A stretch of DNA of 39,657 bases from Candidatus Heimdallarchaeota archaeon (GTDB taxonomy: Archaea > Asgardarchaeota > Heimdallarchaeia > Heimdallarchaeales > Heimdallarchaeaceae): NCBI GenBank assembly GCA_030607575.1, contig JAUWJS010000009.1, positions 1 to 39,657 on the forward strand, written 5' to 3'. Below the pieces are notes generated by a model. The model saw only the letters and a list, made by a program, of their open reading frames with translations. It was not told where the DNA came from and made no database searches. This document shows, piece after piece, positions 1 to 39,657 of this stretch (the stretch's first letter is position 1; every line of letters begins with the position of its first letter). The translations under genes were made by a program, and so were the position numbers.

Positions 1-115
1 GAGAGAAGCGCTTACGGATCGCTTGTTACTGTTCGCTGGATATAGCCTCGAGGATCACCATGAAGTTGGTGCATAGCTACAATCCTTCAATGTATATCCT
101 GCACTGGCTTATTTA
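1..115 (+). rRNA. 23S rRNA, 3' end (partial)
   Basis: This stretch is clearly richer in G+C than the flanking DNA and has no open frame. It folds as nested helices: AAGCG (6-10) with CGCTT (20-24); GGATATA (39-45) with TATATCC (92-98); inside that AGGAT (51-55) with ATCCT (82-86); innermost CACCA with TGGTG. This order, a stem, an internal loop, a second stem and a hairpin followed by AGCTAC, matches the layout of helices 98-101 at the 3' end of large-subunit rRNA, where bacteria have AGCUAAC after the hairpin. The closing GGCTTA near 108-113 matches the 3' strand of helix 1. The gene would begin upstream of the window. This is a structural reading without alignment; another structured RNA is the alternative. 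Confidence 0.55.
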
Positions 116-206
116 AACACCAAAAAATGTACAAAAAACATCTTATAATTGACTTAAATAAAGAAACTAATCACCAGACTAATTAATTTTGAAAAAGGAA
201 AAAGGA

Positions 207-214
207 TTTAAATT
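207..214 (+). promoter_or_regulatory. TATA box for the FMN enzyme gene
   Basis: TTTAAATT lies about 50 bases before the ATG at 260, preceded by purine-rich AAAAAGGA that could serve as a BRE. A start about 25 bases downstream would give a leader of roughly 25 bases holding the GAGG ribosome site at 249-252. This is one of the fewer genes here with a leader. Confidence 0.45.
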
Positions 215-259
215 GTGTAAAAAGAAACCCAATTATAATAGAATAAAAGAGGAATTCAA

Positions 260-1306
260 ATGTCCGTTGAAGAGCATAGACAAATTGCAAAACAAAAGAT
301 GAAGGGAAAATGTGGAGTATATAGAATCTGTGACGGAGGAGACAACAAAATCTGTCAAGGTCACAGTTATGGTTCTCCTATAGGTTTTGGAGGAGTAGGT
401 TCAGGAGCAGCTTTCAAAAATAATGTTAGTGCATTAACTGATATTAACCTTAAGATGCGAGTTATTGGTGAGGATTATACTCCCGATACAAGCTATGATT
501 TCTTTGGTCATAAAATAACTATGCCAATTATGGGAGCTTCAATAACTGGCGTTAATTCTTTTGGAGGTGATAGTGTTATCACTGAACCAGCGTTCTGCAA
601 AGCAACTGTTCTGGGAGCAAAACAAGCTGGAACAATAGGCTGGCGTGGAGATACTTTTACTTATGATTGGGACTTTATGCCATGTTATGATGCTATCTGT
701 AAAGCTGCTGAAGGTTGGGGCGTTAAGATTAGCAAACCCAGAGATCAAGATACCTTGAAGAAAGTTTTCAAAATGTATGAAGAAGGTGTAGCTTTAGCTG
801 TAGGAATTGATGTAGATGGATGTGGTAGCACAATCATGGCAGCTCATAACAAACCAGTCTTTCGTAAATCGATTGATGATATAAAAGAACTAGTTAAGTC
901 AACAAAACTTCCATTCATAGTCAAAGGAATAATGTCTGCTGAAGATGCTAAAGCAGCTGTAGAAGCTGGTGTTTCAGCTATAGTTGTTTCAAACCACGGA
1001 GGAAGAGTTCTTGACCACACCGTAGGAACTGCAGATGCTTTATTCGATGTTGTAGACGCAGTCAAGGGGAAAACAACCATCATAGCTGACGGTGGTGTAA
1101 GAACTGGTTATGATGTTCTCAAAATGCTTGCAATTGGAGCTGATTCTGTACTATTTGGACGTGATATTGTTCGCGCAGCTGTTGGCGGTGGAGCTGAAGG
1201 TGTGAAAGCTTTCTTTGAATTACAGCAAAAAACTTTGGTTAAAGCAATGAAAATGACTGGAGCTGCTAAATTAGAAGAAATTTCCAGAGATATAATCTAT
1301 TGTTAA
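260..1306 (+). CDS. FMN-dependent alpha-hydroxy-acid oxidizing protein
   Basis: Predicted TIM-barrel flavoprotein of the lactate dehydrogenase/glycolate oxidase family, which oxidises 2-hydroxy acids to 2-oxo acids through FMN; probably cytosolic. The second half shows the family core: K222 in IVKG, the S-N-H-G-G-R motif at 244-249 with catalytic H246 and substrate-binding R249, and the FMN phosphate-binding segments DGGVRTG (277-283) and FGRD (299-302). At 348 residues it has the usual length. The N-terminus is unusual: cysteines at 18, 24 and 32 and a glycine-rich stretch at 41-50, as I recall from the clostridial proteins annotated only as alpha-hydroxy-acid oxidising. Substrate cannot be named. 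ATG with GAGG seven bases upstream supports the start. It converges with the next gene seven bases apart. Confidence 0.85.
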   Translation: MSVEEHRQIAKQKMKGKCGVYRICDGGDNKICQGHSYGSPIGFGGVGSGAAFKNNVSALTDINLKMRVIGEDYTPDTSYDFFGHKITMPIMGASITGVNSFGGDSVITEPAFCKATVLGAKQAGTIGWRGDTFTYDWDFMPCYDAICKAAEGWGVKISKPRDQDTLKKVFKMYEEGVALAVGIDVDGCGSTIMAAHNKPVFRKSIDDIKELVKSTKLPFIVKGIMSAEDAKAAVEAGVSAIVVSNHGGRVLDHTVGTADALFDVVDAVKGKTTIIADGGVRTGYDVLKMLAIGADSVLFGRDIVRAAVGGGAEGVKAFFELQQKTLVKAMKMTGAAKLEEISRDIIYC

Positions 1307-1313
1307 TTGTTCG

Positions 1314-2423
1314 TCACTTTGATAGAATCTCTTTTACTTTTTCAATTGAAATAGCTTCTTTCTTGTTATTATCTCTACCAATTATAGTTGTTGCTTTTAG
1401 TAGGGAGTTGATTATAGCTTCTTCAGTTGTTTCGACTACAGCTCTTAGTAAATCTCGGAAAACCTTTGTATTTTCATTTACAATTGTCATGCTCTTAGTT
1501 TTTTCTTTACTATCATGATCAATTTTGTTTTCAGTTGAAAAAACAATTGCAACATCCCCAGAACCATGAGAACCGTAACTACCTGTATTAGCAAGCCCTA
1601 AAGGGGTTCTTTTAGCTAATCTATTCAGTTGTCTAGCATTTAACGGGGCATTAGTAGCAATTACAATTATTATTGAACCATCTTCTATTTTTGAGGTTTC
1701 TTCTTTCTCACTTTCCTCAATAAACTTAGCAAAATTATGACCTAAAATTGTCAAATCATTTTTTCTACCAAAATTAGATAATACAAGAGTTCCTAAAACA
1801 TATTCTATTTCTTCATCTTTAATAACTCTAGATGAACTGCCAATTCCTCCCTTATATCCAAGAGCTGACATACCCGTTCCTGCGCCCACAGATCCTTCTT
1901 CAAAATCTGAAGAAGCGTTTTCTATAGCATCAAGAACATGAATCTTTTGAACATGTCTTCCTTGAATATCATTCAAATATCCATCATGACATTCTCCTAC
2001 TACAATATTTATTGTAGAAGTTTTTATTCCAATATCAGGATTCTTCTCAAGATGATAATCTAATAAAGCATCAGTAACTTTAGAGATATTCAGTGTATTG
2101 GTCAATCCAATGTAGGATTCAATAGTTCCCAGCTCCTCAACTTGAACTAAACCAGTTGTTTTTCCATACCCATTAAAGACATATGAACTCGCTAAAACCT
2201 TATCGCGATAGATATTCCCCGAATGAGGTTTTACTACCGTTACACCTGTTCTAATGGGTCCAAAACCCGGTTTTAATTCACCTTCTCCAGCAATTATTGT
2301 ACTATGCCCCACTGAAACATCAGTAACGTCAGTTATAGAATTTCTCTCTCCTCTCTCTAAAATTCCTACTTGGAATCCCAATTCATGAAGTTTAGACCTT
2401 TTGTTGTCCATTTCTTCTACCAT
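1314..2423 (-). CDS. DmpA-type aminopeptidase (P1/S58 family)
   Basis: Self-processing N-terminal nucleophile hydrolase of the L-aminopeptidase/D-esterase (DmpA) family, which removes N-terminal residues from peptides or D-amino-acid amides. The sequence begins with the family's N-terminal segment ITDVTDVSVGH (30-40) and GPIRTGVTVV. The processing site is visible as E-E-G-S-V-G-A-G-T-G-M (175-185): cleavage between G177 and S178 should free S178 as the nucleophile of the small subunit. Length of 369 matches the family. There is no signal peptide, so a cytosolic role in peptide turnover is likely. A second ATG four codons in is an alternative start; no clear ribosome site discriminates. It is a single gene convergent with the FMN enzyme gene. 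Confidence 0.87.
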   Translation of the reverse strand: MVEEMDNKRSKLHELGFQVGILERGERNSITDVTDVSVGHSTIIAGEGELKPGFGPIRTGVTVVKPHSGNIYRDKVLASSYVFNGYGKTTGLVQVEELGTIESYIGLTNTLNISKVTDALLDYHLEKNPDIGIKTSTINIVVGECHDGYLNDIQGRHVQKIHVLDAIENASSDFEEGSVGAGTGMSALGYKGGIGSSSRVIKDEEIEYVLGTLVLSNFGRKNDLTILGHNFAKFIEESEKEETSKIEDGSIIIVIATNAPLNARQLNRLAKRTPLGLANTGSYGSHGSGDVAIVFSTENKIDHDSKEKTKSMTIVNENTKVFRDLLRAVVETTEEAIINSLLKATTIIGRDNNKKEAISIEKVKEILSK

Positions 2424-2464
2424 AGTTTCTGATAAGAAGTAGATTTACATTAAGTTTTTGTTTT

Positions 2465-4180
2465 CTACGAGTAGAGAAAGGTCTCCAATACCAGTTTTTC
2501 ATGAATCTCTTTATACATTGCAACGATGGTTTCTTTAGCTATTTCTTTAGCGAATTTACGTTTTATTCTCTCCTCAGGTTTTCTCTTTCTCCAGATATTG
2601 GAAACGAGCTGATAGAACAGTTTAGCAAAATAGTAGAGACTTAGGGGAAGGGCTAATATGACTTTGAAGATGAATAATAATACCTTCCAAAGCATTCCAA
2701 GAGATTCTTTAGCTTCTGCCTTTGTTGCTTCGTCTAATTCCTCATGAGGTTCATCAGCAAGGAGCAAGGAGTTTAATCCTTTTTGGATTTCGATAAATTT
2801 AGATCCAAGATAGACAGCTGATCTCTTTGTCCAGTTTTTAGAAAACATCATCTTGAATCGATTTCCAATGTGTTTTCCATAATGATAGAAAATCAGGAAA
2901 AACTCGAAAAATGGTATAAAGATACCTATTACCATGTTTCTGGTTTTTTTAGCAATTCTCTTAATGAACTTTTCTTTGGATAGATGGTCTAGAAAGTATC
3001 TTCGACCTCCTAAAGCAATAGAAAATGCTAGTTGATTATATTCTAAATCACTAAAAGGAAGGTCATATTTCTCTTCAACTTTCATAATACCTTTCAATGC
3101 TCCATTGAGCAGAATAGAACTGAAAAATTCTTTTGAAACAAATTGCTCATCAAGCTTTCTTCTTACAAAATTAAAAGTTTGTTTAGCTTCCTTATATTTC
3201 ATAGAATTTTGCTCTGCAAAACTTGCTAAACCAGGTTCTTTTAGGAATGGAATAAGGTAAGTTTCTTTTTGCCATAAAAGAAGAGAAAACACTCTAGAAA
3301 TAGATTCTTCTATATTGTTCATGTCGAGTCTATCTTCAGTTTCAGAAGAAAGAAATTCTTCGTAAAGATTCTTAGTTTTATCAGGCAAAGAGAAAGAAGA
3401 AACACTCACTATATTAGTAAATCGTTCTCTTAGGGTAGTTAAATCTCCAACAATATCTAGCTTGAATTCTTCATAAGTGGAAGCATCGACAGGTGGAGAT
3501 TCAAAAAACGTAAAGCTTGCTTTGGAAGCTATATATGGTAGAGCAAAAACATTCTCTAATCTCTGATAGAATGACCCCCAACTATATGCACCCATTTGAA
3601 CTAATCTTAAACTGGAACGATGAAAAATAGCATAGATAGGTCCGAAAATGGTTGCTACAAAAGAAAGCATACCCATAACGGTTGAGCAAACAACTCCAAA
3701 CAAAGTTATAACTACCCAAAGAGCTTTATCACCAAGTGAGCTCAACCAAGCACTCTTACTGATAATCCCATCAATAAGGGCATCAAAACTGATGGTTTGG
3801 CTACCAATCAAAACAATGGAAGCTGCAACAATTAAAACAATAATTAGGAGATGATCATAAGTTTCTCCAACACCTCTTTGAATAGGATAAGCTTTGTTAA
3901 TCCTATCTTCTTTCATAACAACTTCATCAATCTCTTCCTCAAATTTAACTAATTCCATTTTTTCAAGACTAGAGAAGAGGTTAGAGATATAGAGAAGATA
4001 CCGTCGCCAGAGATTAAGTATAGGTACTAATTCTCGAAGACCTCGAGGAATGAGAAGCTCGTAAATAAAATACAATATCTTAACAAGAACTACAATAAAA
4101 TAGAGAAGAAGACCAAGTACCCAAAGAAAAGGAGTAAGGACAACTGTAAGGATATTGCTAAAGAATTTTTTCATGTACAT
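2465..4180 (-). CDS. Multi-pass membrane protein, uncharacterised family (paralogue 1 of 3)
   Basis: I do not recognise the family. The protein of 571 residues has hydrophobic spans near 10-42, 109-130, 152-190, 415-435 and 500-525, with a long charged helical region (about 232-410) between. It is clearly related to the proteins at 18639-20684 and 20744-22471 by shared blocks: PRGLRELVP (45-53), a helix ending in EIDEVVMKE, YPIQRGVGE (98-106), TIFGPIYAIFH (177-187), GAYSW...LENVFALPY (197-216), SPPV (228-231), and a C-terminal amphipathic segment AKETIVAMYKEIHEKL. This copy lacks the extra N-terminal region of the 681-residue paralogue. A second ATG at codon 3 is an alternative start; an AT-rich TATA-like stretch at 4199-4210 suits a leaderless message. 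Function unknown. Confidence 0.8.
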   Translation of the reverse strand: MYMKKFFSNILTVVLTPFLWVLGLLLYFIVVLVKILYFIYELLIPRGLRELVPILNLWRRYLLYISNLFSSLEKMELVKFEEEIDEVVMKEDRINKAYPIQRGVGETYDHLLIIVLIVAASIVLIGSQTISFDALIDGIISKSAWLSSLGDKALWVVITLFGVVCSTVMGMLSFVATIFGPIYAIFHRSSLRLVQMGAYSWGSFYQRLENVFALPYIASKASFTFFESPPVDASTYEEFKLDIVGDLTTLRERFTNIVSVSSFSLPDKTKNLYEEFLSSETEDRLDMNNIEESISRVFSLLLWQKETYLIPFLKEPGLASFAEQNSMKYKEAKQTFNFVRRKLDEQFVSKEFFSSILLNGALKGIMKVEEKYDLPFSDLEYNQLAFSIALGGRRYFLDHLSKEKFIKRIAKKTRNMVIGIFIPFFEFFLIFYHYGKHIGNRFKMMFSKNWTKRSAVYLGSKFIEIQKGLNSLLLADEPHEELDEATKAEAKESLGMLWKVLLFIFKVILALPLSLYYFAKLFYQLVSNIWRKRKPEERIKRKFAKEIAKETIVAMYKEIHEKLVLETFLYS

Positions 4181-4240
4181 TACAACATAGCATGAACTAT
4201 ATTTTTAATTTTGTGATACTAAAAATGGAAGAAAAGAGGA

Positions 4241-5305
4241 TTAGTATTTAACCCTTGGGTCAATAAAGACATACGTGATATCCGTCAGAAGACGAGCTAC
4301 GAGAAATAAAAATGGGAAGATAGTATTAGTTGCCATCATCATGGGGTAGTCCCTGAAGAGCGCTCCTTCCAGAAAGTAAGTTCCTAGACCGGGCCATCCG
4401 AAAACTGTTTCGATCATCACTGAGCCTGCTAGAAGCCCTGGGAGTGAGTTCCCGACAATTGTAACAATCGGTAAAAGCCCGTTTCTGAATGCGTGTTTAT
4501 AAATTACTCCTCTGTCTTTAACTCCTTTTGCTCTTGCTGTTGTTATATAATCTTGCCTTAATATCTCCAGCAATTGTGATCTAATCAATCGTGCCAAAAA
4601 TACAAGATGTCCCAAAGTCAATGCTAGTGTTGGTAATATCAGATATTTGTAGAAGCTTGCGTTAAGCAAAATTGGTTTCACAAACGCATCCTTATTTGTT
4701 ACTCCTGTAAAATTAAATAATTTGAAAGATAAGAACATGAACAGCTTAGCTATCCAAAACAAAGGCATTGAGTATCCCAATAACATCGCTACAGTTAGGG
4801 ATCTATCCCAGAAACTGTTTCTTCTTGTTGCTGAAACCACCCCTATTGCAGTGGATAATAATAATGATAATACAAACGATATAATGTTTAGTATCAAGGT
4901 ATATGGTGCGTGATCCGATATTATCTTCGCTATTGGTACCCCATGTCCTGCTTGTGTATTGTACCAAGAATCTCCAAAGTCAAAACGCAATAGATCACTT
5001 ATATAATCAACGTATCTTGTGAACCACGGAATTGTGTAAAGATCAACGTCCAGCAACCCCATTTCTATTGCTTCTCTATTGTAAGCATTATTGTAACAAT
5101 CTGGATTATCACAATGAATTAATCCAAGTCTAACTATAACTGGATCTCCTGGGCTTACATTTATTAGAGTGAAATTCATCAAAGTAATTCCAAGCATAAC
5201 CGGAACTATATATAACACTCTTCTAATTATGTACCCTTTTAATGACAAATCATCACAGCTTAAATTTGTTTTGAATTCCTGTTCTTTTTTGTTTCTTTCT
5301 ATCAA
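4241..5305 (-). CDS. ABC transporter permease, DppB/OppB type
   Basis: Membrane permease of the peptide/nickel (DppB/OppB) ABC transporter class. The N-terminus holds the family helix IIRRVLYIVPVMLGITL followed by the outside segment with the family P-G-D-P motif. Five further hydrophobic spans follow. The cytoplasmic EAA loop, ITTARAKGVKDRGVIYKHAF followed by RNGLLP, is intact and is what contacts the ATPases. The C-terminal signature FGWPGLG and the terminal DPRVKY are also typical. Length of 354 is normal. What is odd is isolation: the partner permease, the two ATPases and the binding protein that usually sit beside it are absent from this window. It is divergent from the DUF134 operon. 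Confidence 0.87.
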   Translation of the reverse strand: MIERNKKEQEFKTNLSCDDLSLKGYIIRRVLYIVPVMLGITLMNFTLINVSPGDPVIVRLGLIHCDNPDCYNNAYNREAIEMGLLDVDLYTIPWFTRYVDYISDLLRFDFGDSWYNTQAGHGVPIAKIISDHAPYTLILNIISFVLSLLLSTAIGVVSATRRNSFWDRSLTVAMLLGYSMPLFWIAKLFMFLSFKLFNFTGVTNKDAFVKPILLNASFYKYLILPTLALTLGHLVFLARLIRSQLLEILRQDYITTARAKGVKDRGVIYKHAFRNGLLPIVTIVGNSLPGLLAGSVMIETVFGWPGLGTYFLEGALFRDYPMMMATNTIFPFLFLVARLLTDITYVFIDPRVKY

Positions 5306-5343
5306 TTATGATAAATCTTTCTAATTGTCATCAGCTAAATTCA

Positions 5344-5359
5344 ATGAATAATTATTCAT
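5344..5359. promoter_or_regulatory. 16-bp perfect palindrome, candidate operator of the DUF134 operon
   Basis: ATGAATAATTATTCAT is a perfect inverted repeat in the divergent region between the permease gene and the DUF134 operon. It sits directly upstream of the TATA-like TATATATTTATATAG (about 5362-5376), which itself lies about 30 bases before the ATG at 5400. The placement suits a site for a dimeric regulator acting at the BRE/TATA region. DUF134 proteins carry a helix-turn-helix, so autoregulation by the first gene product is a natural guess, but AT-rich palindromes also occur by chance. Confidence 0.4.
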
Positions 5360-5399
5360 ACCTATATATTTATATAGTTAATTAGATAAATCGTTAATC

Positions 5400-5696
5400 A
5401 TGGTTCAGAATCGCAAAATAGAGCGACGTTGTATTAGTTATGAAGGACACGTCTTTAAGCCTGTAGCCGTACCCATGAAAGATTTAGAACAGATTACTTT
5501 AACAAAAGAGGAAATCACTGCTCTTTATTACTCAGATTTTCTCTCGATTAAACAGAATTCTGCTGCTGAAAAGATGGGTATCTCCCAAGCTTCTTTCAGC
5601 CGAGATTTGGCTACTGCTCATTCTAAAATTGCTGATGCATTTTTTAGTACAAAAGCTATTTTGTTTGAAGAGCCTGAAGAAAAGGAAGATGAATAA
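5400..5696 (+). CDS. DUF134 (UPF0251) DNA-binding protein
   Basis: Small predicted regulator of the DUF134/UPF0251 family, which is typically found next to NifX-like genes, as here. Visible features: basic start with RRC, the F-K-P-V-A-V-P segment (19-25), then a sigma-70 region-4-like helix-turn-helix with LTKEEITALYYSD followed by SAAEKMGISQASFSRDLATA. The usual family segment is LxxDExEALRLxD..; this copy is divergent. There are 98 residues, slightly short because the Cys/Gly-rich tail seen in some members is replaced by an acidic end. It is the first gene of a five-gene operon and overlaps the next gene by eight bases. The TATA is about 30 bases upstream, giving almost no leader. The role as operon regulator is inferred from the family and position. 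Confidence 0.85.
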   Translation: MVQNRKIERRCISYEGHVFKPVAVPMKDLEQITLTKEEITALYYSDFLSIKQNSAAEKMGISQASFSRDLATAHSKIADAFFSTKAILFEEPEEKEDE

Positions 5697-6027
5697 TTTG
5701 AAAGTTGCTATACCAGTATCATCAAAAGATGACAATCCAACAATGTATGAAAGATTTGGACGAGCTAGTTACTTCTGCATTATTGAGACAGAAGATGATT
5801 CATCTGTTGTATTAGCTAATCCAGCAGTTGAAGCACGAGGAGGGGCAGGTTTGAGAGCTGTTGAATTTTTAATTAGTAATCAAACTCAGTCAGTTATTGT
5901 TCCTCAATTGGGACCTAATGCTGATCAAGCTCTTCGAAGGGCTAATATCACTATTTTTCAGGGAGAATCACTTCCTGTAAAAGATTTGATAGCTAAATGG
6001 AAAAATGAGGAATTAAGTAAATTATAG
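5689..6027 (+). CDS. NifX/NifB-type metal-cluster-binding domain protein
   Basis: Single-domain protein of the dinitrogenase iron-molybdenum cofactor biosynthesis family (RNase H-like fold). Such proteins carry or deliver metal-sulfur clusters; many have nothing to do with nitrogenase. The beginning LKVAIPVSSKD and YERFGRASYFCII match the family pattern (start strand, then FGRA), and GGAGLRAVEFLI plus GPNADQALRRANI fit the later motifs. I start at the ATG at 5689 (112 residues), since the family fold begins there and GGAAG lies just upstream; an earlier in-frame ATG at 5629 would add 20 residues unlike the family and overlap DUF134 deeply. The gene overlaps the end of DUF134, suggesting translational coupling. 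No nitrogenase genes are present. Confidence 0.85.
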   Translation: MNNLKVAIPVSSKDDNPTMYERFGRASYFCIIETEDDSSVVLANPAVEARGGAGLRAVEFLISNQTQSVIVPQLGPNADQALRRANITIFQGESLPVKDLIAKWKNEELSKL

Positions 6028-6038
6028 GAGATAAAAAA

Positions 6039-6395
6039 ATGAAATATGCAGTACCTTTAGATAACAAAAATGACAAAGATGAAAGGAGTTCTATTGTAGG
6101 TCAACATTTTGGACATGTTCCATATTATGCTATATGGGATGAAGAAACAGATACTATCGATATCATTGAAAACAGAAGTGATCACAAAGGTGGCATTGGG
6201 CTACCTATGGAGTTTCTAGCAGATAAATGTGATGTTGTAATTTGTAAAGGAGCTGGTGCTAGAGCGGTTAGTTTGGGAGCACAGCTAGGATTACAGGTGT
6301 ATATGGGTGCACAAGGGTCACTCAAAGATACCATTAATTTCTTTAAGGAAGGCAAATTGCACAAAGCTACACAAGATGACGGATGTAAACACTAA
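6039..6395 (+). CDS. Second NifX-type metal-cluster-binding protein
   Basis: A second member of the NifX-like domain family, 118 residues. It starts KYAVPLDNKND, then has QHFGHVPYYAIWD in place of the FGRA segment, the GGIGLPMEFLADK helix and DVVICKGAGARAV, where members typically have a GAG motif beside the cluster site. It ends with a His/Cys tail (DDGCKH). An AGGAG ribosome site lies 8 bases before the ATG and only 11 bases separate it from the previous gene. The two NifX proteins differ enough to suggest distinct roles, as in the bacterial ORP (orange protein) clusters where several such domains work with two MinD ATPases. Substrate metal is unknown. Confidence 0.85.
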   Translation: MKYAVPLDNKNDKDERSSIVGQHFGHVPYYAIWDEETDTIDIIENRSDHKGGIGLPMEFLADKCDVVICKGAGARAVSLGAQLGLQVYMGAQGSLKDTINFFKEGKLHKATQDDGCKH

Positions 6396-6412
6396 ACTGA
6401 AGGAAACAACCA

Positions 6413-7249
6413 ATGCAAATAACAATAGTTTCCGGCAAAGGAGGAACTGGAAAAACCTCTCTTGCTGTTAGCTTAGCGATGACATTAGAGAACGTTCAGC
6501 TTCTTGATGCAGATGTTGATGAGCCTAATTGTTCTCTATTTCTAGACTTAAACACTAAACTAGTAGCAGAAGCAAAGATACCTATTCCTGAGATTAATTA
6601 CGATCTGTGCACTTTATGTGGTGCCTGTAGTTCAAATTGTGAATATAATGCACTTATGAAAGTTCCGGATCAGATTCTTGTTTTTGAAAAAATGTGCCAT
6701 GGGTGTGGATTATGTAGCAAAATATGTCCTGAAAATGCTATCACTGAAGTACCTAGAACCATAGGTCATCTCTACGAGGGTAAAAATGAAGATTTTCTTT
6801 TTAATTTCGGAGCATTAATAGTAGGTGAAGAATTATCTACACCGGTAATTTCTCAGTTAAAACAATTAATCTCTAAAGATAAACCTATAATCGTAATTGA
6901 TTCACCCCCTGGATCCTCATGTCCTATGGTTGAAACGGTTATTGATTCAGATTATGTCATTTTAGTCAGCGAACCAACACCATTTGGACTTTCTGACATG
7001 AAAATGGTTGTAAAAACATTAAGGATTCTTGAAAAGAAGTTTGGAGTAGTTATAAACAAAGATGGAGTAGGAAATAAAGAATTAGAATTGTACTGTCAAA
7101 AAGAAGAAATACCTGTTCTTCTCAAAATTCCTTTCAATCTAGAAATAGCTAGGAACTATTCCGAAGGAATTCCTTTCTTAAATGTTCTACCGGGTATGGA
7201 TTCAGAACTTAAACAAATGATTGTTGATATTAGGGAGGCTTTACAATGA
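6413..7249 (+). CDS. MinD-family ATPase with inserted 2x[4Fe-4S] ferredoxin domain (first)
   Basis: P-loop ATPase of the MinD/Mrp superfamily with a ferredoxin domain built in (COG1149 type), probably cytosolic and involved in making or moving an iron-sulfur or mixed metal cluster. The deviant Walker A K-G-G-T-G-K-T is at 9-15 and the switch DADVDEPN at 32-39. The insert has two complete four-cysteine sets: C66, C69, C72, C76 and C95, C98, C101, C105. IVIDSPPGSSCP acts as the Walker B/switch II region with a cysteine shortly after. At 278 residues it is full length. Stop and start overlap by four bases (ATGA) with the next gene, so the two ATPases are probably made in step and form a heterodimer. 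Confidence 0.92.
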   Translation: MQITIVSGKGGTGKTSLAVSLAMTLENVQLLDADVDEPNCSLFLDLNTKLVAEAKIPIPEINYDLCTLCGACSSNCEYNALMKVPDQILVFEKMCHGCGLCSKICPENAITEVPRTIGHLYEGKNEDFLFNFGALIVGEELSTPVISQLKQLISKDKPIIVIDSPPGSSCPMVETVIDSDYVILVSEPTPFGLSDMKMVVKTLRILEKKFGVVINKDGVGNKELELYCQKEEIPVLLKIPFNLEIARNYSEGIPFLNVLPGMDSELKQMIVDIREALQ

Positions 7250-8145
7250 AAGAAGAGAAAATCAGACAATTAACAGTTATTTCTGGAAAGGGAGGAACTG
7301 GGAAAAGCTCAATTATTGCTGCCTTAGCTAGCAATCTTCAAGATAAGATTATTCTTGCAGATGCTGATGTAGACGCAGCTGACCTATATCTAATATTTGA
7401 GCCAGTCAAAACTGTTTCTTTCGATTTTGAAGGATTAAAGAAAGCTAAAATTGATTTGAACTTATGTACAGAATGTGGGATTTGTTTAGAAACTTGTAGA
7501 TTTGATTCAATATCTGACGACTTCATAGTAAATCCAACTAAATGTGAAGGATGTGCAGCTTGTTATCATATGTGCCCAGTTTCAGCAATAGAAATGTTAG
7601 ACAACATATCTGGTCAATACTATATTTCAGATACTCGAATTGGAAAGATGATTCACGCAAGACTCTATCCTGGAGAGGAAAGCTCCGGTTTGTTGGTTGC
7701 TGAAGTAAGAAAAGTTGCAAAGCAAACAGCTGAGGAACAAGGACGCAAACTAGTCTTAATTGATGGTTCGCCAGGAATAGGTTGTCCAGTAGTCAGTTCA
7801 TTAGTAGGAGCTGATCTAGCACTAGTTGTTACAGAACCTACACTATCGGGTTATCATGATTTAGATAGAATACTACAGCTGTTGAAAATATTTAAAATCC
7901 CAGGATACATCATTATTAACCAATTTGACATAAATGAGGATATTTCACAAAAAATAGAAAAAGAATTTCAAGAAACGTTTCCTATAATAGAGAAGATACC
8001 TTATAATCCCATTTTTGTTGAAGCTATGATTGAAAAGAAATCAGTACTCGAAATTGATTCAGAAGATAAAGAAGTTCAAAAAGTTAAGAATTTGTTAATT
8101 AAACTTAGCAATTTTGTTTTAGAAAAAACTGAATTGGACAATTAG
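7246..8145 (+). CDS. MinD-family ATPase with inserted ferredoxin domain (second)
   Basis: Partner of the preceding ATPase with the same architecture: Walker A K-G-G-T-G-K-S (15-21), switch DADVDAAD (39-46), ferredoxin insert with C74, C77, C80, C84 and C100, C103, C106, C110, and switch II IDGSPGIGCPV. All eight cluster cysteines are present. A strong GGGAGG ribosome site seven bases before the ATG and the ATGA overlap support this start. In sulfate-reducing bacteria a pair of such ATPases (ORP3/ORP4) forms a complex with NifX-like proteins; the same pairing in methanogens remains of unclear function. It is the last gene of the operon, which ends just before the promoter of the hydrolase gene. 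Confidence 0.92.
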   Translation: MKEEKIRQLTVISGKGGTGKSSIIAALASNLQDKIILADADVDAADLYLIFEPVKTVSFDFEGLKKAKIDLNLCTECGICLETCRFDSISDDFIVNPTKCEGCAACYHMCPVSAIEMLDNISGQYYISDTRIGKMIHARLYPGEESSGLLVAEVRKVAKQTAEEQGRKLVLIDGSPGIGCPVVSSLVGADLALVVTEPTLSGYHDLDRILQLLKIFKIPGYIIINQFDINEDISQKIEKEFQETFPIIEKIPYNPIFVEAMIEKKSVLEIDSEDKEVQKVKNLLIKLSNFVLEKTELDN

Positions 8146-8146
8146 A

Positions 8147-8152
8147 TTTAAA
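8147..8152 (+). promoter_or_regulatory. TATA box, leaderless promoter of the hydrolase gene
   Basis: TTTAAA lies immediately after the stop of the MinD operon and is centred about 28 bases before the ATG at 8177. No Shine-Dalgarno sequence lies before that ATG, only a T-rich tract, so a leaderless transcript is the simple reading. The T-rich tract may also help end the upstream operon. Confidence 0.5.
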
Positions 8153-8176
8153 GAGTACTTTCTTCTTACTTTTTTT

Positions 8177-9013
8177 ATGGAGCTAAAACAAGATTATTTT
8201 GCAGGCGGGAAGAATCATAAAATATTCTTTCAATCGTGGATTCCCAATAATCCAAAAGCAATTATTCAGATAATTCATGGTTTTGCTGAGCATTCCGGAC
8301 GATACAAATATCTAATTGATAAACTGACCTCAGCTAATTTTATTGTTTACGTTAACGATCATAGAGGTCATGGAAGAAGCGAAGGAAGAAGAAACCACAT
8401 TAGAAGCTTAACAGAATTTGCGGAAGATTGCTATAATCTTACAAATATAATTAAAAAAGCACATCCTAATCTAGATTTATTTCTTCTAGGCCATTCTATG
8501 GGGTCTTCAGTAGCTCAAAGGTATGCTATTCAACATCAAGATGAAATTAAAGGTTTAATTCTTTCTGGGACTGGCTCAAAAGTTCAAGAAACACCAATAA
8601 TCATGGTTAAGTTAGCATCAATTATGTCCAAAATTTTCCCAACCTTTTCAGGTCCTACAGGAATAGACCCTAACAACCTTTCATCGGATCCTAAATCTGT
8701 TGATAATTATAAGAATGATCCTTTAATAAATTACAAAAAATCAACAGCTGCTATGGGAATGAGTATGTTTAAACACTATTCAGAGGTTAAGGATAAAATT
8801 TCTAGTATAAAAATTCCTGTACTTTTTCAGAGTGGAGAAGATGATATAATGATGCTAGATGCAGAAGAAATTTTTGAAGACTTAACAATCAAAGATAAAA
8901 CAATGAAAACTTATCCAAATTGTAAACATGAAATGTATACAGAATCTCTTCAAAACAAGGATTTAGCTATAAACGATTTAATTTCTTGGATTCTTACTCA
9001 TCTTCAGGACTAG
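8177..9013 (+). CDS. Alpha/beta hydrolase, monoacylglycerol lipase/lysophospholipase type
   Basis: Serine hydrolase of the Hydrolase_4 group (monoacylglycerol lipase-like, PldB-like), expected to release fatty acids from monoacylglycerols or lysolipids. The nucleophile elbow G-H-S-M-G is at 105-109 with S107; the acid is probably D223 in SGEDDIM and the base H251 in CKHEMYTE. The oxyanion segment HGFAEHSGRY (34-43) and DHRGHGRSEG (61-70) are typical of the subfamily. Length of 278 is normal and there is no signal peptide. In an archaeon with ether lipids the natural substrate is open. The last 20 bases overlap the 3' end of the convergent PhoU-domain gene. Confidence 0.88.
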   Translation: MELKQDYFAGGKNHKIFFQSWIPNNPKAIIQIIHGFAEHSGRYKYLIDKLTSANFIVYVNDHRGHGRSEGRRNHIRSLTEFAEDCYNLTNIIKKAHPNLDLFLLGHSMGSSVAQRYAIQHQDEIKGLILSGTGSKVQETPIIMVKLASIMSKIFPTFSGPTGIDPNNLSSDPKSVDNYKNDPLINYKKSTAAMGMSMFKHYSEVKDKISSIKIPVLFQSGEDDIMMLDAEEIFEDLTIKDKTMKTYPNCKHEMYTESLQNKDLAINDLISWILTHLQD

Positions 9014-10166
9014 AATATTCTTTGATTAGTAAAGCATCCCCTAAATGAATCTTTGCTTCATCTTTTGGGAAGAAGAAATATTGCCCTTTCTTTCTTAAAG
9101 CTAATATCTGAAAGAAATCATCTGTTAATTCAGCTTCTCTAACAGTCATTCCAATATAAGGAGAACCTCTCGCTACATGAATGTAATCTAAAGCTTCAGA
9201 CGAATCATCTACAACATCTTCTAGAAGGGAATAAGGTTTATGTCTCATTGTAACTCCAAAAGCTATTTTTGTTGCTGCATCAGCTATTTCCTCAAAAGAA
9301 TCTGCCATCCTTAGATAAGCTATGAGTGTTTTATCATCCATCATATTTTGCTTATACAATCGTAGAACTTCTTCAATGAGCTCGAATTGTAGATCGTCTA
9401 CTTTATCTTCAGTTGTTAGGATTAGATTCTTTACTTCAGGTAAATCTTCTAATGCATAAAGATAAGCTAAATCCACAACTAACTCAGCTGATTCTTTCAT
9501 TGTAACTAACAAGTCTTGATGATACTTCAATTCATCTTTTGGATGGTCTAAATCTTCAGAAATAATCTTTTCTCTCGCTTCTTCGACTGATTTAATTCTC
9601 CCATTAACTAATTCAATGAATTGATTAACGTTTTCTAAAGGACCTCTAAAGATGAGTAAATCCCCAGCCAACATCACTTCATCATAGTGAAGCAAGAGCT
9701 CATTCTCTGATCTTATAATACCTATCACATCAATTCCGATGAGATCATGTAGATCTGCTGCAACCTCTGATTTTCCACATAGACAGGACTTCTCATCTAA
9801 ACGGACTAAGTCAACGATTTGATCCATGTGTTGTTGAATATGTTTAAGCTCATCTGCAATATCGTAATCTAATAGAACTAATGAAGCCATATCGGCTGCT
9901 GAATCAGATATTAAATTGTTAGCCTCACCGATTATATAGTAAATTCTCAGCTGCTCTGCTTGATTTAGGGTTTTTATTGACACTGACAGTCTATCTAATA
10001 GATTTTTGTACAAACCATCTATTTTTTCTTCTAAAATTAACACTTGTTCAGCTACTAATTTATCAGAATAAAGTAAAGATGCAAATGCTAAATCCACGCA
10101 AATCTCTGAAAGCGTCTTTATCTCAATTAATATTTCTTTAACACTAATAGGTTCATTATCGCTCAT
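8994..10166 (-). CDS. Tandem PhoU/TrkA-C domain protein
   Basis: Cytosolic regulatory protein of the COG3273 type, built as two repeats of a PhoU-like helical bundle followed by a TrkA-C (RCK-C) domain. Repeat one: helices about 5-120, then a TrkA-C segment (about 130-187) with IDVIGIIRSENELLL and LAGDLLIFRGP. Repeat two: helices about 205-325, then SPYIGMTVREAELTDDFFQI through HLGDALLIKE (335-385). TrkA-C domains often bind nucleotides or metal ions and gate cation transporters; PhoU domains bind metals. No channel gene sits beside it, so the target is unknown. The TATA ATTTATAATTC (about 10190-10200) is 25-30 bases before the ATG, suggesting a leaderless message. A C-L-C-G turn (127-130) could hold a metal. 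Confidence 0.85.
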   Translation of the reverse strand: MSDNEPISVKEILIEIKTLSEICVDLAFASLLYSDKLVAEQVLILEEKIDGLYKNLLDRLSVSIKTLNQAEQLRIYYIIGEANNLISDSAADMASLVLLDYDIADELKHIQQHMDQIVDLVRLDEKSCLCGKSEVAADLHDLIGIDVIGIIRSENELLLHYDEVMLAGDLLIFRGPLENVNQFIELVNGRIKSVEEAREKIISEDLDHPKDELKYHQDLLVTMKESAELVVDLAYLYALEDLPEVKNLILTTEDKVDDLQFELIEEVLRLYKQNMMDDKTLIAYLRMADSFEEIADAATKIAFGVTMRHKPYSLLEDVVDDSSEALDYIHVARGSPYIGMTVREAELTDDFFQILALRKKGQYFFFPKDEAKIHLGDALLIKEYSSPEDE

Positions 10167-10319
10167 TGCTGATCGAACACTCTTTCATAGAATTATAAAT
10201 TGATAATAATATCAACTTTTCGCTTCGGTTTAGTTGGAAAGATTCTTAATAACACTTATAAAACTGTGAAAATCATAAATTCTGTGGATACTGAAATAAC
10301 TAAAAAGAAATTCTTTTTC

Positions 10320-11636
10320 ATGGAAAAGAATGAGATTCTAATTCTTGCAGGAATTTTCTTTCTTGGTATGTCTACAGCAATGTTTTCACCATATGCACCA
10401 ATTTGGTTAATTCAAATTTTCAATGTGGATCGGTATTCTATTCTTGGCTTTGTAGCCATAATTCCGTATTTTGTGATAGCTATTGGAACCACAGTATGGG
10501 GGATAATGAGTGATAAATTTGGAAACAAAAGATTTGTCTTTATGGGATTTATTGCCGCAGGTTTGATGTATTTCACTTTGATGTTCATAAATAATCCATA
10601 TGCTTTTCTAGCTGTGATGCTAGTGGGCTACATATTCATTTCAGGGCAAACATCAAATATCTATTCTTATGCCACTCTAACTTCATCTAAGAAGAAGGAA
10701 GTAATCTTGGGGGAAATAGCCGCAACTTTTAGCTTAGCTTGGTTGGTCGCCAGTCCTATTGCTGCACTAATTCACGATAATACTGCTACTTTCAGCTTAA
10801 ACTGGTATTCTTCTTCATCTGTTAGTTCAATTATTACTCTGAATGCTCAAGCACCTACAAACGGTATTCTAAACTTTGCAAGCTTTCTTTCAAAATTCTT
10901 CTCCGACGAATTAGTAAACCATCCAGCTCAAGGAGTACAATTATTCATAGCAATAATTAGTTGTGTAATTGCTTCAATTTTTATTCTTTTCACAAAAGAA
11001 GAACGAAGAGAGAAAAAACAAGTGAAAGAACAAGAATCAAAGAAAATAGGAAAACTAACTGAGTTCAAACTTATTTTTGTTGTTCTAATGTTAGTTGCTT
11101 TCTTTCAAAACGCTACATCAGGAGGTTTTTGGTCTTACGCTTCCCTATATTTCATAGATTATCTAAAAACGCCTGCAGTGTATTTCAGCTATTTTCTAAT
11201 AGGTACGACTACGATTGGAGTTGTATTATCATTACTATTAGGAAGATTAGCGAAAATACGAAAAATTACTTCAGCTGTTATGGCTTTCACATTTCTACAA
11301 ATACTTATCTATTTACTAATGACATTATTCCCTCTAAAAGTTACTCTAGGTCTGATAGTTTATAGTTTCCCAATGTATATAATCGCAACTATTTGTCTAA
11401 CTGGTCTAGTTGGAACTTTCTCAAATAAATTTAGAAGAGCAACAGCATTTGGTCTATTCAACACAATCGGAATTGCTGGTTCAATCTCAGCAACTTTACT
11501 AATGGGAATTGTAGCTGATAAATCATCTAAAGGGTTAATAAGCATGTTAGGCTTTGCTTTAGGATTCTCAATTTGTACCTTTATTTTGACGATTATCCTT
11601 TCGATTATTATTGAAAAAAGAAAGCATTTAATCTGA
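10320..11636 (+). CDS. Major facilitator superfamily transporter
   Basis: Twelve-helix secondary transporter in the cytoplasmic membrane. The motif between helices 2 and 3, G-I-M-S-D-K-F-G-N-K-R, is the MFS motif A. There is a long central loop rich in Lys/Glu (ERREKKQVKEQESKK) between the two six-helix halves, and a less usual hydrophilic outside segment (NWYSSSSVSS...) in the first half. I start at the ATG at 10320 (438 residues); an in-frame ATG at 10200 would add 40 residues without a membrane span and would lie in the promoter of the divergent PhoU gene. ACTTATAAAA (about 10255) is a plausible TATA. The substrate cannot be told; drug or sugar efflux are possible. Confidence 0.85.
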   Translation: MEKNEILILAGIFFLGMSTAMFSPYAPIWLIQIFNVDRYSILGFVAIIPYFVIAIGTTVWGIMSDKFGNKRFVFMGFIAAGLMYFTLMFINNPYAFLAVMLVGYIFISGQTSNIYSYATLTSSKKKEVILGEIAATFSLAWLVASPIAALIHDNTATFSLNWYSSSSVSSIITLNAQAPTNGILNFASFLSKFFSDELVNHPAQGVQLFIAIISCVIASIFILFTKEERREKKQVKEQESKKIGKLTEFKLIFVVLMLVAFFQNATSGGFWSYASLYFIDYLKTPAVYFSYFLIGTTTIGVVLSLLLGRLAKIRKITSAVMAFTFLQILIYLLMTLFPLKVTLGLIVYSFPMYIIATICLTGLVGTFSNKFRRATAFGLFNTIGIAGSISATLLMGIVADKSSKGLISMLGFALGFSICTFILTIILSIIIEKRKHLI

Positions 11637-11661
11637 AAAACTTAAGAATATGAAAACTGAG

Positions 11662-11699
11662 TGGTCAATAGTGACCAGCATCTTAAATATCTGTGACCA
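11662..11699 (+). promoter_or_regulatory. Operator-like TGGTCA/TGACCA repeats around a TATA box
   Basis: TGGTCA (11662-11667) and TGACCA (11672-11677) form an inverted repeat with a four-base spacer. A second TGACCA follows at 11694-11699. The TATA-like CTTAAATATC (11681-11690) lies between them, about 50 bases before the ATG at 11735. Three exact copies of one half-site flanking the TATA is a strong sign of regulator binding. The winged-helix protein encoded third in this operon is a candidate for autoregulation. Confidence 0.55.
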
Positions 11700-11734
11700 A
11701 TCAATATAAGCATACAAAACTTAAGGTGAAATAA

Positions 11735-12067
11735 ATGAACTTTGATGAATTAGGAGAAAAACTTGGAGAAGAAATAGAGAAAAAAGTTAAATCAAAAGGT
11801 AAAACTAGAGAAATTACTGATGCTGCTGAGATAAAAGAAATTCTTAGCGCAGTTTCTGGAGAGGTTCCAGCACTAATCAAGAACATCTTTTCAGCAATCT
11901 ATGATCCTGAAATAGCTACCAATTATGGTAAAGGAATCGTTGCTCTTCATGAACAGCTTACAGGTCAAGGATTACCTGATGATATGGTTAGAGAAATAAT
12001 TATGAATTTCTCTAAATCTTTCGATATAGTAGGAAAAGCTCTGAAGTCAAACATCAGTATAGATTAA
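11735..12067 (+). CDS. Small helical protein, unknown
   Basis: 110 residues, no family recognised. The sequence is charged and predicted helical: an N-terminal Glu/Lys-rich helix (ELGEKLGEEIEKKVKSKGK), then DAAEIKEILSAVSGEVPALIKNIFSAIYD and a C-terminal half with LHEQLTGQGLPDDMVREIIMNFSKSFD. There is no membrane span or cysteine, so it is probably a cytosolic helical bundle. GGTG eight bases before the ATG supports the start. It is the first of three co-directional small genes; the next starts 32 bases after its stop, so they are probably one operon under the TGGTCA site. Confidence 0.7.
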   Translation: MNFDELGEKLGEEIEKKVKSKGKTREITDAAEIKEILSAVSGEVPALIKNIFSAIYDPEIATNYGKGIVALHEQLTGQGLPDDMVREIIMNFSKSFDIVGKALKSNISID

Positions 12068-12099
12068 GACGATGATTAATAGAAATAGTTGGTGTCAAC

Positions 12100-12357
12100 T
12101 TGACAGATAAATTGTATTCAATTATTGTATCTATCAATTATATTTCTTATTTAATCATAGTGCTTCCATTGATGTTACTATATTATCTGATAACAAATCC
12201 AGTGAAGAGAACCAGAAATCAGAGAGCACTAAGAAAAGAGCTTAAGAAAGGTGGCATTCCAAAACAGCTAAGAAAAGAAATAGCTGAATCCTACAAGGAT
12301 TTAACTAAGCTTTTCAGTTTCAGCAGTATTTTGAAGATGAGAAAAGAAGTAAGTTAA
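12100..12357 (+). CDS. Small single-span membrane protein, unknown
   Basis: 85 residues, starting with TTG; GGTG six bases upstream supports this, and the nearby ATG at 12072 is in another frame. Residues 8-32 form one membrane span (IIVSINYISYLIIVLPLMLL), followed by a strongly basic stretch (KRTRNQRALRKELKKGG) and a helical tail. By the positive-inside rule the tail faces the cytoplasm. No known family. It lies between a small helical protein and a winged-helix protein in an apparent operon, so it could anchor one of them at the membrane; that is inference only. Confidence 0.65.
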   Translation: MTDKLYSIIVSINYISYLIIVLPLMLLYYLITNPVKRTRNQRALRKELKKGGIPKQLRKEIAESYKDLTKLFSFSSILKMRKEVS

Positions 12358-12382
12358 GATTAATGTAGAAAAGGTTTCATCT

Positions 12383-12850
12383 ATGTCCGGAAATGAAATA
12401 GCTTTAGAAAGTAGAATATCAGAACTAGAGGAAAAAATCAATTATGTAATTATTCAAATAACTAATCTACAGGATAAAGTTTCAGATAGTAACCCAGAAC
12501 TAAAACAGATGATGAAATTATTACAAATTCTCACATCCACTTTACAAATTTCAAAAGCTCCTTTAACTTTAGCTTCACAGACTCTAACGCTAAAAGATAC
12601 TATTTTACAAAGATTTCCTGATCTAAAATATGATTCAATCTCAAAAGCTATAATTGTAGCTTTGGATAGGAAAAAAAGACTAAACATCTCACAATTAACT
12701 GAACAAGTGAGAAAAGAAAGAGGATCTGCATCTAGAAGGATTGTCCGCGAAAGGATAGATAAACTAATTGAATCTGGAATTATAGCTGAGGTTGATTCTG
12801 GATATGGACGACAACTTGAGCTTGTTGAATTTGAAAAAGAAGAAGAATGA
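12383..12850 (+). CDS. Coiled-coil winged-helix protein, probable regulator
   Basis: 155 residues. Residues 6-50 form a coiled coil (ESRISELEEKINYVIIQITN and onward), which should mediate dimerisation. Residues about 95-150 look like a winged helix: DRKKRLNISQLTEQVRKERG, then SASRRIVRERIDKLIESGII as the recognition helix and EVDSGYGRQLELVE as the wing. The order fits a dimeric archaeal transcription factor, though no exact family is recognised. It is the third gene of the small operon, 25 bases after the previous stop, and it ends one base before the end of the convergent dipeptidase gene. It may bind the TGGTCA repeats upstream of the operon. Confidence 0.7.
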   Translation: MSGNEIALESRISELEEKINYVIIQITNLQDKVSDSNPELKQMMKLLQILTSTLQISKAPLTLASQTLTLKDTILQRFPDLKYDSISKAIIVALDRKKRLNISQLTEQVRKERGSASRRIVRERIDKLIESGIIAEVDSGYGRQLELVEFEKEEE

Positions 12851-13801
12851 TTATTTCCAGACTTCTTTCATAACTCTCAGAAGATTCTGAGATTCTATTT
12901 TTTGTACATCTTCTTTATTATACCCATTTTTTCCCAAATAATAAACTAATACAGGATAGTAACTAACATCCTTTACCACATCAGGTACTGTAGCTCCATC
13001 AAAATCTGATCCAAAACTAATGTGATTGATTCCTACTAATTCTACAATATAATCAATATGTTCTTTTATATCTCCCAATTGAATTTGTCCTTTTTTCTTA
13101 TCACTAGAAAGAAAAGACACACAGAAATTAAGCCCTATTGTTCCATTAGTCTCAGCAATAGCTCGTATCTGTTCGTCCTTCAAATTTCTTGGATGATTAC
13201 AAATAGAATAAGCGTTGCTATGTGAAGCAATTATTGGTTTACTAGTTTGGTCGATTACATCCCAAAAAGATTTCTCATTCAAATGACTGACATCAACAAT
13301 TATACCCAAATTATTTAGTTCTTTGACTAATTCCTTACCAGTATCTGTCAACCCTCTATCTTGTTCAAAACTTTCTCCTGATAACATGTTAAATGTAACA
13401 CCTGTAGCAAATCTATTCACGTTAGACCAGCTTAAACCAATACTTCTCAAGCCCATTCTATAATAATTCTTCAGAGTTAAAAATTCACTATCTATACCAC
13501 CAGAACCCTCAAAATGTAAAACAGCTCCAATTCTATTTTTATTTTTACATTTATCTATATCTTCTACTGACTTTACTTGTAGGAGATTATTATCTTGGTC
13601 TTCGATTAATGAAAACCACTGATCAACACCTCTAGAGATTTCAAAATCACTCATAGCAGGAAATACTGCAAAGAAAGCGGCTAGAACGTTTCCTTTTCTT
13701 AATCTCGGAAGATCAACATGTCCAGTTTTAGATTCTTCAGAAAATTTTCTTCTTTCTCTAGTCAGAGCCCATAGTACATCTGTATGTCCATCAATTATCA
13801 T
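12851..13801 (-). CDS. Membrane dipeptidase (renal dipeptidase family, M19)
   Basis: Zinc-dependent dipeptidase of the amidohydrolase fold, cleaving dipeptides including those with a D-residue at the C-terminal side. The binuclear zinc ligands are all visible: H6 and D8 in DGHTDVLW, bridging E98 in LHFEGSGG, H173 in DVSHLNE and H194 in ASHSNAY; D266 in FGSDFDG matches the catalytic aspartate. Length of 316 is typical. Despite the family name there is no signal peptide or anchor, so a cytosolic enzyme is likely. Together with the DmpA-type peptidase at 1314-2423 it would suit peptide scavenging. It abuts the convergent winged-helix gene with no gap. Confidence 0.92.
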   Translation of the reverse strand: MIIDGHTDVLWALTRERRKFSEESKTGHVDLPRLRKGNVLAAFFAVFPAMSDFEISRGVDQWFSLIEDQDNNLLQVKSVEDIDKCKNKNRIGAVLHFEGSGGIDSEFLTLKNYYRMGLRSIGLSWSNVNRFATGVTFNMLSGESFEQDRGLTDTGKELVKELNNLGIIVDVSHLNEKSFWDVIDQTSKPIIASHSNAYSICNHPRNLKDEQIRAIAETNGTIGLNFCVSFLSSDKKKGQIQLGDIKEHIDYIVELVGINHISFGSDFDGATVPDVVKDVSYYPVLVYYLGKNGYNKEDVQKIESQNLLRVMKEVWK

Positions 13802-13855
13802 ACTATGTTAAAATTAGTTATTCGATTAAAAATATTCTCTCTAAATTGCTGAAAG

Positions 13856-14683
13856 CTAAATGTATTTTAGTTTCTTTAAAACTAGTAAAACTGTTAAAGT
13901 TGTAGTAGAATCATATTCTTCTCCATCTTCAGATTCCCATTTACCATCACTGGTTTGTCTGTGTAAAAGAACATCTAGTAAACGAGTAACAAATTTGTGG
14001 TTTTCCAATCCAGCATTGATGAAGCTTTCTGCCATCCAAACTAATGATGAGGAAGGATAGTTCTCTAAATTAAATGTTTGAAGCATTTCTAGTCCTCTTC
14101 TTGCGATGCTGTCATATTCTCCTTTTATTGCAATAAATGTTGGAATTGCATTCCACAATGCGTGGGGATAGCTTTTAAAACCCGCATCATCTCTCCAGTT
14201 TCTTGATAAATAATCTAAACTTTTAGTTATGAAGTTTCGATAGGTCTCATCTCCTAAACCTAATAGGAAATTAATCACAATAGCAGTGCAATAAATTCTG
14301 TTTGGTTCTGTTCCTGGAGTTTCCCAAACTGAAGGTTCAAAATTTTTTATGCTTTGAGGTTCTTCGAAGTATCCCTCTTCAGTTTGATTCATTAGTAGGA
14401 AGTTTACTGCTTTGGATAGATAATCTTCGATTTCATCTTTCATGTCTAGAATAAGAAAATCTTTGAAAAAAGTTATAGTTGGACCAATAGTACTAAGTGA
14501 ATCTTTTCTCATTCTGAAAGGTATTCCCCCATCAGAATTTTGTAAATTGAGATGTTCCTTTACTACCTCATTTGTTGCAGATTTCTCTCCAAGCATCAAA
14601 GCTAGCTTAAGTTTTTCTACATCATTTCCTTTATTTCTAATAAATTCTATTGCTTTTGACGAATCAATTTGAGGTTCATTCAT
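13856..14683 (-). CDS. Prenyltransferase/squalene-cyclase-like repeat protein
   Basis: 275-residue alpha/alpha-toroid protein with at least four repeats of the QxxDGGF type: LQNSDGGIPF, NQTEEGYFEE, WRDDAGFKSY and RQTSDGKWES. Such repeats build the fold of terpene cyclases and protein prenyltransferase beta subunits, and also of many uncharacterised archaeal proteins. The D-x-D-D-T motif of squalene-hopene cyclases is not seen, and the protein is less than half the length of cyclases, so terpene cyclisation is unlikely. A binding or prenyltransferase-like role is possible. TTTAAGTAT (about 14705-14713) is a likely TATA, about 25 bases before the ATG. Confidence 0.7.
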   Translation of the reverse strand: MNEPQIDSSKAIEFIRNKGNDVEKLKLALMLGEKSATNEVVKEHLNLQNSDGGIPFRMRKDSLSTIGPTITFFKDFLILDMKDEIEDYLSKAVNFLLMNQTEEGYFEEPQSIKNFEPSVWETPGTEPNRIYCTAIVINFLLGLGDETYRNFITKSLDYLSRNWRDDAGFKSYPHALWNAIPTFIAIKGEYDSIARRGLEMLQTFNLENYPSSSLVWMAESFINAGLENHKFVTRLLDVLLHRQTSDGKWESEDGEEYDSTTTLTVLLVLKKLKYI

Positions 14684-14736
14684 CTACTAAGTAATTGATA
14701 TTGTGATACTTAAACCTAACTGGAAAAAGTTTTTCT

Positions 14737-15465
14737 TCAAATTTTCAGTTTCTTACTCATTTTATCTGCTGCATCACGTTTAGCTGATTTTCTATTTGAT
14801 CCTTTTCCAGAGCTTAAATATACCTTTTCGCCTATTTTTACTTTACATTGCATAAAGAAAATAGGCTCGTGATCTTCCCCTTTTTTCTTTAAAAGGGAAT
14901 ATTCAGGAAGTTCTAAACCCTCTTTTTGGAAAAATTCCTGAAGTTGATTGACTGGATTATGCTCACAAACTGTTAGTTTAAGTATCTTTTCTCTCCCTTT
15001 TTCATCATTAATCTCATTTTTAAAATATTTAAGTCGTTTGAGAAAAAGTTTGTTAAAAAACTCTCTTGTTACGTCTACACCTTTAGAGAGATAAAAAGCA
15101 CCAAAAATAGCTTCTAGACCATCCTCTAAATCAGATTCAACTATTTTATAATTAGAATTAGTTCTTAGTTTTTTTTCAATTCCTAATTCCTTTCCTACTT
15201 CAGCTAATGTGTTGGTTCTAACTAAGAGAGATCTTAATTGAGACAAAATACCTACATCTTCTTTGGTTTCTTTATAGAGCCATTCAGCTGTTAGAGTATC
15301 TAATATCGAATCTCCCAGAAATTCCAATCTCTCGAAATTCTGAATACTTTGTTCTGGTGGGTGATAATTTGGATGAGTGAGTGCTTCAAGTAACAAAGAT
15401 TCATCCAATTCCCAATCTAGAACTCTATTTTTCTCTAAATCTATTTTCTTAGCTTTACTCATCAT
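14737..15465 (-). CDS. rnc: Ribonuclease III
   Basis: Double-strand RNA endonuclease with the complete bacterial architecture: nuclease domain followed by a dsRNA-binding domain. Numbering from the farther ATG at 15480, the signature E-R-L-E-F-L-G-D-S is at 50-58; E50, E53, D57, D120 and E123 match the metal-binding acids E38, E41, D45, D114 and E117 of the E. coli enzyme, all retained. The dsRBD (about 174-247) ends with GKGSNRKSAKRDAADK, the typical second helix. I favour the internal ATG at 15465 (242 residues), since the TATA at 15487-15492 then lies the usual ~24 bases upstream. Most archaea lack RNase III, so a bacterial origin by transfer is plausible. Targets could be rRNA precursors or antisense duplexes. 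Confidence 0.92.
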   Translation of the reverse strand: MMSKAKKIDLEKNRVLDWELDESLLLEALTHPNYHPPEQSIQNFERLEFLGDSILDTLTAEWLYKETKEDVGILSQLRSLLVRTNTLAEVGKELGIEKKLRTNSNYKIVESDLEDGLEAIFGAFYLSKGVDVTREFFNKLFLKRLKYFKNEINDEKGREKILKLTVCEHNPVNQLQEFFQKEGLELPEYSLLKKKGEDHEPIFFMQCKVKIGEKVYLSSGKGSNRKSAKRDAADKMSKKLKI

Positions 15466-15486
15466 GAATTCATTTATCATAGAGTT

Positions 15487-15492
15487 TTTAAA
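15487..15492. promoter_or_regulatory. Shared palindromic TATA box, divergent leaderless promoter
   Basis: TTTAAA reads the same on both strands. Its centre is about 24 bases from the ATG at 15513 on the plus strand and about 24 bases from the second ATG (15465) of the RNase III gene on the minus strand. One TATA box could therefore serve both genes, each with a leaderless transcript. Direction would be set by the BRE sequences on each side. Confidence 0.4.
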
Positions 15493-15512
15493 TTCATTCC
15501 TTTGTTTTTAGT

Positions 15513-15965
15513 ATGGATTTTTCAAACCCTATCGATGACCTTGATTGGATTTATGGCTTCTGGAGAGGAACCCTCTCTGCTGAGGGTATAGATTCTGAAT
15601 CTTACCTACAATGTAAAAAATTTGGTATAGATATTATAGAAATTAAACAAATAAAATCCTCTGTTAAACCAGAAAAGTTGCTTGAAAGGAATTTTCTCTT
15701 TTTTGATAAAACTAGGGAACAAATGAAATTGATCAGTTTTAATTCTGAAGGTTACATCGAAACATCCAATTTAACTATAAAAACTTCCAAAGAACAGGCT
15801 ATTCTAACTAGTGATTTCGAATCTGGATATAATCTACCTCCCAACATGAAAATCATTAAGGAATTTACTTACAAAAAGAATACGAAACAGCTTGAAATTA
15901 AAGTTAAAATGGGTTTAAAGGAAGAAATTGTATCTCATGGGATTTATACTTTTTCAGGTAAATAA
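15513..15965 (+). CDS. Small beta-rich protein, possibly lipocalin/nitrobindin-like
   Basis: 150 residues, no firm family. The start DDLDWIYGFWRGTLSAEG resembles the first strand of DUF1579/nitrobindin-like ten-stranded barrels, which open with a W-x-G-x-W-x-G-pattern. The rest alternates as short strands (DIIEIKQIKSS, QMKLISFNSEGYIETSNLTI, AILTSDFE, KIIKEFTYKK, QLEIKVKMG, SHGIYTFSG), matching an antiparallel barrel for a small hydrophobic ligand or heme. The nitrobindin heme histidine is not evident. It is cytosolic and divergent from RNase III, with which it may share a TATA box. The leaderless start is supported by TATA spacing. Confidence 0.6.
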   Translation: MDFSNPIDDLDWIYGFWRGTLSAEGIDSESYLQCKKFGIDIIEIKQIKSSVKPEKLLERNFLFFDKTREQMKLISFNSEGYIETSNLTIKTSKEQAILTSDFESGYNLPPNMKIIKEFTYKKNTKQLEIKVKMGLKEEIVSHGIYTFSGK

Positions 15966-16031
15966 TAACAGAAACTACTAAAAAGTTGGCTCTTTTCTAG
16001 TGAGAGTATCATAACAATTATTAGTAAAAAA

Positions 16032-16043
16032 ACACATATGTGT
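16032..16043. promoter_or_regulatory. 12-bp perfect palindrome upstream of the archaemetzincin-like gene
   Basis: ACACATATGTGT is a perfect inverted repeat 13 bases before the proposed TTG start at 16057. It may be an operator or simply chance. The ATG inside it opens a frame that stops after eight codons and so is not the start of the downstream gene. Confidence 0.25.
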
Positions 16044-16056
16044 AAACAGATTAGTC

Positions 16057-16548
16057 TTGCCTAGGGATTTTAAAATTTATTATTGTGAAAAAATCACTGA
16101 TGAAGTCTCAGAACATGTTGAGAGATTCCTTAGTGACATCTATCAAATGCAGTTCAGATCTGTAGGTGTAAGAATCCCTAGACAAGTAGCTTGGAATACC
16201 GAAAAAAACGCTTTTGATGCCCAACTACTTCTAAACAATGCTCAATCTGAAGGATTATCCTTTTTTCTTTGGTTAATCGAATATTCATTAATTGTTAATA
16301 ATGTGTATGTTTTCGGATATGGAGAGACTATCAAGGGAACAATTGTGTCTACAGCTAGAATGGCAACTAGAACACTTACAGCAAAAGAAGTAGCATTTCA
16401 AGTTGGGATAGTTTTAGGTTTGAAACCATGTGATGGAGATTGTTTAATGAAAGAAGCTGATAGTTTTGAAGCTCTTATACAAAAACCCTCTACTTTATGT
16501 AACACATGTTCAGTAAAGTTTCAACGGGTTAAAATGAGATACATTTAA
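16057..16548 (+). CDS. Archaemetzincin-family protein lacking the catalytic zinc motif
   Basis: 163 residues clearly of the archaemetzincin (AmzA) family: the N-terminal KIYYCEKITDEV, then VNNVYVFGYGETIKGTIVST (80-99) corresponding to the family NFVFGxA...G...ST segment, and the C-terminal structural zinc site C125, C129, C148, C151 with the family methionine at M131. The catalytic motif HExxHxxGxxH is gone: F114, Q115, I118 and P124 replace the His, Glu, His and third His, while G121 and the following Cys are kept. It therefore cannot bind catalytic zinc in the normal way. A binding or regulatory role is likelier than proteolysis. Start is TTG at 16057; no in-frame ATG exists upstream near enough. 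The frame is intact, so it is not a decayed gene. Confidence 0.75.
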   Translation: MPRDFKIYYCEKITDEVSEHVERFLSDIYQMQFRSVGVRIPRQVAWNTEKNAFDAQLLLNNAQSEGLSFFLWLIEYSLIVNNVYVFGYGETIKGTIVSTARMATRTLTAKEVAFQVGIVLGLKPCDGDCLMKEADSFEALIQKPSTLCNTCSVKFQRVKMRYI

Positions 16549-16612
16549 TCAAATTAAATAACTATTCTCAGAAAGCTTTTTAGAATTAACCCTTCTATTT
16601 GTTCACACTAAT

Positions 16613-18583
16613 ATGTCGGATATTCTATTGGGTTCTCTTAATCATTTAGAAAATATGCTTTTTCAAATAAATAGCTTGATTCTAGAGAACAATCTCTTTG
16701 ATGAAGATGAGCTGTTAGGTAGCTTCAAGGTTTTTGGGGGATTATATCTGACATCCTGTGCTGAAAAATATAACTTGATAGAACCTAGTCTATCTTTTAA
16801 GAAGAAATTCTCAAAGATTTTGAAAGCTTTCCCTACTTTATATGATATTGAAATATATGAGCAATTTTCTCAATTCTACCCTAAAATAATTGAAATAAGA
16901 AATAAGTTTGGTAATGAAATAGGTTTGGACCCCTTAGGGAATCTATATCAGAAGATTTTAACAAAAACAGCGAAGCAAGGGAAAGGAATAGTTTTTACAC
17001 CAATTTACATAATAAAGTATATTCTTCACCAAGTAGGGTTTCCTAACAGATATTCAATAAGAGATAAACAAAGTATTATTGATTTATCGTCAGGATCAGG
17101 ATTATTTCTAGCACAAGCAATTGACTTACTGATTGAGCATGATGTAGACAATTTTTCTGTAAATGAAATAATTGATTATATTCAAAATTATATTGTTGGA
17201 TTTGATATTGACCCTCTAGCAGTATTTATCTCCAAATTTAATCTATCACTGATATTAATTGAACGATTTAAAGAGAAATATAATTTAGAAACATCCTTCT
17301 CTCCTAACATTTATCTTACAAACTCGCTGGACAAACAAGGAGAGGGAGATATTTTTGAAGTTAAGAAAGCAAAAAATCAACAGTATGATTTTGTTGTAGG
17401 TAACCCACCCTATATTGAAGCAAAAAGGATGGATAAACTGACTAAGAAGATTTGTTTGCTTAATTACCCTAAAGCTGCTAGAGGTCATTTTGACGTTTAT
17501 TCTTGCTTTTTAGAACTTGGTACTGATCTGTTAAAATCCAATGGAAAACTTGGATACATCATCCCCAGTAAATTTCTTAGTTCAAGATATTCAAAAGAAA
17601 TGAGAAGATATTTCCTTGAACATAATCTTATTTCAGAAATTGTTGATTTAACACATCAGAAGGTCTTTCTTCCAGCTGTTTATCCTGTCATACTCATTTT
17701 AGATAAGAATAGACTGAATGAGGAGACAATCAAACTCGCTAATAACGTTGATTATGGAGAGTTACAAACAATGAACTTCAAATCAAAGTGTAAATATGTT
17801 TCCGCAGATTTTTTTTATAAAACTACAAACAAAACCATTTTTCTTCCAGATTCAACTTCCCTTTCAATAATAGATAAGATTTACAGTGATTCTGAATATA
17901 AACTAGGCGATTTAGTTAGATTTAGATGGTCAATTTCATTTCATAGGAGAGGATTACGAGAACATTTTGTATTTGAAAAGCCAGTTAGTACCAAATCTAG
18001 GAAATTTCTAGGTGGTAAACCTTTTGGTGGAAATAGAGAAGTTGAACGATATGCTATTAACTGGAGAGGTTACTATTTGGATTATAACCATGAGAAAGCT
18101 AAGGGAATGAAAAATAACTTTCCTGAAATGGATATATTTACATCAAAGAAGATAATTATATGTCAACATGCTCTAAGGATGAGAGCAACATTAGATACTG
18201 AGGGATATATATGTAAAGATATTTTCTTACTAGGACACTTGACACAAAAAGCTAGGGACTTAAGCATCAGTCTTGAACTTATTCTTTCTCTTTTAAATTC
18301 AGAGTTATTCAGCTTTATGTATTCTATAATGTATTCAAGTACTGAGATAACCGGAAAATATCTACATTATCTACCAATGTATCTTCATGATCTACCTTTT
18401 ATTATTCCTGATAATCTACAGAATGAGTTGCTTATTCAGAAAGTGAATTTATTACTTAAGCAAGAACAATTAGATACCTCATTAGATGAAGAAGTAGACA
18501 ACTTAGTTTATGGTTTGTTTAAAGTAGATGAAGAAGAAAGAAAGTATGCAAAAAAACATATAAATCAATATCTTGTGAAATAG
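16613..18583 (+). CDS. Adenine-N6 DNA methyltransferase (Eco57I/TaqI type)
   Basis: 656-residue gamma-type N6-adenine methyltransferase. Motif X is GIVFTPIYIIKYIL (125-138), motif I is D157 to G163 (DLSSGSGLF) for S-adenosylmethionine, GFDIDPLAV (196-204) is motif II, and N-P-P-Y at 264-267 is the catalytic motif IV. The C-terminal half (about 390-620) looks like a TaqI/Eco57I target-recognition domain, with LGDLVRFRWSISF and a LLNSELFSFMYS segment common at its end. There is no nuclease motif at the N-terminus, so it is not a self-contained type IIG enzyme. No restriction gene is adjacent; the next gene, 55 bases on, is a membrane protein. It could be an orphan epigenetic methylase or the remainder of a defence system. 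Confidence 0.88.
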   Translation: MSDILLGSLNHLENMLFQINSLILENNLFDEDELLGSFKVFGGLYLTSCAEKYNLIEPSLSFKKKFSKILKAFPTLYDIEIYEQFSQFYPKIIEIRNKFGNEIGLDPLGNLYQKILTKTAKQGKGIVFTPIYIIKYILHQVGFPNRYSIRDKQSIIDLSSGSGLFLAQAIDLLIEHDVDNFSVNEIIDYIQNYIVGFDIDPLAVFISKFNLSLILIERFKEKYNLETSFSPNIYLTNSLDKQGEGDIFEVKKAKNQQYDFVVGNPPYIEAKRMDKLTKKICLLNYPKAARGHFDVYSCFLELGTDLLKSNGKLGYIIPSKFLSSRYSKEMRRYFLEHNLISEIVDLTHQKVFLPAVYPVILILDKNRLNEETIKLANNVDYGELQTMNFKSKCKYVSADFFYKTTNKTIFLPDSTSLSIIDKIYSDSEYKLGDLVRFRWSISFHRRGLREHFVFEKPVSTKSRKFLGGKPFGGNREVERYAINWRGYYLDYNHEKAKGMKNNFPEMDIFTSKKIIICQHALRMRATLDTEGYICKDIFLLGHLTQKARDLSISLELILSLLNSELFSFMYSIMYSSTEITGKYLHYLPMYLHDLPFIIPDNLQNELLIQKVNLLLKQEQLDTSLDEEVDNLVYGLFKVDEEERKYAKKHINQYLVK

Positions 18584-18638
18584 CTTGAGATAGATATTTA
18601 ACAAAGGAATTATTGATTTAGTAAGAAAGGGCTTTGAA

Positions 18639-20684
18639 ATGTCAAAAAAAGAAGAACCAACAATTATAAGTGATGAACGAAGAAAGGTTGGTTTTTCTTC
18701 ACGCATCAAAGAATTAGGAACAAAACAAGTTGAAAAAATAAAAGAAGCTTCCATTTCAGTTCAAGAGAAACTGCAAAGAGGGGCTGGAAAATTTTGGGTT
18801 TGGTTCAAAATCAAAGTTAAGGAATTTTGGAATTTTCTGAAAGAATATGTTTTTCACTATTATACTCCTATAGGATTCTTAATTCTGTTTGAATACTATA
18901 TTTTTATCTGGCCTATTTTGAAATTTCTTAAAATATTCTTCTATATAATTTTCCCCCCAAGACTAAGAAGATATTCAGTTAAGAAACTGAAAACTTTTTG
19001 GCAAACTCTACAAGTCAAAGTATTCCCAGTATTGATGAAAATTTCATTCATAATTCTAGCAGTTCTTTTCACAATTGTTACAGCTATTGGAAAGTTAAGT
19101 TTGATATTATTTGATATACTTGTTCCCAGAGGTTTAAGAGAATTAGTCCCACTACTGCAGATGTACAGAAAATATGCTCTTACAGTTGCTAATTTCCTTT
19201 CTGGGAAAAAATCTAAAGAAATTCTAGAAGTTTCGCAGGAATTAGACGAAATAGTCCTTAAAGAACGACAAATGATTAAAGCTTATCCAATTCGAAGAGG
19301 TGTGGGAGAGGTCATTAATGTTGCAATAGGAACTCCAATAATTATAATTGTTATTCCAGCAGCTATAGGGAGATTTTTTGGCATTGAGGGTTTAGATCTT
19401 ATACAGGTTTTTCAGGATTATATTGGAATAAAACCATTCTGGACTATTGCTTTGTTTGGAACAGGTTTACTTGTAGTTTCTTGGGTTGCAACAATATTCG
19501 GACCAATATATGCATTATTCCACGAATGTAGTGTTTATCTAATGAGATGGGGAGCATATCGATGGGCAAACATTTACAGAACCTTAGAGAACTTCTTCTC
19601 TTTACCATATCATGCAGCAAAATCTTCTTTCAGCTTCTTTGATGCTCCACCTGTATCTACGGAAACAATGGTGGAATTTAGACTAGAAATTATGGAAGAA
19701 GTAGATGCTATGAAAGATAAAGTTCAACAGCTTCTTTCTCTTGATCCAAGGAATGTTCCAGAGAGGTCGAAAAATAACTTAGAAAGACTTCTAAATGAAG
19801 CAGAATTATCATTAAATGAGTTAGATATATCAAAAATAACAAAACAAACAGGAAGGACTTTCGCTTTACTTATTTGGTCAAAGGAATCGTCTATTGTTCC
19901 ATGGTTGAGACAGGAAGCTAAAGCAAGATTTGCAAAGAAGAATAATATGAGTCGAAAAGAAGTTGAAAAAGCGTTCAAAGTGATTCTTACAAAAATAGAT
20001 GAAGGTTATATTAGCTACGATCTTTTTTCATCTGTTCTTATTACAGGGGCTCTCAAGGGAGTTGCAAAACAGCAAGCAAAATACGAACAAATAATGCCAG
20101 ATGTTGAATATAATAAATTAGCAATTTCATTAGCTCTTGGTGCTCAACAGTATATCAAAGATGAATTTAGTAGTATACCTCGGTATAAAAGATTAGGAAG
20201 GAAATTAGGAATTTCTCTTATCGCACCCTTTATGCCCTTTGGAATGCTTTTGTACATTTTCTATAAATTTATCAGACATGTAATTGTTTCTACATTTAGA
20301 GCAATTATTTCTATAGGTACAAGAAAGATAATCAGATTCTTCTCTCATAGATTTAAGGAGATATCTGAAACATTAACCACAACATACGATAACGTTCAGA
20401 AACGAGGGAAAACATTCAGTTGGAAAAGGGATTTGAATATTGATTTTGCTGAAATCTTTAAAAAGAGCTTCAATTTTTTGATTAAACTCCTACCTATGAT
20501 TATCTGGTTATTTTTTAAGGGGATTTATAGGTTTATCAGTCGAATATGGACAAGAAGAAGTATTGAGGAGAAGCAGAGAAGAGAGTTTGAGAGAGAGTTA
20601 ACCACAGAATCTTTAGTAGCTATGTATGAAGAAATCTATGATAAATTACTAATAACAGATTTACTACTTTCTAAACAAGAGTAA
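18639..20684 (+). CDS. Multi-pass membrane protein, uncharacterised family (paralogue 2 of 3)
   Basis: 681 residues, the longest of three related membrane proteins. Residues 1-110 are an extension: a charged helical segment then a span (YTPIGFLILFEYYIFIWPIL, 75-94) and FYIIFPPRLRR, which partly echoes the later PRGLRELVP. The conserved core follows: a span at 132-158, VPRGLRELVP (162-171), KSKEILEVSQELDEIVLKE, YPIRRGVGE (216-224), spans near 225-245 and 268-295, TIFGPIYALFH (285-295), GAYRWANIYRTLENFFSLPY (305-324) and APPV. A soluble helical region with TGALKGV and NKLAISLALGAQQY comes next, then two further spans and the C-terminal ELTTESLVAMYEEIYDKL. GATATTTAAC (18590) is a possible TATA. 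Function unknown. Confidence 0.8.
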   Translation: MSKKEEPTIISDERRKVGFSSRIKELGTKQVEKIKEASISVQEKLQRGAGKFWVWFKIKVKEFWNFLKEYVFHYYTPIGFLILFEYYIFIWPILKFLKIFFYIIFPPRLRRYSVKKLKTFWQTLQVKVFPVLMKISFIILAVLFTIVTAIGKLSLILFDILVPRGLRELVPLLQMYRKYALTVANFLSGKKSKEILEVSQELDEIVLKERQMIKAYPIRRGVGEVINVAIGTPIIIIVIPAAIGRFFGIEGLDLIQVFQDYIGIKPFWTIALFGTGLLVVSWVATIFGPIYALFHECSVYLMRWGAYRWANIYRTLENFFSLPYHAAKSSFSFFDAPPVSTETMVEFRLEIMEEVDAMKDKVQQLLSLDPRNVPERSKNNLERLLNEAELSLNELDISKITKQTGRTFALLIWSKESSIVPWLRQEAKARFAKKNNMSRKEVEKAFKVILTKIDEGYISYDLFSSVLITGALKGVAKQQAKYEQIMPDVEYNKLAISLALGAQQYIKDEFSSIPRYKRLGRKLGISLIAPFMPFGMLLYIFYKFIRHVIVSTFRAIISIGTRKIIRFFSHRFKEISETLTTTYDNVQKRGKTFSWKRDLNIDFAEIFKKSFNFLIKLLPMIIWLFFKGIYRFISRIWTRRSIEEKQRREFERELTTESLVAMYEEIYDKLLITDLLLSKQE

Positions 20685-20743
20685 TTATTTTTTTCAATTG
20701 AGAGTTTCACAACTTTAAAATTTGAATATGTGATTATATAATT

Positions 20744-22471
20744 ATGGCTTTTTCAGATAATAAGGGTGAATCAAAGGAAATTGTAGATAAACAAGAAGAA
20801 GTTATCGAAGGAGAAGAAGTTGATAAAGAGGATGTGAAAGAAGAATCTAAAGATAGAAAGATTTCATTTTCAATTGTTGCCTTCTTTATAACTATGATTT
20901 CTGTAGGTGCAAAATTTGCCTTAATAATTTTTGATATTTTTGTACCAAAAACTTTACGTGAATATGTTCCATTCTTCAATATGATGAGAAAAATAACCCT
21001 TCCAATATCTGAAATAATGGCAGGTAAGAAATCAAAAGAGATATCTGAAGTTGCAAATGAGATTGATGAACTTGAATTAAGAGGCCAGAAAGTTATGAAA
21101 GCTTATCCTTTACGTAGAACGATCGGTCAAGCAATGACCATGGGAATATCGCCTATTATTTTAGTTCTAATCCCTACCATTATCTGGGGAAAAGGATTTG
21201 TAGGATATCTTAATGATTATTTACCCCCCGTAGTAAGTATTATGCTATTAGGTACATTAATGCTCTTAATTTCCTGGGTAGTAACCTTATTTGGACCTAT
21301 TTATGTTGTTTTTCACAACTCAAGTAAATATCTATTGAAGATGGGAGCTTACAGATGGGCTTCAATCTACCAAGATCTAGAAAATATTTTTGCTATTCCT
21401 TATTATGCTGCAAGATCCTCCTTTTCTTTTCTTGCTTCACCACCAATCTCTAGTGAAACCTTTGAGGAATTCAAGCTTGATATTAAAAATGAGCTAGATG
21501 TAGTGAAGGAAAAAGTCGAAGGTCTTTTATCCCTAGATACTAAACATGTTCCTGACAGATCGAAAAAAGAGCTAGAGAAACTTCTCAAGAAAATCGATAT
21601 ACCTTTAACAGAATTTGATTTAGCGAAAGTAAAAGATTCTACATCCAGAACCTTCGCTTTACTAATTTGGGCTAAGGAAGAGTCAATTTTCCCATGGAGA
21701 AAAAATGAAGCTTTAGAAAGATTTGCAATAAGAAATAAATTGACTGTTGAGGAAGCTGAAGAAGTATTCTATACCCTAAACAGGAAGAGAAAGAAAGAAG
21801 GACTTACAGAAGAAACTATTAAATCAATTCTAATAACAGGAGCATTAAAAGGAATAGATCAACAAGAAGAGAAATATAATCAAATTATGGATGATATAGA
21901 ATCTAATAAGCTTGCCATTTCCTTAGCTCTAGGAGCTGAACAATATCTTGAAGATATATACAGACCTCTACCAAAATTCGTTGTTATCTTAAAAGCTATT
22001 GGAGTGTCTTTACTGGCAATTTTAATGCCATTTCTACTTATTATTCTAGCTGTTTTATTATACATCAAACACTTACTTTTTACTTTAGTTAAAACCATTT
22101 TCTCTAAAGGTACAATTCAAATCCATATATACATCAGAAGAAGGTACTCTGAAATCAGGGGGAATTTAATTGAAACATATCGATCAGTAAGACAAAAGGG
22201 TAAAGAATTTAGTTTCAAAGAAGATTTGGATTTTAGCTTCAAGAAATTCTTCCTATCATTTGGTAAAATTTTCCTTAAATTCCTATTATTCTTAATTAAA
22301 CTTGCTTCACTATGGTCATTGTGGAAATCTCTTTATGTTAGAATTGTTAAACTAATCCAAAGAAGAAGACCTGAAAATAGGATGCGAAGAATGTTCGAAA
22401 AAGAACTCACAACAGAATCATTGGTTTTTATGTATCAAGAAATATATGAGAAAATAGTTGTTCAAAAGTAA
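20744..22471 (+). CDS. Multi-pass membrane protein, uncharacterised family (paralogue 3 of 3)
   Basis: 575 residues, closest to its upstream neighbour. It opens with an acidic tail (EEVIEGEEVDKEDVKEES, about 18-35), then a span at 41-66, VPKTLREYVP (67-76), GKKSKEISEVANEIDELEL, YPLRRTIGQ (121-129), two span regions, TLFGPIYVVFH, GAYRWASIYQDLENIFAIPY and SPPI. The middle soluble region keeps ITGALKG and NKLAISLALGAEQY, and the C-terminus keeps ELTTESLVFMYQEIYEKI. It begins 59 bases after the previous gene; CTTTAAAAT (20712-20720) about 28 bases before the ATG suggests its own leaderless promoter. Tandem duplication followed by divergence is the likely origin. Confidence 0.8.
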   Translation: MAFSDNKGESKEIVDKQEEVIEGEEVDKEDVKEESKDRKISFSIVAFFITMISVGAKFALIIFDIFVPKTLREYVPFFNMMRKITLPISEIMAGKKSKEISEVANEIDELELRGQKVMKAYPLRRTIGQAMTMGISPIILVLIPTIIWGKGFVGYLNDYLPPVVSIMLLGTLMLLISWVVTLFGPIYVVFHNSSKYLLKMGAYRWASIYQDLENIFAIPYYAARSSFSFLASPPISSETFEEFKLDIKNELDVVKEKVEGLLSLDTKHVPDRSKKELEKLLKKIDIPLTEFDLAKVKDSTSRTFALLIWAKEESIFPWRKNEALERFAIRNKLTVEEAEEVFYTLNRKRKKEGLTEETIKSILITGALKGIDQQEEKYNQIMDDIESNKLAISLALGAEQYLEDIYRPLPKFVVILKAIGVSLLAILMPFLLIILAVLLYIKHLLFTLVKTIFSKGTIQIHIYIRRRYSEIRGNLIETYRSVRQKGKEFSFKEDLDFSFKKFFLSFGKIFLKFLLFLIKLASLWSLWKSLYVRIVKLIQRRRPENRMRRMFEKELTTESLVFMYQEIYEKIVVQK

Positions 22472-22578
22472 TAAACATAATTTAACTACCCACATATGGA
22501 AAACAAAACTTAAAAATGAGATGCTGATTTCTTTTTTTGTCTTAAAGAGTCATAATGTGATAATTGAGCTGTATTCAG

Positions 22579-23706
22579 ATGTCAAAAACTGATGAACCCG
22601 TATTAAAAAAATTTGGACCAGCGGTGATATCCTTAGCTAATGCAGCTAGAGCTTTTGATGCACCAGTAAGATATCCTGTTCTCTTTAGAGCTCCTTTCTT
22701 AGGAACTGAAGGATTAAAAGGTACAATGGCATTTCCAAGAATGTCATCATTTGTTACTCTTATAGAGCACTTCTTAGGATTAGTCATTCTTTTTCCTATA
22801 CTTTTCTTCACTCGAGGGTTTGGAAAACTGAAAGAAGCAATGAAGAGTTTTACTAAACTTGAATGGTTTTCTGTTATTTTCATCTCAGTTGGGGGATCAG
22901 CACTTGGACTGTTTTTCTTTCTTATTTCGTTTGCTCTTGGGAATCCAACAATAGCGATATTATTACAAAAAGCTCAACCACTTATAACAATCATTTTTGC
23001 TTTTTTCATACTTAAGGAAAGACCTAAGAAACTATTTTGGGGGGCCTTACTATTAGCTCTTGCTGGAATTGGTTTGATTATAACCCCCGATATCATGGTA
23101 AGACCTAATATTACTGAGATTCTTCTTAAGGTTGATTTGTCTGCAATACGTGAGTTTCCATCACTTGCTAGTCAATCATTTGACTATACAGGGTTAATAG
23201 CGATTCTTTGTTCTTTAATTGCGGCTACATTATGGGGGGGTTCAACTGTTTTTGGTAGAGTATTAACAAAGAAAGTGAATTATTGGGATCTGACTCTAAT
23301 TCGTTACATAGGCGGCTTCTCATTTCTAGTAGTTTTCAATATCATTCTTTTTACTTATAACGCAGATTATTTTGGTATGTTAGGTAATTCAATTGGAGTT
23401 TTTGGTCCTTGGAATTGGCAGTGGCCTATGATCATCTGTATATTGTTTTCTACAATTTTTACAGGTGGAATATTGCCCTTAGCTTTATACTACTTTGGGC
23501 TTAAACGAACAAAAGCATCAATTGCTGGTATTGCAGAATTAGCATTTCCTTTGTTGGCCATATTAGTGAATTTTATCTTTCTAGGAGCAACCCTTGATTG
23601 GTATCAAGGTGCAGGAGCTATTATATTACTAGTTACAGTATCAGCATTATCATTTATCAACGCTAAAGAAAAGGAAAAAAAACCCAGTAATTTCATGGAT
23701 ACATAA
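22579..23706 (+). CDS. EamA/DMT-family transporter
   Basis: Ten-helix drug/metabolite transporter with two EamA halves. The first half has GNPTIAILLQKAQPLITIIF followed by ILKERPKKLFWGALLLALAG, the usual end of an EamA repeat. The second begins LIAILCSLIAATLWGGSTVF and ends ASIAGIAELAFPLLAILVNF with ILLVTVSALSFI. An inserted stretch (VRPNITEILLKVDLSAIREF) between halves is longer than usual and probably lies at the cytoplasmic or outside loop. I start at the ATG at 22579 (375 residues); an in-frame TTG five codons earlier has no ribosome site. The N-terminal 30 residues are hydrophilic. Substrate is unknown; the family exports amino acids or metabolites. It is convergent with the next gene. 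Confidence 0.87.
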   Translation: MSKTDEPVLKKFGPAVISLANAARAFDAPVRYPVLFRAPFLGTEGLKGTMAFPRMSSFVTLIEHFLGLVILFPILFFTRGFGKLKEAMKSFTKLEWFSVIFISVGGSALGLFFFLISFALGNPTIAILLQKAQPLITIIFAFFILKERPKKLFWGALLLALAGIGLIITPDIMVRPNITEILLKVDLSAIREFPSLASQSFDYTGLIAILCSLIAATLWGGSTVFGRVLTKKVNYWDLTLIRYIGGFSFLVVFNIILFTYNADYFGMLGNSIGVFGPWNWQWPMIICILFSTIFTGGILPLALYYFGLKRTKASIAGIAELAFPLLAILVNFIFLGATLDWYQGAGAIILLVTVSALSFINAKEKEKKPSNFMDT

Positions 23707-23712
23707 GCTAAA

Positions 23713-24276
23713 TTACCAATCAATTCCAAATGTTATCTCTAGGATATTAGGACCTAGAACTTTTCCATGATTGAAATTCAACAAGGTTATTCTATTTTTT
23801 AGATATGAACGAACATCGTTCAATAGAATTTCATAGCTACTACTATCAATTTCCTTCTCTAAATGAAGGGTTGCATTGAATATTTTCATCGCACTATCAT
23901 ACTCGATGTCAAGTTCTGTAAATGAATGTTTGAAGAATTTTGATGAAAACATTTCTTGAATTTCATTATATCTTTCAGTTAAGAACCATTGAGGGACCAG
24001 TTCTTCTTCTTCTTCGGCTACATCTTTGTAAGTCTCTTTTTTCTTCCCATGGTAATCTCCCAACAGTTTGAATATTAGCTCATTTACCCTAAGTAAAAGA
24101 TAGTCATTGAAGCTCTCACTTGTCAGTAGTTTCCCCTTAACTTGTTCATAGTAATCACTAAACATCTCATCACTATAATGAATCATCTTGGATTCAAACC
24201 ATTTCCCAACAATCTCAAGAATATCATTTGTATTAAACTGAAAAACCAGCTTATTTGGTCTATCTTCATCATTCAT
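23713..24276 (-). CDS. Soluble protein of unknown function
   Basis: 187 residues from the ATG at 24276, which has GAGAGGAT four bases upstream; an in-frame start further out (24351) would overlap the TATATA promoter near 24325-24335. No family is recognised. The protein is rich in Glu/Lys and aromatic residues, with KWFESKMIHYSDEMFSDYYE, an acidic loop EEEEELVPQWF and a C-terminal beta-like segment LLNFNHGKVLGPNILEITFG. There is no membrane span, cysteine pair or nucleotide motif. It lies between a convergent EamA transporter and an upstream membrane cytochrome-like gene on the same strand, 116 bases away, so the two may be expressed separately. Confidence 0.6.
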   Translation of the reverse strand: MNDEDRPNKLVFQFNTNDILEIVGKWFESKMIHYSDEMFSDYYEQVKGKLLTSESFNDYLLLRVNELIFKLLGDYHGKKKETYKDVAEEEEELVPQWFLTERYNEIQEMFSSKFFKHSFTELDIEYDSAMKIFNATLHLEKEIDSSSYEILLNDVRSYLKNRITLLNFNHGKVLGPNILEITFGIDW

Positions 24277-24392
24277 AATAATCCTCTCAAATGGATATAA
24301 TATTGTATACATAGTATTTCCTTGCTTATATATTATTCTAAAATACAACATATTTCCTATAAAATCAGAAACTACTTCAACTTCTATCTACT

Positions 24393-25748
24393 TTACAGAC
24401 ATATCCAGAATGTTTCATAATATTCTGGAGAGTTAATTGGACGAAAATCTTGTGGAATATGAATATGATTACCAGCGAATCTTTGATATAACTGAGAACC
24501 GGATTCATAAACAAAACCACAGGTTCCATGCGCAATATCATCATTTATCCTATTTACCCAATAACTTCGTACAATATCTGCATCTCCAATTGAATCATAC
24601 CATTTCAAGAAGTAACTAATATTCCCTTGATTTCCAAGACTCATAATAACATCTACTGCTGTAATTATTCCTAATTGAAAAGTGTCATTTCTTATATTGT
24701 GAGGAGTGACCAAGACATTAGTAAATTCTACGTTGAATGTATTTCCTCTTATAATTACATTTGGAATAATTACATCTCCCCCGTTGTTTGTTTTTCGTGT
24801 CACTTCTTCTTGGAATATTGAATAGACATTATTGAAGAACTCATCATTCTCTTTATACAGTTTGAAATTGGTATCTTCTTTCCATGCATAATGATCCATT
24901 CGGTAAACATTCCTCTCTGGCCATCCTCCTGAATAAAATACCTGATACCACCAGTTCGTCTCTAGGTTAAGTAAATCTATAACATGTGTATTCATTGAAG
25001 GATCAAAATGATATTGTAAATCAATAAATTCTCCTTCATCTAAGTGAACTAGTATATCAAACATTGAAAAATGCCCATCAACAAAAATATCAGACCTTAT
25101 AGTAGTAACATTTTCAGGACTGAACTTAAAGGTTTCATCGCCTATAAGAATACTAACGTTTCCTTCTGAAGTTAGTGGAGGAGCAGAATTTTTTGGGATT
25201 TGTAAGTAAATTGCTCCTCCTATTAATAATATAGTTACTATAACTATTGAATAATCCACGATTTTCTTTCTAACTTTTCTTCTTATTAGAAGGAATTTGA
25301 ATCCCACAGCTATGTGGATAAAAATCGAGATGTTCATCAGCATATCGAGTTTTCTATGCCATTCAAAAGGTATTATCGTTCCAAAGGTTTTTGCAAACCA
25401 AACGTATCCATTCAATCCTGCAAGAATAATAAGCAACGTTAAAACTGGAGTAAACCAACTTGTTATCTTTTGGATTAATCTTAATGAATTAACAGTTGAA
25501 CCTCTTCCTTCTCTAATCTTCAAGACTAGTTTATTTGTTTTAATCCTTACTTTCCAAAAAGTATAGACAATATGATATATTAGAAAAGCAATGAAGACCC
25601 ACTCAAATATTCTATGTATTTTTGATGCAACATACTGATTCTTGAACCAGTTTTGAGTTTGACCATAACCTGTAATAATGGTTGCAAGGAACGAAACAAC
25701 CAAAGACCAAGATACATATCTATGTATTCTAACCCTCAGAGAAGCCAT
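24393..25748 (-). CDS. Cytochrome-b-like membrane protein with extracytoplasmic domain
   Basis: 451 residues in two parts. Residues 1-160 form four membrane helices with histidines placed like heme b ligands: H9 at the start of helix 1, H45 and H59 at both ends of helix 2, H131 (FEWHRKLD) and H145 in helix 4, the pattern of small diheme cytochromes and DUF4405-like proteins. A fifth span (165-182, VIVTILLIGGAIYL) leads to an outside domain (about 195-451) rich in aromatic residues, with SMFDILVHLDEGEFIDLQYH and NWWYQVFYSGGWPERNVYRM; it may be a DUF4430-like binding fold. Two cysteines (near 424 and 450) could form a disulfide. It may pass electrons across the membrane to an outside reaction, but no partner is adjacent. 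Confidence 0.6.
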   Translation of the reverse strand: MASLRVRIHRYVSWSLVVSFLATIITGYGQTQNWFKNQYVASKIHRIFEWVFIAFLIYHIVYTFWKVRIKTNKLVLKIREGRGSTVNSLRLIQKITSWFTPVLTLLIILAGLNGYVWFAKTFGTIIPFEWHRKLDMLMNISIFIHIAVGFKFLLIRRKVRKKIVDYSIVIVTILLIGGAIYLQIPKNSAPPLTSEGNVSILIGDETFKFSPENVTTIRSDIFVDGHFSMFDILVHLDEGEFIDLQYHFDPSMNTHVIDLLNLETNWWYQVFYSGGWPERNVYRMDHYAWKEDTNFKLYKENDEFFNNVYSIFQEEVTRKTNNGGDVIIPNVIIRGNTFNVEFTNVLVTPHNIRNDTFQLGIITAVDVIMSLGNQGNISYFLKWYDSIGDADIVRSYWVNRINDDIAHGTCGFVYESGSQLYQRFAGNHIHIPQDFRPINSPEYYETFWICL

Positions 25749-25832
25749 TTTTCATGTTAACTTCTCTATTTTCTATTTTAAAGATTAACATGTTACCAAA
25801 AAATGGAGAACCTATGTCAATATTCGGTGGAA

Positions 25833-27056
25833 TTAGAAGTCATAATCAAATATAACTTTAATTGCTTGGTTCTTCTTTTTATTAAAAGCTACCTCAATCG
25901 CTTCTTTGTAGTCAAATATATTGTATCTATGTGTTATGATTTCAGAAATTGTAGGAGGGATTTTTTTGGTTAAAAGTAATTCTATCACAATTTCAAAAGT
26001 TGATTTCCTTTCTCCTTTCCAGTCTTCAGTACCATGACCGAAAACCCCTTTCAAGTCTACTTCTTGATACCATACTGGCGTATAATCCAACTTACCTTGT
26101 TTAAAATCAATACCTAGAACCATCACCTTCCCTTTTCCTTTGGCCCATCTCAACGAATTTTGGATTGTTGAAGCTGTTCCTACGCAGTCAAATATTAGAT
26201 CAAAACCGCCAATGTAGGTTTTATTACCAAGGAAACCGTGATATTTTACAGCGTTTGTTTTATCTCCCAAGTATTCTTCAATATCTTTTCCAATTATAAC
26301 TTCATCTGCCCCAAGTTTTCTTGCTGCTTCAGCTTGAAAATCATATTTAACCATAACAGAAGTATTTACATCAGGATTTATAGCTTTAATACTCGCTAGA
26401 GTACATAATCCCATTGTTCCTGCACCAATAACTAGTACATTATCTTCTGCTTGTAGCTTAGCTCTTAAAACTCCTCGCAGAGAACAAGAAAGTGGTTCAA
26501 TTAAAATTGCTTGATCATTGGTAATTTCGTCTGGTAGAGCAATCAGCTGATTTTCATGATATTTGAAACCTGTTCCCCAACCACCTGCTGCATAATATTC
26601 AGTAAAATCTGCAAACTGTCCAGCTTTTTCACATAAACAGAAATCGCCTTCATCACATCTAGGACAAAGATTATCTTGTTGGTGCAGAAAACAAGATGGA
26701 CCTTTTTGTACAACAACTCTATCTCCTATTTTCAATTTAGAAACTTCCTTACCTGTTTCTACAATTTGACACACACACTCATGCCCCAAATGTCCAGGAG
26801 AGGGGGAAGGAACAATCATAGGTGTAACATTTAAAGCAAAATCCAAATCAATTAAATGCAAATCTGATCCACAAATTCCACCTAGAAGAGTTTTAGTAAG
26901 AACTTCATTCGGATTTTCTAATTCAAAGTAATAGTTTTTCTTATGAGTGATAGGTCCCATACGAGATAAGACTACTTTTTTCCATAAAGTTTTCAAAATT
27001 TTAGACACTAAGATTTTAGGTATAGATGGATCAAAATAAACAATTTCAGCTTCCAT
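25833..27056 (-). CDS. Zinc-dependent alcohol dehydrogenase (MDR superfamily)
   Basis: Medium-chain dehydrogenase of the sorbitol/threonine dehydrogenase type using NAD(P). Catalytic zinc ligands are C62 (GGICGSDLH) and H92-E93 (LGHEC). The structural zinc lobe is present as cysteines 122, 131, 134, 140 and 142, unusually many and in a longer loop than normal. The Rossmann motif G-A-G-T-M-G is at 211-216. At 407 residues it is longer than the ~350 norm; the N-terminal 35 residues and the insert after the second strand (NAVKYHGFLGNKTYIGG) account for this. The substrate is not clear. TATATAAAA in the short gap upstream (about 27077-27085) gives it its own leaderless promoter, so it is not part of the thiamine operon. 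Confidence 0.87.
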   Translation of the reverse strand: MEAEIVYFDPSIPKILVSKILKTLWKKVVLSRMGPITHKKNYYFELENPNEVLTKTLLGGICGSDLHLIDLDFALNVTPMIVPSPSPGHLGHECVCQIVETGKEVSKLKIGDRVVVQKGPSCFLHQQDNLCPRCDEGDFCLCEKAGQFADFTEYYAAGGWGTGFKYHENQLIALPDEITNDQAILIEPLSCSLRGVLRAKLQAEDNVLVIGAGTMGLCTLASIKAINPDVNTSVMVKYDFQAEAARKLGADEVIIGKDIEEYLGDKTNAVKYHGFLGNKTYIGGFDLIFDCVGTASTIQNSLRWAKGKGKVMVLGIDFKQGKLDYTPVWYQEVDLKGVFGHGTEDWKGERKSTFEIVIELLLTKKIPPTISEIITHRYNIFDYKEAIEVAFNKKKNQAIKVIFDYDF

Positions 27057-27093
27057 AGAAAAGATAAACCTAACTTGTTTTTATATATTAGGG

Positions 27094-27909
27094 TTAATCA
27101 ATATGATAGAAGATACTTTTATTCTTCCTCAAATACCCATGTCGCCAAAGTCGTTCAAGAACATCAACAATATCAGAATAGAAACTTTTAATCTCATCTT
27201 TAGTATTCAATCTAACTGGAATATCATGTGCTTCAGCATAATAATTAAAATACTGAAAATCAAAAAACGTGAGCTCTGGTCTTGAAAATTCCCAATCCAG
27301 AAGTTTGATTTTACCTTTATTTACAATAAAATTCGGTGGTATCAGATCTCCATGAACATGAGTTAAATGTTCAGAATACTCATCTAAAATCTCTGTTAGT
27401 CCATTGGTTAGCTTCTTCAGTTTTTCAATTAGTTTTGGAGGATAGTCATCTTTTGAAGACTCAAAAAGTTGAGCAATTTTTGAGTAATATTTTATTACAT
27501 CTTCTTTAATTGCATTCCTCTTTTCTTTTGATTTACGGTGAATTTTCTCAATAATGCTATTTATTTCCGCAGGGTCTAATAGGTTATAGTCGACTAAGTG
27601 AAGCTCCTGTCCCAACAAATATTCGTAAACTAAAATTCCAGATTTATTCTCCCAGATTATCTTTGGAGCAATGTCCCCACCAAATAATTCTAAAGCATGT
27701 TTTTCTCTTTCAAATCTTAATTCAGACTTGTAAATTTCATTTTTAGAGAATATTTTGCAAACAGCTAAAGGCTCTTGCTCATTCCCTGAAATTAGATACT
27801 TTTCATTCGTATAGCCTTTATCAATAGGTTGCCAGCTTAATTGTTGATAATTCTTAGTCTGTTCAATGATTGCTATTTCTATATCGGTTTTCAAGTTTTC
27901 AGGAATCAA
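27094..27909 (-). CDS. APH-fold kinase, probable thiamine kinase
   Basis: Small-molecule kinase of the aminoglycoside phosphotransferase/choline kinase fold, 271 residues. Phosphate-binding K52 (AVCKIF) matches the conserved lysine; the catalytic loop H-G-D-L-I-P-P-N is at 186-193 with D188 as base and N193; the metal-binding D205 is in LLDWEFSRPE. The start ATG overlaps the stop of the ATPase gene by four bases (ATGA), so it belongs to the thiamine transporter operon as its last gene. Length and position suit a thiamine kinase (ThiK/YcfN-like), which would trap imported thiamine as thiamine phosphate. Choline or other kinases of this fold look similar, so the substrate is inferred from context only. 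Confidence 0.7.
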   Translation of the reverse strand: MIPENLKTDIEIAIIEQTKNYQQLSWQPIDKGYTNEKYLISGNEQEPLAVCKIFSKNEIYKSELRFEREKHALELFGGDIAPKIIWENKSGILVYEYLLGQELHLVDYNLLDPAEINSIIEKIHRKSKEKRNAIKEDVIKYYSKIAQLFESSKDDYPPKLIEKLKKLTNGLTEILDEYSEHLTHVHGDLIPPNFIVNKGKIKLLDWEFSRPELTFFDFQYFNYYAEAHDIPVRLNTKDEIKSFYSDIVDVLERLWRHGYLRKNKSIFYHID

Positions 27910-28976
27910 ATTAGAATGACCTCAGATGGGAGAACATGTAGTTGTAGTTCTTTATTTGCAGCAGAGGCTATATTAAGCATTTCCTTATTGCAATCAACTT
28001 TGAAGTATTCAAGATGAGCATCCTTAAGATCAACTACAATCCTGAAATTTTCATCATCCTTTTCTATGATAGATTTAATCCTTCCTATAAATTCTATCAT
28101 TTTGTCATCTTCAGAGAGATCATGTACAATCTTAAAAGAAGAAGGAGGGATTCTTATTCCAGTTATTTTTCTTTTAATTTCATAGGGAAGGGTGATTAAG
28201 CCAATTGGAGTTGAAACCAAAGAACTACCATCTTCAGTTTCTAGATACTCAACTGGCCAAACATTTGAAGAGCCCATAATCTTAGCTATTAGATAATTTC
28301 TAGGAGTTCTATCTACCTCTATTACACTTCCTATTTGTTGAATCTTTCCGTCATACATTAGAGCCACTCTATCGCTAATTAGTCTACTTTCTTCCTGATT
28401 ATGAGTAACATAGAGTGTTGTAATCCCTGTCTCCTTTTGAATTCTTCTTATCGTTAAAGCTAAGGATTCTCTACCAGAAGCATCAATACTTGAAAGAGGT
28501 TCATCAAGCAAAAGCAGATTTGGTTTAATAGCTAATGCTCGGGCTAAAGCTACCCTTTGTTTTTGTCCTCCACTAATTTCACTTGGAAATCTATCCAATA
28601 GATCTTGAATCTGTGTAATCTCTGCAATCCATGTGATTCTTTCCTTTATCTCTTCTTTTGATAATTTATGAGCTTCTAAACCAAAGGAGATATTCTGCTC
28701 AACCTTCATGTGTGGAAAAAGAACTTGTGCTTGCGGAACATACCCTACTTTTCTCTTTTGAGGTGTATAGTTTGTAATATCTTTTTCATCAAAAATAATT
28801 GTTCCTCCTTCAGGTTCTATTATACCTGCAATAATCTTCAATAAACTCGTCTTTCCACATCCGCTCGCTCCTAAAAGAACCAGTAATTCTCCATCTACAA
28901 TTTCGAGTTCAAAATCTTCTATTATTAGTTTTTTTTCGTATTTCATAGATAAATTATTTATTTTTACTTTGACCAT
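27906..28976 (-). CDS. thiQ: ABC transporter ATPase, thiamine type
   Basis: Energy-coupling ATPase of the importer encoded by this operon. Walker A is G-A-S-G-C-G-K-T (36-43), the Q-loop glutamine Q82, signature S-G-G-Q-K (135-139), Walker B LLLLDEP (154-160) and the switch histidine in VTHNQEE. At 356 residues it is longer than bacterial ThiQ (about 232); the C-terminal 120 residues look like the OB/TOBE regulatory domain of spermidine or iron importers (IGLITLPYEIKRKITGIRIP). The gene begins two bases after the permease stop and overlaps the kinase by four. Assignment to thiamine rests on the binding protein and the regulator. A spermidine, iron or sulfate importer would be the alternative. 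Confidence 0.82.
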   Translation of the reverse strand: MVKVKINNLSMKYEKKLIIEDFELEIVDGELLVLLGASGCGKTSLLKIIAGIIEPEGGTIIFDEKDITNYTPQKRKVGYVPQAQVLFPHMKVEQNISFGLEAHKLSKEEIKERITWIAEITQIQDLLDRFPSEISGGQKQRVALARALAIKPNLLLLDEPLSSIDASGRESLALTIRRIQKETGITTLYVTHNQEESRLISDRVALMYDGKIQQIGSVIEVDRTPRNYLIAKIMGSSNVWPVEYLETEDGSSLVSTPIGLITLPYEIKRKITGIRIPPSSFKIVHDLSEDDKMIEFIGRIKSIIEKDDENFRIVVDLKDAHLEYFKVDCNKEMLNIASAANKELQLHVLPSEVILI

Positions 28977-28978
28977 TT

Positions 28979-30724
28979 CTACACCTTCAATTCAATATCT
29001 CCAAATTTGTTTATCAAATAGAAACATAAAGCTGTAATCAATATTAGAACACTTGCCATTGCAGTTGAAATTTGTAGTGTTTGAGAACCTAAGAGATTGT
29101 ATATCCCTATTGATAATGTTTCATAATTAGCTCTTGCCAAAAGAAAAGTTGCACCAAATTCGCCTAAACTAATCGCAAAAGAAAAAATTCCTCCTACAAT
29201 AATCCCTCTTTTTATCAATGGAAACTCAATTTTTCTAAAAATCATCACTCTAGAAGCTCCTAAAGATGAAGCAACATTCAATAATTCAACATCAATTCGA
29301 TTATATGCAACTAAAATTGATCTCGTTACGAACGGTATGCTGATTAGAACATGAGACATTATTATGAAAATCCAGACGGAATTATAATATGAATTCAACC
29401 CACTATAATTAAGATAAAGTCCTAATCCCAAAGTTATCGATGATGTTGCCATTGGGAGAATTATGAGATAAGAAACTAAGCTTTCTGAAATTGATCTTTG
29501 GTATTTTTTGATACTTTGATATCTATTTCTAAGTACAAATACTATCAACACAGAGAGTATCAGGCTTATTACAGCTGCTACAGTAGCAAACAACAATGTA
29601 TTTCCAAAAAGCCTAATCGTGTTCGTATTGAGAGGAGTTATTTTCTGCTGAGTAAAAATTTGTGAATAACCCCAAAATGGGGAATCACCAGGAGATTTTG
29701 GAATAAATGATTTCACAATGATAGCTATAATTGGAGCAAATGAAAAGATAATTACAATAAAGACAAAAACTATGGAAAGAGATAGACTAACTATACTTTT
29801 CCAGTCTTTTCCTTTAAAAGTAAGTCTTTCTGTTTTTAGACCCTTTTCTTTACCTTCTGCCATTTTTCTTGACTTACGTTCAACAACCAAATAAAGAATT
29901 ATTACTAAACTGTTAATGACTAATTGAATCACAGCAAGAGAAGCTCCTTCTGAAAATTTTAACAAATCAAATGATTCATAAATCAATACTTCAAGCGTAT
30001 AAAAGTTGAAATTTCCCAGCTTCATTACAATTGCAAAACTATTGAATGTATAAATGAATACTAATAATGAGGATGATATAATTGCATTTTTTATCTGTGG
30101 AAAAACTATCTTCTGGAAAGTTTTACCTTTCCCAACCCCAAGAGTTGATGAAACTTCAATTTGCTCATTATCTATATTTTGCCAAGCTGGAATTGTTAGT
30201 CTTATAATTACAGAAAGATTGTAAAAAACATGTGCGAGAATTATCCCTTGGACCGTTCCGTCAATAGTGATTAGAACATTGCTAGAATTTGTTATATTCT
30301 GCCAGAGCAGATTTACCCATCCTCCTTGACCATAGGTAACTGTAAATCCAATTAATACAATAACTGGTGGTAAAACGAAAGGTATAGTGAGCAAATTGAT
30401 AATTAGTTTTTTTCCCTTAAATTCATATTTTGCAAAGAAATAGCCAACAGGTAATCCAATTAATAAACACAGAATGGTCGATAAAAATGCCTGGAGTAAA
30501 GTAAAACCCAGGAATTTAAGATTAAAGGGATCACTCAGAGTTTCCCAAAAAACCTTAAAACCAGTTCCAGAATCTGAACTTAATGCTGTCTGGAAAATTC
30601 TAACTATTGGAATATAAAAGAAAGCTAAAAGAAAGGAAATTAAAGCTATAATTGACAAGCTAATAATGAACTTATTTGATAAACCTTCAAAATTTCTAGA
30701 TTTCTTTTGAATAGATCCATGCAT
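28979..30724 (-). CDS. thiP: Fused ABC permease, thiamine type
   Basis: Inner membrane permease with two fused MetI-like halves, 581 residues and about twelve spans, as in ThiP and FbpB. Each half has its EAA loop: NIDNEQIEVSSTLGVGKGKT near the middle of the first half, and DVELLNVASSLGASRVMIFR in the second, which contact two ATPase subunits. A positively charged loop (VERKSRKMAEGKEKGLKTER) separates the halves. It starts 15 bases after the binding-protein gene and ends two bases before the ATPase gene. The fused arrangement is shared by thiamine and iron importers; the neighbouring binding protein decides for thiamine. Confidence 0.83.
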   Translation of the reverse strand: MHGSIQKKSRNFEGLSNKFIISLSIIALISFLLAFFYIPIVRIFQTALSSDSGTGFKVFWETLSDPFNLKFLGFTLLQAFLSTILCLLIGLPVGYFFAKYEFKGKKLIINLLTIPFVLPPVIVLIGFTVTYGQGGWVNLLWQNITNSSNVLITIDGTVQGIILAHVFYNLSVIIRLTIPAWQNIDNEQIEVSSTLGVGKGKTFQKIVFPQIKNAIISSSLLVFIYTFNSFAIVMKLGNFNFYTLEVLIYESFDLLKFSEGASLAVIQLVINSLVIILYLVVERKSRKMAEGKEKGLKTERLTFKGKDWKSIVSLSLSIVFVFIVIIFSFAPIIAIIVKSFIPKSPGDSPFWGYSQIFTQQKITPLNTNTIRLFGNTLLFATVAAVISLILSVLIVFVLRNRYQSIKKYQRSISESLVSYLIILPMATSSITLGLGLYLNYSGLNSYYNSVWIFIIMSHVLISIPFVTRSILVAYNRIDVELLNVASSLGASRVMIFRKIEFPLIKRGIIVGGIFSFAISLGEFGATFLLARANYETLSIGIYNLLGSQTLQISTAMASVLILITALCFYLINKFGDIELKV

Positions 30725-30739
30725 CTGTCCACTGCCTTC

Positions 30740-31957
30740 TCAGTTTCTATGTTTTTTGATTATAACATAAGCAATTGAAGCGGTTAATATTGATAGAACA
30801 ATTCCAAGGAAATTACTGAAAGGAGCTACTTCAGTCTTCCAATCACGCTTCCACCTCTCCAGATTGTCTCTAAGAAGTTCTGAAGATATCAGATTATTAA
30901 GAATATCAACTTCATTTGGATTAATTGAATTATCAATAAAACAGCTGGATATTGTTGCATTTTCATGAACCGGATACATCCAGTTATTTAGCGGGATATT
31001 ATCCTGCAATTCTTTACTCAAAAACCAGTCAATAAACTGTTTACCAGCATTAGGGTGAGGAGAATTATTCACTAAACCTATTCCTTCAATTTGTAACCAA
31101 GCATTTTCAAGATTCTGTTCATGAGAAAGTATTGCTGCTGAAGGTGGGGGGTTACCTTCACCCACACCATAGATGGGGTGACAAACATCATAAGCTGGAC
31201 TAGTTCCATATGAAACCATCATTGGACGATTTTCTTCTTCCGTATAAAAAATACTAAATGCATCTCCCCAACTTGAAACTATTCTAAGATCCTTTTTAGC
31301 TTCTTTCCACCAATCTCTCCAATTTTGACCTAATAATCCTTCAAAGCCTATATTGGCATCGCCATACACAGCTATTGTCCATAGTAAAAAACCGAGTCCT
31401 GGGGAACTAAAATTAGGATTCTGAACAACCAGTTTCTTAGCTAAATCATAATCTATTATATCTTCTAATGTCAAATTAGCTAACTCTGGATTAGTTGTTG
31501 TATTAATTCTGTCTATTGAATGCCATAAGGCTATCACTCCCATATCATAAGGCAGAACATATTTCTCAGAATCAAGATTATCTATGATCGTTTGAGAGAT
31601 GTTTGATAGCGCTGGTGAATCATAAGGTTGGAGAATCTCTTCTTCTTTTGCAGTATATATTAGAACATTATCTATCCCAATCAAAACATCTGCTACAGGA
31701 TTATCCTTTTCCAGAGCAGCTTGAGTGACTATTGAATTTGCATCAGATAACAGTATAACTTGTATATCTTCTTCAAGAATTCCGCTAAAGTTTGAGAATC
31801 CAGAGATGAAATCATAACCAGGATCAGCAAGAAGAGAATCATAAGTGTAAATAACTAAGGAATAATCTTCAATAGCATGATTCAAAGCATTAGATTCGCT
31901 ACAAACAGAAGTTAAAAGCATAATAAAGACTAGACAAAATGTGAAGATCTTTCTCAT
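30740..31957 (-). CDS. thiB: Thiamine-binding periplasmic-type protein, membrane-anchored
   Basis: Binding protein of the thiamine importer, 405 residues. Residues 1-24 form a signal peptide (KIFTFCLVFIMLLTSVCS), and residues about 380-401 a C-terminal span (LGIVLSILTASIAYVIIKK), so the protein is probably held outside the membrane by this anchor, common in archaea. The mature N-terminus SLVIYTYDSLLADPG and the later ADVLIGIDNVLI closely follow the ThiB/TbpA motifs YTYDSF and ADVVLGLDN, and LPYDMGVIALW matches the PYDYG segment. The signal sequence lacks a proper lipobox. TTTAAAT (31986-31992) lies about 30 bases before the ATG, so the message is nearly leaderless. It is the first gene of the operon. 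Confidence 0.85.
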   Translation of the reverse strand: MRKIFTFCLVFIMLLTSVCSESNALNHAIEDYSLVIYTYDSLLADPGYDFISGFSNFSGILEEDIQVILLSDANSIVTQAALEKDNPVADVLIGIDNVLIYTAKEEEILQPYDSPALSNISQTIIDNLDSEKYVLPYDMGVIALWHSIDRINTTTNPELANLTLEDIIDYDLAKKLVVQNPNFSSPGLGFLLWTIAVYGDANIGFEGLLGQNWRDWWKEAKKDLRIVSSWGDAFSIFYTEEENRPMMVSYGTSPAYDVCHPIYGVGEGNPPPSAAILSHEQNLENAWLQIEGIGLVNNSPHPNAGKQFIDWFLSKELQDNIPLNNWMYPVHENATISSCFIDNSINPNEVDILNNLISSELLRDNLERWKRDWKTEVAPFSNFLGIVLSILTASIAYVIIKKHRN

Positions 31958-32002
31958 ATCATCATACTAATACATTTGAAAGAGAATTTAAATATTAGGT
32001 TC

Positions 32003-32021
32003 ACTATATAGGGGGACTATA
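32003..32021. promoter_or_regulatory. Candidate ThiR operator ahead of the thiamine transporter operon
   Basis: ACTATATAGGGGGACTATA sits just upstream of the TATA box of the thiB operon and just after the end of the regulator gene. It contains the inverted repeat TATAG-N5-CTATA. The same motif with 15 of 19 positions identical occurs at 32952-32970 ahead of the regulator gene. The runs of G within AT-rich DNA stand out. It is probably the binding site of the ThiR-like regulator. Confidence 0.5.
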
Positions 32022-32933
32022 CTATTTCGGTAGAATGCTGATTAAGTCAAATAATTCCTTCTTATCTTTAGCAAACAAATATGAAATTGATTCAAATCCT
32101 GGACTCGCTTTGTCAATTAAAACTTGCACATCTACTTTTCTATTAGTTTTTTCTATTTCTGAAAGAACTTGCTTTTTCTCTATATCCAGATGTTCTGTTT
32201 CAATAAATATAATCTTCTTGTTAAGAAAGATCTCTTTTAACTCATCTTTTGTTTTAACACTCAGAATCCATTGAATCTCTTGACGGTATTTTTTCATCCA
32301 AAGGAGTAAAAGAGATGAAGTTTTAGAACATCCGAATTCAGGAAGACTAACATTTGTAATTTGTTCTTTCACCTTAACTATTCTTCCTGGAAAGCTAGCT
32401 ACATCATCCAAATCAGTTGCATCGTTTTCGCAGTGAGCTAATTGAGCTCCAATTTCAGGTATCCATTGATATAGGTCTTTAACACTTTTCATTTCTTCTA
32501 GAGTATCAGTTAAGTTCTGGAGGATTATTGATCTTGAAGCAATAGTTGGAAGAGTATCAAAACCATAGCATATGGTGCAATTCTGAATGTTATGGATTTC
32601 TGGTAGCATTTGCTTGTGAATAGAGCAAATAGGACCACTAACCCTTAGAGATTTGCACTTTGTACAAATTGTTCTCATCACATAATCTAGTGACTGTTTT
32701 GAAAAGAGCATCTCTGAAACTGTTGATGAAAGAGTCTCTAGATGAGGATTGACTCTTTTATCGCCTATCTCAGAAATATCCTTTTGTAAATAGGAGACAA
32801 TTACGGGTTGTTTAACGCCTAATATTTCTGCTATTTTGTTTTGAGATAATCCTTTATCTCTCAACTCATGTGCAACTCTAATTCTTAAACTTGGCAAAAA
32901 TGATGATGCAATAAACTCACAAGGAAATCTCAT
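32022..32933 (-). CDS. thiR: ThiR-like thiamine regulator (HTH + ThiN-type domain)
   Basis: 303 residues: N-terminal helix-turn-helix (about 22-50, GLSQNKIAEILGVKQPVIVS), a middle segment with a likely zinc site (C90, C93, C103, C119, C122), and a C-terminal ThiN-type domain (about 150-300). The latter is seen in IPEIGAQLAHC, DVASFPGRIVKV (178-189) and LPEFGCSKTSSLLL (197-210), the motifs of the thiamine phosphate synthase ThiN. In archaeal ThiR proteins this domain senses thiamine phosphates instead of making them. It lies directly upstream of the thiamine transporter operon on the same strand, and its own promoter carries the same candidate operator, so it likely represses itself and the transporter when thiamine phosphate is plentiful. 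Confidence 0.82.
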   Translation of the reverse strand: MRFPCEFIASSFLPSLRIRVAHELRDKGLSQNKIAEILGVKQPVIVSYLQKDISEIGDKRVNPHLETLSSTVSEMLFSKQSLDYVMRTICTKCKSLRVSGPICSIHKQMLPEIHNIQNCTICYGFDTLPTIASRSIILQNLTDTLEEMKSVKDLYQWIPEIGAQLAHCENDATDLDDVASFPGRIVKVKEQITNVSLPEFGCSKTSSLLLLWMKKYRQEIQWILSVKTKDELKEIFLNKKIIFIETEHLDIEKKQVLSEIEKTNRKVDVQVLIDKASPGFESISYLFAKDKKELFDLISILPK

Positions 32934-32951
32934 TTAAACACCTATATGAGT

Positions 32952-32970
32952 ACTATAAAGGGGCCCTATT
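32952..32970. promoter_or_regulatory. Candidate ThiR operator ahead of the regulator gene
   Basis: ACTATAAAGGGGCCCTATT, matching the site at 32003-32021 at 15 of 19 positions, with GGGGCCC at the centre. It overlaps the TATA-like sequences on the minus strand (TTTAAATA and TTTATAGT, about 25-38 bases before the ATG at 32933), a position suited to repression of the regulator's own gene. The 118 bases from 32934 to the next gene hold nothing else that I recognise. Confidence 0.5.
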
Positions 32971-33050
32971 TAAAGTTTCTAAGAATCACTAAACACTTCT
33001 AATTTACATAACAGATATAAACAACTAATACTTTTGTTGCTTGAAACAAA

Positions 33051-33194
33051 ATGGTTAATGTCTTAAATGCAATCCTAGGTACAATTGTATTTCTTATTGT
33101 GAGTGTTGTACTTTCTTACATAGTTTTTTGGATGTTCAAGTATACTGCGAAAGAACCAGAAGAAGATATCAAAGAAGGATCGATAGAGAATTAA
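33051..33194 (+). CDS. 47-residue single-span membrane microprotein
   Basis: Short gene beginning MVNVLNAILGTIVFLIVSVV and ending KEGSIEN. Residues about 8-29 form one clean membrane span with no charge; an aromatic WMFKY edge is followed by an acidic cytoplasmic-type tail (KEPEEDIKEGSIE). The promoter GATATAAAC (about 33013-33021) is about 33 bases before the ATG, giving a short leader. It stands alone between the divergent thiR gene and the winged-helix regulator gene in an otherwise gene-free stretch of 390 bases. The codon usage (AAA, GAA, ATT, TTA) matches neighbours. No family is recognised; a small subunit or regulator of a membrane complex is possible. The downstream 129 bases hold only the next promoter (TATATATAC near 33290). 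Confidence 0.55.
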   Translation: MVNVLNAILGTIVFLIVSVVLSYIVFWMFKYTAKEPEEDIKEGSIEN

Positions 33195-33323
33195 CCATTA
33201 AATGAACTTGTAATTAAGGATGAAAAACATTTTGAAGCAAATTTAATAAGGGTATCAGCATAAAATAAATAGACTAGCCATCTATTACAGATATATATAC
33301 TTCGAAATAAGGGAAGAAAGAAA

Positions 33324-34232
33324 ATGGAAAATAAAGAGAACTCAATTTCAACTAAAACGATTTATCTGGAACAGATATTCAAGATAGCTCAAGACAGGAG
33401 ATATTCAACAGCTATAGATGTCTGGTCCACTATTCTTGATTCAGAGTTCTCAAATAGAAAATATGAAAGTTTAGATGGAAAATCCATTATAGGAATTACA
33501 GCAGCTGATATTGCTTCTAGCTTAAATATGCATCTTAGCTCTGTTTATCATAATCTCAAAATTCTTCAATCTGAGGAATTTGACTTACTCAAAACAGATG
33601 AATTAATCATCTACAATGATAAAGGAAGAAGAGTTAAACAGAAAGTATACAAGTTACCGAGAATCTATTACGATGAATTCAGACAAATTTTGAACGAGCT
33701 TCATCATGAAGGATTCAGGGCACCTCATAAGAAGTTTACTTTCTTCAACTTGCTTAAAATTCGAGGAATGCTGTCTCATTATGCAGCATTATTACACAAA
33801 GATAGAGTACATGTAATAAACGAAGTTGAAGAAACTAAGGAGTGGTATCTCGATTGGATGAACCCTCTTAGGTTGCGTAATAATATTGTAACTCCTGGAG
33901 TTATTTACAAGTTTACCCAAGAAGATATGGAAAAAATTCTAGATCAAATTGTTACTCTTTTAGAAGATTACAAAGACAGTTATAGTGAGGAACATGAAGA
34001 AAGAGGAATACTCCCTGTTTCTTTTACGTATTTAGTCTTCATTCCTTATACAGAACAAATGAGAAAAGGTGAATGGCTTAATAGAGAGGAGTATGAAGAA
34101 CGAATCGCAGAATCTTTAGCAAAAGTCTCCAAAGAGGATATTTTAGAATGTCAAAAAGACCATGATACCTTCTTCAGATATGGTTTAGCGTGTCCTGTTT
34201 GTGGGGAGAAACCAAGAAATTACAGGCGTTAG
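33324..34232 (+). CDS. Winged-helix transcriptional regulator with C-terminal zinc site
   Basis: 302 residues. A winged helix covers about 25-110: GITAADIASSLNMHLSSVYH then NLKILQSEEF as recognition helix and the wing INDKGRRVKQKVYKLP. This fits an ArsR/TrmB-like DNA-binding domain. The rest is a helical domain (FFNLLKIRGMLSHYAALLHK, EDMEKILDQIVTLLEDYKDS) that may bind an effector, and the end has a likely zinc site made of C276, H280, C290 and C293 (CPVCGEK). GGGAAG lies about ten bases before the ATG with TATATATAC at 33290. The gene is single, so targets are unknown; it converges with the SDR gene three bases apart. Confidence 0.75.
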   Translation: MENKENSISTKTIYLEQIFKIAQDRRYSTAIDVWSTILDSEFSNRKYESLDGKSIIGITAADIASSLNMHLSSVYHNLKILQSEEFDLLKTDELIIYNDKGRRVKQKVYKLPRIYYDEFRQILNELHHEGFRAPHKKFTFFNLLKIRGMLSHYAALLHKDRVHVINEVEETKEWYLDWMNPLRLRNNIVTPGVIYKFTQEDMEKILDQIVTLLEDYKDSYSEEHEERGILPVSFTYLVFIPYTEQMRKGEWLNREEYEERIAESLAKVSKEDILECQKDHDTFFRYGLACPVCGEKPRNYRR

Positions 34233-34235
34233 GTT

Positions 34236-35021
34236 TTAACCTAAGATCTGTCCAGAATCTATTCTTATAACTTGACCCTGAATATGGTTTGTAGTTAAGA
34301 GCAATTTGATGAGAGGGTATATTTCTTCAGGTTTTAGTGATTGTTTCATAGGATTTTTATTTTCAATCTTAAGTAAAATATCATCGTATGAATCACCTGA
34401 TTCTAGCGCTTTATTTTTTAGCTCATCAATGTGTCTGTCAGTCATAACATATCCTGGAGCAATTGCATTTGTGACAATCTTATATTCTGCTCCTTCTTGA
34501 GCAAACGATAAGGTCAAGTTGTGAACTGCAGCTTTTGCAACACCATAAGGCATTTTCTTTTTGGAAGGTTTTAATCCCGTGGTTGATCCAAAAAAGAGTA
34601 TATTTCCTCCACCTTGCTCTTGCATCCACATATAACCCTCTCTACCTATTAGAAAAGTTGAATCTAGATTAACAGCTAAAACTTTTCTAAAGTCACTATA
34701 ACTTACATCTTCAATTGGTTTACTAATCAAACTTCCTCCTACGAAAATGATTAAACCGTCGATTTTTGAAGTAAGAATTTTTACTTCATTAAAAGCTTCA
34801 ATAACACTACTTTCAGAGGTGTAGTCACACTCTACAAAGTCTATAGAATAACCATTTTGATTAAGAATTTCAACAAATTCTTTGCTATTCTTACCGCCGA
34901 TACCTATTACTCGAAAGTAATCCTTAACTAGTTTTTCAGTTACAATTTTCCCAATTCCACTTCCTGGAGCTGCAATTAAAATGGTTTTTTGATGATCTTG
35001 AGACATTATATTCAAATACAT
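34236..35021 (-). CDS. Short-chain dehydrogenase/reductase
   Basis: Classical-length SDR oxidoreductase (261 residues) with a Rossmann fold using NAD(P). The cofactor motif reads A-A-P-G-S-G-I-G (17-24), where the usual first T-G is A-A; the final G-x-G is kept. N118 (VNLDST), S146 (FFGSTTG), Y159 and K163 (YGVAKAA) form the standard catalytic tetrad, and NAIAPGYVMTD (185-195) follows the family. The altered glycine motif may weaken or change cofactor preference. A second ATG at codon 6 (35006) is an alternative start. The substrate is unknown, and it is transcribed alone, divergent from the TsaC gene. Confidence 0.85.
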   Translation of the reverse strand: MYLNIMSQDHQKTILIAAPGSGIGKIVTEKLVKDYFRVIGIGGKNSKEFVEILNQNGYSIDFVECDYTSESSVIEAFNEVKILTSKIDGLIIFVGGSLISKPIEDVSYSDFRKVLAVNLDSTFLIGREGYMWMQEQGGGNILFFGSTTGLKPSKKKMPYGVAKAAVHNLTLSFAQEGAEYKIVTNAIAPGYVMTDRHIDELKNKALESGDSYDDILLKIENKNPMKQSLKPEEIYPLIKLLLTTNHIQGQVIRIDSGQILG

Positions 35022-35119
35022 TTACTTTACAAGATGTTAAATTTTTTTGTGAATCAAAAGTAAGGAAAATACTTAAGGAGAGAGGATAAGTGTAAATACA
35101 TAAACTAATGTGATGAAAT

Positions 35120-35770
35120 ATGGAAACAGAAGTTTTTACTGTAAATATCGATCAATTAAACATGAACAAAATCAGAGATGTAGCTCGTGCTATTACAGAT
35201 GGTCAAATTGTTGCTTTTCCAACAGATACAATCTATGGGATGGGATGCGATGTTTTCAACGAGGAAGCGGTTAAGGAATTGTACAAAATAAAAGGACGAC
35301 CAGCTAATAAACCAGTAAATGTATTGATATCGAGTGTTGATCAAGTATATGATTTAGCAAAAAATATTAAACCTTTGTTTTTCACTCTAGCAGAAAAGTT
35401 CTGGCCAGGAGCTTTAACAATAATAGTTGAAAAGAATTCAACAGTAAATGACACTCTAACTTCAGGACAAAGTACAGTAGGAGTTCGTTTTCCAGATAAC
35501 TTAATTGTACAAGAGTTAATTAACCTTACACATACTCCATTAGCTACAACTAGTGCAAACATATCAGAGGAACCAAGCGCAACTAGGGCTAAAGAAGTTT
35601 TAAACTATTTCAATGGTAAAATCCCTTACATTATTGATGGAGGAAAAGTAGATATTGGTCAGTCTTCAACAATTGTAGACATTTCATCAAAACCTCCTAG
35701 AATTGTTAGACAAGGAGCTATACCATTTGCAGAATTAAAACCGAATATCAGAGGATTAAGAAAGGAATAG
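35120..35770 (+). CDS. tsaC: Threonylcarbamoyl-AMP synthase (TsaC/Sua5/YrdC)
   Basis: Makes L-threonylcarbamoyl-AMP from threonine, bicarbonate and ATP, the first step of the universal t6A37 modification of tRNAs reading ANN codons. The YrdC domain is complete: AFPTDTIYGMGCD (32-44), KIKGRPANKP (56-65) with the catalytic K-x-R, SVGVRFPDN-type segment (TVGVRFPDN) and TSANISEEPSA. At 216 residues it is the short TsaC form without the Sua5 C-terminal domain. The N-terminus VFTVNIDQLNMNKI begins like other archaeal members. It is a housekeeping gene transcribed alone, with the next gene 62 bases on and behind its own promoter. Confidence 0.92.
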   Translation: METEVFTVNIDQLNMNKIRDVARAITDGQIVAFPTDTIYGMGCDVFNEEAVKELYKIKGRPANKPVNVLISSVDQVYDLAKNIKPLFFTLAEKFWPGALTIIVEKNSTVNDTLTSGQSTVGVRFPDNLIVQELINLTHTPLATTSANISEEPSATRAKEVLNYFNGKIPYIIDGGKVDIGQSSTIVDISSKPPRIVRQGAIPFAELKPNIRGLRKE

Positions 35771-35832
35771 AGGATAAACTGACTCAATAAAATCTTTTTA
35801 AATGATTAAATAAATAGTTAAAGTTGATATAA

Positions 35833-36477
35833 ATGACAATGGAAGTCATATTCTGGGATGCAGATACTCAGAGAGATTATATGGAACAAGATGGGAAGCT
35901 TTACGTTCCAGGCGCAGAAAATCTCAAAGAAAATTTAGAAAAACTCACTCAATATGCAAGATTAAACAATATTAGAATTCTTGGTTCAGTTGATTATCAT
36001 TCAGATGCTGACCCTGAAATAGATAAGGAAAATCCTGATTTTTCTAAAACATTTCCACCACACTGTATGCAAAATGATCCAGGTCAAGAAAAGATTATTG
36101 AAACCAGATCAGATTTAACTATCTGGATTGACCCTGTTACATATCCTGAAAAAAAATTAGTTGAAGCTCTGCAAGCTAAAGGTCCAATAATGTTTAGAAA
36201 AACAGAACATAGTGCTTTTTCAAACCCTAACTTAATGCCTTTAATAGGAATAATTAAACCAAAGAAGGTAATCATTTATGGAGTTTCGATAGATTTCGGC
36301 TTACGAACAGCAATTGAAGGGTTCTTAAATTTTGGAGATCTAGAAATCTATTTGGTAATTGATGCAATAGAAGGGGTCGATGAGGAAAAATCATTAAAAT
36401 TGATTGAAGATTGGATTCAAAAAGGGGTATATACAACTTCAACTGGTGCTATCTCGCAAGGATATCTCTACGATTGA
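35833..36477 (+). CDS. Isochorismatase-fold hydrolase without the nucleophilic cysteine
   Basis: 214-residue member of the cysteine hydrolase (nicotinamidase/isochorismatase) superfamily. Of the triad D-K-C, D11 (DADTQRDYM) and K123 (FRKTEHSAFSN) are seen, but the cysteine in the VxxDxCVxxTA segment is G156 (GVSIDFGLRTAIEG). The metal ligands of nicotinamidases, D54 and H56 (SVDYHSD) and H77 (FPPHCMQ), are retained. True isochorismatases also have glycine at this position but lack the metal site, so this is a mixed pattern. C78 next to H77 is the nearest thiol. It may hydrolyse without a covalent intermediate or have another role. CTTTTTAAATG (about 35791) is a suitable TATA. The start could be ATG 35833 or the one two codons later. 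Confidence 0.75.
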   Translation: MTMEVIFWDADTQRDYMEQDGKLYVPGAENLKENLEKLTQYARLNNIRILGSVDYHSDADPEIDKENPDFSKTFPPHCMQNDPGQEKIIETRSDLTIWIDPVTYPEKKLVEALQAKGPIMFRKTEHSAFSNPNLMPLIGIIKPKKVIIYGVSIDFGLRTAIEGFLNFGDLEIYLVIDAIEGVDEEKSLKLIEDWIQKGVYTTSTGAISQGYLYD

Positions 36478-36480
36478 AAA

Positions 36481-36816
36481 TCAGAAAGTGAGTTGAAACC
36501 AACCATCTTTCAGCATTTCAGTTACTAATGTTCCTACATATTGAACAGCAATACCAAGTTTCTCTAACTCTTCACTAACCCCAAAGTTATCACTACATGC
36601 TTTACAAGCAATAACTTCTACATCAGCATCAATAAGCAAACGAATCTGTTCTTGAAATTCTCTATTCTCAGCAGCTATTTTTTCTGTTGGTCCCCAGAGA
36701 ATTACTCTGATTTGATCCATCCAACCTTGCTTTTTTGCGTTGTAAGCATACTTAAAACTTAGCTCATCATGAACAACCAGATCTGCAGAACTTAAAATCA
36801 TAAATACTCTATTCAT
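36481..36816 (-). CDS. DsrE/DsrF-like protein
   Basis: 111-residue small protein of the DsrE-like fold, whose members take part in sulfur relay or bind small ligands. It begins NRVFMILSSADL, has VILWGPTEKIAAEN and the cysteine segment IACKACSDNFGVSEELEKLG with cysteines at 71 and 74, and ends VQYVGTLVTEMLKDGWFQLTF, as in the DsrE-like proteins of many archaea. I start at the ATG at 36816, because TATATA (36840-36845) lies 26 bases upstream, so a longer frame starting with TTG at 36861 would begin ahead of the promoter. It converges with the isochorismatase-fold gene three bases apart. A role in sulfur transfer is only inferred. Confidence 0.75.
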   Translation of the reverse strand: MNRVFMILSSADLVVHDELSFKYAYNAKKQGWMDQIRVILWGPTEKIAAENREFQEQIRLLIDADVEVIACKACSDNFGVSEELEKLGIAVQYVGTLVTEMLKDGWFQLTF

Positions 36817-36883
36817 GTGGTCAATTATTTTGTGTGAGTTATATAGCTTAACATATATCAAAAATTACAGAATACAATAAATA

Positions 36884-37081
36884 TTACTTTTCCTTAGTTT
36901 CTTCTACGAAATCTCTTTTTTTTATTTCAAAGGAATATTTCTCTTTATCTATCCAGGGGCAAGTAACGCAATCATTACACGAACCACTGCAACTCCCTCT
37001 AGACAAAAGGAGTCTAGTAAGACGCCTTCTAAACCTTATCCAAAACGAAACATTTACAACATTCTGTTCTTGAGTACTCAT
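36884..37081 (-). CDS. Small Cys-rich protein of the feo operon
   Basis: 65 residues, directly downstream of feoB. The N-terminal third has a basic amphipathic stretch (WIRFRRRLTRLLLSRG), followed by the cluster C-x3-C-x2-C-x2-C (CSGSCNDCVTC, with a following PW), which could hold iron or an Fe-S cluster. The tail is charged. It recalls the small Cys-rich proteins found after feoB in bacteria, but lacks their membrane span. The ATG at 37081 has GGATGA five bases upstream and lies just after the feoB stop; an in-frame ATG at 37090 overlaps that ribosome site. Operon position points to a helper role in ferrous iron uptake; not a recognised FeoC. Confidence 0.6.
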   Translation of the reverse strand: MSTQEQNVVNVSFWIRFRRRLTRLLLSRGSCSGSCNDCVTCPWIDKEKYSFEIKKRDFVEETKEK

Positions 37082-37091
37082 GCAAATCATC

Positions 37092-39281
37092 CTACATAAT
37101 TGCTGAAATTATTTGAAATACGATTACTGTTAAAATCGACGTAACAATCAAAGGATAGAAGAAACCAATTGCAGTTAGTTTCCAACTTCTAGTTTCAGAT
37201 TTTATTGCAGCAATAGTTGCAAAACAAGGAGCATAAGTTAGTTGGAACAACAAGAAGGATATAACTTGTGGTATAGTCCATAATACTTTTGTTATTCCTC
37301 CTGGATAAAGAATACTCAAAGCTGATATAATTACTTCTTTTGCTGGAATACCGAATATCAATGGCACAACCATCTTCCAACTAAATCCAAAGAGTGGAAT
37401 TGTTATTACTTCTAGTCCCCTTCCAAGGAATTCAGCTATGGAAATTTTAGTAACTATCACAGGACTCATTCCAACATAAAGTAAAACAGCATTTTCTGTT
37501 GGTTTAACATAAGGAACATTACTAAGGAACCAGATTACTATGGAAGCAACAAAGATGAATGTACCTGCTTTTTTTAGAAAAATTCCAGTTCTTTCCCAAG
37601 TAAGATTCATTACACTTCTAAATCTTGGGCGACGGTATTCAGGAAGTTCAAGAATTAAAGGAAGTGGATCATCACGTTCATAGAACAATCTGAATATGAG
37701 ACCAGTTAACAGAACCAACAAAATGCTAACTCCATACAACAGAAGCATGATAATTGCAGCTAGCCAAGGTTGAAAGAATATCCCAGTTAGAAATGCAATC
37801 ACACCTAGTCTTGCAGCACATGGAATGAATGAATTAGCAATAATCATCGTTGTTCTTTCTCTTTTGTTCTTAATAGTTCTAGTAGCCATAACTCCAGCTA
37901 CATTGCAACCAAAACCCATGATGAGACTAAGAAAAGCTGAACCCTGCATTCCAAATTTCCCCATTACATTATCCATCAAATAAGCAGATCGTGCTAGATA
38001 GCCTGAATCTTCTAGTATTGCTATTAGAGCATAGAAAATGAAAATTATTGGTAAGAACAATAAAACAGCTGCAACACCAGCAATTACTCCATTAACTAAT
38101 AAACTGTTAAGAAAAGCAGGACTGTTAATGCTTTCTAAGGATGTTAAAACCCAAGAAGAAAATTGTACAAATATCCAATCAATTCCAGTGATTATTGGTG
38201 ATGAAGCGTAAAAGGTTATTAAGAAAAATGCTGCAAAAATAGCAGTAAGAATGGGATATCCCCAGAACTTATGGAGAAGAGCTTTATCTATTCTATCACT
38301 TGTAGTCTCTTTGAAATCTTCATATCCTGAAACAGCAGAATAAACCATTTGATGTAAAGCATTATATTTCCTCTTAGAGATTTCAACTGCTGGGTCAAAT
38401 TGATCATCCTTGACTTGTTTCTCAATCTTCTTTTCAATATCAGCTAAATCATATTCTTTAGCTAGTTCATCTTTAACAATTTGATCACCTTCAAGAATTC
38501 TAAATGCTACCCATCGTGTAGGATATTCACGAAGTATTTCCCTATCTTTGATTTGATTGGAAATATTCTGTATCATATACTCAATTTTTTGAGAATATAC
38601 TATCATTGCAGGATTAAAGAAGTATTTCTTGGTGTGCAAAGAATCATAAATGAATTTCTTGATCCCTATAATACTCTCATCCTCATATGCACAAACATAT
38701 AGAACTGGAACACTAAGTTTTTCTTCAAGAAGTCCAACATCTATATCTATACATTCCTTTTCTGCAATATCTTTCATGTTAATGATTATAGCAACGTTAT
38801 CTGTGAGTTCCATAGCTTGAAGTGCTATAAACAGAGTTCTTTCTAATCTAGTTGCATCTGCTATTACGCAAATAAGATCGGGTTTTTCCTCAACAATAAA
38901 ATCTCGAGTGATTACTTCTTCTTCTGAGCGAGCTGAGAGAGAATATGCTCCAGGTAAATCCACTAACGAGAAATATTCACCAGAAAGTATAAAGTGCCCT
39001 TCTTTTCGTTCCACAGTTTTACCAGGCCAGTTTCCAATATGTTGATGAGAACCAGTTAAGACATTAAATAGTGAGGATTTACCAACATTAGGATTACCCA
39101 AAAAAGCAATCTTATGTTCAATAGAGTGATCATTAAAATCTCTTCTAAAACCTCTTCCATAACGTTTAGGATGTTTAGTTACCTTTGTTAATCCAAATTT
39201 AGGTTTCTTAACCCTACTTCTGTGCCTATGAAAACGGCTTCTATTTCCACAATGGGGACATTGTTTAGGCATAATACTCAA
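37092..39281 (-). CDS. feoB: Ferrous iron transporter B
   Basis: Membrane GTPase that imports Fe(II). The N-terminal G domain shows G1 GNPNVGKS (62-69), the switch threonine T89 (PGKTVE), G3 DLPG (108-111) and G4 NMKD (168-171). The membrane part has the two gate repeats, including GCNVAGVMATRTIKNKRERT and NSFIPCAARLGVIAF with the conserved cysteine. At 729 residues it is typical. It carries an extra N-terminal leader (1-55) with C8, C11, H18 and H20 (CPHCGNRSRFHRHR) that could bind zinc or iron ahead of the G domain, followed by a basic stretch. The ATG overlaps the stop of feoA by four bases (ATGA), supporting this start. Confidence 0.95.
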   Translation of the reverse strand: MSIMPKQCPHCGNRSRFHRHRSRVKKPKFGLTKVTKHPKRYGRGFRRDFNDHSIEHKIAFLGNPNVGKSSLFNVLTGSHQHIGNWPGKTVERKEGHFILSGEYFSLVDLPGAYSLSARSEEEVITRDFIVEEKPDLICVIADATRLERTLFIALQAMELTDNVAIIINMKDIAEKECIDIDVGLLEEKLSVPVLYVCAYEDESIIGIKKFIYDSLHTKKYFFNPAMIVYSQKIEYMIQNISNQIKDREILREYPTRWVAFRILEGDQIVKDELAKEYDLADIEKKIEKQVKDDQFDPAVEISKRKYNALHQMVYSAVSGYEDFKETTSDRIDKALLHKFWGYPILTAIFAAFFLITFYASSPIITGIDWIFVQFSSWVLTSLESINSPAFLNSLLVNGVIAGVAAVLLFLPIIFIFYALIAILEDSGYLARSAYLMDNVMGKFGMQGSAFLSLIMGFGCNVAGVMATRTIKNKRERTTMIIANSFIPCAARLGVIAFLTGIFFQPWLAAIIMLLLYGVSILLVLLTGLIFRLFYERDDPLPLILELPEYRRPRFRSVMNLTWERTGIFLKKAGTFIFVASIVIWFLSNVPYVKPTENAVLLYVGMSPVIVTKISIAEFLGRGLEVITIPLFGFSWKMVVPLIFGIPAKEVIISALSILYPGGITKVLWTIPQVISFLLFQLTYAPCFATIAAIKSETRSWKLTAIGFFYPLIVTSILTVIVFQIISAIM

Positions 39282-39499
39282 ACTTCTATTTTTCCAGCTA
39301 AACCTCTTCCTATAGCGACGCGAGTCCCTTTTACTTCGACAATAACTGGACCTATGTCATTTTTAACTATTCGGATTTTTTCTCCCTCATGAATTCCTAG
39401 ATCAGCTAAGAAACGAATTGCTTTGAATCCCGCTTTTATGGCTTTGACAGTTGCCACAGCATTTTCGGGTTTATCAATCAAGGAATCATTTCGCGACAA
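39278..39499 (-). CDS. feoA: Ferrous iron transport protein A
   Basis: Small SH3-like protein (73 residues) that works with FeoB at the cytoplasmic face. It shows FLADLGIHEGEKIRIVKND (34-52) and GTRVAIGRGLAGKIEV (58-73), close to the FeoA pattern of L-x-x-x-G-I-x-x-G followed by I-G-x-x-x-A-x-x-I. The start codon is TTG at 39499, supported by GAGGT six bases upstream. feoA and feoB overlap by four bases, so they are probably translated together. The gene is preceded by an inverted repeat placed as an iron-regulator operator. Confidence 0.9.
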   Translation of the reverse strand: MSRNDSLIDKPENAVATVKAIKAGFKAIRFLADLGIHEGEKIRIVKNDIGPVIVEVKGTRVAIGRGLAGKIEV

Positions 39500-39529
39500 T
39501 GCAATACCTCATCTTTTTTGAAAGAAAAT

Positions 39530-39547
39530 TTTTGGACACGTCCAAAA
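39530..39547. promoter_or_regulatory. 18-bp inverted repeat, candidate metal-regulator operator for feo
   Basis: TTTTGGAC-AC-GTCCAAAA has eight-base arms with a two-base centre. It lies downstream of the feo TATA box, just past the predicted transcription start, so a bound repressor would block the polymerase. A related half-site (TTTTGGA) occurs near 39608-39614 upstream of the TATA. A DtxR/MntR-type iron or manganese repressor is the natural candidate; none is encoded in this window. Confidence 0.5.
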
Positions 39548-39575
39548 TTTCAAGTTAGTGGTTTTTCTGTGAAAG

Positions 39576-39587
39576 TATTTTATAAAA
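39576..39587 (-). promoter_or_regulatory. TATA box for the feoAB operon
   Basis: On the minus strand this reads TTTTATAAAATA. A start about 25 bases downstream falls near 39555, giving a leader of about 55 bases that includes the inverted repeat at 39530-39547 and the GAGGT ribosome site for the TTG start of feoA. Confidence 0.5.
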
Positions 39588-39657
39588 CTATCGTTTGAGA
39601 CTGTAAATTTTGGATGTAGAAAAGTTTTATCCAAATCTGAGGAAAAACAGAATAAAA

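Follow-up and report, generated by a model that had tools for sequence, protein, structure and literature searches.

CarG of Myxococcus xanthus is an inactive archaemetzincin in which the Glu of the HExxH motif has been replaced by Gln (PMC3427221). It forms part of a transcriptional regulator and is bound by CarD (PMC3427221; PMC4374960), and both CarD and CarG have been reported from myxobacteria only (PMC4374960). The archaeal AmzA proteins (MEROPS M54; 3zvs/4axq from A. fulgidus, 2x7m from M. kandleri) carry a four-cysteine (Cys4) site with a structural role, without which M. kandleri AmzA, like CarG, becomes unstable (PMC3427221). Vertebrate AMZ1 also has an incomplete set of zinc ligands, with the third His alone replaced, and aminopeptidase activity has been claimed for it (PMC3427221). 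A 2024 review on inactive metallopeptidases leaves archaemetzincins unmentioned (PMC11266112). The non-proteolytic myxobacterial archaemetzincin-like protein is represented by an NCBIfam model, NF033824.

Heimdall archaea belong to the Asgard archaea and are close to the eukaryote lineage. We identified a catalytically dead archaemetzincin paralogue, AMZi, in the genome of a Candidatus Heimdallarchaeota archaeon, within a stretch of 39,657 nucleotides (contig JAUWJS010000009.1) that is referred to below as the window. The gene and its main features are as follows.

16057..16548, plus strand: AMZi, a catalytically dead archaemetzincin (M54) paralogue of 163 amino acids with a TTG start.
16396..16431, plus strand: the former HExxHxxGxxH-C motif, codons 114-125, now F-Q-V-G-I-V-L-G-L-K-P-C, from the alignment.
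16429..16509, plus strand: the Cys4 zinc site C125, C129, C148 and C151 together with the Met-turn residue M131, from the alignment, with the structural role taken from PMC3427221.

The open reading frame is uninterrupted up to its stop codon, and TTG is the start codon, at the same position, in all 19 orthologues. AMZi passes the gathering cut-off of the Pfam family Peptidase_M54 (PF07998; 29.6 bits against 24.4) and matches the NCBIfam archaemetzincin model NF033823 at 1.3e-15, although this lies under the curated cut-off of that model. A sequence search matched it to A. fulgidus AmzA (3zvs/4axq, 3.6e-6), and an AMZi profile aligned with 4axq over residues 6-155 (1e-12); AMZi is also homologous over 155 columns to the intact paralogue found in its archaeal family (E 1.3e-26). 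The matches to M54 profiles are thus significant across the domain. An AlphaFold2 model built with eight orthologues as input was too poor for a fold search (mean pLDDT 48.7, pTM 0.36), so the fold and the cleft shape rest on homology. We found no match to the AMZi profile in viral contigs, nor any in a search of plasmid proteins, and there is therefore no indication that the gene is carried by phages or plasmids.

The sequence-only reading had described this protein as an archaemetzincin homologue with its entire catalytic motif replaced, and both the M54 profiles and the AmzA alignment confirm it. In the window protein HExxHxxGxxH-C is replaced by FQVGIVLGLKPC, and in the alignment with A. 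fulgidus AmzA VHEIGHVLGLKHC faces AFQVGIVLGLKPC, so that the register given earlier (F114, Q115, I118, P124, C125) is correct. All three zinc His and the catalytic Glu are absent from 19/19 orthologues, which leaves none of them with the motif of an active M54 peptidase. Also gone are the R-x-Q segment and, within the DLYVP stretch, its acidic residue, both of which are invariant in the intact copies of the family. Other features singled out in that reading (the Cys4 site, M131, a glycine and the open frame) are indeed kept: C125, C129, C148, C151, M131, G117 and G121 are invariant across the 19 orthologues, and position 114 is always aromatic (F or Y). The cysteine spacing is that of A. fulgidus AmzA, and at the level of residues AMZi thus retains both the Cys4 site and the Met-turn Met of the M54 fold. 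As the Cys4 site is structural and stability is lost without it, this would account for its retention. We predict that AMZi retains a metzincin fold built on its structural zinc but is unable to hold a catalytic zinc or to cleave peptides, and it is almost certainly a pseudoenzyme, a pseudo-archaemetzincin.

AMZi therefore resembles AmzA in its full-length homology, Cys4 spacing, Met-turn Met and edge-strand segment, but differs from it by the absence of the catalytic zinc ligands, the catalytic Glu, the R-x-Q segment and the DLYVP acidic residue. With CarG it shares an archaemetzincin fold and a predicted non-proteolytic role, and the structural cysteines are essential in CarG; unlike CarG, for which the reported change is Glu to Gln, AMZi loses all four residues, and the hosts are unrelated. 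It scores 19.9 bits against NF033824, where the cut-off is 250 and where the intact paralogue scores higher, and is therefore not a CarG. AMZ1 shares the incomplete ligand set but lacks only one His. The sequence-only reading knew of no described family of inactive archaemetzincins, which CarG (PMC3427221) and NF033824 contradict. Inactive archaemetzincins are thus already known, and what is new is the complete loss of the catalytic site in the Heimdall clade; we found no paper on this clade in the open-access literature.

The alignment included 59 other archaemetzincins of the phylum, 15 belonging to the same family and 44 more distant; of these, 58 have the full H/E/H/H set and one has a change of E to Q. 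The Gln-bearing protein (L044, G051 contig C180, around 6806-7162), from another family of the same class, reads HQIGHVCGLEHC, with Glu replaced by Gln as in CarG; it was seen in one genome alone and looks like an independent inactivation. Three archaemetzincins (L081, L084 and L098, in G116, G153 and G119) are longer, at about 250-270 residues, because of an added N-terminal region, and have one additional residue between the second and third zinc His, for example HEVGHLVLGPDHC.

When the family and 227 genomes of the phylum were searched, 19 full-length AMZi orthologues were recovered, including that of the window. Eighteen belong to a single genus and the remaining one (G001) to another genus of the same Heimdallarchaeota family; they are 44-100% identical to the window protein. 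Pairwise Nei-Gojobori dN/dS values for close pairs are about 0.08-0.25, in the same range as those of the intact paralogue, and indicate that AMZi is held by purifying selection. Maximum-likelihood analysis of 75 sequences places all 19 dead copies in a single clade (support 100/100), whose sister is the group of 15 intact copies of the family (95/85). The stem of the dead clade is long (1.71 changes per column), and long-branch attraction could affect the exact sister group, so the single origin is surer than the sister relation. A search with the NCBIfam model detected no archaemetzincin elsewhere in the order (f2 to f4) or in G002. Loss of AMZi from G003 and G010 was considered and rejected, since their contigs start inside or just before the downstream methyltransferase gene, and no trace of the locus was found in G014, a genome that is 82% complete. 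We infer that AMZi arose by duplication in an ancestor shared by two or more genera of the family, changed fast and then came under constraint again. It is real, conserved and ancient within its family. The retained non-enzymatic function proposed from the single sequence is thus supported by the single origin, the 19 orthologues, the purifying selection and the newly conserved segments described below. The comparison with relatives proposed at that time found the same loss in every orthologue; none has an intact HExxH, and the dN/dS values show no relaxed selection.

The distribution of constraint within the protein has shifted, as judged from per-column entropy in dead and intact copies.

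16153..16194, plus strand: a newly constrained segment, residues 33-46 (FRSVGVRIPRQVAW), from column entropy against the active paralogues.
16306..16389, plus strand: the region of the cleft edge strand, residues 84-111, placed by homology, with the role of the edge strand taken from PMC3427221.

The former catalytic helix has become less conserved in AMZi, with a mean entropy of 0.85 bits compared with 0.44 in the intact copies. Constraint has been gained by residues 33-46 (0.51 against 1.93 bits), which rank among the best conserved stretches of AMZi, and by residues 1-11 (0.59 against 1.27). These values should be taken as indicative, not as tests, because the sampling is uneven, six AMZi sequences being about 90% identical. 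Residues 84-111 contain four invariant positions, G94 and K110 as well as the newly invariant E90 and K93, and the basic C-terminal tail has acquired invariant R161 and Y162. These shifts fit a new binding surface on a retained scaffold. Taken as a whole, the observations are best explained by a pseudo-archaemetzincin that acts as a non-catalytic binding module, a role that we consider probable.

The gene directly upstream, NBL, encodes a candidate partner.

15513..15965, plus strand: NBL, a nitrobindin-like beta-barrel gene of 150 residues, identified by Pfam, structure model and Foldseek.

NBL lies 91 bp upstream of AMZi in the window, adjacent and co-directional, and at 73-104 bp on the shared strand in the 18 compared loci. 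Its profile is present in exactly the 19 AMZi genomes among the 227 of the phylum. Five of seven NBL orthologues match the THAP4/nitrobindin heme-binding barrel PF08768 (best 1.1e-7), and the predicted model (pLDDT 87.1) has ten strands arranged as a putative nitrobindin-fold barrel, for which Foldseek found Arabidopsis nitrobindin (3wjf/2a13; TM 0.64-0.71, E about 1e-5). An NBL profile found no match among solved structures, and the similarity to those structures comes from the fold search only. NBL thus shares PF08768 and the Arabidopsis fold with nitrobindin/THAP4 but differs in having no invariant His among 18 sequences; heme binding through a conserved proximal His of the nitrobindin type appears doubtful, and NBL may bind a ligand other than heme. 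The association with AMZi is also weaker than it appears, because the gene block around the two genes is syntenic as a whole in these genomes, because AMZi and NBL are each probably of single origin and may have arrived once together, and because the three genus members without AMZi and NBL have the locus cut off or unassembled. A specific partnership between NBL and AMZi is therefore tentative, in effect a guess.

We suggest the following model. After duplication of an archaemetzincin in the ancestor of the two genera, AMZi would have kept the metzincin fold around its structural zinc while losing the catalytic zinc and peptide cleavage. Residues 1-11, residues 33-46 and E90/K93 at the cleft edge may then hold a partner, of which the barrel protein encoded by the adjacent NBL gene would be the likeliest, and the two might form a small regulatory or sensing complex. 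The broad model for such an arrangement would be CarG, by analogy, as a non-proteolytic component of a transcription regulator. A speculative extension, which we regard as rather unlikely in this full form, is that AMZi and NBL make up a new Heimdallarchaeota complex: AMZi, a peptidase fold without its catalytic metal, would do the binding and the barrel, possibly devoid of heme, would sense a ligand, so that an enzyme and a heme protein would both have been converted into parts of a regulator.

Alternatively, AMZi may be a factor linked to transcription or DNA, either in the manner of CarG or jointly with a DNA methyltransferase encoded downstream.

16613..18583, plus strand: an Eco57I/TaqI-like adenine N6 DNA methyltransferase with an intact NPPY motif, the downstream neighbour of AMZi.

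The precedent is CarG, an inactive archaemetzincin required for the control of transcription; the intact Eco57I-like methyltransferase follows AMZi in every locus compared, and a basic tail with invariant R161 and Y162 would suit such a role. The score against the CarG model, lower than that of the intact paralogue, argues against it, as do the occurrence of the methyltransferase in G002 without AMZi and the separation of the two genes by about 1.3 kb in four genomes (G005, G006, G007 and G016). The intervening gene was read in G005, where it encodes a 430-residue protein with several cysteines on the opposite strand (L055, 8299-9591, minus strand), and the gap is equally long in the other three. 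The methyltransferase as prime functional partner of AMZi was rejected on the grounds of G002 and the inserted gene, and we consider a transcription- or DNA-linked role the strongest of the alternatives but one with the odds clearly against it. The window also encodes three similar-looking multi-pass membrane proteins (2465-4180, minus strand; 18639-20684 and 20744-22471, both plus strand), the last two of which form a tandem pair downstream of AMZi that is kept in several relatives; the one of the three that was searched (18639-20684) has no Pfam match.

A second alternative, raised in the sequence-only reading together with the expectation of an active copy elsewhere in the genome, is that AMZi regulates intact AmzA, perhaps as a dimer partner without catalytic activity or as a substrate-binding decoy. 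The active copy does exist: an archaemetzincin with HECGHILGLGH is encoded on another contig of the genome of the window (G000, contig C89, 472-930), and dead and intact copies occur together in 13 of the 19 AMZi genomes. Pseudoenzymes are moreover known to regulate active relatives (PMC11266112). An obligate association with an active copy nevertheless fails, as none was found in six of the 19 AMZi genomes. Five of these (G009, G017, G018, G021 and G022; completeness 91, 81, 79, 84 and 92%) form one clade in the tree, and neither protein nor HMM searches recovered an intact copy from them; assuming independent misses, incompleteness alone would produce all five with a chance of about 5e-5. 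The sixth, G013, has close relatives that possess the intact copy. With the dead copy alone in a clade of five genomes, AMZi is unlikely to serve generally as a regulator of active AmzA, and we place this explanation behind the preceding one.

A further possibility, that the old site now accommodates a different metal or a cofactor, perhaps by way of H115, and that AMZi has a new catalytic activity, finds some encouragement in the His present at position 115 in 11/19 orthologues. Yet position 115 may be H, Q or F, position 118 is I, K, R, L, T or F, and position 124, occupied by nine different residues, is the fourth most variable of the 163 columns. With the first variable and the other two free, there is therefore no conserved ligand set left at the old site, and we consider this explanation very improbable. 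Finally, the idea that AMZi is a pseudogene in decay or the product of faulty sequencing or assembly, which the lost motif and nothing else favours, is refuted by 19 intact orthologues in separate genomes, dN/dS well below 1 and the invariant cysteines, and merits practically no credence.

Archaemetzincins are poorly understood even when intact, and two crystallised archaeal members of the family showed no activity in standard assays (PMC3427221). In AMZi the fold and the structural zinc site have been kept and the catalytic residues dropped, and searches of some of the genomes recovered no active copy; this suggests that the archaemetzincin scaffold is useful in a non-catalytic capacity. The AMZi lineage thus offers a natural test of what the non-catalytic surfaces of these proteins bind.
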